Assembly (NCBI RefSeq): GCF_003315035.1
Contig: NZ_QNRE01000004.1
Location: forward strand, 124,001-188,000
From: Nocardia puris
Lineage (GTDB): Bacteria; Actinomycetota; Actinomycetes; Mycobacteriales; Mycobacteriaceae
Direction: 5' to 3'
Length of the DNA stretch: 64,000 nucleotides
A program made the position numbers and the translations under genes. The first letter of the stretch is position 1. Each line of letters begins with the position of its first letter. The notes below the pieces were generated by a model. That model had not been told where the DNA came from, did no database searches, and worked only from the letters and a program-made list of their open reading frames with translations. This document shows positions 1 to 64,000 of the stretch, in pieces.

Positions 1-1635
1 GCGGCGCGCGCGCACCACCCACCACGCCACCAGCGCGCCCAGCAGCAGCGTGACGGGGATGCTCGCCACCTCCAGCGCGGGCACCAGCGAGAGCGGCATG
101 ACGAGCAGTCTGCCGAGGCCGACACCTGCCGACGCGCCCAGTGCGATCATCACGTGATCTTCGACACCGCGATGCCGCGGCTCCGGATCGGGACCCACCC
201 GCGGCGCCGGATCGAGCCTGCGGTGCGGCGGCGTCTGGGCGATCTGTCCGGTTTCGTCGAGGCGGTACGCGAGTTCGGCCATGCGGCGCTCGATGGCGGA
301 GTCGACCACGCCGGTCAGCTCGGTGACCGCCTGCTGGAGGCGATCGGGGTAGTCGCCCAGTTCGGCGGGGCGCAGGCGGTCGAGCTCGGCACGGGCGGCG
401 GTGTGCAGGGCGCGGACGTGGCCGCCCACCTCGGTCATGAGATCGACGCGGGCCAGGTGCAGCCGGCCGCGCAGCGTGGACATGGCGGTGGCGCGCCCGC
501 CGTCGCGTCCGGCGAGCAGCGCGGCCCGCTCCTCGCGCCAGCGCACGGGTTGCGCGCCGGCGCGCAGGGCGGCGACCTGTTCGGCGATGCGCTTCCTGGT
601 GTCGGTGAGCACGCGGTGCAGCACGGCGCCGTAGCGGTCGCCCACGGCGGAGCCCGCGCCCGCCGCGGCGGCGACCAGGTCGGCGTGCAGGGTGGGCAGG
701 CCCGAGCGGTCCACCAGACCGGCGTCGCCGCCCGCGCGGCCCGCGACCGCCAGGCGCGCCGACACCGGCAGGATGTCGAGTTCGTCGAGGCCGTTCGCCG
801 CCAGGATCTCGAGGTTGTGCGCGAGCACCGCGCGCCAGTCCTGGTAGGCGTGGATGCCGTTCATCACCAGTAGCACCCGGGCCCCGTCGGCGCGCAGCTT
901 GCGCACGGCGGTCAACGTGCCGGTGCCGAGCGCGCTGCCCGCGTCCAGCAGGACCAGCGCCACGCTGGAGGGCGCCGCGCCCGAGGACGAGGTGGTCTCG
1001 ACGGCCGCGCCGGGGTCGGTGATCGGATCGGTGAAGTCGATGTGCGGCTCGTAGCGGGCCAGTTCGGTGCGCAAGAGCGTGGTGTTCGCGTCGTCGGGGC
1101 CGATCAACGCGACGGTCGAGGCGTCCCCCGCGCCCCGCACCGCCTTGAGCAGCGCCGTGCCCTGCGGATGCCAGCGGGCCACCACGGCCTCGACCTCGTC
1201 GGGGAGGGTGTGCGGCGCGGCCGGGGATGTGCCCACGACAGGAGTGCCGGACGGAGGCGCGACATCCGGAGACGCGGGAGGCGGCGGTGATGGGTGCGCG
1301 CCCACCGCCGGGCTCGACGCATCGACTGGCGAATTCGTCCCATCCCGGGACGGGACCGGAACGCCCGCAGGCGGAATCGATCCGACCGGCGACGAGCCCG
1401 GCACGGACGACGGCCCCTGCGCGGGTGGGGGCGAACCCGAGGGCGGCGCTCCCGGCCTCGGTGGCGCGGCCGTGGTGGCGGGATCAGCAGCGGGCGCGCT
1501 CGGCACGGGATCGGGCTGGGAATCCGCCGCACCAGGGTCGGCGGTCCGTCCGGCCCACCCGCCGAACGGGCGCCACTCCTGGGCGGTGGCCGGGTCCGGG
1601 GGTTCGGCCGGACCCGGCCGGTCAGAGTCCGGCAC
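1..1635 (-). CDS. dynamin-like pseudo-GTPase, membrane-anchored (3' end outside window)
   Basis: Partial gene, about 545 residues visible and continuing past position 1. The start is a GTG at 1635-1633 that overlaps the end of the upstream gene, so the two are translationally coupled. Residues 1 to about 140 are a Pro/Ser/Gly-rich disordered stretch. A Rossmann-like GTPase core follows, with VALIGPDDANTT where a P-loop belongs and VLLVMNGIHAY where NKxD belongs. The P-loop Lys and the G4 Asp are therefore missing. A helical region follows, and hydrophobic segments near the visible end (GLGRLLVMPLSLVPALEV, then PVTLLLGALVAWWVV) suggest membrane anchoring. The pair resembles the two hypothetical genes beside trmB/mmpL3 in mycobacteria (Rv0209/Rv0210 from memory). 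Function unknown; membrane remodelling or cell-envelope scaffolding is an inference from the dynamin-like layout. Confidence 0.7.
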   Translation of the reverse strand, partial: MPDSDRPGPAEPPDPATAQEWRPFGGWAGRTADPGAADSQPDPVPSAPAADPATTAAPPRPGAPPSGSPPPAQGPSSVPGSSPVGSIPPAGVPVPSRDGTNSPVDASSPAVGAHPSPPPPASPDVAPPSGTPVVGTSPAAPHTLPDEVEAVVARWHPQGTALLKAVRGAGDASTVALIGPDDANTTLLRTELARYEPHIDFTDPITDPGAAVETTSSSGAAPSSVALVLLDAGSALGTGTLTAVRKLRADGARVLLVMNGIHAYQDWRAVLAHNLEILAANGLDELDILPVSARLAVAGRAGGDAGLVDRSGLPTLHADLVAAAAGAGSAVGDRYGAVLHRVLTDTRKRIAEQVAALRAGAQPVRWREERAALLAGRDGGRATAMSTLRGRLHLARVDLMTEVGGHVRALHTAARAELDRLRPAELGDYPDRLQQAVTELTGVVDSAIERRMAELAYRLDETGQIAQTPPHRRLDPAPRVGPDPEPRHRGVEDHVMIALGASAGVGLGRLLVMPLSLVPALEVASIPVTLLLGALVAWWVVRARR

Positions 1636-2740
1636 TGCTCATCCGTTCCCATAGTCGGATGTAGCCGTTGTGGACGCGCAGGGCGGCGCGGCGGGCGACC
1701 GGCGGCATATCGCTGGACACCACGGCGCGCCAGCGGGCGGCCCTGGTGAGGGCATCGTCGGCGTCGGCGGGCGCGGGCGACGGGTAGCCGGCGGCCAGGT
1801 GCGCGACGGCCGGGTTGGCCAGTCCCGCGGTGAGCGCCAGCCACATCGCGTCGTCGCCGTAGAGGTAGTGCTCGATGACGTCGCGCACGGGCGCGCCACC
1901 GTCGGGGACGGCGCGCGCCGCCAACCGGGCCAGCTCGTCGAGCAGTTCGCCGCCGCGCAGCGCCGCCACCTGCTCGTAGCGACGATGCAGCAGCCGGTGC
2001 AGCGCGTCGATGCCGCTGGCGGCGTGCAGGATTTGCAGGATCGCGTGCGGGCTCAGGCCCGGATCGTGGCGCAGCGCGCTCAGCGCGCAGTTCACCCCGT
2101 GCAGCTCCCAGCGGTGCAGCAGTTGCTCGCGCTCGGCGAAGTCGGGGCCCGCGGCGGGCGAGACGAACAGGTCGGCCGAGAGCGTCAGCGAGGGGTCGGC
2201 GTCGGCCGCGAGCCTGCGCAACGTGGCCATATCGGCGTCGGTCACCGCGCCCGCCCTGGTGCGCACGGCCAGCGCCGACACCACCGGCAGCGTGACGATC
2301 CCGAGTTCGCGCGAGTACTGCTCGGCGGCCACCACGGCGTCGCCCCAGCGCGAGCCGATCGCGTCGGCCTTGTTCAGCACCACCACCGTGCGCTCGGGCG
2401 GCAGACCCGCCAGCACCCGGCGGTCGGCGGGCTGCGGCGCGCCCGCGAGCACGTAGACGACGATATCGGCGTCGAGCACCGGATCGGGCACGCCGGGCTC
2501 GTCCACCGGACCGGTCTCCGCGGCCGACATCAGCGCCAGCGCGTGCAGCACCGTGGTGCGCCCGGCGTGCGCGCGCCCGGTGACCTGGATGCGCGGCGGC
2601 CTGCGCCACGCGGCGACGGCCGCGTTGGCCTGCTGCCCGAGGGCGGCGGCGCGGCCGCCGAGGGCTTGCAGGTCGTAGAGCAGTCGGTCGAGTTGATCCT
2701 GTTCGCGGGTCCGCGCGGTGAACTCGGTGGCTGTCGGCAT
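1622..2740 (-). CDS. dynamin-like GTPase, soluble partner
   Basis: 372 aa. The start ATG at 2740 has a strong ribosome site (GGGGGTG). A GTPase core lies in residues 50-170. The P-loop is GRAHAGRTT, with Arg in place of the usual Lys. A clear G4 motif NKAD sits in VVVLNKADAIG. The C-terminal 200 residues are helical (ELLDELARLAARA and similar), as in bacterial dynamin-like or YfjP/Roc-type GTPases. There is no signal peptide or membrane segment. The last 14 bases overlap the membrane-anchored partner downstream, so the two products probably work as a complex. The K-to-R change may lower nucleotide turnover. Family assignment is moderate; the biological role is not known from the sequence. Confidence 0.75.
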   Translation of the reverse strand: MPTATEFTARTREQDQLDRLLYDLQALGGRAAALGQQANAAVAAWRRPPRIQVTGRAHAGRTTVLHALALMSAAETGPVDEPGVPDPVLDADIVVYVLAGAPQPADRRVLAGLPPERTVVVLNKADAIGSRWGDAVVAAEQYSRELGIVTLPVVSALAVRTRAGAVTDADMATLRRLAADADPSLTLSADLFVSPAAGPDFAEREQLLHRWELHGVNCALSALRHDPGLSPHAILQILHAASGIDALHRLLHRRYEQVAALRGGELLDELARLAARAVPDGGAPVRDVIEHYLYGDDAMWLALTAGLANPAVAHLAAGYPSPAPADADDALTRAARWRAVVSSDMPPVARRAALRVHNGYIRLWERMSSAGL

Positions 2741-2804
2741 GGTGGCACCCCCTTTTCGGTGCGCAATTCTGTCAGACGAGGGCCGCTCGGGGCAGCCGAG
2801 GAGT

Positions 2805-3587
2805 TCAGGACCCGGAGAAGAACTTGTTGACGGTGCGCACCGCCCAGCCCGGCGCGACCTTGGCCGCCGTGGCCAGCACCTTGGCCTGGGCGCCGATCTC
2901 GTAGTGCACCTTGGGCAGCCTGGGCCGCTTGCTGGTGGCCTCCCAGATCCCGTGCGCCACGTCCTCGGCGGTGAGCCGGACGCCGAGCGATCTGGTGGTC
3001 CCGGTGTCCACCCCCTCGACCATGGCGGTCGCGACGAACAGCGGCCACACCGCGATCACCCGGATGTCGTGGCGGGCCCATTCCAGGTCCAGCGCCTCGG
3101 TGAGGCTCTTGACCGCCGACTTGCTGGCCCCGTAGCTGGCCAGTTCGGGCTGGCCGTAGATCGCCGAGGCCGAGCACAGGTTCACCACCTGGGCGCCCTT
3201 GGTGTCGCGCAGGTACGGAAAGGCGTAGTAGCTGCCCGCGATGACGCCGCCGATATTGACGTCCACGATCGCCTGGTGGGCCGCGATGTCGAGCGCCTCG
3301 AAACGCCCCGACCGCAGGATGCCCGCGTTATTGATCAGCACGTCCAGGCGCCCGGTCTCGCCGTGGAACTCGGCCAGGCGCTGCTCCCATTGCGTGTTGT
3401 TCGTCACATCGAGCACGCCGGTCTGCGCCGTGCCGCCCGCCGCGGCGATGTCGGCGGCGAGCCGGCTCAGGCCCACCTCGTCGATGTCGTAGGCGCCCAC
3501 GTGGTACCCGTGCCCAGCGAAAACAAGCGCGGTGGCCCTGCCGATGCCCGCCGCCGCACCGGTGATGAACACCGTCGGTGAACTCAT
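2805..3587 (-). CDS. SDR family NAD(P)-dependent oxidoreductase
   Basis: 260 aa classical short-chain dehydrogenase/reductase. The Gly-rich cofactor motif TGAAAGIG is at the N-terminus. An acidic Asp after beta-2 (GAYDIDE) favours NAD(H). NNAG follows at about residue 85, and the catalytic Ser and YGASK (YxxxK) at about 150-160. The C-terminus has a basic amphipathic tail ending in FFSGS, common in actinobacterial SDRs of unknown substrate. A TAGACT box lies on the minus strand 6 nt before the ATG (3594-3599), which predicts a leaderless transcript. It stands apart from its neighbours, so the substrate cannot be inferred. Confidence 0.9.
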   Translation of the reverse strand: MSSPTVFITGAAAGIGRATALVFAGHGYHVGAYDIDEVGLSRLAADIAAAGGTAQTGVLDVTNNTQWEQRLAEFHGETGRLDVLINNAGILRSGRFEALDIAAHQAIVDVNIGGVIAGSYYAFPYLRDTKGAQVVNLCSASAIYGQPELASYGASKSAVKSLTEALDLEWARHDIRVIAVWPLFVATAMVEGVDTGTTRSLGVRLTAEDVAHGIWEATSKRPRLPKVHYEIGAQAKVLATAAKVAPGWAVRTVNKFFSGS

Positions 3588-3756
3588 GCGGGCAGTCTAG
3601 TGCCGGAATCGCCCGTTTCCGCGAGGGAATTCCGCGGCCGCCGGGGGCTATCGCGGGTTATCGGTGTTCACTTATTGTCAGCGGACGTGGCCGTCACCAG
3701 TGTCGGTGTGCAGCATCGCTTTTGGTGACGCTCTTCGGCCCTCCGAGGAGGTTGCG

Positions 3757-5082
3757 ATGAGCGTCGACGCCATCGGTGTTGTCGGCAGCGGCGAACCGCT
3801 CTTACCGAGCGCCGACCCGTTCCACCGCCCGCCCCGCGGGTTCGCCGCGCGGCCACCCGGGACGATCCTGCGCAGCCGTCGCGTCGACCTCGCGGCATTC
3901 GGCCTCGTACCGCAACGCGCCTCGGCCTGGCAGCTGCTCTACCGCAGCACCGATATGCACGGCGCGCCGGAGGTGGCGATCACCACTGTGCTGCTGCCGG
4001 ACGGCGCCGAACCGGGCGAGGACCGTCCCCTGCTGGCGTTCCAGACGGCGATGGACGCCGTCACTGAACGCTGCTCCCCGTCCTACGCGCTGCGCCGCGG
4101 CTCGCGCGCGCTGGGCTCGGTCACCCAGATGGAATGGCTGCTGGTCGCGAACGCGCTGCGCCGCGGGTGGGCGGTCTCCCTCGCCGATCACGAGGGCCCG
4201 CACGGCAACTTCGGCGCGCCCCGCGAACCCGGGTACCGCGCGCTCGACGGCTTGCGCGCCGCGTTGAGCTTCGAACCCCTCGGCCTGCCCGCCGACACCA
4301 GAATCGGCGTGTGGGGCTACTCCGGGGGCGGTATGGCCAGCTCGTGGGCGGTGGAGATGGCGCCGACCTACGCACCGGAACTCAATATCGTCGGGGCGGT
4401 GCTCGGCGCGCCCGTCGGCGATCCGGGACAGGTCTTCGAGCGGCTCAACGGCGGTCATTACGCGGGGCTGCCCGCGATCGTCATCGCCGCGTTGCACCGG
4501 CTCTACCCGGCGCTGGGCGAGGTCGTGGCGCGCGATATGACCGACGACGGCCGCCGCTTCCTGGGCATCGCCGAACGCTCCACACCGCTGGCCGCCATCC
4601 TCGCGCTGGCGGGCAAACGCGTGGACGACCTGATCAGCCGCCCGCTCGACGAGGTGCTGGCCTCCCCCGAATTCCGGGCCATGTTCGACGACCTCCGGCT
4701 GGGCAACTCCATCCCGGCCTGCCCGCTGCTGGTGGTGCAGCCCGTACACGACCAGGTCATCCATATGGACGGCGTGGACGGGCAGGTGGCCCGCTACCGG
4801 CGCGGCGGCGCGCACGTGACCTACGTGCGCGACCGGCTCAGCGAGCACTTCTCGATGATGGTGCTCGGCACCCCGATGAGCCTGGACTGGCTGGCCGACC
4901 GTCTCGCGGGCGAACCGCCGACCGCCGACGGCGACACGACGGTCTGGTCGGTGCTGACCTCGCCGACCACGCTGCGCGGCCTGCTGGAGATCGCGACGAC
5001 CACCGCCCGCGTACTGCTCGGCCGCCCGCTGCGGTCCGACCCCGCGCCCGCACCGGCCGCCGTCACCGAGCGGGCCGCCTGA
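3757..5082 (+). CDS. LIP-family lipase/esterase
   Basis: 441 aa when started at the ATG at 3757, chosen because GAGGAGG lies 5 nt upstream; an upstream in-frame ATG at 3664 has no such site. Alpha/beta hydrolase of the secretory lipase type (PF03583-like). The nucleophile elbow is GYSGGG, the acid is in QPVHDQVI and the His is in LSEHFSMM, so the triad is complete. The family normally hydrolyses triacylglycerol or other acyl esters. With this start no signal peptide is visible, which is odd for a family that is usually exported. It may act inside the cell or rely on an undetected N-terminus. The last 40 residues are Ala/Pro-rich. Monocistronic. Confidence 0.85.
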   Translation: MSVDAIGVVGSGEPLLPSADPFHRPPRGFAARPPGTILRSRRVDLAAFGLVPQRASAWQLLYRSTDMHGAPEVAITTVLLPDGAEPGEDRPLLAFQTAMDAVTERCSPSYALRRGSRALGSVTQMEWLLVANALRRGWAVSLADHEGPHGNFGAPREPGYRALDGLRAALSFEPLGLPADTRIGVWGYSGGGMASSWAVEMAPTYAPELNIVGAVLGAPVGDPGQVFERLNGGHYAGLPAIVIAALHRLYPALGEVVARDMTDDGRRFLGIAERSTPLAAILALAGKRVDDLISRPLDEVLASPEFRAMFDDLRLGNSIPACPLLVVQPVHDQVIHMDGVDGQVARYRRGGAHVTYVRDRLSEHFSMMVLGTPMSLDWLADRLAGEPPTADGDTTVWSVLTSPTTLRGLLEIATTTARVLLGRPLRSDPAPAPAAVTERAA

Positions 5083-5360
5083 GGGGGCCGGGCGGCGTGA
5101 TCACCCGCGACCACACGCCGACCCCGGCAATGGGACTTGACAGCGCGACCACACGCGACCGCGCGCCGGTCCCGGCACCGGGACCGAACCCAGTCACCAC
5201 CACACCGCGAACACCCCGCCGACCCCGCCCTCACCTGGCGCACACGGCCCGGTGAGCACCCGCCGACGACGCGCGCCGAGGGAATCGGACACCGCCCGCC
5301 GCCCGCGCGAAAGCGCCCGTCCGGGGTACGAGTGCCGTGCGGTTACGGTGATGCTGGACA

Positions 5361-6170
5361 ATGGACGCCGTGAACGACGCCGCCAACCACACTGTCGAGT
5401 CGGTTCCGGGCAGGCCGTCCACAGCGTCGGTCCCGCTCGAAGCGGGCCGACGATCGCCGACCGGATCCCGCCTGTACCCCCGCGTGACCAGCTTCCGCTC
5501 CCGCCGGGGCGCGCTGACGCCCAATCAGCAGGGCGCCTGGGAGCGCATGTGGCCGGCGATCGGCCGCGAGGTCGGCGACGCGCCGCTGGACGCCGCCGCC
5601 TGGTTCGGCCGCGAGGCGCCGCTGGTCATCGAGATCGGCTGCGGGACGGGCACGGCTACCGCCGCGATGGCGCAGGCCGAACCGCACCTGAACCTGATCG
5701 GCATCGAGGTCTACCAGCCGGGCCTGGCGCAGCTGGTGCAGCGCGTGGAGCGCGACGGCATCCAGAACGTCCGCCTGCTGCGCGGCGACGCCGTCGACGT
5801 GCTCGAGCACATGATTGCCGAAGAGTCGCTGACCGGGGTCCGGGTGTTCTTCCCGGATCCGTGGCCCAAGGCACGCCACCACAAGCGCAGGCTGTTGCAG
5901 CCCGCGACGCTGGCGCTCATCGCCAATCGGCTGAAGCCGGGCGGTGTGCTGCACGTCGCGACCGATCACGCGGGTTACGCCGAGCACATCGCCGAGGTCG
6001 GTGCCGCGGAACCCCTGCTCGTGGGCCTGAACGAGGTCACGGGCGGCCCCGGCGGCGCGGTGCTCGACAACGCGCCGATCGGCTTCGAACGGCCCGTGAC
6101 CAAGTTCGAGGGCAAGGCACATCGGGCCGGAAGCGCCATCACCGACTTCATATGGGGCAAGATCGAGTGA
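5361..6170 (+). CDS. trmB: tRNA (guanine-N7-)-methyltransferase
   Basis: 269 aa. Makes m7G46 in the variable loop of tRNAs using S-adenosylmethionine. The SAM motif EIGCGTGTAT lies near residue 93. The family signature FFPDPWPKARHHKRRL follows, and then the TDHAGYAEH region. An extra 40 residues of low complexity precede the core (SFRSRRGALTPNQQ is the usual family start region). First gene of an operon: its TGA overlaps the ATG of the NYN gene (TGATG), which in turn overlaps mmpL3. The order trmB - NYN - mmpL3 matches the mycobacterial mmpL3 locus and argues for vertical inheritance. Confidence 0.95.
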   Translation: MDAVNDAANHTVESVPGRPSTASVPLEAGRRSPTGSRLYPRVTSFRSRRGALTPNQQGAWERMWPAIGREVGDAPLDAAAWFGREAPLVIEIGCGTGTATAAMAQAEPHLNLIGIEVYQPGLAQLVQRVERDGIQNVRLLRGDAVDVLEHMIAEESLTGVRVFFPDPWPKARHHKRRLLQPATLALIANRLKPGGVLHVATDHAGYAEHIAEVGAAEPLLVGLNEVTGGPGGAVLDNAPIGFERPVTKFEGKAHRAGSAITDFIWGKIE

Positions 6171-6895
6171 TGAGCCTTAGCGAGATGGCCCACGAAGTCG
6201 TGGATGTTGCCGGGGGGGTGCACGGCGGGTCGGAAGGCCCCGGCGGCGCCACGCCGGATGTACGCCGGGTGCTGCTCGTCTGGGACGCCCCGAATCTCGA
6301 CATGGGGCTGGGCGCGATCCTGGGCGGCCGCCCGACGGCCGCCTACCGCCCCCGTTTCGACGCGCTCGGCCGGTGGTTGCTGGCGCGCACCGCGGAACTG
6401 TCCGTGGGCAGTGCCACCCGGGTGGAGCCCGAGGCGACGGTATTCACCAATATCGCGCCCGGCACCGCCGATGTGGTGCGCCCTTGGGTGGAGGCGCTGC
6501 GCAACGTCGGCTACGCGGTGTTCGCCAAACCGAAGATCGACGAGGACTCCGACGTCGACGCCGACATGCTCGCGCACATCGAATTGCGCAGCCGCGGCGC
6601 CGGACTCGCGGGCATCATGGTGGCCTCGGCCGACGGTCAGGCCTTCCGCGAACCGCTCGAACAACTCGCCGCCCAGGGCGTGCCGGTCCAGGTGCTCGGC
6701 TTCCGCGAGCACGCGAGCTGGGCCGTGACATCCGATACTCTCGAATTCATCGACCTCGAGGACATCCCCGGCGTGTTCCGTGAACCGCTGCCGAGGGTCA
6801 GCCTCGACTCGCTGCCCGACGAGGGCGCCTGGCTGCAGCCGTTCCGGCCGCTGTCGGCGCTGCTCACCTCTCGCCCTGCCCAAGGAGTCGCTTAG
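6170..6895 (+). CDS. NYN domain (PIN-like RNase) protein of the mmpL3 locus
   Basis: 241 aa. Starts at the ATG at 6170, inside the trmB stop, and its TAG shares a base with the mmpL3 GTG, so all three genes are coupled. The NYN/LabA fold is recognisable: VLLVWDAPNLDMGLG carries the first acidic residue, KPKIDEDSDVDADM the second acidic cluster, and GIMVASADGQAF the third. Such proteins are predicted metal-dependent RNases. The orthologous position in M. tuberculosis is held by Rv0207c. The reason for its strict linkage to MmpL3 and TrmB is unknown. Function in RNA turnover is inferred from the fold only. Confidence 0.85.
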   Translation: MSLSEMAHEVVDVAGGVHGGSEGPGGATPDVRRVLLVWDAPNLDMGLGAILGGRPTAAYRPRFDALGRWLLARTAELSVGSATRVEPEATVFTNIAPGTADVVRPWVEALRNVGYAVFAKPKIDEDSDVDADMLAHIELRSRGAGLAGIMVASADGQAFREPLEQLAAQGVPVQVLGFREHASWAVTSDTLEFIDLEDIPGVFREPLPRVSLDSLPDEGAWLQPFRPLSALLTSRPAQGVA

Positions 6896-9800
6896 TGTTC
6901 ACGCGCTGGGGCGATCTGGTCTACCGGCTGCGCTTCGCCGTCATCGGCGTGGTCACGGCCGCCCTCCTGGCCCTCGGTGGCTACGGCCTCGGCCTGGAGG
7001 ACCATCTCAGCTCCAGCGGGTGGGACGACCCCACATCGGAGTCCGCGCAGGCCGCCAAGATCGCCGACGCCGCCTTCGGCCGCGATCACAACAGCGACGT
7101 GATCCTGCTCTACACGGCGCCGGAGGGGAAGACGATCGACGACCCGGAGTTCCGGGACAAGATCGTCGAGAGCCTCAACCGGCTGCCGCGCGAGCATCCG
7201 GAACAGATCGCGAAGGTCAACGGCGCGTACTGGATCACCGAGACCGGGCCCGGCCAGCCGATGCTGTTCGGCTCCAAGGACAAGAAGTACACCTTCGCCT
7301 CCATCGCCATCGTCGGTGACAACGACACCGACATGGTGCGCAACTTCCGCGCGGTCAAGGACGTCTTCTACATCGACGGCGTCGACGTGCAGGTCACCGG
7401 CCTGCAAGCGGTGGCGGGCACGCTCAACGACACCATGGCCTCCGACCAGAAGCGCATGGAGCTGCTGGCCATCCCGGCCGTCGCGGTGCTGCTGTTCTTC
7501 ATCTTCGGCGGCCTGGTCGCGGCCGGCCTGCCGCTGGTGGTGGGCGGTCTCACCATCATCGGCGCCAACGGCATCATCATGGCGTTGACGAAGTTCACCG
7601 AGGTGAACTCGTTCGTGGGCGGTGTCGTGTCGATGATCGGCCTCGGTCTGGCCATCGACTACGGCTTGTTCATCGTCAGCCGGTTCCGCGAGGAACTGGC
7701 CGAGGGCTACGACACCCGCGCCGCCGTGCGCCGCTCGGTGATGACGGCGGGGCGCACGGTCGTGTTCTCCGCGACCATGATCATCGCCAGCCTCGGCGGC
7801 ATGCTGCTGTTCCCGCAGGGCTTCCTGAAATCGGTCGCCTACGGCACCATCGCCACCGTCTCGCTGGCCGCGCTCACCGCGATCACCATCCTGCCGGCGA
7901 TGCTCGCGATCCTCGGCCCGCGCGTGGACATGCTCGGCCTCAAGCGTTTCCGCAAGACCAAGACCGCCGAAGAGGTGGAGAACAGCTTCTGGGGCCGGTC
8001 CACCCAGTGGGTGATGAAGCACCCGCTCAAGATCGCGGTGCCGATCTGCGTCGGCCTGCTGCTGCTGATCATCCCGGTGAAGAACCTGGCGTTCGGCGGC
8101 ATCAACGAGCGGTACCTGCCGCCGGACAATCCCACCCGCGTCGCGCTGGAGAACTTCTACGAGGTGTTCCCGCTGCGCAAGACCGACCCGGTGCAGCTGG
8201 TGATGGTCTCCGAGGACAGCCAGGCCGTCGGCAACGTGTGGCGCCAGGCCAACGACGCCCCCGGCCTGACCGGTGACTTCTCGACGCCGAGCCGCTCGGT
8301 GGACGACCGCAACGTCTACCGCATCGAGGCGACGCTCGAGGACTCCGAGAACGCCAACCCCACCATCGACTATCTGCGCTCGCTCGACGTGCCCGACAAC
8401 GTCGAGGTCTACGTCGGCGGACAGCCCGCGATCCAGAAGGACAGCATCGACGCGCTGCTGGACCGGATGCCGCTGATGATCGCGCTGGTGCTGTTCACCA
8501 CCACGGTGCTGATGTTCCTGACGTTCGGATCGCTGGTGCTGCCGATCAAGGCCGCCCTGATGAGCGCGCTCGGGCTCGGGTCCACGCTCGGCATCCTGAC
8601 CTGGATCTTCGTGGACGGGCACGGTTCCGGGCTGCTGAACTTCACCCCGCAGCCGATCATGTCACCGGTTTTGGTGCTGATCATCGCGGTGATCTACGGC
8701 TTGTCCACCGACTACGAGGTGTTCCTGCTGTCCAGGATGGTGGAGGCGCGCAGCCAAGGCGCGTCCACCACCGAGGCGGTGCGCGCCGGCACGGCGCACA
8801 CGGGTCGCATCATCACCGCGGCGGCGCTGATCCTGCTGGTCGTCGTGGGCGCGTTCGCGTTCTCCGACCTGGTGATGATGCAGTACATCGCCTACGGCCT
8901 GATCGCGGCGCTGATCATCGACGCCACCATCCTGCGCATGTGGCTGGTGCCCGCCACCATGAAGCTGCTCGGCGACGACTGCTGGTGGGCGCCCGCCTGG
9001 ATGAAGCGCATCCAGGAGAAGATCGGCCTGGGCGAGCCCATCCTCGACGACGAGCGCCCCGGCGGCGGCGAAGTGGTCGACCTGGTGAAGACCACGCCGA
9101 TCACCGATCCGGTCACCATGCAGATGCCGGCCCTGCCGGAGAGCAAGCAGCGCAAGTCGCCGCGGCGGCCGCGCACCATCGAGGAGATCGAGGCCGAAGC
9201 GCCCACGCAGCGCATGGATTCGCTGCCGCCCGCGCCGCGGCCGGTGCTGGGTCCGCACGATCCGACGCGCCCGCGCGCCAGTTCGCTGTCGGGGTTGCCC
9301 GATCCGGGTGAGTCGCGAGCTGCCAAGGATCCGGAGCCTCCGGCCGTGCCGGATGTGGATCCGAATCCGACACAGCGCTTTTCGCCGATCACCGGGGATG
9401 CCCCCGGGATCTCGCTGCCCGCCGAGCATGCTTCGGGGCCGAAGCCGCCGCGCCGGATCTCCGATTCCGGTGTGCCGGACGAGGTTTCGTCGGAGGATTC
9501 GACGCCGGAGCGGCCCGCGGGGTTCTCGACGCCAGGTGCGCCGGATTCGCCGGCCGGAGTTTCCGGGTTCCGGTTGCCGGAAGCCGAGACCCAGGAGCCC
9601 GGTGGATCGCCTGCGTCGCAAGGTGATTCGGATGCAAGGTTCCGGTCCGGTGCGGATTCGGAGTTCACGCTCGGTGGCGAGTCGGGTGCCGGTGCGCACT
9701 TCCGGTCCAGCGAGAACTCGGGAGTGCCGCTCGGCAATGCCGCGGGGCCTGCTTCCGGATTCGCGTTCCCCGGTGCGGAATCGGCGCGCTGGTCCGAGAC

Positions 9801-11376
9801 CGAATCCGCCGGGGCGCGGGACGATTCGGGTGCCGATCGCCGGTTCCTGAACGGCGATGCGGATCACGGGCGGTCCGAGGCGGGCGACTCGCGTGCCGCC
9901 GACGGGTTCACGCTTCCGGGTGCGGCCTTCGGGCGCCGCGATGATACCGACGCCGCCGCTACCGAAGCGCCCGATTCCGGGGCGTCCGGCGATCCGGGCG
10001 TGCCCGGTGGGTTCCGCCCGTTCCAGGCGGATTCGCCCGCGCCGCAGAGCAGCCCGTTCGACGCGGGCACCGGGCTCATCGGCGCCAACCCCGACGCGTC
10101 CGAGGACGAGTCGCCGGAATCGGACCTCCCCCTGCCCCGTCTGCCACAGCGCCGACCGGCAAGTCCCGAGAGTTTCTCGCGTCCGGACGCTCCCGACGCG
10201 AGCCGGGACGTGTTCACCGCGCCGGGCGCTTCCGGAGCGCCCGAGGGCTTCCGCCCGTTCGACCCGGAAGCGGACGCACCGCAAGGGAATCCGTTCGGCC
10301 CGGGCATCGGATTCACCGCGCCCGAGGCGCCGGGCTCGGCGCTGCCGCGACGCGGTGGTGCGCCCACACCGCCGGGCGGGGGATACGCGGTGCCCGGATT
10401 CGAGCGGGAGGCTACGTCGCCGGATCGCGGTCCCGCGCACACCAGCCCGGCCGCGCCGGAGGACCTCTGGTCCGCACCCGGCACCGAGGATTCGGTATCG
10501 CACGGAAGCCCCTTCGGCACTGCTGCCAGCGCGGATTCGCCTGCGGGCGAGGATGTTTCGCGGAGTGCGGGCCACGGTGACGTCGGGTTCTCGCCGTCGG
10601 ATTCCGAGGCGGCGCGCGGTGTTTCGCAGGGCCGTGAGTTCTCGGTGCCCGGTTTCGGCCAGTACGTGCCGTCGCAGGGTGCACCTGATCCCGGCTCGGC
10701 TTCGGGTCGCGACGAGCAGACCCGAGGCCCTCTCGACGCGCCCGTCAACGGCAGCGCCGCCGCGCCGGGCTTCCCGACCGCGTACGACGCGCCGGGACAG
10801 GGGACTTCCGAGGAACCTCGAGGCGAGGGCGACCGGCCCGGTGCAGCCGACGGGCCTGCCATCGACGACCGATCCCGGGCAGCCGACCGACCCGGTGCCG
10901 CCGATGACGAAGCGGCGCGCCGCGAGGCCGCGCTCTCCGAGTCGACGCGCCCGCTGCCCGCCTCCGAGCTGGCCGGGCCGTGGCGTCCACCGTCGTCCGG
11001 CGACGCGGAAGCTTCCCCGTTCGGCCCCGCGCCCACGCAAACCCGGCCGTCGGCGAATCCGCCGCGTATCCCCGTCGGCCGCACCGAGCCGCCGAACACG
11101 GATCAGCCGCGCCCGCAGCACATCCCGGCACCGCCGAACCCGATCCGTCACGCTCCCGGCGCCACCCCGGACACGTCGCGCCAGACCCCGGCCGACCAGG
11201 CCGCGGACGCTCGCGACACCACCCCGGACGACAACCGCGCCAGCATCGAGAACTGGATGGCGGAACTGCGCTCCTCGCGCCGCCGCCCCATCGATCCCGA
11301 CGCGGGCAAGCACCACAGCGGCGACGGCCGCTCGGTCAGCGTGGACGAACTCCTGCGCCGCAACGACGACGACTGA
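6895..11376 (+). CDS. mmpL3: MMPL/RND family mycolate (TMM) flippase MmpL3 with giant C-terminal tail
   Basis: 1493 aa. Exports trehalose monomycolate across the plasma membrane, driven by protons. It has the standard duplicated RND layout: one N-terminal helix, a periplasmic loop, six helices, a second loop and six helices. The proton-relay pairs are present at D255-Y256 (GLAIDYGLF) and D606-Y607 (GLSTDYEVF). The family motif DDCWWAPAWM marks the end of the membrane part near residue 700. About 790 residues of Pro/Gly/Ser/Asp/Glu-rich disordered sequence follow and run to the stop. Mycobacterial MmpL3 is roughly 940 aa with a tail of about 200. The start is a GTG overlapping the NYN gene. 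Codon bias stays typical through the tail, so it appears translated. The position after trmB/NYN supports the mmpL3 rather than another mmpL assignment. Confidence 0.92.
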   Translation: MFTRWGDLVYRLRFAVIGVVTAALLALGGYGLGLEDHLSSSGWDDPTSESAQAAKIADAAFGRDHNSDVILLYTAPEGKTIDDPEFRDKIVESLNRLPREHPEQIAKVNGAYWITETGPGQPMLFGSKDKKYTFASIAIVGDNDTDMVRNFRAVKDVFYIDGVDVQVTGLQAVAGTLNDTMASDQKRMELLAIPAVAVLLFFIFGGLVAAGLPLVVGGLTIIGANGIIMALTKFTEVNSFVGGVVSMIGLGLAIDYGLFIVSRFREELAEGYDTRAAVRRSVMTAGRTVVFSATMIIASLGGMLLFPQGFLKSVAYGTIATVSLAALTAITILPAMLAILGPRVDMLGLKRFRKTKTAEEVENSFWGRSTQWVMKHPLKIAVPICVGLLLLIIPVKNLAFGGINERYLPPDNPTRVALENFYEVFPLRKTDPVQLVMVSEDSQAVGNVWRQANDAPGLTGDFSTPSRSVDDRNVYRIEATLEDSENANPTIDYLRSLDVPDNVEVYVGGQPAIQKDSIDALLDRMPLMIALVLFTTTVLMFLTFGSLVLPIKAALMSALGLGSTLGILTWIFVDGHGSGLLNFTPQPIMSPVLVLIIAVIYGLSTDYEVFLLSRMVEARSQGASTTEAVRAGTAHTGRIITAAALILLVVVGAFAFSDLVMMQYIAYGLIAALIIDATILRMWLVPATMKLLGDDCWWAPAWMKRIQEKIGLGEPILDDERPGGGEVVDLVKTTPITDPVTMQMPALPESKQRKSPRRPRTIEEIEAEAPTQRMDSLPPAPRPVLGPHDPTRPRASSLSGLPDPGESRAAKDPEPPAVPDVDPNPTQRFSPITGDAPGISLPAEHASGPKPPRRISDSGVPDEVSSEDSTPERPAGFSTPGAPDSPAGVSGFRLPEAETQEPGGSPASQGDSDARFRSGADSEFTLGGESGAGAHFRSSENSGVPLGNAAGPASGFAFPGAESARWSETESAGARDDSGADRRFLNGDADHGRSEAGDSRAADGFTLPGAAFGRRDDTDAAATEAPDSGASGDPGVPGGFRPFQADSPAPQSSPFDAGTGLIGANPDASEDESPESDLPLPRLPQRRPASPESFSRPDAPDASRDVFTAPGASGAPEGFRPFDPEADAPQGNPFGPGIGFTAPEAPGSALPRRGGAPTPPGGGYAVPGFEREATSPDRGPAHTSPAAPEDLWSAPGTEDSVSHGSPFGTAASADSPAGEDVSRSAGHGDVGFSPSDSEAARGVSQGREFSVPGFGQYVPSQGAPDPGSASGRDEQTRGPLDAPVNGSAAAPGFPTAYDAPGQGTSEEPRGEGDRPGAADGPAIDDRSRAADRPGAADDEAARREAALSESTRPLPASELAGPWRPPSSGDAEASPFGPAPTQTRPSANPPRIPVGRTEPPNTDQPRPQHIPAPPNPIRHAPGATPDTSRQTPADQAADARDTTPDDNRASIENWMAELRSSRRRPIDPDAGKHHSGDGRSVSVDELLRRNDDD

Positions 11377-11429
11377 GCCGAGGCGGCGGCCGTACCCGCG
11401 CCGCCTCCACCGTGATCGCACACGAAAGA

Positions 11430-11460
11430 ACCCCGCCCCCAAGTGTTTCGGGGGCGGGGT
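11430..11460. terminator. bidirectional hairpin between convergent mmpL3 and DUF2339 genes
   Basis: A perfect 11-bp stem, ACCCCGCCCCC paired with GGGGGCGGGGT, encloses a 9-nt loop. It lies between the stop of mmpL3 and the stop of the convergent DUF2339 gene, so it can serve both. There is no clear U-tract, as usual in high-GC actinomycetes. Confidence 0.8.
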
Positions 11461-11469
11461 CCGGTTCGG

Positions 11470-13953
11470 TCAGGCGGCCGGGTTCTGCTCCGGTTCCCGT
11501 TCGCCCGCCTCGGCGAAGGCGCGGGCGTAGCGGGTGCCGGTGAGCAGCAGGAGGATGCCGACGGCGAGGAAGACGGCCACGCGGACCAAGCCGTCGAGGG
11601 TGGCCAGGTCGAACAGGAACAGCTTGGCCAGGGCGGCGGCCGTGACGAGCAGGCCCGCGGCCAGCGCCACCTTCGCGACCGACGGCTTGCGCGCGAGGTT
11701 GCGCAGGCCGTAGAACAGCGCGGCGGTGGCGGCGGCCATCCAGCCGATGGTGGCGACGCTGTGGCCGATGATGAACCCGTCCTCGACACCCGTCGCGACG
11801 CCGATCGACACGAACGCCGCGGTCACCAGGTACAGCGTCAGGAGGCTGGCCGCCAGCCACAGCACCGATTCCTCGGTGCCGCCCTTCGCCATTCCGGGCA
11901 GCCGGCGCACACCCCACACCGCGACCGCGACCACCGCGATGCCGAGGAGAGCGGCCAGCACCGTCGACACGCCCAGCTGTTCCTCCGCGAACCGTTGCGA
12001 GGCAAGCGTTTCCGGAGAGGCGGCGTCGAGCAACACGAGCCCGCCGAGCAGCGCGAACACCACACCGATCCCGGCCGCCACCACTGAGCGGACCTGCCCG
12101 GCCACCGCCAGGAAGGCCAGGGCCACCAGCAGTGTCGCGATCGGCAGGGTCTGCGCGTTCGTCACGCCGATGCACGCTTCCAGCAGGGCGAACGACCCGG
12201 TGACGGCGGCGGCGATCGCGGTGTGACCCGGAATCCGCGCGATATCACGCAGTTTCGGGATCAGCGGCACCGCGGCGACCGCGAGCAGCACCGCGGCGGC
12301 GACACCCGCGATGAGCGCGGCCGGGTACCGGTCGAACAGCACGGGCACCGCGAGCAGCGGCAGCGTCGCGACCGCGAACATCGCGGTGGCGGTCACGTCT
12401 TGCGCGTGGGCGCGCACCATGATCAGCGTGCCGGCCAGTCCGACCACCGCGATCGCGGACGCCGCCGCGAGCAGCCACAGCGCGCGGTCCTGCTCGACGG
12501 TGTCGAAGGTCGCGACGGCGATGCTGACCAGTGCCGCCAGCACCACGGGCACCGTGCGCGCCACGTGCAGGAACGGCCACTCCCTGCCGAGTTGCACTGG
12601 CAAGCAGGCGAATTGGAGCACGATCAGGAACGCCAGCAGCACCAGTTCGGAGGTCACGAACGGCGAGAGCAGCGCCGCGCCGAGCACCACCAGCACCGCC
12701 AGCGGCTGCGACTTCCACTGCACCGCCAGCGCCACACCGCCCGCCGCGACGGCCAGCGCCACCGCGAGGCCGAGCACCGGATGCAGCCACTCGTAGTAGG
12801 CCGTCACCGCGACGACATTCAGGTACGCGCCCGCGATTCCGGTGCCCGCCAAGGCGATTCCGCCGACCCGGCCACCGGTCCTGCCGAACACTCGCATGCC
12901 CGCGACCACAAGCCCCGCCGACAGCACCGCACCGGTCGCGACCCGCGCCACCGGCCCGTACAGGCCCGCCTGCGCTGCCAGCACCAGCAACATCACCACG
13001 CCGATGAGCGTGACGCCCACACCGGCGATCGCGAGCACCCGGCTGATCACGCCGTCGCGCTGCCACCACGGCACCCCGGGCTGCTTGCGCACCGGCGGCG
13101 GCCGCATCCCCGGCGGCACCGCTCCCCCACCGTGCGGCACCGGACCCCGAGGCGGCCAACCCTGCGGCGGCCGCCCGGCATACCCGGGCGCGTAGCCGGG
13201 CAGCGGATACGGCACCGCCCCACCCGGCCACCCCTGCTGCCCGGCGGCCTGCCACTGGCCCGGATTCCACTGTCCGGGCGGCGGAACCGGCACACCGCCG
13301 GGCGCGCCCGTGGCGGCCGATGTATCGGGCATCGCGGTGCCGGAAGAACCCTCGGCACGCGCCGAACCGGTGCTCCCGAACCCGCTGGCACCTTCGGCGG
13401 CGCCGGCATCACCGGCCTCGTCCGCACTTCGGGGTCCACCGACACCCGCCGGCTCACCCGCCGGTGTCGAACCGGACGCACCGGCGGACTTCGACGAAAC
13501 CGCTTCCGCACCAACAGAAGTCCGATCCCCGCCGCCCGGCGTGCTACCGCTCGCGCCCGGCATCTCACCGGCCGCGTCCGGCACACCAACGGCCGACCGA
13601 CCCGCCTCCGTCGGCGCGGACGCATCGGTTACGCCCTGCGCACCGGCGAGCGCGCCGGATCGCTCCGACGCCGTTTCGGCAGGAGGTCGGCTCATCGCGC
13701 CGGCCGACTCCGGCCGCGTCCCCACCGGAGCCCCGGCCTCGGCCGTCCCCGGCACAGCCGAACGCCCGGCCTCCACCTCGGCCTCCGCCGAGGCACCGGT
13801 CTTCCAGGAAACGCTGCGCGGGACCGTGAGGTCCGCGGCCACTTGTTCGCGCAGCAGCGCGAGGTCGCGCCCGAGGACACCCATCCGCGTTCCGAGCGCG
13901 GTGAACTCACCGGACAAGCGCGAGATCAGCGCGGGATCGAGAGATGTAGTCAT
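11470..13953 (-). CDS. DUF2339 multi-pass membrane protein
   Basis: 827 aa. Residues 1-35 form a short amphipathic helix (LISRLSGEFTALGTRMGVLGRDLALLREQ). About 250 residues of Ala/Gly/Pro/Ser-rich linker follow, ending in a GYAPGYAGRPPQGWPPRG-type region. From about residue 290 to 810 the protein is almost entirely hydrophobic, with some 20 or more helices, as in DUF2339 (PF10101). Motifs such as VAVTAYYEWLHP and LLSPFVTSELVLLAFL fit that family. The function of DUF2339 proteins is unknown. The gene is monocistronic. GGAGAT lies immediately before the ATG. Confidence 0.8.
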   Translation of the reverse strand: MTTSLDPALISRLSGEFTALGTRMGVLGRDLALLREQVAADLTVPRSVSWKTGASAEAEVEAGRSAVPGTAEAGAPVGTRPESAGAMSRPPAETASERSGALAGAQGVTDASAPTEAGRSAVGVPDAAGEMPGASGSTPGGGDRTSVGAEAVSSKSAGASGSTPAGEPAGVGGPRSADEAGDAGAAEGASGFGSTGSARAEGSSGTAMPDTSAATGAPGGVPVPPPGQWNPGQWQAAGQQGWPGGAVPYPLPGYAPGYAGRPPQGWPPRGPVPHGGGAVPPGMRPPPVRKQPGVPWWQRDGVISRVLAIAGVGVTLIGVVMLLVLAAQAGLYGPVARVATGAVLSAGLVVAGMRVFGRTGGRVGGIALAGTGIAGAYLNVVAVTAYYEWLHPVLGLAVALAVAAGGVALAVQWKSQPLAVLVVLGAALLSPFVTSELVLLAFLIVLQFACLPVQLGREWPFLHVARTVPVVLAALVSIAVATFDTVEQDRALWLLAAASAIAVVGLAGTLIMVRAHAQDVTATAMFAVATLPLLAVPVLFDRYPAALIAGVAAAVLLAVAAVPLIPKLRDIARIPGHTAIAAAVTGSFALLEACIGVTNAQTLPIATLLVALAFLAVAGQVRSVVAAGIGVVFALLGGLVLLDAASPETLASQRFAEEQLGVSTVLAALLGIAVVAVAVWGVRRLPGMAKGGTEESVLWLAASLLTLYLVTAAFVSIGVATGVEDGFIIGHSVATIGWMAAATAALFYGLRNLARKPSVAKVALAAGLLVTAAALAKLFLFDLATLDGLVRVAVFLAVGILLLLTGTRYARAFAEAGEREPEQNPAA

Positions 13954-14035
13954 ATCTCCATGCTCGGCCCCTCATCCGCGCCGAACATGAGTAGAAACAC
14001 CCGGACCGCGCTCGATATCTACGCGACTTCCGCCC

Positions 14036-14069
14036 GACCGGCCCCCACCCGTGGGAGTGGGGGCCGGTC
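14036..14069 (-). terminator. hairpin downstream of the 14.1-14.7 kb small-gene pair
   Basis: A perfect 13-bp stem, GACCGGCCCCCAC paired with GTGGGGGCCGGTC, with an 8-nt loop. It lies 11 nt after the stop of the 152-aa gene on the minus strand. Confidence 0.8.
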
Positions 14070-14080
14070 CCGCCGGATGG

Positions 14081-14539
14081 TCAGGCGGTGTGGGCGCGCA
14101 CGCCCGTCACCTGGTGCACGGCGCGGATGACGGCCGCGCGGGGCGGCATGCGCAGCACGCCGGACCCGGGTTCGCCCGCCCAGTGCCAGCCTTGGGGCGA
14201 GTCGGTGCTGGGCAGCAGCACGTGCCTGCCGCCCGGCACCACGGTGACCCCGTGCCCGGCGAGGGTGCGCCGGACGTGCGGATCGACCGGCGTGACCGGG
14301 CTGGGCGGGTTGACCAGGAAGGTCCAGGTGCGTTCGCCCGGATCGGCGATCACCGGGGCGTGACCGGTCCGGTCCAGCGCGGCGAGCACCCGTTCACCCA
14401 GATCGGGTGGCATGACGATCGCGCCGAGGATGGTGCCCGTGGTCACCACGGGACGTCCGGCGAGCAATTGCACGGGCAGCCCGTAGCGATGACGCAGCAG
14501 GTGGGCGGCTTCGTGCGGAGTGTGACAGCTTTCGAACAT
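14081..14539 (-). CDS. hypothetical protein, possibly primase/polymerase N-domain-like
   Basis: 152 aa, family not recognised with certainty. The start ATG at 14539 has GGGGGAAT upstream. Soluble, with alternating beta and helix pattern: an N-terminal segment with HEAAHLLRHRYG, a central segment ERTWTFLVNPP, then GGRHVLLPSTDSPQGWHW and a final helix. The GRHVLLPS...GWHW pattern faintly recalls the small actinomycete proteins related to the N-domain of bifunctional primase/polymerases, but no catalytic residues can be assigned. It follows a 48-codon reading frame by 12 nt and is divergent from an XRE/TPR regulator, a common arrangement for small regulated modules. Confidence 0.65.
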   Translation of the reverse strand: MFESCHTPHEAAHLLRHRYGLPVQLLAGRPVVTTGTILGAIVMPPDLGERVLAALDRTGHAPVIADPGERTWTFLVNPPSPVTPVDPHVRRTLAGHGVTVVPGGRHVLLPSTDSPQGWHWAGEPGSGVLRMPPRAAVIRAVHQVTGVRAHTA

Positions 14540-14551
14540 GGCGATTCCCCC

Positions 14552-14698
14552 TCAGACGATGCGGTGATGGTGGCGGATCGTCCCGGGTAGTACGCCGTCG
14601 CGCGGTAAGTGCCGCGCGGGTCGGTCGGTGAGTACCTGCGATGCGGTCGCGCGGTCGGCGCGCCGGGCTCGCACAGTGGTGTTCGGCATCGTGGTCAT
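14552..14698 (-). CDS. small basic hypothetical protein
   Basis: 48 codons: ATG at 14698, TGA at 14552. The predicted product begins MTTMPNTTVRARRADR and ends HHHRIV. It is Arg/His-rich with no membrane segment. AAGGGCG lies 8-9 nt before the ATG, and the stop is 12 nt before the ATG of the 152-aa gene, so the two would be co-transcribed. No family recognised. Support is only the ribosome site, the spacing and the divergent promoter region; it could also be untranslated leader. Confidence 0.4.
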   Translation of the reverse strand: MTTMPNTTVRARRADRATASQVLTDRPARHLPRDGVLPGTIRHHHRIV

Positions 14699-14709
14699 TT
14701 GCCGTCGCC

Positions 14710-14817
14710 CTTTGCGTTCTCAAAGTTGCAGAAAGGCAACGGTATTCCAACGGGGGGCCGACGAGTCGTACGTAATGTCCCACTTCATGTGAAAGGTATG
14801 GCCTAGCGTCGTACCCT
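14710..14817. promoter_or_regulatory. divergent promoter region with three dyads
   Basis: Two adjoining inverted repeats share one base: CTTTG-N6-CAAAG (14710-14725) and GTTGC-N6-GCAAC (14725-14740). A third dyad, TTCA-TG-TGAA, lies at 14784-14793. A TACCCT -10-like box at about 14812-14817 fits rightward transcription of the XRE gene. The dyads are plausible operators for the XRE regulator, controlling itself and the leftward pair. This is inferred from symmetry and position only. Confidence 0.45.
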
Positions 14818-14848
14818 GAAACCCGGATGTAACAAAGGACATGGCTAC

Positions 14849-16039
14849 ATGGACGACTCATCGATCGGGGTACGGATCCGGCGTTTCCGCGGCAAAGCGC
14901 TTACCCAGCGCCAGCTCGCGGACCAAGCCGGGGTGAGCGTCGACCTGGTGCGCAAGCTGGAGCAGGGCGGACGCCAGACCGCGTCGATCGCCAGCCTCCA
15001 GAAACTGGCGCGCGCCCTCGACGTGGACATCTCCGACCTGGTCGGCAAACGCCACGGGATACCTTCCGGCAACCCCGACGCGGGCATCGTCGCGATCCGG
15101 CGCGCGTTGACCCCGGTTGACGATCTGCTCGGCGAGGTGCCCGAGGAGGAGGCGGTGAGCCTGGACGACGGCCGCCGCGCCGTCGACTACGCCTGGGGCG
15201 CCTACTGGGCGGGGCGCTACGAACTGCTCACCACCATCCTGCCCGCGAACCTGACCCAGTTGCGCGCCACCGTGCACGCCGCGCGCAACGGCACGGTCGC
15301 GCCGGCCAACGAACTGCTGGCCCGCATGTACTGGGTGACCGGGTGCACGCTGGTGCACCTCGGGCAGACCGATCCGGCGTTCCTGGCCATCCGCCAGGCG
15401 CTGGCCGCCGCCGAACTCGGCGACGATCCGCTGTTGCTCGCGACGGTGCGCGGTTCGGTCGCCTGGCAGTTGCTGGTGCAGGGGCGCTACGACGAGTCGC
15501 GCCGGGTGGCGCTGCGCGCGGCGGCGGAGCTGGAACCGGCCGGTGACGTTGCGCCGGCGCATCTTTCGGCCTACGGATCGCTGGTTCTGCAGGGCGCCAC
15601 CGCTTCCGGGCGCGCGCAGGACGTGCCGGAGGCGCTCTCGCTGGCGCAGGCGGCGGGCGAGGTGGCGGTGCGCCTCGGCACCGATCGTCAGGACTACGAA
15701 ACCTATTTCGGCCCTTCGCAAGTCATCATGCAGACGGTGGACGTGAACGTCTCCTCCGAACGCTATTCCGAGGCGCTGACCGCGGCCCGCGAGATGCCCG
15801 CCAGTTCCGGCCTGCCCCAGGCCTCCCGGGCCCGCCACCTCACCGACACCGCCGTGGCGCTCACCCGCACCGGACAGCACCAGCGCGCGCTGGACGCGCT
15901 GCTCACCGCCGAGCGCGTCGGCGGCCCCGACTGGCTCAAATACCAATCCCTGCCCCGCCACATCGTGTCCGAACTGCTCGACCACGACCGCCGCATCCCC
16001 CTGCGCGCCCTGGCCCGCCGCATCGGCGTCAACACCTGA
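14849..16039 (+). CDS. XRE-family transcriptional regulator with TPR-like C-terminal domain
   Basis: 396 aa. The N-terminal helix-turn-helix lies at residues 5-65 (LTQRQLADQAGVSVDLVRKLE, then a second helix in IASLQKLARALDVDISDLVG). The remaining 330 residues are all-helical with TPR-like repeats, as in Streptomyces/Nocardia regulators that sense peptides or small ligands. AAAGGAC lies upstream of the ATG. It is transcribed away from the 48-codon and 152-aa genes across a region with three dyads, which are its likely targets. A C-terminal motif RRIPLRALARRIGVNT recurs in this regulator type. Confidence 0.88.
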   Translation: MDDSSIGVRIRRFRGKALTQRQLADQAGVSVDLVRKLEQGGRQTASIASLQKLARALDVDISDLVGKRHGIPSGNPDAGIVAIRRALTPVDDLLGEVPEEEAVSLDDGRRAVDYAWGAYWAGRYELLTTILPANLTQLRATVHAARNGTVAPANELLARMYWVTGCTLVHLGQTDPAFLAIRQALAAAELGDDPLLLATVRGSVAWQLLVQGRYDESRRVALRAAAELEPAGDVAPAHLSAYGSLVLQGATASGRAQDVPEALSLAQAAGEVAVRLGTDRQDYETYFGPSQVIMQTVDVNVSSERYSEALTAAREMPASSGLPQASRARHLTDTAVALTRTGQHQRALDALLTAERVGGPDWLKYQSLPRHIVSELLDHDRRIPLRALARRIGVNT

Positions 16040-16126
16040 CGCGAATCACCGAGACGCGCCGGACGATCCCCACCGCCGGCACATGACGTGCGAGTCACCA
16101 AGTCGCACCGAACACCGCCGAAACCC

Positions 16127-16771
16127 TCACATCCCCATGAACTTGCGCCAGTGGGTGCTCAGCGGGTGTTTGGCGGTGACGCTGCCGAAACGCAGCCGGC
16201 CGTGGACGACGATGTGGAGCGGGCCGATCGGGGGGCCGGTGCGCACCTTGTTATTGATGCTGGAGCCGATGAGGTCGAGCGCGTTGAGGTCGACGGTGGC
16301 CTTGTCGGGGACGATGAGGGTGAGCGAGCTGCACACGTCGTCCACGCGGAGTTCGACGACCTGGGTGGTCATCACGGCCTCGGTGAAGTCGAGGGTGACG
16401 CCGGAGAACCAGCTGTTGAGGTGCAGGGTGGCGGGCACGGTCCACGGGCCGCGCCGGGTGGGGTTGGACATGCGGCCGCGGATCACGTCGGCGCGGGCGG
16501 GGACGGCCGCGGACGACGCGACCGGCGACGGATGCCCCGGCGCGGCGTTGACGAAGTTCGTGGGCGTGGCGGCGGGCTGCCCCACCAGGCGCACGCCGGG
16601 CAGGTCGATGAGCACGGCGTTCAGCTCGCCGCGCGTCTTGGCGGCCAGCGCGGTGTCCATGCGCTCGGTGAACTCCCCGAGCGAGAGCATGCCGAGGCCG
16701 ACGGCCCGCTGCAACAGCTGGCCGACGTGTTCGCGCTCGGCGTCGGAGACGCGCAGATCCCGGTCGCTCAC
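16127..16771 (-). CDS. DUF1707 domain protein with LiaF-like C-terminal domain
   Basis: 214 aa from the GTG at 16771, preferred because GGGGAG lies 4 nt upstream and because the family starts SDRDLRVSDAEREH; an ATG 48 nt further upstream (16819) lacks a ribosome site. The DUF1707 helical domain is residues 1-55, with the LSLGEFTERMDTALAAKTRGEL pattern. A linker follows. The C-terminal 110 residues form a beta-rich domain (WTVPATLHLNSWFSG, CSSLTLIVPDKATVDLNAL) like the cell-wall-stress LiaF C-domain. No membrane helix. Probably a cytosolic or peripheral regulator of envelope stress, by family inference. Confidence 0.8.
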   Translation of the reverse strand: MSDRDLRVSDAEREHVGQLLQRAVGLGMLSLGEFTERMDTALAAKTRGELNAVLIDLPGVRLVGQPAATPTNFVNAAPGHPSPVASSAAVPARADVIRGRMSNPTRRGPWTVPATLHLNSWFSGVTLDFTEAVMTTQVVELRVDDVCSSLTLIVPDKATVDLNALDLIGSSINNKVRTGPPIGPLHIVVHGRLRFGSVTAKHPLSTHWRKFMGM

Positions 16772-16909
16772 GGTCTCCCCGCGCCCGATACCGCTGGTTT
16801 CCGATTCGGCGCCGCCCATGGCGTCGAGATTACCGAGAATCCGGACATCGCGGCATCAGGGCGATCCCCGATTCCCGGGGGCTCGCGCATCCTCCGGAAG
16901 TCGGACGCG

Positions 16910-17578
16910 CTACTCGAGCCCCTGCTCGATGGCGTAGCGGGTGAGCTCGACGCGGTTGGCCAACTGCAACTTCCGCAGCGTGGCCTGCACGTGATTCTCC
17001 ACGGTGCGGTGGCTGAGCCCGAGCCGCGACGCGATCTGCTTGGCGGACAGGCCTTTCGCCACCATGCGCAGCACCTCGGTCTCGCGTTCGGTGAGCGCGG
17101 GGCGGTGCGGTTCGTCGGGTTCGGCGGGCGCGGTGGCCATCCGGCGGTACTCGCCGAGCACCAGCCCGGCCAGGCCGGGGGTGAACACCGGCTGACCGGC
17201 GGCGGTGGCGCGCACCGCGTCGACGAGTTCGGCCGCCGACGCGCTCTTGACCAGGTAGCCCGACGCGCCCGCCTTGATCGCGTCGAGCACGTCGTCGCGT
17301 TCGGCCGAGGCCGAGAGCACCAGCACCCGGCTCTCCGGCGAGACGCGCAGCACCTCGGCGGTGGCCTGGGCGCCGTTGCCGTCGGGTAGCTGCATATCCA
17401 TCAGCACCACGGCGGGCCGCACGGCCGCCGCACGCCGGGTGGCGGCCGCGACGCCGTCGGCGGTCGCGGCCACGTGGAAACCGGCCTCGCCGAGGTCGCG
17501 GGAGACCCCGTCGCGCCACATCGGGTGGTCGTCCACCACCATCACCGAAACCTGCTCGGCCACACCGTCATCGGTCAC
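16910..17578 (-). CDS. NarL/LuxR-type response regulator
   Basis: 222 aa, GTG start with GAGAGGAGGT upstream. Receiver domain in residues 10-125: acidic pair VVDDH, phospho-acceptor D61 in VVLMDMQLPDG, and a switch Lys in GYLVKSAS. A LuxR-type DNA-binding domain is in residues 155-220 (LTERETEVLRMVAKGLSAKQIASRLGLS). It lies 27 nt after the sensor kinase gene and is surely its partner. The linker between domains is Pro/Glu-rich. The target genes are not evident in the window. Confidence 0.93.
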   Translation of the reverse strand: MTDDGVAEQVSVMVVDDHPMWRDGVSRDLGEAGFHVAATADGVAAATRRAAAVRPAVVLMDMQLPDGNGAQATAEVLRVSPESRVLVLSASAERDDVLDAIKAGASGYLVKSASAAELVDAVRATAAGQPVFTPGLAGLVLGEYRRMATAPAEPDEPHRPALTERETEVLRMVAKGLSAKQIASRLGLSHRTVENHVQATLRKLQLANRVELTRYAIEQGLE

Positions 17579-17605
17579 CGCGACCTCCTCTCGACGCCGT
17601 TCTCG

Positions 17606-18781
17606 TCACGCCGGGCCGCCGCGCGGTACCCGGAACTCCCATTCCACACCCTCACCCTCCCCTTCCGTGAGCAGTTCGGCGACCCCGCCGAGCGCGGCGA
17701 TCCGCCCGACGATGGAGCGCGACACGCCCATCCGGCCCTCAGCCTCGGCCTCGGCGAGCCGTCCCGCCGGGATGCCCACCCCGTCGTCGCGCACGCTGAC
17801 GATCAGCTCGTCGCCCGTGTCCTCCAGCAGCACATAGGCTTTCGCGTCGGGCCCGGCGTGCAGTTCGACATTGGTCAACGCCGTCGACACGGCCGCCGCG
17901 AGTTCCCCGGCCGCCCACCGCCCGACCCGCACCGGCTCACCGGGCGTGGACACGAACACCTTCGGCGTGGCGTGCGCGGTGAGCAGCGGGCGCAGGTCCA
18001 CTTCCGCCCCGCCGCGATCCTCGCGCACCCCTTGTTCGGAGATGAGCACCCGCAGCGCCACCTCCTGCTCCCCGGCTCGCTGCGCCAATTCCTCGGTGGC
18101 GCCGCCGATCTCGCTGCCGCGCCGCTTGATGTAGCTGAGCACCTGGAGCACGCCGTCGTGCACCTCGCGCGCCAACCGCTCGCGTTCCTCGGCGGCGGCG
18201 GTGAGCCGCACCGCGCGCTGCAACTGCTCCTGGGCGCGCCGCGCGGTGTTGGCGGCCAGCCCGAGCGCCAAGCCCACCGAGACCAGCACCGGGGCCGTGG
18301 CGTCGGCCCACACGTCCTGCCCCCACTGCTCGCGCGCGGTGATGATCATGCAGGCGATCAGCAGCCCCGAGGCGATGCCCAGGATCGGGCCGCGCAGGAT
18401 GGCCGCCGAGATCACGGCGTTGGCCGCCCACATGGTGGTGGGCAGGGTCTGATGCCCGTGGTACCAGTCGTAGTCGGCGACCAGGCGGGTGGCCCAGATC
18501 AGCCCGATCACCACCACGTGGTCGCCGATCACCACCCAGCGCCGCACCCGCGCCACCTCCTCGCCCTGCCACTGCGAGAGCATCAGCGCCGACGCGCCCG
18601 ACCACAGCACCATGAGCGCGATGAAGAACCAGCTCAGCCGCTGATTCTGGTAGTACGGCACCGATGCGAACTGCTGACCCACCGCGTACAGCAGCGTGAC
18701 CAGGCGAAACGCCTGCACCGCCCGCCACAGCGGCGCGGTGGCGGCGTCCTCGGGGTCGGGTTCGGCGGCGCGCGTGGTCAC
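17606..18781 (-). CDS. membrane sensor histidine kinase (NarX/HPK7 type)
   Basis: 391 aa. The GTG start at 18781 overlaps the TGA of the AI-2E permease gene, so a longer reading frame to 20572 is not a single gene. Residues 30-180 carry about five or six membrane helices with short loops. The dimerisation/phospho-acceptor helix holds H208 in AREVHDGVLQVLSYIKRRG. The ATPase part has a non-classical N-box (TALTNVELHAG) and a G-box (VRDDGVGIP). No large sensory domain, so the signal is probably sensed in the membrane. It resembles the MacS-type kinases of actinobacteria. Operon: permease - kinase - response regulator. Confidence 0.9.
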   Translation of the reverse strand: MTTRAAEPDPEDAATAPLWRAVQAFRLVTLLYAVGQQFASVPYYQNQRLSWFFIALMVLWSGASALMLSQWQGEEVARVRRWVVIGDHVVVIGLIWATRLVADYDWYHGHQTLPTTMWAANAVISAAILRGPILGIASGLLIACMIITAREQWGQDVWADATAPVLVSVGLALGLAANTARRAQEQLQRAVRLTAAAEERERLAREVHDGVLQVLSYIKRRGSEIGGATEELAQRAGEQEVALRVLISEQGVREDRGGAEVDLRPLLTAHATPKVFVSTPGEPVRVGRWAAGELAAAVSTALTNVELHAGPDAKAYVLLEDTGDELIVSVRDDGVGIPAGRLAEAEAEGRMGVSRSIVGRIAALGGVAELLTEGEGEGVEWEFRVPRGGPA

Positions 18782-20022
18782 CGGGACCCGCCCGGTTTCG
18801 GCGTGCGCAGCAGCGGCGAGTCGGGGCGGCGCGCCTCGCTCTCCAGGGTCGCGGCCACGTCGAACCGTCCGGGCTCTGGACGGTCCGGTTCCGCCGAATA
18901 CAGCCGGTAGTCGCCGGAGCGCAGCTCGCCGATCGCCTCCTGCGGACTGTCCACCAGCAGCGAGCGGATGGCCGTGTTCATCACCGCGACGAACGGCACC
19001 GCCAGCAGCGCGCCCGCGATCCCGCCGAGCACCAGGCCCGCGGCGATCGCCAGCACCACGGCCAGCGGGTGGATGCTCACCGCCCGGCCCAGCAGCAGCG
19101 GTTGCAGCACGTGGCTCTCCAGCTGCATCACCGCGATGATGATGCCGAGCACGATCAGCGCCGTCACCAATCCCTTGGTGACCAGCGCGATGAACACCGC
19201 GATGAACCCGGCCAGGAACGCGCCGATGATCGGGATGAACGCGCTGATGAACACCAGCGAGGCCAGCGGCAGCGCCAGCGGGACGCCCAGGATCGCCAGC
19301 CCGGCGCCGATGCCGATCGCGTCGACCGCCGCCACCACCACGGTGGCGCGCACGAACCCGACCAGCGAGCCGAACCCGAGCTGCCCGGCCAGGCGCACCC
19401 GCTCGCGGTGGCCCCTCGGCACGATCCGGGTGACGAACTCCCAGATCTGATCGCCGCCGTAGAGGAAGAAGATGAGGATGAACAGCGTCAGGAAGGTGCC
19501 GGTGAGGATGTGCCCGATCACCGTCGCGGTGGTCAGCGCGCCCGAGGTGAGACTGTCCTGATTGGACTGGATGGCGTTGACGATCGTGTCGCCCGCGTTG
19601 CGGATCTGGTCGTCGCTCATGTGGAACGGGCCGTTGATCAGCCAGTCCTGGATCCGCTCCACGCTCGCGGTGAACTCGTCGGTCAGCTGCGGCACGCCGG
19701 CCACGAACTGCTCCACGACGAAGGTCATGATGCCCGCCACCACGCCGAGCGAACCGACCAGCGCGACGAACACGCCCACCCAGCGCGGCACGCCGAGCCG
19801 CTGCATCCAATCCACCAGCGGGGCCAGCAGCGCGGCCGCCAGCAGCGCGATCGCCAGCGGTATCACCACCGTCGCCAGCCGCTGCACGATCATCGACAGT
19901 GCCAGCACCGCGGCGAAGATCACCAGCAGCCGCCACGCCCACTCCGCGGTCTGACGGACGATCGGATGCACCGCGTCGGCCGCCGGACCCCGGCTCGGCG
20001 CGCTCTGCTCGGGTTGGCTCAC
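18778..20022 (-). CDS. AI-2E family (UPF0118) transporter
   Basis: 414 aa. Eight predicted membrane helices with the family layout: two pairs near residues 30-100, a long amphipathic loop (VPQLTDEFTASVERIQDWL), then helices including GHILTGTFLTLFILIFFLYGG and ISAFIPIIGAFLAGFIAVF. Members export small solutes or sodium in exchange for protons; the substrate is unknown. The C-terminal 60 residues are polar. It is translationally coupled to the downstream kinase, suggesting that the two-component system controls or senses its activity. A member of the same family adjoins mmpL3 in mycobacteria (Rv0205, from memory), so this may be a displaced ortholog. Confidence 0.88.
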   Translation of the reverse strand: MSQPEQSAPSRGPAADAVHPIVRQTAEWAWRLLVIFAAVLALSMIVQRLATVVIPLAIALLAAALLAPLVDWMQRLGVPRWVGVFVALVGSLGVVAGIMTFVVEQFVAGVPQLTDEFTASVERIQDWLINGPFHMSDDQIRNAGDTIVNAIQSNQDSLTSGALTTATVIGHILTGTFLTLFILIFFLYGGDQIWEFVTRIVPRGHRERVRLAGQLGFGSLVGFVRATVVVAAVDAIGIGAGLAILGVPLALPLASLVFISAFIPIIGAFLAGFIAVFIALVTKGLVTALIVLGIIIAVMQLESHVLQPLLLGRAVSIHPLAVVLAIAAGLVLGGIAGALLAVPFVAVMNTAIRSLLVDSPQEAIGELRSGDYRLYSAEPDRPEPGRFDVAATLESEARRPDSPLLRTPKPGGSR

Positions 20023-20117
20023 CCCCCGCAGCGTAATGGACCCGGATGGCGCGCCGAGGGCGTGAACGCGCGGGCGGGGGCACGAACCCGCATGATCGAA
20101 ACGCTAGATTGGTGAGC

Positions 20118-21671
20118 GTGTCAGCGCCCCTGCAAGCGGTCAAACAGACCATGCGCACGCGCTGGCCGCTATACCTGACATCGATGCTGTTGGCCAATGC
20201 CTTCGGCGCGGTCCTGGTGTGGGCGTTCCTCCAGTACGGTCTGCCCACCCAGGAGGGCGAGGCGGCCGGCGCGCGCCGCATCGGCCTGGTGGTGCCCGCC
20301 CTCGTCTTCTGCACCGGCGGGCTGCTCAGCCTCGCCGCGTCCGCGCTGATGCTGCGCCCGGTGATGCGCTGGCAGGTGCGCGGCGGTCCGCCGAGCCGAC
20401 AGGAGCAGATGGCCGCGCTGCACGCGCCGCTGCGCCAGGCGATCCTGCACCTGGTGCTGTGGATCATCGGCGGCGCGGTGCTGGCCGGGATCATCATCGT
20501 CGAATCGCCCGAACTGGCCGGCGCGGTGGTCATCACCGAGTGCATGGCCGCCACCATCGTGTTCGGCTTCACCTACATGCTGGGCGAACGCATCCTGCGC
20601 CCGGTCGCCGCGCAGGCGCTCACCGAGGGCTCGTTCGACCACACGCTCACCCCGGGCGTGGGCACCAGGATGGCGATGACCTGGGGGATGGGCACATTCG
20701 CGCCCACCATCGCCATCGTGCTGCTGTGCGTCACCCAGATCTCCACCGACGTGCGGTTCTCCGCGCAGTCGCTGGCCATCTCCATCCTGCTGCTGTGCGG
20801 TGTGGTGATCATGCAGGCGCTGGCGCTGTCCATGCTCACCGCCTCCAGCATCTCCGATCCGGTGCGCCAGCTCAGCCAGGCCATCGACAGTGTCCAGGAC
20901 GGCGCGCTCGACGTGCAGGTGGAGGTGTTCGACGGCAGCGAGATCGGCCTGCTCCAGGTCGGTTTCAACCGGATGATGGAGGAGGCGGCCAAACGCCGCC
21001 AGCTCCAGGAGCTGTTCGGCCAGCATGTGGGCGAGGAGGTCGCCCAGCGCGCCCTGGACTACGGCACCGAGCTCGGCGGTGAGACCCGGTTCGTCGCGGT
21101 GCTGTTCGTCGATATGGTCGGTTCCACCGCCACCGCCGCCGAACGCCCGCCCACCGAAGTGGTGAGCCTGCTCAACGAGTTCTTCCGCGTCGTGGTGGAC
21201 GTGATCGACCGGCACCACGGATTCGTCAACAAATTCGTCGGCGACGCCGCGCTCGCCATTTTCGGCGCGCCGCTGGACCGCCCCGACGCGCCGACCGCCG
21301 CGCTGGCCGCGGGCCGGGAATTGCGCGAGGCACTGCGCGAGGTGCCCGGATTGGATATCGGCATCGGGGTGTCGGCGGGTCTGGCGGTCGCGGGCAATAT
21401 CGGCGCGGCCAACCGGTTCGAATACACGGTGATCGGCGATCCGGTGAACGAAGCGTCCCGGCTCACCGAATTGGCAAAGGACCAGCCGGGCCGGGTGCTC
21501 GCCTCGGGCAGCGCGCTGTATTTCGCCGACGAGAGCGAACAGAGCAATTGGGAGACCGGCCCCGAGGTGCAATTGCGCGGCCGCCGCCGGAAAACCCGGC
21601 TGGCCTGGCCGAAGGCCCAGACCGATCCCCGTGCCGAATCGGACGCCGAGACCGCGGATTCGCTAGGCTGA
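20118..21671 (+). CDS. membrane adenylate cyclase, 6TM-HAMP-class III (Rv3645-like)
   Basis: 517 aa from the GTG at 20118, preferred because TAGATT ends 7 nt upstream (leaderless pattern). A GTG at 20112 and an ATG at 20046 are alternatives. Six membrane helices lie in residues 10-240. A HAMP linker follows (SDPVRQLSQAIDSVQDG), then a class III cyclase domain to about 480. Metal-binding Asp residues are in VLFVDMVGST and FVGDAALAIFGAP. The substrate-binding loop FEYTVIGDPVNEASRL matches the mycobacterial Rv1318c/Rv3645 group, which makes cAMP. Probably constitutive cAMP supply tuned by lipids. It lies head-to-head with the AI-2E gene. Confidence 0.9.
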   Translation: MSAPLQAVKQTMRTRWPLYLTSMLLANAFGAVLVWAFLQYGLPTQEGEAAGARRIGLVVPALVFCTGGLLSLAASALMLRPVMRWQVRGGPPSRQEQMAALHAPLRQAILHLVLWIIGGAVLAGIIIVESPELAGAVVITECMAATIVFGFTYMLGERILRPVAAQALTEGSFDHTLTPGVGTRMAMTWGMGTFAPTIAIVLLCVTQISTDVRFSAQSLAISILLLCGVVIMQALALSMLTASSISDPVRQLSQAIDSVQDGALDVQVEVFDGSEIGLLQVGFNRMMEEAAKRRQLQELFGQHVGEEVAQRALDYGTELGGETRFVAVLFVDMVGSTATAAERPPTEVVSLLNEFFRVVVDVIDRHHGFVNKFVGDAALAIFGAPLDRPDAPTAALAAGRELREALREVPGLDIGIGVSAGLAVAGNIGAANRFEYTVIGDPVNEASRLTELAKDQPGRVLASGSALYFADESEQSNWETGPEVQLRGRRRKTRLAWPKAQTDPRAESDAETADSLG

Positions 21672-21675
21672 CCTC

Positions 21676-22770
21676 GTGGCGGCCAACGGGGAGCGCACCG
21701 GCGAGCACACATCGCCGCCGTCCACCCGGAAGTCGCGCACGGGCCGATACCGGTGGGTGAAATGGGTGCTGGGCGCCGCCCTGCTGGCCCTGCTCCTCGC
21801 CGAAGGCGTGTATCTCGCGCCGCGGTTGCACGAATCCTGGCGCAAACTCACCGAAATCCATTGGGGCTGGGTCGCGCTCGCCATCGCTTTGCAGGCGTTG
21901 TCGATGAGCGGATTCGGGCGCGTGCAGAAACAATTGCTGCGCGCGGGCGGCGTCGAGGTGAGCCAGCGCAAATCGGTGGCTGTGGTGTACGGCGCCACCG
22001 CCATGTCGGTGACCCTGCCCGCGGGACAGGTGTTCTCCACCGCCTTCACCTACCGCCAGACCAGGCGCTGGGGCGCGAATCCGATGGTCGCGTCCTGGCA
22101 GTTGGTGATCTCCGGCGTGATCGCGAGCATGGGACTGGCGCTGCTGGCGTTCGCGGGCGCGCTACTGGTCGGCAACCGGGTGGGCCCGGTGCAGCTGGTG
22201 CTCTCGGTGGCCGTGGTCGTCGCGGTGGTGTGGGCGGGCAACCACCTCGCGCGCAACCCCGGCGCCCTGGAATCGATGGCGCGGCGGATCCTGGCCCTGA
22301 TCAACCGGATTCGCAAACGGCCGCCCGAGCGCGGGATGGGCAAGGTCTCCGACGTACTGTCCCAGCTGGAGTCGGTGGACCTGGGCAAACGCGACGGCGC
22401 GCTGGTCGGCGTGTGGGCGCTGGTGCACCGGTTCGCCGACGTGGCCTGTCTGGGCGCGGCCTGTTACGCGGTGGGCGGCGATCCGAAGATCGCCGGCCTG
22501 CTCATCGCCTTCACCGCGGGTAAGGCCGTGGGTTCCATCCCGTTCGCGCCCGGCGGCATCGTCTACGTGGACGCCACGCTCATCTACGGGCTCACCGCGG
22601 GCGCGGGCCTGCCCGCCGCGCAGGCCGTCGCGGCCGCCTTCGTCTACCGCATGGTGAGTTTCGTCCTCCTCGCGATCGTCGGCTGGATCATCTTCGCCTT
22701 CCTCTTCCGCACCCCGCACTCCGACGACGCCGCCTACGAGCGCGAATTCGAGGAACGCCGTGCGGTGTAG
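21676..22770 (+). CDS. YbhN/UPF0104 family membrane protein (LPG-synthase TM domain-like)
   Basis: 364 aa, GTG start 4 nt after the cyclase stop. TAGGCT lies 6 nt before the GTG, so it may also have its own leaderless promoter. After a basic N-terminus there are eight or so membrane helices with the family motifs VVYGATAMSVTLPAGQVFSTAF and FAPGGIVYVDATL (PF03706, flippase-like). It lacks the soluble synthase domain of MprF. Rv0204c, near mmpL3 in mycobacteria, is a comparable protein. Likely role is lipid or lipid-linked precursor translocation, by family inference. Confidence 0.82.
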   Translation: MAANGERTGEHTSPPSTRKSRTGRYRWVKWVLGAALLALLLAEGVYLAPRLHESWRKLTEIHWGWVALAIALQALSMSGFGRVQKQLLRAGGVEVSQRKSVAVVYGATAMSVTLPAGQVFSTAFTYRQTRRWGANPMVASWQLVISGVIASMGLALLAFAGALLVGNRVGPVQLVLSVAVVVAVVWAGNHLARNPGALESMARRILALINRIRKRPPERGMGKVSDVLSQLESVDLGKRDGALVGVWALVHRFADVACLGAACYAVGGDPKIAGLLIAFTAGKAVGSIPFAPGGIVYVDATLIYGLTAGAGLPAAQAVAAAFVYRMVSFVLLAIVGWIIFAFLFRTPHSDDAAYEREFEERRAV

Positions 22771-22857
22771 TCGCGGCCGCGGGGTCACTGGCGAGTGCAT
22801 GCACCGTCCACCCCGTCCGGTATGGGCGGCCGTCCAGTGCCCACTACTCTGGCGCGC

Positions 22858-23220
22858 GTGAAGAGACTGTGGCCGCTGGCGGTGGACGTGGTGTTGGTGA
22901 TCCTCTTCTGTGCCATCGGCCGGCGCAGTCACGACGAGGCGGTGCTGGCGGGGTTGGCCAAGACCGCGTGGCCGTTCCTGATCGGGCTGGGGATCGGGTG
23001 GGGCGCCGCGTACGCGCTCACCTCGCGCAACGGCGACCGGTTCGACGGAACCACGCTGTGGCCCACCGGAATCCTGGTGTGGGCCTGCACTCTGGTGGGC
23101 GGCATGCTGCTGCGCGCGGTGAGCGGGCAGGGCACCGCGGCCAGCTTCCTGCTGGTCGCGGGCACCGTGCTCGCACTGTTCCTGCTGGGCTGGCGCGCGG
23201 CGGTCAAAGCGCTGGACTGA
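22858..23220 (+). CDS. DUF3054 small membrane protein
   Basis: 120 aa from the GTG at 22858. This start is preferred over an upstream ATG at 22795 because TACTCT ends 7 nt before it (leaderless pattern) and the family begins with the first membrane helix. Four helices: LAVDVVLVILFCAIG, WPFLIGLGIGWGAAYAL, GILVWACTLVGGMLLR and SFLLVAGTVLALFLLGW. The conserved DUF3054 feature, Gly-Arg-Arg-Ser-His after helix 1, is present. Function unknown. Convergent with the PBP-like gene; the stops are only 4 nt apart. Confidence 0.82.
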   Translation: MKRLWPLAVDVVLVILFCAIGRRSHDEAVLAGLAKTAWPFLIGLGIGWGAAYALTSRNGDRFDGTTLWPTGILVWACTLVGGMLLRAVSGQGTAASFLLVAGTVLALFLLGWRAAVKALD

Positions 23221-23224
23221 CCGC

Positions 23225-24901
23225 TCAGGTCTCCGGCTTGGCCAGCGCCTGCAACATCCTGGCCGCCATCCGCGCGGTCGCGTTGCCGCTGTCGACCTCG
23301 CTGATGTGGATCGCGAACGCCAGGTCGCCCATGTTCGCGATCAACCAGCCGTCGGATCCGGCCGGCGCCGCGTAGGCGATCACGGGGAAGGACCGCAGCG
23401 GCGCCAAATCCGGCGCGGCCATGCCCTCCCGCAACATCATTCGCAGCCGCTCGGTCAGCTCACCCGAGAACGGCGTGAGCTCGGCGTCGGTCGAGGCGGG
23501 CCGGCCCGCCTCGATCATCGGCGCGGGCACCCCGCCCCTGGCGATGGAGGCGGCGGCGATCGCCATCCCGAACGGGCTGGCCAGCACCGCGTCCGAGCCG
23601 CCGCCCTGGCGCACCTGCTCGGCGGTGCGGCCCGCGATGGCCAGGCGACCGGTCACCTCGTCCAGTCCCGGCACGTGCACGTCGAGGCCGATGCCCAGCG
23701 TCGGCGCGGCCTCCGCGGCCTCCTGCACCGACACGTCCTGCGGCGCTTTACCGTCCTTCGCCGCCGCGACGGCGCGCAGCAGTTCGATATTGCCGCCGAT
23801 CGGGTAAAGCCCCGTGAACGAGATCGGCCCCTGCTCGGTGGCGTAACTGTTCTGTGCCACCGCGACCACCGCACCGTTGGACGGCTGGATCGCGACGATC
23901 GAGGCGGGCGTGCCGACGCTCACCACGGCGTCCTCGGCGGCGCGCTGCAAGCGCTGGTCCATGGTCGCGGCGATGTCCGGGCCGGGCGGGCCCTGGTAGC
24001 CGGCCACCTGGCCGACGAATCGCCCGTCGGCCTCGAAGATCTGCACGCCCCACCCGGAATGCTGTTCCTGGCTGGCCTCCCACACCTTGCGCAGCGCGTC
24101 CAGTTGCGGCGACCACACGCGCCGGTCGGCGGCGATCAGCCGGGGCTGCTTCTCCATCACCACGCCCGGGATCGGGGCCATGCGCGGTTCGAGGATCGCG
24201 AAATCGCCCTCGCGCAGGTTCACGGCGGTGATCGGCGCGCCCTCCGCGTTCGCCAGCTGCTCGCGCAGCGATTCACCGGTGATCAGCGGCGCGACGGGTT
24301 CGATGGCGGCGGCCAGCGCGTCGGTGGAGGCCACCGGATCGGCGATGCGCGAGGGGTCGAGCTTGATCACGTTGATGATCTGCTCGGTCATGAGCGGTTC
24401 GCCGACGATATCGATCACGCGCGGCGGCGGTTTCGGCGTGGTGCGCACCAGTTTCACGGTGCGGCTGCCGGTGAGGTCGGGCATCACCACGGCGGGCTCC
24501 CACGAGATCCGCCAGCCGATGGCGAGTTTGCGGACGGTGCCCTGCACGCTGTAGCGCCAGTCCTTGTGCTCGCCGAAGTTCCAGCCGACGTCCATGCTGA
24601 AGAGCGCCGATTGCCCGTCCAGGTCGATGAATTGGGTCTTCTCGTAGTCGGCGGTGCCCGGCGCCAGCCCCTCGAACATTTGCTTCAATGTTGCGGATGC
24701 GGCGTTCGGGTACGAGGTGAGTTCGGCGGCCTTGCCGTAGTCCTGCTCGTCGAGCAGTTCGGTGAACCGTTCGACGATGGCCTCGGGCTCGTTCGGTTCC
24801 TCGCTGAACCCGCACGCACCCATGGCGATCGCCACAGCCGCCACCCCCGCGAGTGCCACAGCAACCCGAACGCGAAAGCGGCGGGATCCCCACACATCCA
24901 T
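23225..24901 (-). CDS. penicillin-binding-protein-like lipoprotein, catalytically dead
   Basis: 558 aa from the ATG at 24901; a GTG 9 nt upstream is an alternative. The N-terminal signal ends in a lipobox-like AMGACG, then an NTF2-like MecA_N domain (residues 35-150), a PBP dimer domain (150-310) and a transpeptidase-like domain. This is the layout of Rv2864c/PbpLipo. The SxxK motif, expected as YPPGSTFK, reads YPIGGNIE: Ser at 370 is Gly and Lys at 373 is Glu. The KTG box is also gone (YAAPAGSDGW). The fold is otherwise well kept and no frameshift is seen, so it is likely a pseudo-enzyme with a binding or regulatory role. An alternative is a recently inactivated gene. Confidence 0.85.
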   Translation of the reverse strand: MDVWGSRRFRVRVAVALAGVAAVAIAMGACGFSEEPNEPEAIVERFTELLDEQDYGKAAELTSYPNAASATLKQMFEGLAPGTADYEKTQFIDLDGQSALFSMDVGWNFGEHKDWRYSVQGTVRKLAIGWRISWEPAVVMPDLTGSRTVKLVRTTPKPPPRVIDIVGEPLMTEQIINVIKLDPSRIADPVASTDALAAAIEPVAPLITGESLREQLANAEGAPITAVNLREGDFAILEPRMAPIPGVVMEKQPRLIAADRRVWSPQLDALRKVWEASQEQHSGWGVQIFEADGRFVGQVAGYQGPPGPDIAATMDQRLQRAAEDAVVSVGTPASIVAIQPSNGAVVAVAQNSYATEQGPISFTGLYPIGGNIELLRAVAAAKDGKAPQDVSVQEAAEAAPTLGIGLDVHVPGLDEVTGRLAIAGRTAEQVRQGGGSDAVLASPFGMAIAAASIARGGVPAPMIEAGRPASTDAELTPFSGELTERLRMMLREGMAAPDLAPLRSFPVIAYAAPAGSDGWLIANMGDLAFAIHISEVDSGNATARMAARMLQALAKPET

Positions 24902-24917
24902 GTCGCCCACTCTTCAC

Positions 24918-24939
24918 TCTTGTCACTTCAGTAACAAGA
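24918..24939. promoter_or_regulatory. inverted repeat upstream of the PBP-like gene
   Basis: TCTTGTCACTT/CAGTAACAAGA: 11-bp arms with 9 of 11 bases symmetrical, starting 17 nt upstream of the ATG. It is the clearest operator-like dyad in this promoter region. The cognate regulator is unknown. Confidence 0.45.
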
Positions 24940-25288
24940 CAACCGTACCTGAATCGACCGTGCCCGCCACGCCCCGGTGATCGGGCCGTTACCCATGCTC
25001 AGCCCTACCGATTGTGCCCGATGAGCGGCGGTGTTCGGACTCGATCACGAGTGGTGTCCCGTCACAAGGCGATAACCGGGCGCCGCTACGGTACCGGCCG
25101 GATCGCGGACGCGGGCGAGAACCGCCCACGGCGGCGATTCGCCGCCTCCGCGACCTGTCCGGCAACGCGCGACGCCCTCTGGATACCCGATCTTGTCCCC
25201 GTTCACGCACGGCGAAACCGCGCGGTCGATTTGCGGCGTAATCTTGTAATCACCGCAATAAAGCACCATCGTAAGTAGGTGATCGACC
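24940..25288. other. intergenic region without gene
   Basis: About 350 nt between the divergent PBP-like gene and the 193-aa gene. The right end is unusually AT-rich: about 25225-25275 includes TTGCGGCGTAATCTTGTAATC and CGCAATAAAG and probably holds the rightward promoter. A GTAGGTG ribosome site precedes the ATG at 25289. No convincing coding signal or repeat was seen in the rest. Confidence 0.5.
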
Positions 25289-25870
25289 ATGCGTAAACAC
25301 GGCTTCGGACGACCGGGCGGCTGGCAACAGGCCGACCTGCCCGACCCCGCCGATGTGCCCGACTGGTTCGCCGGTCGATTGCCGCAGGACTGGTTCACGG
25401 GCGAGCCGGTGATCGAGGTGGACCGCGAGGAGATCGTGGTGATCGGCGAGTTGCCCATGCCCGAACCCAAACGCGCCGAGGAGGGCGACGAGGCGCCCAC
25501 GGAGAAGATCCCCACCGCCACCAAGGAGGGTGCGATCTCCCGGTTCCGCGAATCCACACGGCCCGACCGCATGAAGATCGCGAGCGAGGCGCAGCGCCGC
25601 TACGGGCGCAACGTGGCCTGGGGAGTCTCGGTGGACGGCGAGCGAATCATGTTCACCCAGCTGGCCGTTCCGGTGATGACGCGCCTGCGCCAACCCGAGC
25701 GCAAGGTGCTCGACACCTTGGTCGACTCCGGCGTCGCCCGCTCCCGCTCGGACGCGCTGGCCTGGACGGTCAAGCTGGCGGGCAAGCACGCCGAGGAGTG
25801 GCTCGAGGAACTGCGCACCGCCATGCGCAAGGTCGACGACCTGCGCTCGGAGGGCCCGAAGGGGCTGTGA
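25289..25870 (+). CDS. hypothetical protein with ribbon-helix-helix-like C-terminus
   Basis: 193 aa, no certain family. The N-terminal half is acidic and Trp/Pro-rich (ADVPDWFAGRLPQDWFTG) with little predicted helix. The C-terminal 90 residues include ERKVLDTLVDSGVARSRSDA followed by a helix (LAWTVKLAGKHAEEWLEEL). That resembles the 'GxArSRSEAL' pattern of CopG/RHH-type DNA-binding proteins. No signal or membrane segment. Similar proteins occur widely in actinomycetes upstream of aroQ-like genes only by chance as far as I know. Role in transcription or DNA binding is an inference from that motif. Confidence 0.7.
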   Translation: MRKHGFGRPGGWQQADLPDPADVPDWFAGRLPQDWFTGEPVIEVDREEIVVIGELPMPEPKRAEEGDEAPTEKIPTATKEGAISRFRESTRPDRMKIASEAQRRYGRNVAWGVSVDGERIMFTQLAVPVMTRLRQPERKVLDTLVDSGVARSRSDALAWTVKLAGKHAEEWLEELRTAMRKVDDLRSEGPKGL

Positions 25871-25891
25871 GCGCGCGATAGGGTGTCGGGC

Positions 25892-26323
25892 ATGGCCGCT
25901 CCGATTCTGGTCCTGAACGGGCCGAACCTGAACATGCTCGGCACCCGTCAGCCCGAGGTTTACGGGGCGGCGACGCTCGACGACGTGGTCGCCCTGTGCG
26001 AGCGCACCGCGGCCCGGTTCGACCGCACGGTCACCGCGTTCCAGTCCAATCACGAAGGCGCGCTGATCGATCGCATCCATCGGGCGCGGGGCGCGGAGTC
26101 GGCCATCGTGATCAATCCGGGCGGACTCACCCACACGTCGGTGGCGTTGCGCGACGCGCTGGTCATCCCGGAGGTGCCGATCGTGGAGGTGCACATCAGC
26201 AATGTGCACGCCCGCGAGGAATTCCGGCACCACTCGTTCGTCTCCCCCATCGCGACGGCCGTGATCGCCGGGATGGGGATTCAGGGGTACGCGGCCGCGA
26301 TCGAGTTCCTCGCGACGCGCTGA
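25892..26323 (+). CDS. aroQ: type II 3-dehydroquinate dehydratase
   Basis: 143 aa from the ATG at 25892; TAGGGT ends 7 nt upstream, and a GTG at 25883 is an in-frame alternative. Dehydrates 3-dehydroquinate to 3-dehydroshikimate in the shikimate pathway. All type II motifs are present: [18 protein letters not shown], the flexible lid Arg/Tyr, [45 protein letters not shown]. Length and motifs match the dodecameric enzyme of mycobacteria. It stands alone here, away from other aro genes. Confidence 0.96.
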
Positions 26324-26326
26324 GCG

Positions 26327-26773
26327 TCAGGCCAGCCGGAAGACCGGGAAACCCGGTGCGATGGCGGCGAGTTCGGCGTCCGTGGAGTCTTTGGTGACGC
26401 CCTCGAAGAAGCGGCCCACCTCCCAGCCCCACTTCTCCAGGTAGAGGCGCAGCACGGGAATCTTGTCGGCGTCGGCGATCTCGGTGGCGGAGAACGGCTC
26501 GACCTTGCGCCCGAGGCGCAGTTCGCCCGTGCCCGCCGCGCGCAGGTTGCGCACCCACTGGGTGTGGCCGCGTGGCGCCACCAGGTAGCGGTCGCCGGAG
26601 GGATCCACCAGCAGGTTGACCATGGTGGTGCGCCATTCGCCGCTCGTGCGCCCGCGCACCGCGAGCAGTCGCGAGCCCGCGACACCGATCCCGATCCTGG
26701 GCAGCCAGTTCAGCACCCGGTTGAGCACGGGATCGAGGCCGGTGGGGGCGAGGTAGCGGGGGCTGGCGTTCAT
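26327..26773 (-). CDS. deazaflavin (F420)-dependent nitroreductase-family protein
   Basis: 148 aa, Ddn-like (PF04075). The RGRTSGEWRTTMVNLLVD strand pair, VAPRGHTQWVRNLRAAGTG and the C-terminal YLEKWGWEV match the split-barrel F420H2-binding family. Such enzymes reduce quinones and nitroaromatics using F420. AGGAG lies upstream of the ATG. The promoter region carries two copies of an operator-like sequence (26791-26858), so the gene is probably under a TetR- or MarR-type repressor not encoded next to it. Convergent with aroQ, with 3 nt between the stops. Confidence 0.9.
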   Translation of the reverse strand: MNASPRYLAPTGLDPVLNRVLNWLPRIGIGVAGSRLLAVRGRTSGEWRTTMVNLLVDPSGDRYLVAPRGHTQWVRNLRAAGTGELRLGRKVEPFSATEIADADKIPVLRLYLEKWGWEVGRFFEGVTKDSTDAELAAIAPGFPVFRLA

Positions 26774-26790
26774 AGCGACTCCTATTGTGT

Positions 26791-26858
26791 GAGCACTGCT
26801 CTCTACTGAGAACGATACTCCGGCATGCTCGCGCCAAAGTCAAGAGCACTGCTCTCTA
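26791..26858. promoter_or_regulatory. two identical operator boxes flanking the promoter of the Ddn-like gene
   Basis: GAGCACTGCTCTCTA occurs at 26791-26805 and again at 26844-26858. Each contains the dyad GAGCA-C-TGCTC. The spacing is 53 bp, about five helical turns. On the minus strand a TTGACT -35-like hexamer lies immediately beside the upstream copy, and the other copy ends 17 nt before the ATG. This fits a dimeric repressor binding both sites. Confidence 0.7.
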
Positions 26859-26878
26859 ATCACGGGCGAGAAACAGCG

Positions 26879-26907
26879 CTGATGCGGCGAAAGGTAGTAG
26901 GTATGCT
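26879..26907 (+). promoter_or_regulatory. promoter of the ABC exporter operon
   Basis: CTGATG (26879-26884), a 17-nt spacer and TATGCT (26902-26907), 36 nt before the ATG of the ATPase gene. A short dyad, GTAG-N5-CTAC, overlaps the -10 and could be the site for the XRE regulator at the end of the operon. Confidence 0.5.
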
Positions 26908-26943
26908 ACGAGTCATCCGGTCTGGACAACGGGAGGACAGTCA

Positions 26944-27873
26944 ATGACCGTGGAAGAATCCGTCGCGCTCGATGTCGAAGGCCTGCGCATGCGCTACGGC
27001 CCGAAGGACGTCCTGCACGACGTCACGTTCCAGGCGCGCACCGGCGAGGTCCTGGCCCTGCTCGGCCCCAACGGCGCGGGCAAAACCACCACCATCGAAA
27101 TCCTCGAGGGGTTCCGCATGCGGTCGGCCGGACGCGTAGACGTGCTCGGCACCGACCCGGCGCACGGCGGGGAGGCGTGGCGGGCGCGCATCGGCGTCGT
27201 CCTGCAGTCCTGGCGCGACCACGCCAAGTGGCAGGTGCGCGAACTGCTCACCAACCTCGGCGCCTACTACGCGCCCTACGGCACCGAGAGCGTCCGCAAG
27301 CCGTGGGACATCGACGCACTGATCGAGGTCGTCGGGCTCACCGACCAAGCGAAGACCCGAGTCGGCGCGCTCTCCGGCGGCCAGCGTCGCAGGCTCGACG
27401 TGGCCATCGGCATCGTCGGCCGCCCCGAAGTGCTGTTCCTGGACGAACCGACGGCCGGGTTCGACCCGCAGGCCCGGCGCGAATTCCACGACCTGGTCCA
27501 CCGTTTGGCCGACGACGAGCGCACCACCATCCTGCTCACCACCCACGACCTGGACGAGGCGGAGAAACTGGCCGACCGCATCCTGATCCTCGCGAGCGGG
27601 CGAATCATCGCCGACGGGTCGGCCGACGCGCTCTCGCGGCGCATCGCGGGCGAGGCGGAGGTGCGCTGGACCCGCGACGGGCAGCGTTTCGTGCACACCA
27701 CCGTGGAGTCGACGAAGTTCGTCCACGACCTGTTCAAGCAGCACGGCGATCAGATCGGGGAACTCGAGGTACGCCGCGCCTCACTGGAAGACACGTACAT
27801 GACCCTGGTGCGCCGGTTCGAATCCGGACAGCCCGACACCGAGGTCCGCACCCTGGAAGAGGTGGGTCGATGA
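26944..27873 (+). CDS. ABC exporter ATP-binding protein (DrrA-like)
   Basis: 309 aa. Walker A LLGPNGAGKTTT, signature LSGGQRRRLDVA, Walker B EVLFLDEPTAGFDP and H-loop LLTTHDLDEAEKLADR are all intact. A C-terminal domain of about 80 residues (EVRWTRDGQRFVHTT...) is typical of the daunorubicin-resistance/ABC-2 subgroup. GGGAGGAC precedes the ATG. The stop overlaps the permease start (ATGA). The substrate is unknown; lipid or drug efflux is common for the family. Confidence 0.93.
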   Translation: MTVEESVALDVEGLRMRYGPKDVLHDVTFQARTGEVLALLGPNGAGKTTTIEILEGFRMRSAGRVDVLGTDPAHGGEAWRARIGVVLQSWRDHAKWQVRELLTNLGAYYAPYGTESVRKPWDIDALIEVVGLTDQAKTRVGALSGGQRRRLDVAIGIVGRPEVLFLDEPTAGFDPQARREFHDLVHRLADDERTTILLTTHDLDEAEKLADRILILASGRIIADGSADALSRRIAGEAEVRWTRDGQRFVHTTVESTKFVHDLFKQHGDQIGELEVRRASLEDTYMTLVRRFESGQPDTEVRTLEEVGR

Positions 27874-28721
27874 ATCCGGTCGCCAACGCCGTCCGCGCCG
27901 GACTGTCGCGCGGCGTGATCGAACTGCGCCAGTCGCTGACCAACGGCACCGACCTGTTCGGCCTGCTGTTCTGGCCGATCGCCATGGTGATCACGCTGGT
28001 CTTCCTGCGCAACAGCACCTTTCAGGCCACGGACTTCGAACTCGGCACGCTGGCGCTGCCCAGCATCCTCGGCATGCTGGTGGCGTTCAGCAGCATCGTG
28101 AGCATCGCACAGCTGTTGGCGGTCGAGCGCGAGGACGGAACCCTGTTGCGCGCCAAGGCGACTCCGAACGGAATGGTCGGCTACCTGGTCGGCAAGTCGG
28201 TGATGGCGGCGGGGTGGGTGCTCACCTCGTTCTGCGCGGTGCTGATTCCGGGGCTGCTGCTGATCGGCGGCGTCGAATTGGACACGCCCGCACGGTGGTT
28301 CGCGCTGCTCGGTATCGTGCTGCTGGGCATGCTCGCGTCGCTGCCGATCGGCGCGTGTCTCGGCTCGCTGTTCGCCACGCCGCGCGGCGTGGGTTTCGCG
28401 TCCATGCCGATCATGGCGCTGGTGGCGGTGTCGGGGATCTTCTACCCGATCACGTCGCTGCCGGGCTGGTTGCAGGGGCTGGCGCAGGTGTTCCCGATCT
28501 ACTGGCTCGGCCTGGGCACCCGCTCGGCCATGCTGCCAGAGGAGGCGGCGGCTCTGGAGTTGACCGGTTCGTGGCGGCACCTGGAAACCGTTGCGGTGCT
28601 GGGCACTTGGGCCGTGGTCGGCATGCTCGTCGCGCCGGTGCTGCTGCGCCGGATGGCGCGCAAGGAGTCGGGATCGAGCGTCGCGGCGCGGCGGGAGAGG
28701 GCCATGCAGCGTGCCTACTGA
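27870..28721 (+). CDS. ABC-2 type permease
   Basis: 283 aa, ATG at 27870 overlapping the ATPase stop. Six membrane helices with the ABC-2 pattern: a cytoplasmic N-terminus, LFGLLFWPIAMVITLVFL, a segment FSSIVSIAQLLAVEREDGTLLRAKATP typical of the coupling region, and the C-terminal signature GIFYPITSLPGWLQGLAQVFPIYW. It pairs with the preceding ATPase to form a full exporter. The downstream XRE gene starts before its stop codon, so regulation of the exporter by that protein is likely. Confidence 0.93.
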   Translation: MNPVANAVRAGLSRGVIELRQSLTNGTDLFGLLFWPIAMVITLVFLRNSTFQATDFELGTLALPSILGMLVAFSSIVSIAQLLAVEREDGTLLRAKATPNGMVGYLVGKSVMAAGWVLTSFCAVLIPGLLLIGGVELDTPARWFALLGIVLLGMLASLPIGACLGSLFATPRGVGFASMPIMALVAVSGIFYPITSLPGWLQGLAQVFPIYWLGLGTRSAMLPEEAAALELTGSWRHLETVAVLGTWAVVGMLVAPVLLRRMARKESGSSVAARRERAMQRAY

Positions 28722-28947
28722 GACGATCTACAACCGGATCGCCATGCTGCGCGCCGAGCGCGGGATCTCCCGCCGCGAACTCGCCGAAGCGCTGGGGGTG
28801 CACTACCAGACGATCGGATACCTGGAGCGCGGCGAGTACAGCCCCAGCCTGCACCTGGCGATGCGGATCGCGGAGTACTTCGAGGTGACGGTGGAAGTGG
28901 TCTTCTCCACCAAGCCATTTCCTCGGCTGGGTGCTGAAACCGCTTGA
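28711..28947 (+). CDS. small XRE-family transcriptional regulator
   Basis: 78 aa from the GTG at 28711, which overlaps the permease stop by 11 nt; GAGAGG lies upstream. The whole protein is one helix-turn-helix of the YgzD/'ABC-linked' type: RIAMLRAERGISRRELAEAL, then GVHYQTIGYLERGEYSPSL and a wing region ending in VFSTKPFPRLGAETA. Such regulators usually close ABC-2 exporter or membrane-protein operons. The last 10 codons belong to a 42-bp segment repeated 163 bp downstream. Confidence 0.9.
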   Translation: MPTETIYNRIAMLRAERGISRRELAEALGVHYQTIGYLERGEYSPSLHLAMRIAEYFEVTVEVVFSTKPFPRLGAETA

Positions 28948-29122
28948 CGGGAAGCGGGTCCCGGGACGGATCCGGCGTGCGAGATAGCCACGATCCCACA
29001 CGTCCGGATCCAGCCCGAACCCCACACATGTGGAGCCAGTTCTTATGGCCGAGCAGTACGCCGAAGGCGTTGGCTAACCCTTTCCTCAGTTGGGTGCCGA
29101 AAGCGCTTGATGGGAAGCGGGT
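28918..29122 (+). repeat. 42-bp imperfect direct repeat: remnant of a duplicated XRE gene end
   Basis: Copy 1 is 28918-28959 and copy 2 is 29081-29122, with 37 of 42 bases identical. Copy 1 encodes the C-terminus PFPRLGAETA plus stop of the XRE gene. Copy 2 in the same frame reads PFPQLGAESA plus stop, but nothing intact precedes it. The 120 nt between hold an imperfect inverted repeat around GGATCCGG...CCGGATCC (about 28969-29011). The simplest reading is a tandem regulator duplication that has decayed. Confidence 0.7.
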
Positions 29123-29123
29123 T

Positions 29124-29996
29124 TCAGCGCCCGGCCAGCAACTCGAACACCGAAACCCCGTGTCCCGCTTCCTCACTGGCCGCGACGGCCTTGCGCCACA
29201 GCGCCTGTGAGGCGTGCGAGAGGCTGGCGTCGACGCCGACTTCCTCGCTGGCGTCGATGATGTGCTGCGCGCCCGCGACCATCATCTTCAGCGACGCCAC
29301 ATCGCGCCAGCCGCCCGCGAGGTTGGTCTCGCCGAACTCCTGGATGAAGTACTCGTAGGCGCCGGCCGAGCGCACCGCGTACGGGAGGAACTGGTTGAGG
29401 TCGTGGCCCGACTTCACGATCATCGCCGTCGCCTGGTCGAAGGCGAGCAGCCAGGGGTGGAAGAAGGTGAGCAGGGCCTGGTAGTAGATCTGCGAGAGGC
29501 CGTCGTCGGTGCCCAGGTACTCCTGCGGGCTGAGCGGGCGCAGCAGCTCGGCGTGGGCGTCGAACACCTCGCGGGGGCCGCTGTAGAAGATGTAGGAAGC
29601 GGGGTGGCCGATGTTGTCGCCCGCCGACATCACGCCGCCGGAGAGGAACCGCGCCCCGCGCTCGCGCACCCACGCCGCGCCCGTGCGGGCCTTCTCCGGC
29701 GAGTCCGACGAGAGGTTCACGATCGCCTTGCCGGGCAGGTGGTCGGCGGCCTGGCCGAGCACGTCGTACATGGCGTCGTAGTGGGTGAGGCTCAGCACGG
29801 AGACCTCGTTGGCGTCGAGCGCTTCGGCGACCGTCGCGGCCCGCTTCGCGCCGAGCTCGACCATCGCGTCGGCCTTCGCGGCACTGCGGTTCCACACCGT
29901 CACCTCGACGCCGGCGTCGAGGAACGCCCGCACCATCGCCTGACCCATCGGGCCGAGGCCGAGCACGGAGACGGAGCGGGTTGACTTCTCGGACAT
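29124..29996 (-). CDS. imine reductase-like NAD(P)-dependent oxidoreductase
   Basis: 290 aa, the usual imine reductase length. The ATG at 29996 has GAAAGGGAC upstream; a longer frame to 30092 has no such site. The N-terminal Rossmann domain has VLGLGPMGQAM and an Arg after beta-2 (VWNRS), suggesting NADPH. The inter-domain helix and C-terminal helical dimer domain (FDQATAMIVKSGHDLNQFLPY, SASAAYEYF-like region) match the IRED/reductive aminase family rather than 6-phosphogluconate dehydrogenase. It is divergent from an HxlR regulator, the classical arrangement for a regulated redox gene. Confidence 0.87.
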   Translation of the reverse strand: MSEKSTRSVSVLGLGPMGQAMVRAFLDAGVEVTVWNRSAAKADAMVELGAKRAATVAEALDANEVSVLSLTHYDAMYDVLGQAADHLPGKAIVNLSSDSPEKARTGAAWVRERGARFLSGGVMSAGDNIGHPASYIFYSGPREVFDAHAELLRPLSPQEYLGTDDGLSQIYYQALLTFFHPWLLAFDQATAMIVKSGHDLNQFLPYAVRSAGAYEYFIQEFGETNLAGGWRDVASLKMMVAGAQHIIDASEEVGVDASLSHASQALWRKAVAASEEAGHGVSVFELLAGR

Positions 29997-30092
29997 CGTG
30001 TCCCTTTCGATTCGCGGATCTTCCTGCACTGCCACCGATGCTCGTTCGTGCAGGTAGAGTCGACAAGACCGCACGTTCGCGTGGGGATACAC

Positions 30093-30102
30093 ACCTCGAG
30101 GT
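30093..30102. promoter_or_regulatory. palindrome in the imine reductase/hxlR intergenic region
   Basis: ACCTCGAGGT is a perfect 10-bp palindrome between the divergent genes, 24 nt before the hxlR start. It is a candidate HxlR-type operator by position; no other strong dyad was seen in this 130-nt gap. Confidence 0.35.
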
Positions 30103-30126
30103 ACGCAATCTGGTCAGGAGGCCGGC

Positions 30127-30477
30127 ATGGGCAGCGACAGTGACACGGATAACATCTGCGGAATGTCGCTGGCCATCGACGTGGTCGGCGGCAAGTGGCG
30201 GATGCACCTGATGTGGGCCCTCGCCGACGGGCCGCAGCGCTTCGGCGAACTGCGCCGCCTGCTCGACGGCGTCAGCGAGAAGGTCCTCGCCGAGAACCTG
30301 CGCCACCTCGAATCCCACGGCGTCGTCCACCGCGAAGTGTTCGCCGAAATCCCCCCGCGCGTCGAATACACCCTCACCCCCTTGGGCCAGGAACTCGCCA
30401 CCGCCCTGCACCCCCTCGAACAGTGGGGCGACAAACACCGCTCCGAAATCCTCCGCACCTTCGCCTCGGCGAGTTGA
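30127..30477 (+). CDS. HxlR-family transcriptional regulator
   Basis: 116 aa winged-helix regulator. AGGAGG precedes the ATG. The N-terminal Cys in DNICGMSLAIDVVGGKWRMHL is the redox-sensing position found in many HxlR proteins. The recognition region is RFGELRRLLDGVSEKVLAENL and the wing is EIPPRVEYTLTPLG. It probably controls the divergent imine reductase and itself in response to electrophiles or oxidants. A 51-codon acidic, Ala-rich open frame starting with TTG overlaps its stop (30474-30629), but there is no evidence that it is translated. Confidence 0.93.
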   Translation: MGSDSDTDNICGMSLAIDVVGGKWRMHLMWALADGPQRFGELRRLLDGVSEKVLAENLRHLESHGVVHREVFAEIPPRVEYTLTPLGQELATALHPLEQWGDKHRSEILRTFASAS

Positions 30478-30672
30478 CGCCCACCCCGGGGGAGGCGACC
30501 GCCCGCATCGACGCCGAGTTGGTGGCCGAGGCGGGTGTCACCGAGGTCGACCGCGCGGAGGCCGCAGCGGCGTTCGCCGGCGCGGAGCACGCCGCGGCGG
30601 CGGACCAGGACGGGCCGGTTCGGCCTTGATCGCGCCGGACGGCGGAGCGCCGACCAGCCGCTGATCACGAGG

Positions 30673-31794
30673 TCAGCGCTTCAAGTGCCGTTCGGCGATC
30701 TGTTCGCCGAGGCGGTGGAGGAGGGACTGTGCGGCGGTCATGCAGCGGGCCGGGTCGGGTTCGAGGTCGGTCAGGGCGTAGCAGGCGGTGAAGCCCGCGG
30801 CTTGTATTTCGTTGTCTGACAACATATTTCGGCCGACGGCGGCGATGACGGGGAGGTCGGCGCGGCGGGCTCGGGAGGCGACGCCGATCGGGGCCTTGCC
30901 GTGCAGGCTCTGGGCGTCGAAGGACCCTTCGCCGGTGACGACGAGGTCGGTGCCGGCGAGGAGGGTGGGGAAGTCGAGGAGGTCGAGGACGACCTGGATG
31001 CCGCTGCGGACCTCGGCGTTCAGGAAGGCGAGTGCTCCGAAGGCGGTGCCGCCCGCCGCTCCGGCGCCGGGCACGTCGGCGTATTCGGGTCCGGCGACGC
31101 GAGACCAGTTGGCAAGGGCCGCTTCGAGAGTCGCGCGCTGGGCGAGGTTCGCGCCCTTTTGGGGCGCGTAAACGGCGACCGCGCCGGTGGGGCCCAGCAG
31201 GGGGTTGTCGACGTCGCACGCGAGGGTGAAGCGGGTGGTGGCGACGGCGGGATGGAGACCGGTGCGATCGAGCGTCGCCGCATCGGCGAGAGCCGCACCG
31301 CCGGAGGGGAGTTCGTGCCCCTGCGCGTCGAACACGCGGGCACCGAGCGCGGTGAGCATCCCTACGCCACCGTCGGTGGAGGCGCTACCGCCGAGACCGA
31401 TCACGATGTGCCGCGCGCCCGCGTCGAGCGCGTGGCCGATGACCACTCCGAGCCCGTGAGTCCCCGAATGCAGCGGATCGAGTTGCCCGCCAGGCAGTTT
31501 CACCAATCCGACCACTGCCGCCAACTCCACGACAGCCGTATCCCCCTGCCGCGCATACGAAGCCGGCCCGACAACCCCGGTCGGCCCCGGCGCCCTCACC
31601 TCCACCCGCTCCCACCCCGCCGCGACGAACGCGTCCACCGTCCCGTCCCCGCCATCCGCCACCGGCACCTGCCGGATCACCGCCCCGGGCACCACCCGTG
31701 CGATCCCGCCCGCCAGCGCCGCCGCCACCTCCGGCGCCGTCAACGATCCCTTGAACTTGTCGGGGGCGAGCACCACCCTGGGCGCGTCGTTCAT
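30673..31794 (-). CDS. glycerate kinase, type 1 (GlxK/GarK family)
   Basis: 373 aa from the ATG at 31794. CAGAAT lies 6 nt upstream, and a GTG at 31800 is an alternative. Phosphorylates D-glycerate, usually to 2-phosphoglycerate. Family motifs are complete: LAPDKFKGSLTA, PVADGGDGTVDAF, IGLGGSASTDGGVGML, DVDNPLLGP, GAAGGTAFG and VVTGEGSFDAQS. It stands alone but might, by speculation only, use glycerate released by the glucosylglycerate hydrolase 18 kb downstream. Confidence 0.93.
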   Translation of the reverse strand: MNDAPRVVLAPDKFKGSLTAPEVAAALAGGIARVVPGAVIRQVPVADGGDGTVDAFVAAGWERVEVRAPGPTGVVGPASYARQGDTAVVELAAVVGLVKLPGGQLDPLHSGTHGLGVVIGHALDAGARHIVIGLGGSASTDGGVGMLTALGARVFDAQGHELPSGGAALADAATLDRTGLHPAVATTRFTLACDVDNPLLGPTGAVAVYAPQKGANLAQRATLEAALANWSRVAGPEYADVPGAGAAGGTAFGALAFLNAEVRSGIQVVLDLLDFPTLLAGTDLVVTGEGSFDAQSLHGKAPIGVASRARRADLPVIAAVGRNMLSDNEIQAAGFTACYALTDLEPDPARCMTAAQSLLHRLGEQIAERHLKR

Positions 31795-31901
31795 CCCCAC
31801 ATTCTGACCGCGGCCACCGGAACCCGCATGTCAAGCCACCGGAACGCGGCCACCGCGCCGGAGGGCTCGGCCTGCATGAGGGGAGCGCCGGAAAGACCAC
31901 C

Positions 31902-31933
31902 CATGATCGGAACGATCATTCGTTCCGATCATG
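31902..31933. promoter_or_regulatory. long palindrome, TetR-operator-like
   Basis: CATGATCGGAACG-ATCATT-CGTTCCGATCATG: perfect 13-bp arms with a 6-nt centre. It lies between the glycerate kinase start and the broken lipase. The GGAACG...CGTTCC core resembles TetR-family operators, but no such regulator is near. A transcription terminator is less likely because the arms contain several AT pairs and no genes end here. Confidence 0.5.
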
Positions 31934-31991
31934 AGCTCCTGACGCGGCGGGTTCCGGAGGTGAGTCCGGCCGGTTCTCGAAGTCGGCGAGG

Positions 31992-32634
31992 GTGACCTCG
32001 AGCCAGTTGCTCGCCGACGGCCGCTGCGTCTATGGCTTGGAATACGACTCGCTGCAACCGGTTACGGCGTCGGTCGACTATTTCACCCACGCCGCCGAAC
32101 GGATCCTGGCCCTCAATGGCGTCGGCACGCTCGACCTCGTCGGTAAATCGCAGGGCGGCTTGATCGCCCGTGCGGTCAGCCTGAGACTCGCCGAAGGGAC
32201 CGCTGGTTCGGCTCGCCAGGTCGTATCGATATTCGGTCCGCAGCACGGCATTCGCACGGTGGTGGCGGGGAGGGATGTCACCGGGGCGATCGCCGGGGTC
32301 CTACCGGTGGTATTCCCCGAGCGACGCGGCCCTGGCCGATATGGTGGCGGGCTCTCCGTTCCCGACCGAGCTCAACAGTGGCCCGATGACAGCGGCCGAC
32401 GTGCGCTACACCATGATCGCCACCCGTGACGACGCGATCGTCACGCGGTACACCTCCGCGTTCATCGACGCGGCCAACGTCACCAACATCCTCGTCCAAG
32501 ACGGTTGCCCGCAGGACCGCACCGGGCACATCGCCGGGTCGACAGACCCGCGGACCATCGATCTCGCGCTCAATGCCCTCGATCCGCACGAACATCCCGC
32601 CCTCCGCTGCGTTGCCAACGACGACCGGAGGTGA
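31992..32634 (+). pseudogene. class 2 (LipA/EstA-type) lipase remnant, 5'-truncated and frameshifted
   Basis: Two overlapping frames encode successive parts of one lipase. The first frame (31992 on) gives LLADGRCVYGLEY and the nucleophile elbow VGKSQGG. The second frame (in use by about 32330) gives the body ADVRYTMIATRDDAIVTRYT, NVTNILVQDGCPQD and the catalytic His in GHIAG. The shift falls about 32305-32330. The signal peptide and the HG oxyanion segment expected upstream are missing. The elbow also has Lys where the family has His. A working enzyme is therefore unlikely. Confidence 0.75.
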
Positions 32635-32772
32635 GGTCCGCGTGCGCGAATCGACCCGCGGATAGCGTGGCCTCAGCGGCGCCTTCGGGTCGAGTGCGGT
32701 CGGGCCGCACACGATGAGCCGTTGCGCGCTCACCGGCCTCGGCCGATCACCGACATGCGGTGTGTGCCCCGC

Positions 32773-34338
32773 TCACCGCACGGTCAACGGCGCCTGATCC
32801 GCACGATCGATCGTCACGACCCCGCTGCGCAGGTACTCCAGCACCGCCTCGTCCACCGCGGCGTTCCCTCGCCCGAACACCCCGTGATCCCCGCCCTCGA
32901 CGGTGATCAGCGAGCCGCCGAGCGCCCGCGCCATGGCCGGGCCGCCCTCGTACTGGGTGAGGGCGTCGTGGCGGCTCTGCAAGAGCAGGGGTGGGGTGGT
33001 GAGGGCGGTGCCGGTCAGGGCCACCGGTTCGGTGACAGGTTCCCAAGAGCCGCAGCTCATTCCGGAGCGCACGAGGTCGGCGCGGGCGTCCATGGCGTTG
33101 CCCCCGGAGACGATGGTGCCGACGGCGGAGCCGATGAGCTCGGGACGCGGCGGCACCGCGTTCTCGTTGCAGGTGATGGCCGCGAAGACGAAGCGCCCGG
33201 TCGGGTCGGTGGCGGTGGCGGTCTCGATCGCGAGCAGGCGGCCCACGTTCGCCGGGTCGCCGTTGGTGTCGGCCATGGCCCGCGCGAAGGTGGGCCAGTA
33301 GGCGCGGGTGTAGGTGGCGACGGCGGTCGCGGCGACCAGCGGCACCTGCGCCGACGCGCCGCCGGAGAGCAAGGTGCGCACCAGGTTCTGCACCTTGCCC
33401 GCCTGCTCGACGGTGCCGTTGACGCCGTCGCGGGCGATCTCGGCCAGCGGTTCGGGCAGTTCGCCGGGCAGGTCGGCGACGCTGGCGGGCGGCGGGGTCA
33501 GGTTGGCGTACCAGCCGCCGCCTTGCGCCGAGACCAGCCGCACCCAGTTCTGGTAGACGCGCAACGCCGTGTCGCCGAGACGGTATTCGTCGTCGTGCTC
33601 GGCGATCCAGGCGAACAAGTCGTCGAGGCGCTGTTTGCCCGCCGCCTGCTGCTGGGCGAACTCCTCGGTCCACACCCAGCCCGGATGCACGTTGGAGTCC
33701 AGCACCATTCGCTCCACCCGCTCGCCGAACAGCGACGCGTACACCGCGCCGAGATAGGTTCCGTAGGAGGTGCCGAGGTAGCCGATCCGGTCGATGCCGA
33801 GCGCGGCGCGCACCGCGTCCAGATCGCGCGCGGTCTGCTCGGTGGTGATGGTGTCGAGGTAGCCGGGCTGCGCCGCGTCGCATGCCGCCTTGATCGCGCT
33901 GCGCGTGGCGCCCGCCGAAATCTGTTCCGCCCCTTCGGCTCCGGTCACGCACCGCAGCGGCGTCGCCCATCGCAGCCCGCGCGGCTGCACGGCGATCCGG
34001 TCGTAGTGCTCGGCGATCGCGGCGGGCATCGTCTCGGCGCGCTGGGCCCAGTAGCCGAGCGCGTCGGCTCCGGGACCACCAGGATTGGCGAACAGCACGC
34101 CGTGCCGGGCGCCCTTGGCGGCGATCCGGCTGACGGTGAGGTCGATGCGGGGACCGTCGGGATCGGCGTGGTCCATCGGCACGCTCACCACGGCGCACCG
34201 CACGTCGGCGCCCGCGGGCACCGAACCGTCCGGGCAGGAACCGAATACGGGAGCGGCCCTCGCCGACCCGGCGACCATCGTCGCGCCCAGCAGCACCGCC
34301 GCCCCCACGGCGGCGACCGCCCGTGAAATCCTGATCAT
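32773..34338 (-). CDS. secreted alpha/beta hydrolase, TAP (tripeptidyl aminopeptidase)-like
   Basis: 521 aa from the ATG at 34338, chosen because GGAGGTG lies upstream and a signal peptide follows directly (RAVAAVGAAVLLGATMVAG, cleavage after ARA). An upstream frame to 34620 is not supported. The core hydrolase has the oxyanion NPGGPGADAL and the nucleophile elbow YLGTSYGTYLG. The C-terminal TAP-like part has the Asp (LLLQSRHDALTQYEG) and the His in VEGGDHGVFG. This is the layout of Streptomyces SlpD/E and Mycobacterium exported peptidases (CaeA-like). It probably trims peptides or hydrolyses esters outside the cell. Confidence 0.9.
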   Translation of the reverse strand: MIRISRAVAAVGAAVLLGATMVAGSARAAPVFGSCPDGSVPAGADVRCAVVSVPMDHADPDGPRIDLTVSRIAAKGARHGVLFANPGGPGADALGYWAQRAETMPAAIAEHYDRIAVQPRGLRWATPLRCVTGAEGAEQISAGATRSAIKAACDAAQPGYLDTITTEQTARDLDAVRAALGIDRIGYLGTSYGTYLGAVYASLFGERVERMVLDSNVHPGWVWTEEFAQQQAAGKQRLDDLFAWIAEHDDEYRLGDTALRVYQNWVRLVSAQGGGWYANLTPPPASVADLPGELPEPLAEIARDGVNGTVEQAGKVQNLVRTLLSGGASAQVPLVAATAVATYTRAYWPTFARAMADTNGDPANVGRLLAIETATATDPTGRFVFAAITCNENAVPPRPELIGSAVGTIVSGGNAMDARADLVRSGMSCGSWEPVTEPVALTGTALTTPPLLLQSRHDALTQYEGGPAMARALGGSLITVEGGDHGVFGRGNAAVDEAVLEYLRSGVVTIDRADQAPLTVR

Positions 34339-34817
34339 GTTTCGCACCTCCGCCGAGCCACCGCGCGGCACGACCAAGAGCATTCTGCGCAGCCACGCGC
34401 CCGGCCGACAAGTCGTACGGCGGTATCCGGCGACCACGCCGGCCCTGTCATCGGGGCCCGGCCCGAGGAATCCGCGGCGGGAGTTCGTCGTCTGGCAGGA
34501 CGGAAGCCGGGAGTTTCTTCGGCGACGCGACCGGCGTGGATCCGGTCCGCGCGCCGGACGGGACCCCGAGACAGGTCCGAGGGGCTGACCTGGTCCGGAC
34601 GCCGGGCGGCCCGTCACCAAGGCGCAGGCGGCCGACGCGGTGGAGCGGTGCCGGGAACAGGCCCGGCGTTTCGCGAGCTAGGCGCGGGTTCGACGACCGA
34701 TCCGTGGCCCGCGAGGGCGAGCCGATGCCGGGTCCACCCTGGCAACGCGGCGCGCACGCCCGGGACACTGCCTCGGTGGATGCGTCGTCACGACAGTGTT
34801 CGGAGTAGCGTCGAGCC
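34339..34817. other. intergenic region, possible decayed coding sequence
   Basis: About 480 nt between the divergent TAP-like gene and the acetyltransferase gene. Near 34595-34681 one frame reads ...PVTKAQAADAVERCREQARRFAS and stop. This looks like the end of a protein, but an in-frame stop lies shortly upstream and no start is visible. The right end (34806-34811, TAGCGT) is the probable -10 of the acetyltransferase gene. Nothing else identifiable. Confidence 0.4.
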
Positions 34818-35129
34818 ATGTCGACCGAGGTCCGGGACAACACCGCGCAGCAACGATTCGAGATCTACGTCGACGGCGCCGTCGCCGGGCACACCGAATA
34901 CCAGGACACCGCCTCCGAACGCGCCTTCGTGCACACCGAGATCGATCCGCGCTACGAGGGCCGCGGGTACGCGAAACAGCTCGTCGCGGCCGCGTTGTCC
35001 CGCAGCCGCGACGAGGGTTTCGGCATCCTGCCGCTGTGCCCGATGGTCCGCCACTTCGTGGAGACCCATCCCGAATACATCGCGTCGGTACCGCAGTGGG
35101 CGCGTACGAGATTCGGGCTGCCGCAGTGA
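34818..35129 (+). CDS. GNAT-like N-acetyltransferase (YjdJ-type)
   Basis: 103 aa. The PF14542-type small acyltransferase fold: FEIYVDGAVAGHTEYQD, then the acetyl-CoA loop YEGRGYAKQLVAAAL, and LPLCPMVRHFVETHPEY at the C-terminus. All family positions are present. The substrate is unknown, probably a small amine or protein N-terminus. TAGCGT lies 6 nt before the ATG (leaderless). Convergent with the plsC-like gene, with a 1-nt gap between stops. Confidence 0.88.
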   Translation: MSTEVRDNTAQQRFEIYVDGAVAGHTEYQDTASERAFVHTEIDPRYEGRGYAKQLVAAALSRSRDEGFGILPLCPMVRHFVETHPEYIASVPQWARTRFGLPQ

Positions 35130-35130
35130 C

Positions 35131-35892
35131 TCAGTAGGCGGCGACGGCGCCGTCCAGCGCCAGTTGCAGATCGGTGCGCACCAGCCGGGCGATCTCGGCC
35201 GGTTTGGCGGGCAGGTCGGTGATGGGCGGGCGGAAGTAGAAGCTGGCAGACACCGCCTCCTCCTTGGTCGGCTCGATCGCCGGGTCGGCGCGCGGGCCGT
35301 AGCTCAGGCCCAGGCACACCAGCGCGGGCTGCACGTCGAGCTTCATGGTGCGGAACGCGATGTGCCCGATACCGCTGCCGATGGCCTGCACCTGGGTGGG
35401 GTCGACGTCGTTGCAGGTGCCCTCGGGGAAGATCGCCAGGTGGTCGCCGCCGGCGAGTCGTTCGGCGCAGACGTCCATCATCCGCTGCCCCGCCGCGTTC
35501 ACCGCGCGGATGCCGTGATCCTTGCCGCGGAACACCGGGATGCCGCCCATCATGTCGACCTTGCGGCGCTGCTCGGGTTCGACGAACAGCTCGTCCTTGG
35601 CCAGCACCCGGACCTTGCCGATGATCGGGCGCAGCGGGCTGCGCCATGCCGCCGCCGCGACGGTGTAGGGATCGTTCTGCGACAGGTGATTGATGGCGAA
35701 GATGGTCGGCGTGCCCGAACGGATCAGCGCCTTCACCTTCTGCTTCGCCTGCTCGGCGTAACTGATCCGCGGGCGGTAGCGGCGTCCCAGAAGGGCATAG
35801 GCGGCCAGCGCTTTCAGGCGGTTCTGCCGGTGATTTCGATAGAAGTCGTAGACGGTGTCACAGTTCTCGAGAACGACCTCGGGCGGTTGCAT
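35131..35892 (-). CDS. lysophospholipid acyltransferase (PlsC-like)
   Basis: 253 aa. The HX4D motif is NHLSQND (residues about 69-75), the second block VPVFRG-like appears as GGIPVFRGKD, and the third is LAIFPEGTCND. All three are needed for acyl-CoA:lysophosphatidate transfer and are intact. There is no clear membrane helix, so it is probably a peripheral membrane enzyme. TAGGCT lies 6 nt before the ATG. It may act in phosphatidic acid, triacylglycerol or phosphatidylinositol mannoside synthesis; the lipid target cannot be decided here. Confidence 0.87.
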   Translation of the reverse strand: MQPPEVVLENCDTVYDFYRNHRQNRLKALAAYALLGRRYRPRISYAEQAKQKVKALIRSGTPTIFAINHLSQNDPYTVAAAAWRSPLRPIIGKVRVLAKDELFVEPEQRRKVDMMGGIPVFRGKDHGIRAVNAAGQRMMDVCAERLAGGDHLAIFPEGTCNDVDPTQVQAIGSGIGHIAFRTMKLDVQPALVCLGLSYGPRADPAIEPTKEEAVSASFYFRPPITDLPAKPAEIARLVRTDLQLALDGAVAAY

Positions 35893-36065
35893 GACCCGAG
35901 CCTACGACGCCGGGCCGTGAGCGACGTACATGAGTCCGGCGGTACCACCTTGGCGGACAGCCCGACCCAGACAGTCGGGCCCGCGCGCGCACTTCCGCGC
36001 ACTTTTCCAGAAATCCAGGCCCCTGGAAACGAGCACTCCGGCCGACAAACTGCGATGATGTCCGA

Positions 36066-36707
36066 GTGGCACGCCCAGATGACCCGGACGATCGCAAGAC
36101 TCACGGCGGGCACGGCGACCGCCGCCGCGGGCCCCGGCGCGGCGAGGCAGTCGTGCGCGCGGGCACCTTGTTGCTGGCCGCCACCGATCTGGTCGAGCCG
36201 ACCTTCCGCCGGACCGTCGTGTACATCATCGAGCACAACGACTCCGGCAGTTTCGGTGTGGTGCTGAACCGTCCCACCGACACCGCCATCCACGACGTGC
36301 TGCCGCGGTGGACCGAGATCGCCGCCTCGCCGCGCACCCTGTTCGGCGGCGGACCCGTCAAACGCGACGAGGCCCTGTGCCTCGGCACCCTGCGCGAGGG
36401 CGCCACCACCGCGGGCGTGCCCGGTATGCGCCGCGTCGACGGCCGCGTGGTGATGATCGACCTGGACGCCGATCCCGACAAGATCGCCCCGCTGGTCGAG
36501 GGCATCCGCGTCTTCGCCGGGTACGCGGGCTGGACCTTCGGCCAGTTGGAAGGCGAACTGGAGAACGACGACTGGATCGTGCTCTCGGCCATGCCCGGCG
36601 ATCCGATCAGCACCGGCCGCTCGGACCTGTGGGCGCACGTGCTGCGCCGCCAGCCGCTGCCGCTATCGCTGCTCGCCACGCATCCGATTGAACTCGAACG
36701 CAACTGA
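36066..36707 (+). CDS. UPF0301/AlgH family protein
   Basis: 213 aa, GTG start with GATGAT 6 nt upstream. The first 28 residues are Arg/Asp/Gly-rich and probably disordered. The AlgH/YqgE domain then runs to the end, with AGTLLLAATDLVEPTFRRTVVYIIEH, VLNRPTD, FGGGPVKRDEALCLG and the C-terminal LENDDWIVLSAMPGDP. Function is unclear in actinomycetes; AlgH influences alginate regulation in Pseudomonas. A homolog (Rv0038) is present in M. tuberculosis. Its 3' end contains the predicted promoter of the sigma factor gene downstream. Confidence 0.92.
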   Translation: MARPDDPDDRKTHGGHGDRRRGPRRGEAVVRAGTLLLAATDLVEPTFRRTVVYIIEHNDSGSFGVVLNRPTDTAIHDVLPRWTEIAASPRTLFGGGPVKRDEALCLGTLREGATTAGVPGMRRVDGRVVMIDLDADPDKIAPLVEGIRVFAGYAGWTFGQLEGELENDDWIVLSAMPGDPISTGRSDLWAHVLRRQPLPLSLLATHPIELERN

Positions 36708-36762
36708 CAACGTGTACTCCTCGAGACGACAGGAGTCACACCGCATGAAGCGTACGAACTGA
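36690..36762 (+). promoter_or_regulatory. SigL-type autoregulatory promoter and leader mini-ORF
   Basis: TGAACT (36690-36695), 16 nt and CGTGTA (36712-36717) match the SigL promoter pattern known from mycobacteria (TGAACC-N16/17-CGT). It overlaps the end of the AlgH gene. A five-codon frame, MKRTN, with AGGAG 8 nt upstream lies at 36745-36762, just before the sigma factor start, and might act as a translational leader. Confidence 0.55.
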
Positions 36763-36774
36763 TCCGGTGAGCGC

Positions 36775-37293
36775 ATGGCGAAACCACCGGACGACCAGGC
36801 CGAATTGATGCGCGCGCTGTACGCCGAGCACGCGCCCGCGCTGTGGCGCTACACGCTCGGGCTGGTCCGCGACCCGGGCCGCGCCGAGGACATCGTGCAG
36901 GAAACACTGCTGCGCGCCTGGCAACGCCCGAACGTCCTGGACCAGAGCACCACCTCGGCGCGGGCGTGGCTGTTCACCGTCGCGCGCAACCTCGTCGTCG
37001 ACGAGCACCGCAGCGCCCGCAACCGCCGGGAGTTCCGCACCGACAGCCCGCCCGAACAGCCGGCCCCCGACCAGGCCGAGCGCGCCCTGGACGGCTGGCT
37101 CGTCGCCGACGCGCTGGCCAAGCTCAGCGCCGACCATCGCGAGGTGATCGTGCGCGCCTACTACCGTGGCTTGTCCACGCATCAGATCGCCGAGGAACTC
37201 GACATTCCCCCGGGCACCGTGAAATCCCGTATGCACTACGGCATGCGGGCGCTGCGACTGGCTCTACAGGAGATGGGGGTGACCACCCGATGA
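36775..37293 (+). CDS. sigL: ECF sigma factor, SigL-like
   Basis: 172 aa. Sigma region 2 in residues 10-80: LYAEHAPALWRYTLGLVRDPGRAEDIVQETLLRAW with the RAWLFTVARN end. Region 4 in 110-165: LSADHREVIVRAYYRGLSTHQIAEELDIPPGTVKSRMHYGMRAL. Length and motifs match Mycobacterium SigL, which responds to redox/envelope signals and controls membrane protein and lipid genes. It is coupled to its anti-sigma factor by an ATGA overlap. The SigL-type promoter upstream suggests autoregulation. Distinguishing SigL from SigK-like relatives rests on the anti-sigma partner. Confidence 0.85.
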   Translation: MAKPPDDQAELMRALYAEHAPALWRYTLGLVRDPGRAEDIVQETLLRAWQRPNVLDQSTTSARAWLFTVARNLVVDEHRSARNRREFRTDSPPEQPAPDQAERALDGWLVADALAKLSADHREVIVRAYYRGLSTHQIAEELDIPPGTVKSRMHYGMRALRLALQEMGVTTR

Positions 37294-37991
37294 CGGACAT
37301 CGCCGACGACTACACCACGTGGGACGCCCCGTACGTGCTCGGATCCCTCACCGGAAGCGAACGCCGCGAGTACGAGGAGCACCTCGCCGGCTGCGCGAGC
37401 TGCCGGGCGGCGGTGGCCGAATTGGCGGGTATGCCAGGGATGCTCGGCCTGATCGACGCCGACACCGCACTCGACATGATCGCCGACGAGCCGGCGCCGT
37501 CGGTGCCACCGGTGCCCGATCTGCTGCCGCGCCTGGCCGCCGCCGAACGCAAGCGCAGGCGGCGCGACCGCTGGTACGCGGTGGGTGGCGCGGTGGTCGC
37601 GGCCGCCGCCGCGGTGGCGATCGCGATCCCGGTGGTCTCGTCCGTCACCGACGCGGGCACGCCAGCGACCGAACAGGTGATCGCCGAACGGTCCATGAGC
37701 CCGCTGGAGCCCTCGCCGGTCACCGCGAGTTTCAAGCTGCTGGCCGACGGCGACCGCGCCCGCGTGGTCATGACCTGCACCTACGGCGACAGCGACCAGC
37801 GCTACACCTGGAAGTACCGGCTCACGGTCACCGGCACCGACGGCAGGCAGCTCGAGCTCGACGAGTGGCCCGCGGGCCCCGGCACCGTGCTGACCGTGGA
37901 CCGCACCCTCGACATGGCCCCCGACCAGGTGCAGAAGGTCGAGATCAGGTCGGTGGCCACCGACAGGGTGATCCTCACCGGATCGGTCTGA
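37290..37991 (+). CDS. rslA: zinc-binding transmembrane anti-sigma factor, RslA-like
   Basis: 233 aa, ATG overlapping the sigL stop. An N-terminal ZAS domain has the H-x3-C-x2-C motif EEHLAGCASC, which releases the sigma factor when its zinc is lost on oxidation. A single membrane helix lies at about residues 98-120 (VGGAVVAAAAAVAIAIPVV). The extracytoplasmic C-terminal beta domain (VTASFKLLADGDRARVVMTCTYG) matches the anti-sigma-K/RslA C-domain. Together with the upstream gene this is a complete sigma/anti-sigma pair. A strong hairpin follows the stop. Confidence 0.88.
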   Translation: MTDIADDYTTWDAPYVLGSLTGSERREYEEHLAGCASCRAAVAELAGMPGMLGLIDADTALDMIADEPAPSVPPVPDLLPRLAAAERKRRRRDRWYAVGGAVVAAAAAVAIAIPVVSSVTDAGTPATEQVIAERSMSPLEPSPVTASFKLLADGDRARVVMTCTYGDSDQRYTWKYRLTVTGTDGRQLELDEWPAGPGTVLTVDRTLDMAPDQVQKVEIRSVATDRVILTGSV

Positions 37992-37993
37992 CC

Positions 37994-38023
37994 GGCGGGT
38001 GGTCGACGACTGAACCACCCGCC
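37994..38023 (+). terminator. hairpin after the sigL-rslA operon
   Basis: GGCGGGTGGT paired with ACCACCCGCC, a perfect 10-bp stem with a 10-nt loop, 2 nt after the rslA stop. It separates the sigma pair from the ThDP operon downstream. Confidence 0.8.
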
Positions 38024-38076
38024 CGGCCGTCTCGTGTATCTGCTGTACGAGCACTCGGGTCTCGAAGGGAGCATCC

Positions 38077-39735
38077 ATGCCGGACCGGGTCGTGGATCAT
38101 CTGGTGCGCGCGGTTTCCGCGCTGGGCGCGCGACACGTCTTCGGCGTGGACGGCGCGAATATCGAGGACCTGTACGACGCGCTCTTCGATTCCGGCGTGA
38201 CCGGCGTGGTCGCCAAACACGAGTACTCGGCCGCCACCATGGCCGACGGGTACGCGCGCGTCACCGGCGGGCTCGGTGTGGTGGCCGCGACCTCCGGCGG
38301 CGGGGCGATGAATCTCGTTGCGGGGCTGGCGGAGTCGTACGCCTCGCGGGTTCCGGTGCTGGCGCTGGTCGGGCAGCCGCCGACGGCGCTGGAGGGGCGC
38401 GGGGCGTTCCAGGATTCCAGCGGGCGCGCGGGCACCATCGACGCCGTCGCGCTGTTCGGTTCGATCAGCGGGTATTGCGCGCGAGTGGAGCGGGCCGCCG
38501 AATTGCCCGTCCGTCTCGCCGACGCCGTCGCCGCCGCCCGGCGCGGCGCGCCCGCGGTGCTGCTGTTGCCCAAGGACGTCCAGCAGTCCGCACTCGACGC
38601 GCCGCCCTTCCGGCTGCCGCCGCGACCGCATCACCGCGATCACTCGGCGCTGCGCCGGGTGCGGGCGGCGATCGAGGCGGCGCGGCGGACCGGCAAGGTG
38701 GTGATCCTGGCCGGCGACCAGGTGGCGCGCGACGACGCCCGCGACGAACTGGCCGGACTCGCGGCCACGCTGGACGCGAGCGTGGGCGTCGCGCCCGACG
38801 CGAAGGACGTGTACGACAACACCGATCCCGGATTCCTCGGCGTCGCGGGCACGATGGGCCACCCCGAACTCGTGGCGGCGCTGCGGTCGGCGGCGCTGTG
38901 CCTGGTGATCGGGACGCCGCTGCCGGTGACGGCGCGGACCGGGCTGGAGGAGCTGCTGGCGGAGGTGACCGTCGCGAGCGTGGGCGTCGCGCCGCCGCAT
39001 CTGCCCGCCGTGCACGCCACCAGCACCGACCTGGCCATCACCCTGCGTGAGCTGGCGGCCGAATTCGACGGTCCCGCAGGGGTTTCCCGCCCGGCGCGCA
39101 CCGCAGCGCCCACACCGCTGAGCGTGCCGGACGGCCCCGGGCTGCGCTACCGCGAGATCGTGGAGACTATCGGCGCCGCATTGCCCGCGGGGACCGATGT
39201 TTTCGCCGACGCGGGGAACACCGGCGCGGCGGTGGTGCATCACCTGCGGGTGCCCCGGGGCGGACGATTCGTCGTCGCGCTCGGCATGGGCGGCATGGGG
39301 TACGCGTTCGGCGCGGGCATCGGCGCGGCCTTCGCGCGGCCCGAGACGCGCACCGTCGTGATCGCGGGCGACGGTGCGTTCTACATGCACGGCATGGAAA
39401 TCCACACCGCCGTCGAACATCGGCTGCCGATCACATTCGTGGTGCTGAACAATAACGCGCACGCCATGTGCGTCACGCGCGAACAGCTGTACTACCGGGA
39501 TCGCTACTCGTTCAACAGGTTCGGCGCCGCGCACCTCGGCGACGGCATCGCCGCCATGTTCCCCGGACTGCCCACGCGCACCGCCCGCACCCGCGCCGAA
39601 CTCGACGACGCGCTCGGCGCCTGCCTCGCCGCGACGGGACCGTCGTTCGTCTGCGTGGAGTGCGACCCCGACGAGATCCCACCGTTCGCCCCGTTCCTCA
39701 CCGCCCTGGACGCCACCCCTAGGAGGACCCCGTGA
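38077..39735 (+). CDS. thiamine-diphosphate-dependent enzyme (acetolactate synthase-like)
   Basis: 552 aa with three domains. The N-terminal Pyr domain has the conserved Glu in VAKHEYSAATMADGYARVTG. The middle domain is degenerate for FAD binding. The C-terminal PP domain has the ThDP/Mg motif GDGAFYMHGMEIHTAVEH ending in VVLNNN. Such enzymes join or cleave C-C bonds next to a keto group. It is closer to broad-specificity ThDP ligases/decarboxylases than to IlvB, which has a longer C-domain. GAAGGGAG precedes the ATG. First gene of a coupled four-gene operon: its stop overlaps the next GTG. Confidence 0.88.
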   Translation: MPDRVVDHLVRAVSALGARHVFGVDGANIEDLYDALFDSGVTGVVAKHEYSAATMADGYARVTGGLGVVAATSGGGAMNLVAGLAESYASRVPVLALVGQPPTALEGRGAFQDSSGRAGTIDAVALFGSISGYCARVERAAELPVRLADAVAAARRGAPAVLLLPKDVQQSALDAPPFRLPPRPHHRDHSALRRVRAAIEAARRTGKVVILAGDQVARDDARDELAGLAATLDASVGVAPDAKDVYDNTDPGFLGVAGTMGHPELVAALRSAALCLVIGTPLPVTARTGLEELLAEVTVASVGVAPPHLPAVHATSTDLAITLRELAAEFDGPAGVSRPARTAAPTPLSVPDGPGLRYREIVETIGAALPAGTDVFADAGNTGAAVVHHLRVPRGGRFVVALGMGGMGYAFGAGIGAAFARPETRTVVIAGDGAFYMHGMEIHTAVEHRLPITFVVLNNNAHAMCVTREQLYYRDRYSFNRFGAAHLGDGIAAMFPGLPTRTARTRAELDDALGACLAATGPSFVCVECDPDEIPPFAPFLTALDATPRRTP

Positions 39736-40388
39736 CCCGTGCGCTGCCCGCACTGAGCGATATCCCGGAAGACGTGGTGCCCGGCGTGCTGCGGATCGAG
39801 AACTCCGACAAGGACGCCACCACGCCGATCATCATGGACATGCTGCGGTCGGTGTATCCGCACGACCAGATCTTCGGCGACTTCTGCCCGGTCCAGGGCT
39901 ACATCGCCGCCCCGCCGCGCGAAGTGTACGAATACCTGGCCGACACGAGGTCTCTGGAGGAGTGGACCTACAGCCTGCGCGGTTTCACCGAGACCGACGA
40001 ACCCGGGTTGTGGCTGGCCTACGACCGGCTCGGTGACGCGACGAAGATCTACACCCGCACCGTCGCCCACCCCGGGGCGATGACCGTCGACTACCACTGC
40101 GCGTGGGATCAGCCCGATCACCTGTGGATGGTCTATCTGATGCGGGTGGTGGACGCGCAGGTGGTGCTGGACAAGCCGGGATCGGTGGTGCTGTGGACGA
40201 ATTGCCACCATCCCTTCTACGACGAGAACCCCTACCCGCACACCGCGCCGCCGAAGCGCCCGGTGTGGGTGGGCGATTTCTGGGAGATGTTCTCCGCCGG
40301 GCATCAGCTGGAGCTGGACAACCTGCGGGCCATCTGCGAGTACCGGGCCGCGCACGGGCTGCCCGTCAAGCCCGACTGGATGAAGTGA
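39732..40388 (+). CDS. SRPBCC (START-like) domain protein
   Basis: 218 aa, GTG start overlapping the ThDP gene stop, with AGGAGG upstream. The START-like fold is recognisable from FCPVQGYIAAPPREVYEYLADTRSLEEW and the long C-terminal helix (EMFSAGHQLELDNLRAICEY). Such proteins bind hydrophobic ligands or act as aromatases/cyclases in polyketide and related pathways. A CHHPFYDENPYP stretch after the sheet may line the cavity. No catalytic residue can be named. In this operon it probably shapes or transports the pathway intermediate. Confidence 0.75.
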   Translation: MTRALPALSDIPEDVVPGVLRIENSDKDATTPIIMDMLRSVYPHDQIFGDFCPVQGYIAAPPREVYEYLADTRSLEEWTYSLRGFTETDEPGLWLAYDRLGDATKIYTRTVAHPGAMTVDYHCAWDQPDHLWMVYLMRVVDAQVVLDKPGSVVLWTNCHHPFYDENPYPHTAPPKRPVWVGDFWEMFSAGHQLELDNLRAICEYRAAHGLPVKPDWMK

Positions 40389-40394
40389 GACCCC

Positions 40395-41423
40395 ATGAGC
40401 GAATCCTCCGCCGCCACGGTCAGTTTGGCCGACGTGTCGTCGTACCTGCCCGGTGAGCCGATCGGCACCGAGTACTTCACCCGGTTCGCGCGTTCGGACC
40501 GGATGGCGAAGAACGTGATGTTCCGCTCGCCGCGCACCCGCCACCACGTGGATCGCGACGAGACCGCCGTCGACATGGTCGAGCGCGCCGCCACCCCGCT
40601 GGCCGAACGCCATGGTGCGCAATTGTTCTCGAAGATCGACGTGCTGCTCACGCACACCCAGCTGCCCGACAATCCGGTCATGGGATGCGGACCCGAGGTG
40701 GCGCGGCGGCTGGGCATGCGGCCGCAGATCGCCTACGACCTCCACAACGGCGGCTGCGCGGCCTTCGTGAACATGATGGGGTTGGCGCGAATGATCCTGC
40801 GCACCACCGACGCCCGCACGGCGCTCATCGCGGTGGCGCAGAACTGCGCGGGACCGGTGTTCACCCAGACCGAGATCCGCAAACTAGCCCAGGCGCCGGT
40901 GCCCGGCGACGGGTGCGGGATCGGGCTGCTCGTCAAGGACGACAGCGCGCCGATCCTGGACGTGGAGTGCCGCACGTACCCCGAGTTCGCGGGCGATATG
41001 GACTTCTCCACCAACGGGGACCGCAAGTACTGGGAGCCCGGCGAAGGGCAGGGTTGCGTGAGCTTCACCGAATCGAAGGTGACGAAGGTGTTCGCGCGCG
41101 GCAACCGGCTGGTCCCGGAAGTGGCGCACACCGTGTGCGAGCGGATCGGCGTGAAGGGCCGCGACATCGACACCTTCGTCACGAACCAGCCCAATCGCCT
41201 GTTCCTGCGCAACTGGCGCGACGCGCTGGAACTGCCCGTCGAACGCCACCCCGACACTTTCGACGCGTGCGGAAACCTCTTCGCCGCAGGCATTCCCGTC
41301 ACGCTGGACACCGAGAACCGGGCGGGGCGGCTGCGCAACGGGTCGATCGTGCTGATGTCGGCCTTCGCGCACGCGGGCGATTTCGCGGCCGCGGCCGCCG
41401 TGCGCTGGGGAGCGGGGCGGTGA
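40395..41423 (+). CDS. ketoacyl-ACP synthase III-like enzyme with altered triad
   Basis: 342 aa thiolase-fold enzyme of the FabH/KAS III group. The active-site Cys is C121 (DLHNGGCAAFVNMMG), and the C-terminal Asn is N294 in DACGNLFAAGIPVTLD. The position of the catalytic His, usually in HQAN, reads TNQPN (N264). This C-N-N set is not that of a decarboxylating FabH; it suggests acyl transfer to oxygen or nitrogen, or a different condensation, as in CerJ-type enzymes. It lies 6 nt after the SRPBCC gene and its stop overlaps the next start. No acyl carrier protein gene is present nearby. Confidence 0.85.
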   Translation: MSESSAATVSLADVSSYLPGEPIGTEYFTRFARSDRMAKNVMFRSPRTRHHVDRDETAVDMVERAATPLAERHGAQLFSKIDVLLTHTQLPDNPVMGCGPEVARRLGMRPQIAYDLHNGGCAAFVNMMGLARMILRTTDARTALIAVAQNCAGPVFTQTEIRKLAQAPVPGDGCGIGLLVKDDSAPILDVECRTYPEFAGDMDFSTNGDRKYWEPGEGQGCVSFTESKVTKVFARGNRLVPEVAHTVCERIGVKGRDIDTFVTNQPNRLFLRNWRDALELPVERHPDTFDACGNLFAAGIPVTLDTENRAGRLRNGSIVLMSAFAHAGDFAAAAAVRWGAGR

Positions 41424-42454
41424 ACGTTGGTCTGCACGAAGACACGCGGTCGTCGCGGCGTCATACGCGTCCGCGACCGCCCGCGCGATTCGATCTGAGC
41501 CTGAGCGAGAATCCCTTCGCGCCTTTGCCTTCCGTGCTGGCGGCGGTGCGCTACGAGTTGGGGCGGGGGAATCGGTATCCGGAGTTCCTGCCCGCGCGGC
41601 TGCCGGAGTTGATCGCGCGGCGGGTGGGGGTGGGTGCGGACCAGGTGGTCGTCGGGTCCGGGGCGACCGGGGTGGCGATGCAGATCATCCAGTCGGTGGC
41701 GAGCGGTGGCGGCGAGATAGTTACCAGCACACCGACTTTCGACGGGTATCCGATTCTGGCCGAGATGGCGGGGCTGCGGCTGGTGCCCGTCGAGCTGGAT
41801 GCGGCGGGCGGGCAGGATCTGCGCGGGCTGCTGCGCTCCATCGACAAGAGCACCGCCGTGATGGTGCTGTGCCGTCCGCACAATCCGACCGGCACAGTGC
41901 TCACGGCGGGCGAGTTGAAGGGGTTCCTGGGTTCGGCGCCGCAGCGGGTGACCGTGATCCTGGACGAGGCGTACGCCGAATTCCTCGCGCCCGCCGACCG
42001 GCTCGACACCCTGGCGCTCCTGCGCAGGCACCCGAATCTGCTGATCCTGCGCACCTTTTCGAAGGCGTACGGGCTGGCCGGGCTGCGCATCGGGTACGCG
42101 TTCGGGCGCCGCGAGTTGGTCACGCGGGTGCGCCGCCTCCAACTGCCCTTCGGCGTCCCGACCCACGCCGTCGCCGCGGTCGCCGCGTCCTACGCCGCCG
42201 AATCCGAACTCGCCGCCCGCGTGCGCGCCATCACCACCGACCGCGAACACCTCCGCGCCGCCCTGCTGCCCCTCGGCCTCACCATCCCCCGCAGCCACGC
42301 CAACTTCCTCTACCTCCCCGGCCCAGGCACCGCCACCACCCTGCGCCGCGCCGGCATCACCGCCAAGTCCTACCCCAACGGCAGCGCCCGCATCACCGTC
42401 GGCGACCCCACCGCCTCCCGCGCCGTCCTCGCGGCCCTCACCGGGCGCGGGTGA
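41420..42454 (+). CDS. HisC-like PLP-dependent aminotransferase (class I/II)
   Basis: 344 aa from the GTG overlapping the KAS III-like stop. Fold type I features are present: SLSENPFAPLPSVLAAV at the start, substrate loop GSGATGVAMQIIQSVA, the Asp in ILDEAYAEF, and the PLP Lys in LRTFSKAYGLAGLRIGYAFG. It resembles histidinol-phosphate aminotransferase but sits far from his genes, with three other biosynthetic enzymes, so it probably aminates the pathway product or supplies its precursor. The last ~60 residues are unusually Pro/Thr/Arg-rich in codon use but keep the frame. Confidence 0.88.
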   Translation: MNVGLHEDTRSSRRHTRPRPPARFDLSLSENPFAPLPSVLAAVRYELGRGNRYPEFLPARLPELIARRVGVGADQVVVGSGATGVAMQIIQSVASGGGEIVTSTPTFDGYPILAEMAGLRLVPVELDAAGGQDLRGLLRSIDKSTAVMVLCRPHNPTGTVLTAGELKGFLGSAPQRVTVILDEAYAEFLAPADRLDTLALLRRHPNLLILRTFSKAYGLAGLRIGYAFGRRELVTRVRRLQLPFGVPTHAVAAVAASYAAESELAARVRAITTDREHLRAALLPLGLTIPRSHANFLYLPGPGTATTLRRAGITAKSYPNGSARITVGDPTASRAVLAALTGRG

Positions 42455-42606
42455 GGGCCGCGACCGGCCCGATCCGGCCACCTGCCCCGATCCAGCACCG
42501 GTCCAGCGACACGCGAATTCAGTTGCTGCCCAACGGCGCGAATCCGGCCTCGCGGTCGTTCAGGGTGAGTGCCGAACGGCTCGTGTCCCGCCAGCGCTGC
42601 CACCGG

Positions 42607-42930
42607 TCAGTTCCCGCCGCCGCCACCACCGCCGCAACCGCCCCCACCGCCGGACATATCGGAACCACCGGAACTCCCGGAGCTCCCGGAACTGTCGGTG
42701 CCGAAGTCCAAGGAGGCGATCCGGCGCAGCTGGCGGCTCTGCCACCGCGCGCCGAGCCCGTCGTCAGCGGGGCCCGTCCGCCGGGCATCCCGGCGGGGCC
42801 GTCCGCGTCTCGACCACGCGATGGCGCCGAGCACGGCCGCCACGGCGAAGCACGCCGCGCTGAATCCGAACCCCAGCGGCGCGGCCACCATCATTCCCAG
42901 GATCGCGAAAGCGATGGCGAATCCGGACAT
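42607..42930 (-). CDS. small membrane protein with Gly/Cys-rich tail
   Basis: 107 aa from the ATG at 42930, chosen because GGGGAGGTT precedes it and two membrane helices follow at once (IAFAILGMMVAAPLGFGFS, then CFAVAAVLGAIAWS). A basic stretch (RRGRPRRDARR) and a Ser/Gly-rich C-terminus ending in GGGGGCGGGGGGGN complete it. Similar tails with single Cys residues in long Gly runs occur in actinomycete TIGR04222-type and related proteins. Function unknown. Another such protein lies at 43611-43946. Confidence 0.7.
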   Translation of the reverse strand: MSGFAIAFAILGMMVAAPLGFGFSAACFAVAAVLGAIAWSRRGRPRRDARRTGPADDGLGARWQSRQLRRIASLDFGTDSSGSSGSSGGSDMSGGGGGCGGGGGGGN

Positions 42931-43024
42931 GTGAACCTCCCCGGTCTTCCTCCCGTACTCCAGGGTAAGTACCCAGCGGCACACCCGCACCCACATCGAT
43001 CGAGGCGGGTGGTTCCATGGGTGG

Positions 43025-43414
43025 GTGATTCCGCGATTGCGCGCACTACAGCCGAATCCGGCACCCGCGGCGGGGACCGCGAGCCGGGTACTGGTGCGGT
43101 TCGGTCTCGGGCGGCGCCAGATCCTGCTGCGGCAGACGGTGATCGAGCCCGGCGGCACCAGCGGTTGGCACTACCACGACGGCACGCTGGTCGTCCTCGT
43201 CGCGCGCGGCACCCTGGATCACCCGGGGGCGGATGGCGTTGCGGTGACCTACCGGCGCGGCCGCGTCTTCCGGGAACCGAGCGGCCCCGCGTACCCGCAC
43301 GTGGCGCGCAATCTCGGGACCACCCCGGTCACCCTCTTCGTCGTCTACCTCACCCCGAAGGGCAGCCCGCTCTCGCGGAGCCTCCCACCCCCGCCGGGCA
43401 TCGCCTCGGACTGA
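43025..43414 (+). CDS. cupin domain protein
   Basis: 129 aa, GTG start. A single cupin_2 barrel: motif 1 is VIEPGGTSGWHYHDGTLVVLVARGTL, with two His residues and a further acidic position; motif 2 is EPSGPAYPHVARNLGTTP, with one His. The metal site is plausible. Single-domain cupins of this type are found beside diverse biosynthetic genes, but this one is divergent from the small Gly/Cys-tail gene and not clearly part of the ThDP operon. Its role cannot be stated. Confidence 0.85.
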   Translation: MIPRLRALQPNPAPAAGTASRVLVRFGLGRRQILLRQTVIEPGGTSGWHYHDGTLVVLVARGTLDHPGADGVAVTYRRGRVFREPSGPAYPHVARNLGTTPVTLFVVYLTPKGSPLSRSLPPPPGIASD

Positions 43415-43430
43415 GCGCCTCGGGCGCCCA

Positions 43431-43554
43431 CCCCAGCGGCGCGAAGATCCGTTCGACGTGAACCCCCATCCGGGCACACCCCGAGCGCTACGCCCCAGCG
43501 GCCCGAAGAACCGTTCGGCATAAACGCCCGCCCGGGCACACCCAGAGCGCTACG
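43431..43554. repeat. two-copy tandem direct repeat (62 bp unit)
   Basis: Unit 1 is 43431-43492 and unit 2 is 43493-43554, exactly adjacent, with about 53 of 62 bases identical (CCCCAGCGGC... to ...GAGCGCTACG). It lies in the gap between the cupin gene and the second Gly/Cys-tail gene. No gene is predicted in it. The origin is probably local slippage. Confidence 0.8.
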
Positions 43555-51775: not shown

Positions 51776-53839
51776 TTACACGCCGATGCGCCCGTTGCCC
51801 GACTTCCACACCACCGCCACCGACGGGCGGGGCTGCGAGGAGCCGCCGTCAGGCCAGTGCGAGATCGGATTCTCCGCCGAGGCGTCGTCGGACTCGCCCG
51901 GGTGCTGCACACAGACCAGCACCCGCGACTCGGTGATGACCGGCCCGCAGGTCTCCGCGCCGCGCGGCACGGTGAGGAACTGCTTGGTCTCGCCGCGGTT
52001 CTCGCCCTCCAGCACCACCGAGAACAGCCCGTCGTTGGACTTCAAGGCGTTGCCGTCGGTGGAGATCCACAGGTTGCCGTACTGGTCGAAGGCCAGGTTG
52101 TCGGGGCAGGAGATCGGGCTCACCTTCGACTTGTCGAACCCGCCGAAGTAGGTGTCCGCGGCGTTCGGATCGCCGCAGACCAGCAGCAGCGACCAGGTGA
52201 ACGTCGTACCGGTGTGGTCGTCGTCGATCTCGAGGACCTGCCCGTTCTTGTTCAGGTTGCGCGGGTTCGCCTCGTCGGCCGCGGGCTTGCCCTCGGCGCC
52301 GCGGTTGCTGTTGTTGGTCAGCGCGACGTAGACCTTGCCCGTGATCGGATTGGGCTCGAAGTCCTCGGGGCGGTCCATCTTGGTCGCACCCACCTTGTCG
52401 GCCGCCAGCCGGGTGAACACCGCGACCTCCTCGGCGGTGAAACCCTCCACCAGCGACCTGCCCTTTCCGTCGGAGCCGGTCTCCAGCAACGGAATCCACT
52501 CCCCGGTACCGGTGAACCCTTGATCGGAAGGCAGGGTGCCGCTGCCGTCGATCCGGTCCGGGTGGTCCCCGGTGAGCTTGGCGACGTACAGCGTGCCCTC
52601 GGCCAGGATCTTCATGTTCTCGCGCCTGCTCGACGCACCGGTGCCGGGCTGCACCTTGCGGGAGGAGACGAACTTGTACATGTAGTCGAACCGCTCGTCG
52701 TCACCGGAGTAGGCGACGACGTCTCCGCCGTCGGTGACGTAGACGGTTCCCGCCTCGTGCTTGAACCGCCCGAGCGCGGTGTGTTTCACCGGCGTCGACT
52801 GCGGGTCCCACGGATCGACCTCGACGATGTACCCGAAGCGGTTGACCTCATTGGGCTCCTGCGTGATGTCGAAGCGCTTGTCGGCACGCTCCCAGAAGTA
52901 CGGCGTGGCCCCCTCGACCAAGCCGTAGCGCTTCAGGCGCGCCGCGGCGTCGGGGTCGGTGATCCGATCACCGTGGGAGAAGTACTGATTGAAGTTCTCC
53001 TCGCCGGAAAGAATGGTTCCCCAAGGGGTGACTCCGCCGGCGCAGTTGTTGAGCGTGCCGAGCACCTTGGTGCCGGTGGGGTCGGCGGAGGTCTTCAGCA
53101 GATCGCTGCCCGCGGCGGGACCGGTCACGGCGAACTCGGTGGACGGCGTGATGCGGCGGCTGTACTGACCGAAGACCGGGGTCAGCTTGCCCGATCCGGA
53201 CTCGCCCCTCACCTCGATCACGGTGAGTCCGTGCGCGGCCAGGGTGATGCCGATCTGCTCGTCGGTAGGGTTGCTCTCGTCGTACCCGCGGAACATGTGC
53301 GGCGCGGTGGTGTACTCGTGGTTGACCACGAGCAGGAAGCTGTTGGCCTGGCCCTCGATGGGCAGCAGCGCGGCGAAATCGTTGTTGTACCCGAACTGCC
53401 TGGCCTGCGCGGCGGCGGTCTGGTTGTCGAAGTCGAAGGCGGGCGCGTCCTCGAAAAGCGGGTCGCCCCAGCGGATCACGACGGACTGTTCGTAACCCTC
53501 CGGTACGACCAAGGCGTCGTCGGTGTTCGGCGCGACCGGGGTGAACCCGGTGCCCACGCCCGGCGACCCGGCGGCGTCGGTATCGGCGGCGCCGGAGGCT
53601 CCGTCGTCACCGCAGGCCGCGAGCGCCGAGGCGGCGCCGACCGCGAGCACCGCCGCCGCGCCGCCCTTGATGAGGCCGCGCCGGTTCAGCGAGCTGACGA
53701 TATCGCCGAAGTAGGCACCGGCGGAATCGTTCGGCGGCTCGTGGAAGCACGCGTTACCGCATTTGTACTCGCAGGTCACGGCGGCGCGATTGGAGCGGCC
53801 GTCGTGCTGCACGAAGAGGGCGAGTGGCTTGAGACTCAC
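51776..53839 (-). CDS. PhoX-family alkaline phosphatase (DUF839), Tat lipoprotein
   Basis: 687 aa from the GTG at 53839, chosen for AGGAG 5 nt upstream. PhoX enzymes release phosphate from esters using Ca/Fe. A long polar N-terminus holds a Cys cluster (CEYKCGNACFHEPP). A twin-arginine signal follows (LNRRGLIKGGAAAVLAVGAA) and a lipobox LAACG. The catalytic beta-propeller keeps family blocks: VVNHEYTT, LNNCAGGVTPWGTILSGEEN, FGYIVEVDPWDP, RPEDFEPNP and SPISCPDNLAFD. Expected to be exported folded. A PHO-box-like direct repeat lies in the promoter, so induction by phosphate starvation through PhoP is likely. An upstream frame to 54028 is not used. Confidence 0.9.
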   Translation of the reverse strand: MSLKPLALFVQHDGRSNRAAVTCEYKCGNACFHEPPNDSAGAYFGDIVSSLNRRGLIKGGAAAVLAVGAASALAACGDDGASGAADTDAAGSPGVGTGFTPVAPNTDDALVVPEGYEQSVVIRWGDPLFEDAPAFDFDNQTAAAQARQFGYNNDFAALLPIEGQANSFLLVVNHEYTTAPHMFRGYDESNPTDEQIGITLAAHGLTVIEVRGESGSGKLTPVFGQYSRRITPSTEFAVTGPAAGSDLLKTSADPTGTKVLGTLNNCAGGVTPWGTILSGEENFNQYFSHGDRITDPDAAARLKRYGLVEGATPYFWERADKRFDITQEPNEVNRFGYIVEVDPWDPQSTPVKHTALGRFKHEAGTVYVTDGGDVVAYSGDDERFDYMYKFVSSRKVQPGTGASSRRENMKILAEGTLYVAKLTGDHPDRIDGSGTLPSDQGFTGTGEWIPLLETGSDGKGRSLVEGFTAEEVAVFTRLAADKVGATKMDRPEDFEPNPITGKVYVALTNNSNRGAEGKPAADEANPRNLNKNGQVLEIDDDHTGTTFTWSLLLVCGDPNAADTYFGGFDKSKVSPISCPDNLAFDQYGNLWISTDGNALKSNDGLFSVVLEGENRGETKQFLTVPRGAETCGPVITESRVLVCVQHPGESDDASAENPISHWPDGGSSQPRPSVAVVWKSGNGRIGV

Positions 53840-53868
53840 GATCACTCCTGACTCGAGCTGACGGCCGC

Positions 53869-53912
53869 ACGGTAAACGGCGCAGACAATTCCAAGGAAAC
53901 ACCCAGATGAAC
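53869..53912 (-). promoter_or_regulatory. PHO-box-like repeat and -10 of the phoX gene
   Basis: On the minus strand GTTCATCTGGG (53902-53912) matches the actinomycete PHO unit G[GT]TCAYYYR[GC]G. A weaker 11-nt unit, TGTTTCCTTGG (53891-53901), directly follows. A TACCGT -10-like box lies 16 nt further (53869-53874) and about 30 nt before the GTG. The position of the repeat over the -35 fits PhoP activation. Confidence 0.55.
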
Positions 53913-54024
53913 AGCCGACCAATTAGGTAACCCTCAGTTTGCGGACGCCCAGCGAGGCGATCCACGACAGGTTCGCAGGCCCCGGTGGATCGCGCCACCG
54001 GAACCCGCGAACCGACGGGTGCGC

Positions 54025-54822
54025 TCACGCGTTGACGGGGATCGCGGTCACCACCTCGCGCTCGTTCTCCGGCAGGTAGTGCACCTGGAGGATGCGGCCG
54101 ACCTGCACGTTCCCGATCGCGGCCGGCGGCAGGAACTTCTCGGAGCGGGTGGCGAAGGTGCTGCCGTCGGGCCTGGTCACCACCAGGTCCAGCTCGACCT
54201 TGGTGTGGCCGTCGCGGATCTCGCCGGGCACCGAGAGCGCCCGAACCACCGCCTGCGCCGCCACGCCCCGCGCCACGATGTCGAGCTTGGCCTTCGTGGT
54301 GAAGCCCTTGCGGATCATGGATTCGTTCATGGCCCGCTGGGCCGCGACGGCATCGCCGGACATGTCGATCTCCACCCGGTCGGTGCGGCCGGGCAGATAG
54401 CGCACGGGCAGCACCACACCGGGCCGCAGCAGCGACAGCTCGGTGAGCGGCACGATCTTCTTCGCGGACGACTCGAAGACCTTCCCGTCGGCCGTCTCGA
54501 CGGAGAACTCGATCAGCACCTGCGGCTGGTCGTTGAGCCGTACGCCGGTCTGCTGGAACGATTTCACGGTGCCGATGCCCATCGGCGCGTTGCGGAACTC
54601 ACCGGAATTGCGGCCGGTCATCGCCGACCCGATCCCCTCGCCGGTGAACGCGAACACGAAGATCAGCAGCATGAACGCGAGCATCGGCAGGACCATCAGG
54701 CCGTTCGCCCAGGCGCCGGAGTCGTAGGGGCCGGACGGTTCGTAGGTGAGGCCGTGCCAGAGGTAGGCGCCGACGGCGAGCACGGCGATGGCTACGGTGG
54801 TGAGGCGGACATTGCGGATCAT
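54025..54822 (-). CDS. two-TM membrane protein with duplicated beta domain
   Basis: 265 aa. GGGAGCG precedes the ATG. Two membrane helices at residues 6-25 and 42-62 (LMVLPMLAFMLLIFVFAFTG). The rest holds two similar beta-rich units. The first runs from IGTVKSFQQTGVRLNDQPQVLIEFSVETADGKVF to a PVRYLPG segment. The second runs from AQAVVRALSVPGEIRDGHTKVELDLVV to VHYLPEN. This duplicated 'VxYLP' fold recalls DUF3592-type domains. Function unknown. LpqH lies about 95 nt upstream on the same strand. Confidence 0.7.
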   Translation of the reverse strand: MIRNVRLTTVAIAVLAVGAYLWHGLTYEPSGPYDSGAWANGLMVLPMLAFMLLIFVFAFTGEGIGSAMTGRNSGEFRNAPMGIGTVKSFQQTGVRLNDQPQVLIEFSVETADGKVFESSAKKIVPLTELSLLRPGVVLPVRYLPGRTDRVEIDMSGDAVAAQRAMNESMIRKGFTTKAKLDIVARGVAAQAVVRALSVPGEIRDGHTKVELDLVVTRPDGSTFATRSEKFLPPAAIGNVQVGRILQVHYLPENEREVVTAIPVNA

Positions 54823-54915
54823 GGTCGCTCCCTGGGGTTTTCGGTGTGGCCGGGCTCTCGGGAACCCGCCGCCCCGCGCGGAGGGCGCCGGGCGGCGGGA
54901 AGCCGAACGTCCGGA

Positions 54916-55452
54916 TCAGCCGCCGACGATGGTCGAGCAGGCGAAGGTGATGTCGAACGTGGCGGTCGACGGGCCGGCCATCGGGTTGGTCATGTCCGGC
55001 GCGCCGACGCCCTCGCCGGTGACCTTGAAGGTGTTGCCGTCCTTGACGACCTTCGCCGAGCCGCCGGGCTGGCCGTTGCCGTATCCCACGGCGTAGGGCA
55101 GGCCCGACGAGCCGCCCTTGCTGCCCGCGATGCCGACCGCCTGCACAGTGTCGTCGCCGGTGAGAGTGGCGCTGACCGAGAGCTGGCCGTAGGTGGCGTT
55201 GTCGTTGTCGGTGAGGGCCAGCGCCAGCGTGTCGCCCTGCTTGGCGCAGGTGGTGTCGAAGCTGCCCGCGAGCTCCTTGCCGTCGACCAGCGCCACGGAG
55301 CCGCCGCCCGACGGGGCGGCCGCCGCGCTGGTGCCGGGGGCCGAGGTGGCGGGGGCGGCGCTGTCGGAATCGTCGCCGCAGGCGCCGACGAACGCGGTGA
55401 GCGCGACGGCGGCGAGGGTGGCGGCTCCGGCGCGGAAGACGGTGGTGTTCAT
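54916..55452 (-). CDS. lpqH: LpqH (19-kDa antigen)-family lipoprotein
   Basis: 178 aa, AAGGAG before the ATG. Lipoprotein signal ALTAFVGACGDD, with the acylated Cys at about residue 25. An Ala/Ser/Gly/Pro spacer follows. The C-terminal domain has the family features: VALVDGKELAGSFDTTCAKQGDTLALAL, VSATLTGDDTVQAVGI, NTFKVTGEGVG and a final Cys (FDITFACSTIVGG) for the conserved disulfide. Surface-exposed in mycobacteria and Nocardia and recognised by TLR2. No nearby gene explains its function. Confidence 0.87.
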   Translation of the reverse strand: MNTTVFRAGAATLAAVALTAFVGACGDDSDSAAPATSAPGTSAAAAPSGGGSVALVDGKELAGSFDTTCAKQGDTLALALTDNDNATYGQLSVSATLTGDDTVQAVGIAGSKGGSSGLPYAVGYGNGQPGGSAKVVKDGNTFKVTGEGVGAPDMTNPMAGPSTATFDITFACSTIVGG

Positions 55453-55586
55453 GGTGGTGCTCCTTCGTTTCTCGGTGATGCGGCCCGTTGCTGGGGCGGC
55501 CTGAGAGAAACGTAGGAACGGCGCCCGGCCTACCGATCCCAGGTTTGCGCGTTCCGTCGCGGCGGCGGTGGCGTTAACCTGGCACG

Positions 55587-57209
55587 ATGCGACGACCGCG
55601 CGCCATGGTGCTGGACGAGGTGTGGCGCGGTCTGGACGGTGTCGAAGCGCTCAGCGGCCCACACGGCGGTCCGCTGCGCCGCACGGTGAAACTCGTGCTG
55701 GACCCGCTGGTCATCCGGCCGGTGCGACACCCGGCGTGCGCGGGTCCGCTGATCGGCGCCGACGGCGCGACGCTGCTGGCGAGCCTGGTCCACGCGCACG
55801 CCGACGCGCTGCGCGCCACGGCGGCGTGGTTCACGCTGCTCAAGCAGGTGCGGCGCGGGTTGCGGGTCACCGAGGGGAATCCGCAGGACCTGTACTTCCA
55901 GCGCTGCTTCGAGCTGGCCGTCACGGCGGGGCATCCGGATCCGGCGCGCGACCGCCCGCGCGCCGAGGCGGCGTTGCGCGACATCCACTCGTTCGCCGCC
56001 GGGCGCACGACGCAGGCGCTGAAGGACCATCTCACCGATGCCGAACGGGCCGAACGGCTTTCGGCGTTGATCGCGGTGGCGTGGGGAAGGCGGCCCGGTG
56101 CTGTCGCGGGGCGGGAGTTCGCGTTCGCACCGCTGCTGGAAGCGTGCGTGAGTGGGGATGGTGGTGAGCTGTTCCGGCGGCTCGTCGCGTCCAATGCGGG
56201 TACACACACCGGGATCTCGCTGTGGTACCGCGAGAAGGATTGCGGTGCCTTCGATTTGGGGCTCACCGAGCACCCGTTGCCGCAGCCGCCGCGGCTCGGT
56301 GCGTCGGCCTCCACCGCCGACCTCGGGTTACCGTTCGATCGCACCGTGTACGAGCGGGTCTTCACGGTGTTGCAGGCGTCTACCGAACGGGCCGAGCTGC
56401 CCGCGATCCCCGATCTGGTGACCGACGAGATCGCCCGCAGCTGTGCGCCGTGGGCGCTGCTGGACGAGACGCTGCGCGTGGTGGCGAGCGCGGGAGTCGC
56501 GTTGGCGCTGGGTCTTTCGCCGATCGTGGGGGCGGAGGGGATGTCTGACGCGGCGCGCAGGGAGCATCGGAGCGGCGGTCCGCGGGCGCGAGGTCACGAG
56601 TCCGGCTCGGACCCGCGGCATGCCGTAGCCGGCGGGCGGGTGACTGCCGAGGCCAGCTCGCATCGCGAGTTCTCGGGCGAGCGCCGGAGGGAGGTCGGGG
56701 TGGCGAGTCTCGCGTCGGCCGGCACGGGCGCCGACAGCGCGGTCCGCGCCAGGGAGGGCGCGCCGCACACCCGAGCGGTGGCAGTCGATACCGGTGCGAG
56801 TGCACCCCATACCGGAGTCGTCGGCTCGCGGGATTCGGGTCCGGACGGTGTCGGGCCCGAGCGTTCGAGCGGGGAGACGGCCGCGCATCGGGTCGTGAAT
56901 GCCCGGTGGCGGCGGGAGGCCTATGTGTTGCAGGCGCGGCGGTTGGTGGTGAGCGGAGCCGAGGTCGAGGGGCCGCTCGGGGCGATAGCCGAGGAGTTGC
57001 GGACGCCGTGGCGGCCGTATCTGCGCAGGCTGTGGGTGCGGCTGCACGGGCGGGATGTGCGCGGTGCGCCGGCGGACGAGCCGGGCGAGCTGTGGGACCT
57101 CCTCGACGGCGTGGCGCGCTCGGTGATGCTCGATCACCGCACCCGCGTGCGCAAGGCGCTCAGTGTGCGGGCGGCGGAGCCGGGCGCGGCGGAATCGAGG
57201 GCGAGCTGA
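55587..57209 (+). CDS. CHAT-operon protein A, family unknown
   Basis: 540 aa, not recognised. TAACCT lies 6 nt before the ATG, so the operon mRNA is probably leaderless. Residues 1-315 are mainly helical with a compact hydrophobic pattern (GATLLASLVHAHADALRATAAWFTLLK; FQRCFELAVTAGHPDPARD; PIPDLVTDEIARSCAPWALLDETLRVV-like). Residues about 316-435 are a low-complexity Gly/Ser/Arg linker. Residues 440-540 form a second conserved helical block (RREAYVLQARRLVVSGAEVEGPLG; ELWDLLDGVARSVMLDHRTRVRKAL). No Walker, nuclease, protease or membrane motif. Its stop overlaps the start of B (TGATG). Likely a scaffold or target-recognition subunit of the CHAT system, by context only. Confidence 0.8.
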   Translation: MRRPRAMVLDEVWRGLDGVEALSGPHGGPLRRTVKLVLDPLVIRPVRHPACAGPLIGADGATLLASLVHAHADALRATAAWFTLLKQVRRGLRVTEGNPQDLYFQRCFELAVTAGHPDPARDRPRAEAALRDIHSFAAGRTTQALKDHLTDAERAERLSALIAVAWGRRPGAVAGREFAFAPLLEACVSGDGGELFRRLVASNAGTHTGISLWYREKDCGAFDLGLTEHPLPQPPRLGASASTADLGLPFDRTVYERVFTVLQASTERAELPAIPDLVTDEIARSCAPWALLDETLRVVASAGVALALGLSPIVGAEGMSDAARREHRSGGPRARGHESGSDPRHAVAGGRVTAEASSHREFSGERRREVGVASLASAGTGADSAVRAREGAPHTRAVAVDTGASAPHTGVVGSRDSGPDGVGPERSSGETAAHRVVNARWRREAYVLQARRLVVSGAEVEGPLGAIAEELRTPWRPYLRRLWVRLHGRDVRGAPADEPGELWDLLDGVARSVMLDHRTRVRKALSVRAAEPGAAESRAS

Positions 57210-58840
57210 TGGAAGTGCGGGTCCGCGTACTCACCGACGGGTCGATCGCCATCGCCCCGGCCGGCGCCCCCACCGTGCTCGACGACGCCCCGGCCCCCGA
57301 CACGGCGGTCTTGGAGGTAGCGGGCGGCCACCTGACCTGGAGTCTCCTTGCCGGCCAACGCATCCCGGCCGCCGTCCTGGACAACGCCGACGCCGCCCAG
57401 GACTGGTTGTGGGCCCTGTACGGAGAACGCGTGGCCGTCGTGATCGGCGAACTCTCCGCCCCGACAGGGGATTCCGGAGGACCGGGCGATGGTGGGGCAC
57501 CGTCCAGCGCCGGCATCCGGACCACCGAGCCCGGCAGTTCCGCCGCCGACGGCGGAGGCATCGGGCAGACCAGTGTCGGCGGAACAGACCGGTTCGAGAT
57601 TGGCGCGGCCACGCGCCCGCGCGGTGGTGCGAGTCCACTCGGCGCCGACGACCATGCCGGCGAGAACGGCGGCATTACAGCTGGAGGTGGTGTGGAACCA
57701 CCGCCCGACGACGACGTCGACGCAGCCGCCAGCGGAACGACCGAGCCCAGCGGCGCGACGGACCGGTTCGGCACCGGCCGGGCCATGCGCCCGCGCAGCG
57801 GTGCCACCGCGTCCAGTGGGACGGCTCCGCTCGGCGACGATGACAGCACCGCCAAGGTCGACGGCGGCGCGACCGACCCCGGCGACAGCGTGGTCGAGAG
57901 CCGCGACAGGGCGACGTCCAGCGCTCACCTCGATACGGCTGACGTCGCGAGGTCCGGTAGCGCTCCGGGCGAAGGCGGGGCCGCACTCGGCGATGGCAAC
58001 GCGGCCGGGTCTGGTGGGGGTAACGCGGAGTCGGTCGTCGCGCCGGGCGTTCACGGATCGGCGGACACGTCCGGCACCGAGGCGAACGGCCCGGCCGTCG
58101 CGATCGATCTGCTGGTCGAACCCGCGCTGCCCGAGGTGGTGGGGCGGGCGTGGCGGTTGGCGTACGCGCACTGGGCGGCGCGGTGGTGGCCGGCGTCGAC
58201 GGTGGATGGGATTCCGGCGTTGGATCAGGGGTTGCTCGCACGGGAGATCGCGACGTTGACCGAGGAGTGCGAGCTGCTCGTGGACGGCGCGGATGCGGAA
58301 GTTGCAACGGAAGACGTTGTGGCCGAACCACTGTCGGCCAGGGCCGAGGATTACGCGCTGGCGGCTGGTGGTGCGCGCGGCGGTGGGCTGGCGTTCGGGC
58401 GCGGGATCGGCGGGTGGGATTGGTGGCGCTGCCCGCCGGGACTGGTGGATGCGTCCGAGCGGGCGGTCTCGTGGGATTTGAGCCGGGAGGCGGGCGCGAC
58501 CGTCGCGCGGGTTCAGGTCGTCGCGGCACCCACGCTGACCTCCGCGCCGGACCATCTGCGCCCCCGCGCGGCGTTCACGACTCCGGCGGGAAACGTGACC
58601 GCCGACCTCACCCTGCGCGGCGACACCTGGTACGGCGAAACGCCCCTCCCCGCCGACTCGGTCGACACCGTCGAGGTGTACGTCCCGGGCGTCGGCGCGA
58701 CCACCCGCACCGATCCCGCACTCCGGCAACGCATCCGGGATTTCGCTACCACCCGCGTGCGCCGGGCGAGTGCGCCGGACGACGCGGACCCGCCCCTGCT
58801 CGCGGAAATCGCCGCCGCCGCAGGCGAATCGGACTTCTGA
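57209..58840 (+). CDS. CHAT-operon protein B, family unknown
   Basis: 543 aa, ATG overlapping the A stop. A beta-rich N-terminal domain, residues 1-75 (VRVLTDGSIAIAPAG; TAVLEVAGGHLTWSLLAG), is joined by a Gly/Asp/Ser/Thr-rich linker of about 210 residues to a C-terminal domain, residues 290-543. The latter has a helical part (ALPEVVGRAWRLAYAHWAARWWPA) and a beta-rich part with Trp-rich GIGGWDWWRCPPG and TLRGDTWYGETPLP. The N-terminal part with its 'DGS' turn resembles small beta modules but no family can be named. The stop is 1 nt before the TPR gene start. Probably a partner of A and of the TPR-CHAT pair. Confidence 0.8.
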   Translation: MEVRVRVLTDGSIAIAPAGAPTVLDDAPAPDTAVLEVAGGHLTWSLLAGQRIPAAVLDNADAAQDWLWALYGERVAVVIGELSAPTGDSGGPGDGGAPSSAGIRTTEPGSSAADGGGIGQTSVGGTDRFEIGAATRPRGGASPLGADDHAGENGGITAGGGVEPPPDDDVDAAASGTTEPSGATDRFGTGRAMRPRSGATASSGTAPLGDDDSTAKVDGGATDPGDSVVESRDRATSSAHLDTADVARSGSAPGEGGAALGDGNAAGSGGGNAESVVAPGVHGSADTSGTEANGPAVAIDLLVEPALPEVVGRAWRLAYAHWAARWWPASTVDGIPALDQGLLAREIATLTEECELLVDGADAEVATEDVVAEPLSARAEDYALAAGGARGGGLAFGRGIGGWDWWRCPPGLVDASERAVSWDLSREAGATVARVQVVAAPTLTSAPDHLRPRAAFTTPAGNVTADLTLRGDTWYGETPLPADSVDTVEVYVPGVGATTRTDPALRQRIRDFATTRVRRASAPDDADPPLLAEIAAAAGESDF

Positions 58841-58841
58841 T

Positions 58842-60365
58842 ATGGCGCAGATTCCCGAGAACTCCCCACCCGGCCTGGAACTCCTCTACGAGGGCGCCGC
58901 CGCGCATCAGCGCGGTGACGTGGTGGAAGCATTGCGCATCTTCGAGCACGCCGCGCGCACCACCGAAGGCGGGGTGCGGGTGAGCGCGCTGATCAACGCG
59001 GCGAGCATGTGCGACGAGTTGGGCGAGCACGCGCGGGCGATCGCCATGTTCCGGGAAGCTCTGGCGCAGATCCCCGAGGACGCCGTGGAGAAGCGCGTAT
59101 CGACGCTGATCAACTACTCGCAGGCGCTCCAGCACGTCGGCGAGCTGGACGAGGCGCAGGACGCGCTCGAGCGGGGCTACGCCGATCTGGCTACGCACCC
59201 GGATCTGGTGGCGCTGCGCATTCCGTGCCTGCTCTCGCTCACCGCCGTCGCGTTCCATCGCGCGCAGTGGTTGCGCGTGATCGACCTCGCCACCGAATCC
59301 CTGGATCTGGCCGACCGTTTCGCGCCGGAACTGCGCGCGCATCCGCTGATGAACCTGGCGGGCGCGTATTTCGAGACCGGACGGCGCGAGCTCGGTCTCG
59401 ACTTCGCCACCCAGGCGCTGGCGGCGTTCGAAGCGGCGGGCGACGTGAACGGCGTCGCGGAGACCAAGCAGAACCTCGCGGTGCTGTACACGCGGGTCAA
59501 CAGGTTCGACGAGGCGGAGGCGCCGCTGCGGGCCAGCCAGGAGTACTTCGAGCAGGCCGGGCTCGGCTACCGGGCGGGTGTGGGGCTCAAGACGCTGGGG
59601 TTTCTCGCCGAGGGCCGCGGCGATCTCGACGGCGCGGGCGAACTGTACCGGCGCAGTCTCGACTACTTCACCGAATCGGGGGCCGCGCTGGACGTGGCCG
59701 CCGTCCAGACACGCTTGGCCACACTAGAATTCGCCCACGGCCGCCTCGCCGAGGGCCGAGAACTGCTCGACACGGCGTTCCGGGCCTACGCCCAGCGCGG
59801 GCTCGGATTGCATTGCGCCCAGGTCGATTTCTGGCACGCGACTCTGCTGGAGATGGTGGTCGACCACATCGAGGGCACACCGCCCGCCGAACTCCTCACC
59901 CTCGGCCGCGACGTCGCCGTGACGGCCGCGATCGCCATCGACGCCGTGCGATACACGCTGCCGGGCGGCGGGCAGCGCGACCAGTGGAACCGCGAGATCG
60001 CCGACCCCGCCACGCGTCTGGCCTTCCGGTTCGCCTACCTGTGCGGCGACGCCCAGCTGATCGTGGACCTGGTCGAAACCCACTGCGCCGGAACCACACT
60101 CGACATGGACCGCGCCGCACGCCCCGCTCCACCGCGCCTACCCCTCGAACCCCTCACACCCACGGAGTCGCACGCCGACACCGGCCCGGCCCTGCGCTTG
60201 GGCTCCGCGCTCGCCCACGTCGCCGCCGAAGCCGGCCTCCCCGTCACCCCACCCCCGCGCCTGGCCGTTGCCCCGGACGGCCACATCGCTCTGGCGGATT
60301 ACATCACCGCCGCCGAACAACGCTACGGCCGCACCGTGCGAGAGGACCGGGTGCTGCCGGTATGA
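58842..60365 (+). CDS. TPR repeat protein of the CHAT operon
   Basis: 507 aa. Tandem TPR helices from residue 10 to about 400, for example GAAAHQRGDVVEALRIFEHAA, CDELGEHARAIAMFREAL, LQHVGELDEAQDALERGY, YFETGRRELGLDFATQAL, YTRVNRFDEAEAPLRAS and LAEGRGDLDGAGELYRRSL. A C-terminal tail of about 100 residues is Pro/Ala/Arg-rich and ends in VREDRVLPV. TPR proteins are the usual activators and inhibitors of CHAT peptidases, binding them through the superhelix. It follows B by 1 nt and precedes the CHAT gene by 21 nt, so all four are one transcript. Confidence 0.9.
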   Translation: MAQIPENSPPGLELLYEGAAAHQRGDVVEALRIFEHAARTTEGGVRVSALINAASMCDELGEHARAIAMFREALAQIPEDAVEKRVSTLINYSQALQHVGELDEAQDALERGYADLATHPDLVALRIPCLLSLTAVAFHRAQWLRVIDLATESLDLADRFAPELRAHPLMNLAGAYFETGRRELGLDFATQALAAFEAAGDVNGVAETKQNLAVLYTRVNRFDEAEAPLRASQEYFEQAGLGYRAGVGLKTLGFLAEGRGDLDGAGELYRRSLDYFTESGAALDVAAVQTRLATLEFAHGRLAEGRELLDTAFRAYAQRGLGLHCAQVDFWHATLLEMVVDHIEGTPPAELLTLGRDVAVTAAIAIDAVRYTLPGGGQRDQWNREIADPATRLAFRFAYLCGDAQLIVDLVETHCAGTTLDMDRAARPAPPRLPLEPLTPTESHADTGPALRLGSALAHVAAEAGLPVTPPPRLAVAPDGHIALADYITAAEQRYGRTVREDRVLPV

Positions 60366-60386
60366 GCAACGAAAGGTGTTGCGGGC

Positions 60387-61652
60387 GTGCCTGACACAAC
60401 CGACACCCAGCCCACCGCCATAGTGCGGATGGCCGACGCCGGCGACCTCTACATGTCCTGGCGATGGGAAGGCGACCCGGACGCGCGCGGGACCGCCATG
60501 CTGCCCGGCGCGCAGGTGGACGAGGCGGTGGCCGCGCTGGCGGCGGCACTACCCGATCCGCGCGGCGCGGACGGCCTGCGGGATTGCCTCACCACAGGCG
60601 CGTTCATGAACCGGGACGCGGAATACCACCTCGCCCAACAGCTTTCCCGTGCCCTGCTCCCCCAGGCACTCGCCGTCCAACTGCACGCGCTGCACACGCG
60701 AGGCGTGCGCCCACACCTGCGGATCCAACCGTCACCGAGGGTGGCGCAGGTGCCGTGGGAACTCCTCGCACCCGACCCGACTCTAAGGCTCCTCGACATC
60801 GCCGACGTGAGCATGCTCGCCCCGGCGGGCGTCGTGCACGCACCGGGACGGGTCGCGCGCACATGGCACACCGACCGCGAGCTGCCGGTCGTCGCCGTGC
60901 TCGACCCCCGGGTGCCCGGTTTCCGCGCGGACTCGGCGCTCGGTTCGGTGCTGGGCCGCATGGACGCCACATCACCGCTGGCCGCTCGTGTGGCCGAACA
61001 CAGTGCGCGCCAACGACTCCGGCCCGAGGTGGTCGATCCGGTCGAGGCGTTCCGCCGCACCGACCTGGACCGCGACTGGCTCTCGAAGACGTTGCGCGCC
61101 GGCGCCTCCCGGCTGATCTACGTCGGCCACGTCACGGCGGCCGCGCCGGAATCGGGGCGCAGCGAGAACGCGGAACTGCACCTCGCCTGCACCGCCGGCG
61201 CGCTCGGATTCGCCGAACCGCAGCGCACCCACCGCCCGCTCTCCGCGAAGGACCTCCTGCTCGGCACCCACACGCTGAGCGAGGAGCCCGTCGCGGGCCC
61301 CGAGCTCTGGCCGATCCCCAGCCGGGTCGCGCTCATCGCCTGCGAAAGCGGCGGCGACCTGCGGTTCACCGAGGCGCTGGGCCTGATCGCCGCCATGGTG
61401 AACGGCGGTGCCGAACTCGTCACCGCCACCCGCTGGCCGCTGCCGACCGACCTGGCGTTCCAGCGCCTGGCCGCCGTCGACGCGACACCGCTGCAAGACG
61501 TGGTCCGCGCCGTCGACACCGCCCACGACCACCCCGACCCCCTGACCACCCTCGCCGAGTGGCAACGCGCCCGCCTCACCGCGTGGCGCGAATCCGCCGC
61601 CCCGGCCGACTCACCTCTGCTCTGGTCCGCCTTCGCGACCTTCCACACCTAG
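60387..61652 (+). CDS. CHAT-domain cysteine peptidase
   Basis: 421 aa, GTG start with GAAAGG upstream. The caspase-like CHAT domain covers about residues 100-421: the family entry strand PHLRIQPSPRVAQVPWELLAPD, the catalytic His H248 in LIYVGHVTAAA, and the catalytic Cys C319 in VALIACESGG followed by the LVTATRWPLPTD strand. Both catalytic residues are intact, so it should be an active peptidase once triggered. Residues 1-95 are a separate helical/beta region of unknown role. A 10-codon frame, MSNERCCGRA, lies at the TPR/CHAT junction (60362-60394) but is probably not functional. Convergent with the His-rich gene across a strong hairpin. Confidence 0.92.
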   Translation: MPDTTDTQPTAIVRMADAGDLYMSWRWEGDPDARGTAMLPGAQVDEAVAALAAALPDPRGADGLRDCLTTGAFMNRDAEYHLAQQLSRALLPQALAVQLHALHTRGVRPHLRIQPSPRVAQVPWELLAPDPTLRLLDIADVSMLAPAGVVHAPGRVARTWHTDRELPVVAVLDPRVPGFRADSALGSVLGRMDATSPLAARVAEHSARQRLRPEVVDPVEAFRRTDLDRDWLSKTLRAGASRLIYVGHVTAAAPESGRSENAELHLACTAGALGFAEPQRTHRPLSAKDLLLGTHTLSEEPVAGPELWPIPSRVALIACESGGDLRFTEALGLIAAMVNGGAELVTATRWPLPTDLAFQRLAAVDATPLQDVVRAVDTAHDHPDPLTTLAEWQRARLTAWRESAAPADSPLLWSAFATFHT

Positions 61653-61661
61653 CCACGAAGA

Positions 61662-61692
61662 CCCGGGCGGACGCGAGAAACGCCCGCCCGGG
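61662..61692. terminator. hairpin between the CHAT operon and the His-rich gene
   Basis: CCCGGGCGG (61662-61670) pairs with CCGCCCGGG (61684-61692), 13-nt loop. It lies between the two convergent stops and may end both transcripts. Confidence 0.75.
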
Positions 61693-61709
61693 GTCCGGCG
61701 CTCGCCGGG

Positions 61710-62006
61710 TCAGTGCTCGTCGTAGTGACCGTCGTGCGGGGCGTGGCGGTGGCCGTCGTGGATGTAGTCGACGTGGTCGCCGTGCGGGACCGCGACGTGC
61801 CCACAGCCCTCGCCGTGCACGTGGTCGTGGGCCGTGTGTTCGGTGTGACCCGCGGATTCGCACTCGTCGAAGTGGCCGTCGTGGGCGCGGTGCAGATGAC
61901 CGTCGTGGACGTAGTCCACGTGATCGCCGTGCGGCACCGCCACGTGGCCGCACCCGGGTCCGTGCTCGTGCGCGTGACCGGTGTGCTCGAGGTGTGCTGT
62001 GGTCAT
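61710..62006 (-). CDS. His-rich metal-binding protein with internal duplication
   Basis: 98 aa from the ATG at 62006, with GGAAGAAGG upstream. About a quarter of the residues are His, with many Asp and Glu. Two repeats of about 45 residues each contain GCGHVAVPHGDHVDY followed by HDGH-H...HDGHxDE. There is one Cys per repeat in the CGHVAV motif, plus one between. No signal or membrane segment. Such proteins bind Zn, Ni or Co and are usually part of ArsR- or Fur-type metal responses, as stores or chaperones. The AT-rich promoter with dyads fits metal control. No transporter partner is adjacent. Confidence 0.85.
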   Translation of the reverse strand: MTTAHLEHTGHAHEHGPGCGHVAVPHGDHVDYVHDGHLHRAHDGHFDECESAGHTEHTAHDHVHGEGCGHVAVPHGDHVDYIHDGHRHAPHDGHYDEH

Positions 62007-62049
62007 CAGAATGCCTTCTTCCAAGCCGATGGACAGGAGATCTGTGATC

Positions 62050-62085
62050 GGTAACACATTAGCGTATATGCATCAGTATAGATTG
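62050..62085 (-). promoter_or_regulatory. AT-rich promoter/operator of the His-rich gene
   Basis: About 35 nt, half A/T in an otherwise 70% GC region, with TATACT and TATACG -10-like boxes on the minus strand and overlapping dyads around ATATGCAT. Likely a metalloregulator site (ArsR/SmtB type) because of composition and the metal-binding product. No exact consensus match can be claimed. Confidence 0.4.
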
Positions 62086-62118
62086 CTGACGATGCGCTGA
62101 CAGCCCCCGATCACCCCG

Positions 62119-62844
62119 TCAGAGCACTTGGGAGAGGAATTTCCGCAGCCGCTCGGTCCGCGCGTCGGTGAACAGGGCGTCGGGCTCGCCGGTCTCCACC
62201 ACCTGGCCCGCGTCCATGAACACCACGTTGTCCGACACGCTGCGCGCGAACCCCATCTCGTGGGTCACCACCACCATCGACATCCCGCCCGAGGCCAGCT
62301 CGGCCATCAGCGCCAGCACGCCCTTGACCAGCTCGGGATCCAGCGCCGAGGTGGCCTCGTCGAAGAACATGATCTGCGGCCGCATGGCCAGCGCGCGGGC
62401 GATCGCCACCCGCTGCTGTTGCCCGCCCGACAGGTTCGCCGGCCGCGAATCGGCCTTCTCGGCGAGGCCCACGATCTCGAGCTGCTCGAGCGCCAGCGCC
62501 CTGGCCTGCTCCTTGGACAGTCCGCGCAGCTTGCGCGGGCCGAGCGCGATGTTCTCGGCCACCGTCATGTGCGGGAACAGGTTGAACTGCTGGAACACCA
62601 TGCCGATGCGCTGGCGCAACCGGTCGGGGTCCTCGCGCAGCACCGATTCGCCGTCGAGCAGGATGTCGCCCTCGTCGGGCTCGTACAGCCGGTTGAGCAC
62701 CCGCAGCAGGGTCGACTTGCCCGAGCCGGACGGTCCGATGACCGTGGTGGTGGTGCCCGCTTCGACGTGGATGTCGATCCCGCGCAGCACGTGGTTGCGG
62801 CCCAGGGTCAGGTGCAGGCCGGTCCCGGTGAGAGAGGCACTCAT
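62119..62844 (-). CDS. polar amino acid ABC transporter ATP-binding protein
   Basis: 241 aa, GlnQ/GltL type. Walker A GPSGSGKSTL, Q-loop FQQFNLFPHMTV, signature LSGGQQQRVAIARAL, Walker B IMFFDEATSALDPE, H-loop VVVTHEMGFARSV. The C-terminus ERLRKFLSQVL is typical of the family. Its ATG lies 3 nt after the stop of the permease fusion, so it is the second gene of the transport operon. Energises uptake of glutamine, glutamate or a similar amino acid. Confidence 0.95.
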   Translation of the reverse strand: MSASLTGTGLHLTLGRNHVLRGIDIHVEAGTTTTVIGPSGSGKSTLLRVLNRLYEPDEGDILLDGESVLREDPDRLRQRIGMVFQQFNLFPHMTVAENIALGPRKLRGLSKEQARALALEQLEIVGLAEKADSRPANLSGGQQQRVAIARALAMRPQIMFFDEATSALDPELVKGVLALMAELASGGMSMVVVTHEMGFARSVSDNVVFMDAGQVVETGEPDALFTDARTERLRKFLSQVL

Positions 62845-62847
62845 TGA

Positions 62848-64000
62848 TCAGCGTCCTTCGGTGATGGTGGCCTGCTCGAGCTCGTCGAGGGGGCGGTCCG
62901 GGCGTCCCGTGCGCATCCGGCGGTCGATGTAGTTCACCAGGTGGGTCAGCGGCACGGTCAGCACCAGGTACATCAGGCCCGCCGCGACCAGCGGCGACAG
63001 GTTGCCGGTCTGGGCGTTGAGATCCCTTCCCACCGCGAACAACTCGCGCTGGCTGGCCAGCAGGCCGAGGAAGTAGATCAGCGAGGAGTCCTTGATGAGC
63101 GCGATGAACTGGTTCATCAGCGCGGGCAGCACGCGCCGCACGCCCTGCGGGATCACCACCAGCGTCATGGCCTGGCGGTAGCCGAGGCCGATGGCGCGGG
63201 CGGCCTCGAGCTGGCCCGGTTCCACGGATTGGATTCCGGAACGGAAGATTTCGCCGATGTAGGCCGAGGCGAGCAACGCCAGCGCGACCGCGCCGAGCCA
63301 GTACGGATTGCTGCCGGTGATGTCGCGGACCACCGGCCCGATGCCGAGACCGATGATCAGAATGATCACCACGGCGGGCAATCCGCGGAAGATGTCGGTG
63401 TAAACCCTTGCGGGCCACCGCAACCAGCGCGTGCGCGAGATGCCCGCGACGGCCAGCAGCATGCCGAGCAACGTGCCGAGCACACCCGAAACCACCGCCA
63501 GGATCAGGGTATTCGGCAGACCGGTCTTGATCAGATCGGGAAAGGCCTTGCGGTACAGCTCCCAATCGAAGAAGGTCTCGCCCAGCTGCTGCAACGTCGA
63601 CTTGGGCGCGGACTGTTCGGTGGCGCCGGTGTCACCGCGCTCGGCGGCCAGCGCCGCGAAGTCGGGCAGGTCCGGCACCGGCGCGGCCTTGGAACCCGGC
63701 TTCCAGCCCGGCGGCAGTTCGCGCGGCACCCAGTCGCTGTAGAGGCGGGCGTAGGTGCCGTCGGCGATCACGGCGTCCAATCCGCTGTTGAGCGCGTCGA
63801 TGAGCGGCTGATTGCCCTTGTTCACCGCCCAGGCCGCGAAATTGTCCAGGCTGAAGGAGTTCGCCACGATCGCGGTGCCGTCACCGGGTTTGACCGCGCC
63901 GTCCGCCTGCGCCGACGGCGCGACCCAGGCATCCACCTGACCGGTGCGCAGATTCGCGTAGGCGGTGTTGTAGTCGGGGAACTTCACCGGGTCCAGGCCC
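62848..64000 (-). CDS. substrate-binding/permease fusion of an amino acid ABC transporter (5' end outside window)
   Basis: About 383 residues visible, cut at the right edge. The N-terminal visible part is the end of a periplasmic binding protein (DYNTAYANLRTGQVDAWVAPSAQAD; AWAVNKGNQPLIDALNSGL). A linker of about 60 residues follows, then a permease domain of the HisM/GlnP type: PNTLILAVVSGVLGTLLGM, the EAA loop EAARAIGLGYRQAMTLVVIPQ, and IALIKDSSLIYFLGLLASQREL. This single-chain SBP-permease arrangement is found in Gram-positive glutamine transporters. The signal peptide and the binding-domain start lie beyond 64000. Partner of the ATPase downstream. Confidence 0.93.
   Translation of the reverse strand, partial: GLDPVKFPDYNTAYANLRTGQVDAWVAPSAQADGAVKPGDGTAIVANSFSLDNFAAWAVNKGNQPLIDALNSGLDAVIADGTYARLYSDWVPRELPPGWKPGSKAAPVPDLPDFAALAAERGDTGATEQSAPKSTLQQLGETFFDWELYRKAFPDLIKTGLPNTLILAVVSGVLGTLLGMLLAVAGISRTRWLRWPARVYTDIFRGLPAVVIILIIGLGIGPVVRDITGSNPYWLGAVALALLASAYIGEIFRSGIQSVEPGQLEAARAIGLGYRQAMTLVVIPQGVRRVLPALMNQFIALIKDSSLIYFLGLLASQRELFAVGRDLNAQTGNLSPLVAAGLMYLVLTVPLTHLVNYIDRRMRTGRPDRPLDELEQATITEGR

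Follow-up and report, generated by a model that had tools for sequence, protein, structure and literature searches.

What does a caspase-like protease do in a Nocardia operon that it shares with two large proteins of no recognised family? Knowledge of bacterial caspase-like CHAT proteases comes mostly from CRISPR and further conflict systems, and the locus raises the question of whether its product is a weapon of that kind or serves the ordinary physiology of the cell. The operon lies in a 64,000-nucleotide stretch of the Nocardia puris genome (hereafter the window), where the following features were delimited.

54025..54822, minus strand: companion membrane protein with two N-terminal hydrophobic segments (by hydropathy) and no Pfam family
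54916..55452, minus strand: companion lipoprotein of the 19-kDa antigen family (PF05481), divergently transcribed, lipobox VGAC
55575..55580, plus strand: -10-like TAACCT box of a leaderless promoter, 6 nt upstream of the ATG of A
55587..57209, plus strand: gene A, 540 aa, predicted all-helical, family unrecognised, low-complexity at about residues 318-430
57209..58840, plus strand: gene B, 543 aa, predicted mixed alpha/beta with an Ig-like domain, low-complexity at about residues 84-298
End of the gene B product: conserved C-terminal tail, LLAEIAAAAGESDF
58842..60365, plus strand: TPR-repeat protein, 507 aa, Pfam TPR_12 at 2.2e-21 plus further TPR models, candidate regulatory arm of the protease
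60387..61652, plus strand: CHAT (caspase-like) peptidase, 421 aa, GTG start, PF12770, H248/C319

A sequence-only reading of the window had placed four coupled genes at 55587-61652, and their coordinates, frames and junctions all check out: A and B overlap in TGATG, a gap of 1 nt separates B from the TPR gene and one of 21 nt separates the TPR gene from CHAT. The leaderless promoter proposed for A is backed by conserved spacing. A TANNNT motif ends exactly 6 nt before the chosen ATG of A in 80 of 81 loci (vs. 0.56% at random positions), although these loci, being related to each other, are not independent. In the sole exception (L118) the start chosen by the script is too far downstream; by eye, an upstream ATG keeps the spacing.

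The CHAT protein scores 31.5 bits against PF12770 (cut-off 24; 29.6 bits in a six-frame search) and is the only match to that family at E<=0.001 in its own genome. H248 and C319 are invariant in all 29 aligned CHAT sequences, which span several families, and so are the neighbouring V246, G247 and S321. The domain could nonetheless be inactive and serve as a binding module within a non-proteolytic scaffold, as the modest PF12770 score would allow; the invariance of the dyad and its neighbours argues against this, and we consider it very improbable. The earlier description of an active-looking peptidase with H248 and C319 is borne out as far as sequence can tell, the score being above cut-off and the dyad unbroken, and CHAT would be the peptidase of the unit. 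TPR and CHAT, which are adjacent separate genes in the window, form one chain in seven loci (L048, L050, L051 and L056-L059; the fused chains of group g36 were detected by profile search only). The two may thus act as a single TPR-CHAT enzyme split over two genes, with the TPR protein as the regulatory arm that keeps CHAT off or docks its partners. CHAT homologues also occur without an adjoining A (G021 has one as a second copy, G222 and G015 have partial or weak matches, and there is a plasmid branch), so CHAT is not bound to A everywhere.

Pfam yields one match for A, below threshold (E 0.18), and none for B; neither protein matches NCBIfam or PADLOC at E<=1. Among 21 members of the A family and 13 of the B family (the window's included in each) Pfam matches are weak and scattered, with best E values of 0.028 and 0.016. 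The family alignments comprised 21 of 29 A sequences and 13 B sequences. Matches to ordinary metabolic families had been named beforehand as a finding that would count against the proposal; A and B match none in Pfam, NCBIfam or PADLOC (family members in Pfam), and so remain the unrecognised families that they were taken to be. Both had also been called large. The lengths are right, but in this genome the size is partly due to the low-complexity stretches listed above, each of which is missing or shorter in aligned relatives.

Structural comparison gave the same picture. By sequence, A has no match in the PDB and B has two, both at chance level; a relationship between A and B is not detectable. 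Models were predicted from alignments of 55 and 51 sequences and represent the compact Antrihabitans homologues (L143) rather than the window proteins with their inserts. By Foldseek neither has a PDB match at E<=0.001. The best VIA Z scores, 4.5 for A (101 residues, 5.0 Å; viral IE1) and 4.9 for B (74 residues, 3.8 Å; a CBM48-type domain, other Ig-like rows also appearing), fall in the range of unrelated proteins, and a family missing from these fold-search lists is not thereby excluded. Against a viral structure library the A model found nothing at E<=0.001.

A further prediction concerned inheritance: A, B, TPR and CHAT were expected to recur together in varied contexts and beyond close relatives. 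In a sample drawn across the order, each of the other 28 loci has the four genes together, with gene order and flanks that vary between lineages, and a Streptomyces megaplasmid has them as well (the B profile behind that search omits 13 B sequences whose predicted starts were over-long). Because the four co-occur in varied contexts outside close relatives, the recurrence foreseen beforehand is what is observed; in the order sample it far exceeds chance. B was recognised in 24 of the 28 loci by BLAST and in four (L040, L051, L057 and L058) by a profile that contains 11 of the 28 by construction, none of them among the four that BLAST missed. Of the 80 Nocardia-type loci, 77 have the full set of four and the other three stop at contig ends.

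Counts across genomes point the same way. In the window's genus (118 genomes) A and CHAT are both found in 98, neither is found in 18, and CHAT plus the membrane protein but not A is found in two, both fragmented assemblies; A is almost always single copy. In a mycobacteria-like genus (g2, likewise 118 genomes) the corresponding numbers are 74 with A and CHAT, 42 with neither, none with CHAT but not A, and two with A only, one being an 84%-complete assembly and the other carrying a 51-position remnant; a few g2 genomes have split or fragmentary A matches. Since the search scored few candidates per genome, a distant homologue may be missed in these counts.

The unit is also larger than first described. 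Its four genes are confirmed, but in Nocardia they are accompanied by genes for a lipoprotein and a membrane protein. The lipoprotein matches PF05481 at 2.6e-23 (83 bits, cut-off 23) and is present in 75 of 80 Nocardia-type loci, with a lipobox-like motif in 70 of the 75 homologues. The membrane protein, one homologue of which is weakly DUF3592-like (E 0.0047, below cut-off), is present in 71 of the 80. It tracks A across the window's genus: it is present in 95 of the 118 genomes, 93 of them with A and two without, while five further genomes have A only and 18 have neither (a tally derived partly by subtraction, with three negatives unlisted). Across the order sample some loci lack them (the lipoprotein is present in 18 of 28, the membrane protein in 13 of 28), and neither companion was detected at the six g36 loci. 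This pair, divergently transcribed beside the operon, probably ties the unit to the cell envelope, and its likely role would be a physiological, envelope-linked response inherited with the chromosome.

These distributions bear on the alternative that the operon is an anti-phage or abortive-infection system, in which detection of an invader by A, B or both releases TPR-CHAT, host proteins or A/B are cut and growth stops. TPR-CHAT proteases do function in bacterial immunity, Craspase being an example (PMC10028731); CHAT-like neighbours are found at two of eight CATRA loci examined; a CHAT/TPR branch related to this one occurs sporadically and in part on plasmids, two of which carry NYN-domain genes close to it; and a few g2 genomes have the split or fragmentary A matches. 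A typical mobile defence system is nevertheless argued against, because A is nearly fixed (98 of 118 genomes), almost always in single copy, is unmatched by tblastn among 50,697 phage records and has ordinary flanks (eight flanking proteins of the window were scanned, and the five with Pfam names are all ordinary). In addition, a PADLOC scan of the four proteins gave only a weak match to a TPR model (E 0.39), and the companion genes encode envelope-type proteins. A defence role is thus less supported than envelope physiology: we regard it as unlikely, while taking it seriously.

If B is a dedicated partner of TPR-CHAT, then its C-terminus is the part by which it may be recognised. Of the 75 Nocardia-type loci with a usable start (among 79 that have B), 74 encode a B that ends in D-F/Y; in the wider set an aromatic residue comes last in 24 of 29 loci. 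The tail is missing in four of the 29 (L033-L036) and B is truncated in one (L048), so docking by the tail is not universal; no cleavage site in B was identified. An alternative holds that CHAT cuts other cell proteins, A and B being chaperone-like regulators or inhibitors instead of substrates. A is well conserved and all-helical, A and B stay separate genes where TPR and CHAT are fused, and the tail of B could, by docking on TPR, provide a stable contact between subunits, all of which suits this alternative; we found no specific counter-evidence, and what makes it the weaker is only the analogy of Csx29/Csx30, a pair whose substrate is an operon partner. We judge it unlikely, a shade below the defence reading.

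The sequence-only reading is partly supported: its four-gene unit stands, and signal gating, a sensor or target role for A or B and a part in conflict would be conjecture. Taken together, we favour, at a little short of even confidence, the reading of the operon as a caspase-like regulated proteolysis unit that is TPR-gated, has dedicated partners with B the likeliest substrate, and is probably tied to the envelope. Under this reading B would offer a conserved C-terminal helix and its D-F/Y-COOH tail to TPR-CHAT, cleavage of B would be the output, and A would be an obligate all-helical scaffold or adaptor in the complex. A more ambitious version, which we put forward as speculation and think unlikely as a whole, sees a near-core caspase-like switch of Nocardia and mycobacteria-like actinomycetes: a split TPR-CHAT, a helical scaffold A and an Ig-like B whose acidic-aromatic tail is the docking or substrate signal, with envelope state, the putative trigger, being read through the lipoprotein/membrane-protein pair.

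The data suggest a widespread, unstudied proteolytic switch in Nocardia and many relatives. In the open-licence literature searched no paper combined CHAT domain with Mycobacterium and none of the titles listed described the operon; an earlier mention, for instance in the 2020 paper naming CATRA, is possible. The CHAT protease described here is close to fixation in a genus of actinomycetes that includes soil dwellers and opportunists, is common in a mycobacteria-like genus (74 of 118 genomes), and is tied to two protein families that Pfam does not list and that resemble no solved fold clearly. If the more ambitious version is true, caspase-type signalling would be everyday physiology in these bacteria and not solely a weapon. 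Should the unit be a physiological switch, such signalling would be testable in Rhodococcus, which is harmless and tractable, with the B tail as the hypothesis and C319A as the mutant.

How does the unit compare with known systems? The proteases that activate bacterial gasdermins are caspase-like or CHAT and act on a partner encoded next door. When the A and B models were compared with PDB folds, the best 50 rows of each search included no gasdermin, a difference that is not proof of absence.

Like the unit, CATRA is an actinobacterial multi-protein system centred on a caspase-like protein; CATRA ternary systems are described as caspase-dependent (PMC8195603). The shared theme of a caspase-type peptidase with partners could mean that the operon is a divergent CATRA system, and beside two CATRA loci (L166 and L168) lie ORFs with weak matches to the CHAT profile of the window type (E 1e-5 and 2e-6). 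The signature protein is the difference: CATRA-N (PF20269) is unmatched in the window's own genome, whereas the same model finds 7 of 148 class genomes. CATRA-N likewise does not appear in the matches obtained for the 21 A and 13 B family members, and when A and B were each compared with eight CATRA proteins at profile level the probability was 0.1%. CATRA identity was accordingly rejected, and we find it the least credible of the alternatives.

Sporadic A'-B'-CHAT units, carried by Rhodococcus plasmids and by 7 of 251 family genomes, resemble the operon in that two large unrecognised proteins adjoin a homologous CHAT, with CHAT and TPR both detected in six of the seven genome loci. They differ in being rare and, on two plasmids, in having NYN genes nearby. 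By hhalign A and A' (probability 0.2%) and B and B' (2.1%) are not significantly related, and kinship was not established. B and B' are weakly collinear over about 100 positions (P 0.022, the split B' of L185 left out); A and A' gave P 0.28 and the crossed controls P 0.28 and 0.75.

Craspase offers a parallel to the preferred reading. It differs in several respects: no Cas7-11 lies among the four genes and their companions; the window encodes TPR and CHAT in two genes and not one; the unit is nearly fixed in the genus; and PDB sequence searches show no relation of A or B to Csx30 (for B, none is detectable in fold either). The likeness (PMC10028731) lies in a TPR and a CHAT domain with an H/C dyad, in a partner protein encoded alongside, and in the importance of that partner's C-terminus: with Csx29 (TPR-CHAT), deletion of the 20 C-terminal residues of the substrate Csx30 abolishes both binding and cleavage, and in B the conservation of the tail would suggest a comparable role.

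The four genes of the operon lie exactly where the sequence-only reading had placed them. Read from the DNA, A and B are joined by TGATG, B and TPR are separated by a gap of 1 base, and TPR is followed after 21 bases by the GTG start of CHAT. The operon and its neighbors are as follows (counts refer to Nocardia-type loci, that is, the best 80 of 479 stretches encoding A relatives).

54025-54822, minus strand: membrane protein of no Pfam family, upstream of A and divergent (71 of 80 loci)
54916-55452, minus strand: lipoprotein of the 19-kDa antigen family with a lipobox, upstream of A and divergent (75 of 80 loci)
55587-57209, plus strand: A
57209-58840, plus strand: B
58842-60365, plus strand: TPR
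60387-61652, plus strand: CHAT
61710-62057, minus strand: small His-rich protein adjoining the operon, with a duplicated block (CGHVAVPHGDHVDY[VI]HDGH); likely metal-binding

Against PF12770 (cut-off 24) CHAT reaches 31.5 bits, and nothing else in the 7.69-Mb genome matches that family at E<=0.001; repeats are clear in the TPR protein. Neither A nor B matches a Pfam, NCBIfam or PADLOC family. When 21 members of the A family and 13 of the B family were scanned, the window's own among them, the only matches were weak and scattered, with best E values of 0.028 for A and 0.016 for B. Long low-complexity stretches rich in Ala, Gly, Ser and Asp occupy residues of about 318-430 in A and about 84-298 in B; these are missing or shorter in aligned relatives.

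The sequence TANNNT ends exactly 6 nt upstream of the A ATG in 80 of 81 loci, compared to a background of 0.56% (4-9 nt spacing) at positions drawn at random from these loci. By eye, many promoters of A (among L071-L150, and at about 55542 in the window) carry a T-rich block (gtttt/acttt) some 25-30 nt 5' of the -10 box. The distance from A to the start of the divergent lipoprotein gene is 134 bp in the window and has a median of 133 over 75 loci, the maximum (7,029) probably reflecting a mis-assigned start or a paralogue.

The four genes are inherited together. A scan of 84,980 species genomes yielded the 479 stretches; among the best 80 kept, where the named relatives are Nocardia plus a few Rhodococcus and Antrihabitans, all four genes are present in 77, and the remaining three loci stop at contig ends. 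Across the order, tblastn with A detected it in 29 of 200 genomes (own genome counted), spanning seven of 60 genera and four families. All 28 other loci of this sample contain A and CHAT, while BLAST (1e-3) detected B in 24 and TPR in 25. A broader B profile, whose building sequences did not include the four loci missed by BLAST, recovered B in 28 of 28 and also in a Streptomyces megaplasmid locus (L162). In six genomes of another genus (g36) TPR and CHAT are fused into one chain, with TPR at its N-terminal end; thus all four genes occur in 28 of 28 loci. Gene orders vary: A-B-TPR-CHAT, TPR-CHAT then A-B, and A-B-(TPR-CHAT). A flank survey based on three reference loci (1e-8, a threshold at which TPR was detected unevenly) found A in 109 of 109 loci and no flanking gene common to all five locus groups.

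Within the window's genus (118 genomes) A is present in 98, CHAT in 100 and the membrane protein in 95, all three being missing from 18. CHAT accompanies A in every A-positive genome, the CHAT matches of G593 and G670 being interrupted by contig ends. The two genomes in which CHAT and the membrane protein occur without A are split into 1,340 and 490 contigs, and in the former the window-type CHAT gives a partial match. The membrane protein was undetected in five A-positive genomes (two counted by subtraction), and its presence follows A almost perfectly. In a second genus of the same GTDB family (g2, which we infer to be Mycobacterium), CHAT was found in 74 of 118 genomes, every one with A, and 42 lack both. 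The A-only cases are one 84%-complete assembly and one genome with just a 51-position remnant; four g2 genomes have A in two or three separate matches, perhaps through decay of the gene or through breaks in the assembly.

A without CHAT is almost never seen. The CHAT profile also found homologues apart from A: a second TPR-CHAT pair in a genome of the window's genus (G021), partial or weak matches in each of G222 and G015, and second CHAT copies in several genomes of that genus. CHAT is therefore not bound to A everywhere.

L163:9496-12403 (G021 contig 10): second TPR and CHAT pair, with no A or B match adjoining

More widely, A was found in 11 of 396 phylum-sample genomes, every one in the window's own family, and in five Streptomyces megaplasmid records, of which the one examined has all four genes; tblastn with A against 50,697 phage records gave no match. 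A defence system is a live rival explanation, and here two branches differ. Rhodococcus plasmids and seven of 251 family genomes carry a related set: A' and B', two other large proteins of unrecognised family, are encoded next to a CHAT homologue and close to TPR genes (CHAT and TPR were undetected at one of the seven genome loci, L184). B and B' align collinearly, without significance.

L160 (NZ_CP024892.1), L161 (NC_010850.1) and L182-L188: second branch, sporadic, partly plasmid-borne

Being rare and in part carried on plasmids, this branch shows the distribution expected of a conflict system; the near-fixation of the window's branch in its genus does not fit that pattern. NYN-domain genes lie near the second-branch sets on two Rhodococcus plasmids.

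The gene facts are strong, and the steps of the mechanism are ones we infer: the best-supported reading is a split TPR-CHAT protease with dedicated partners, probably linked to the envelope, with B as its likeliest substrate. In CHAT, H248 and C319 are invariant among 29 sequences, as are V246, G247, S321, W350 and others. The window membrane protein has two N-terminal hydrophobic segments, and a crude scan found one or more in 64 of 66 homologues. Hydrophobic segments were looked for in window B, TPR and CHAT and none was found; A has one (peak 1.96 over 296-316), and under a more stringent cut-off such a segment is missing from 79 of 80 A homologues. Of the 28 order-sample loci, 18 have the lipoprotein and 13 the membrane protein; in the 16 g2 loci they number 16 and nine, arranged differently, and neither turned up in the six loci of g36.

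The model of A (a compact homologue from L143, 55 sequences; pLDDT 83.6, pTM 0.71) consists almost wholly of helices. In that of B (51 sequences; pLDDT 86.8, pTM 0.85) an alpha/beta region at the N-terminus is followed by an Ig-like sandwich (about 178-281) and then by helices at the C-terminus. Neither gave a clear match among solved folds, nor did A against a viral library. B terminates in a conserved helix and tail. Among 75 Nocardia-type loci, 74 finish with D-F or D-Y, and the one that does not sits at a contig end; across the 29 loci of the wider set, the terminal residue is aromatic in 24, L033-L036 ending otherwise and L048 being cut short. A C-terminus that is both free and conserved may well act as a docking signal.

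Among named actinobacterial themes, CATRA comes closest. The PF20269 model matches in seven of 148 class genomes and not in the window's own genome, and profile comparison relates neither A nor B to CATRA proteins; the operon is therefore not a CATRA system, and this candidate was rejected. The operon is predicted to work like a TPR-CHAT system, and its peptidase belongs to the CHAT family. No PDB sequence matched the CHAT profile at E<=10, so the link to Csx29 is one of CHAT family name. According to PMC10028731, Csx30, which the TPR-CHAT protease Csx29 cuts, is neither bound nor cleaved once 20 residues are removed from its C-terminus; the tail of B would resemble that C-terminus by analogy, not homology.
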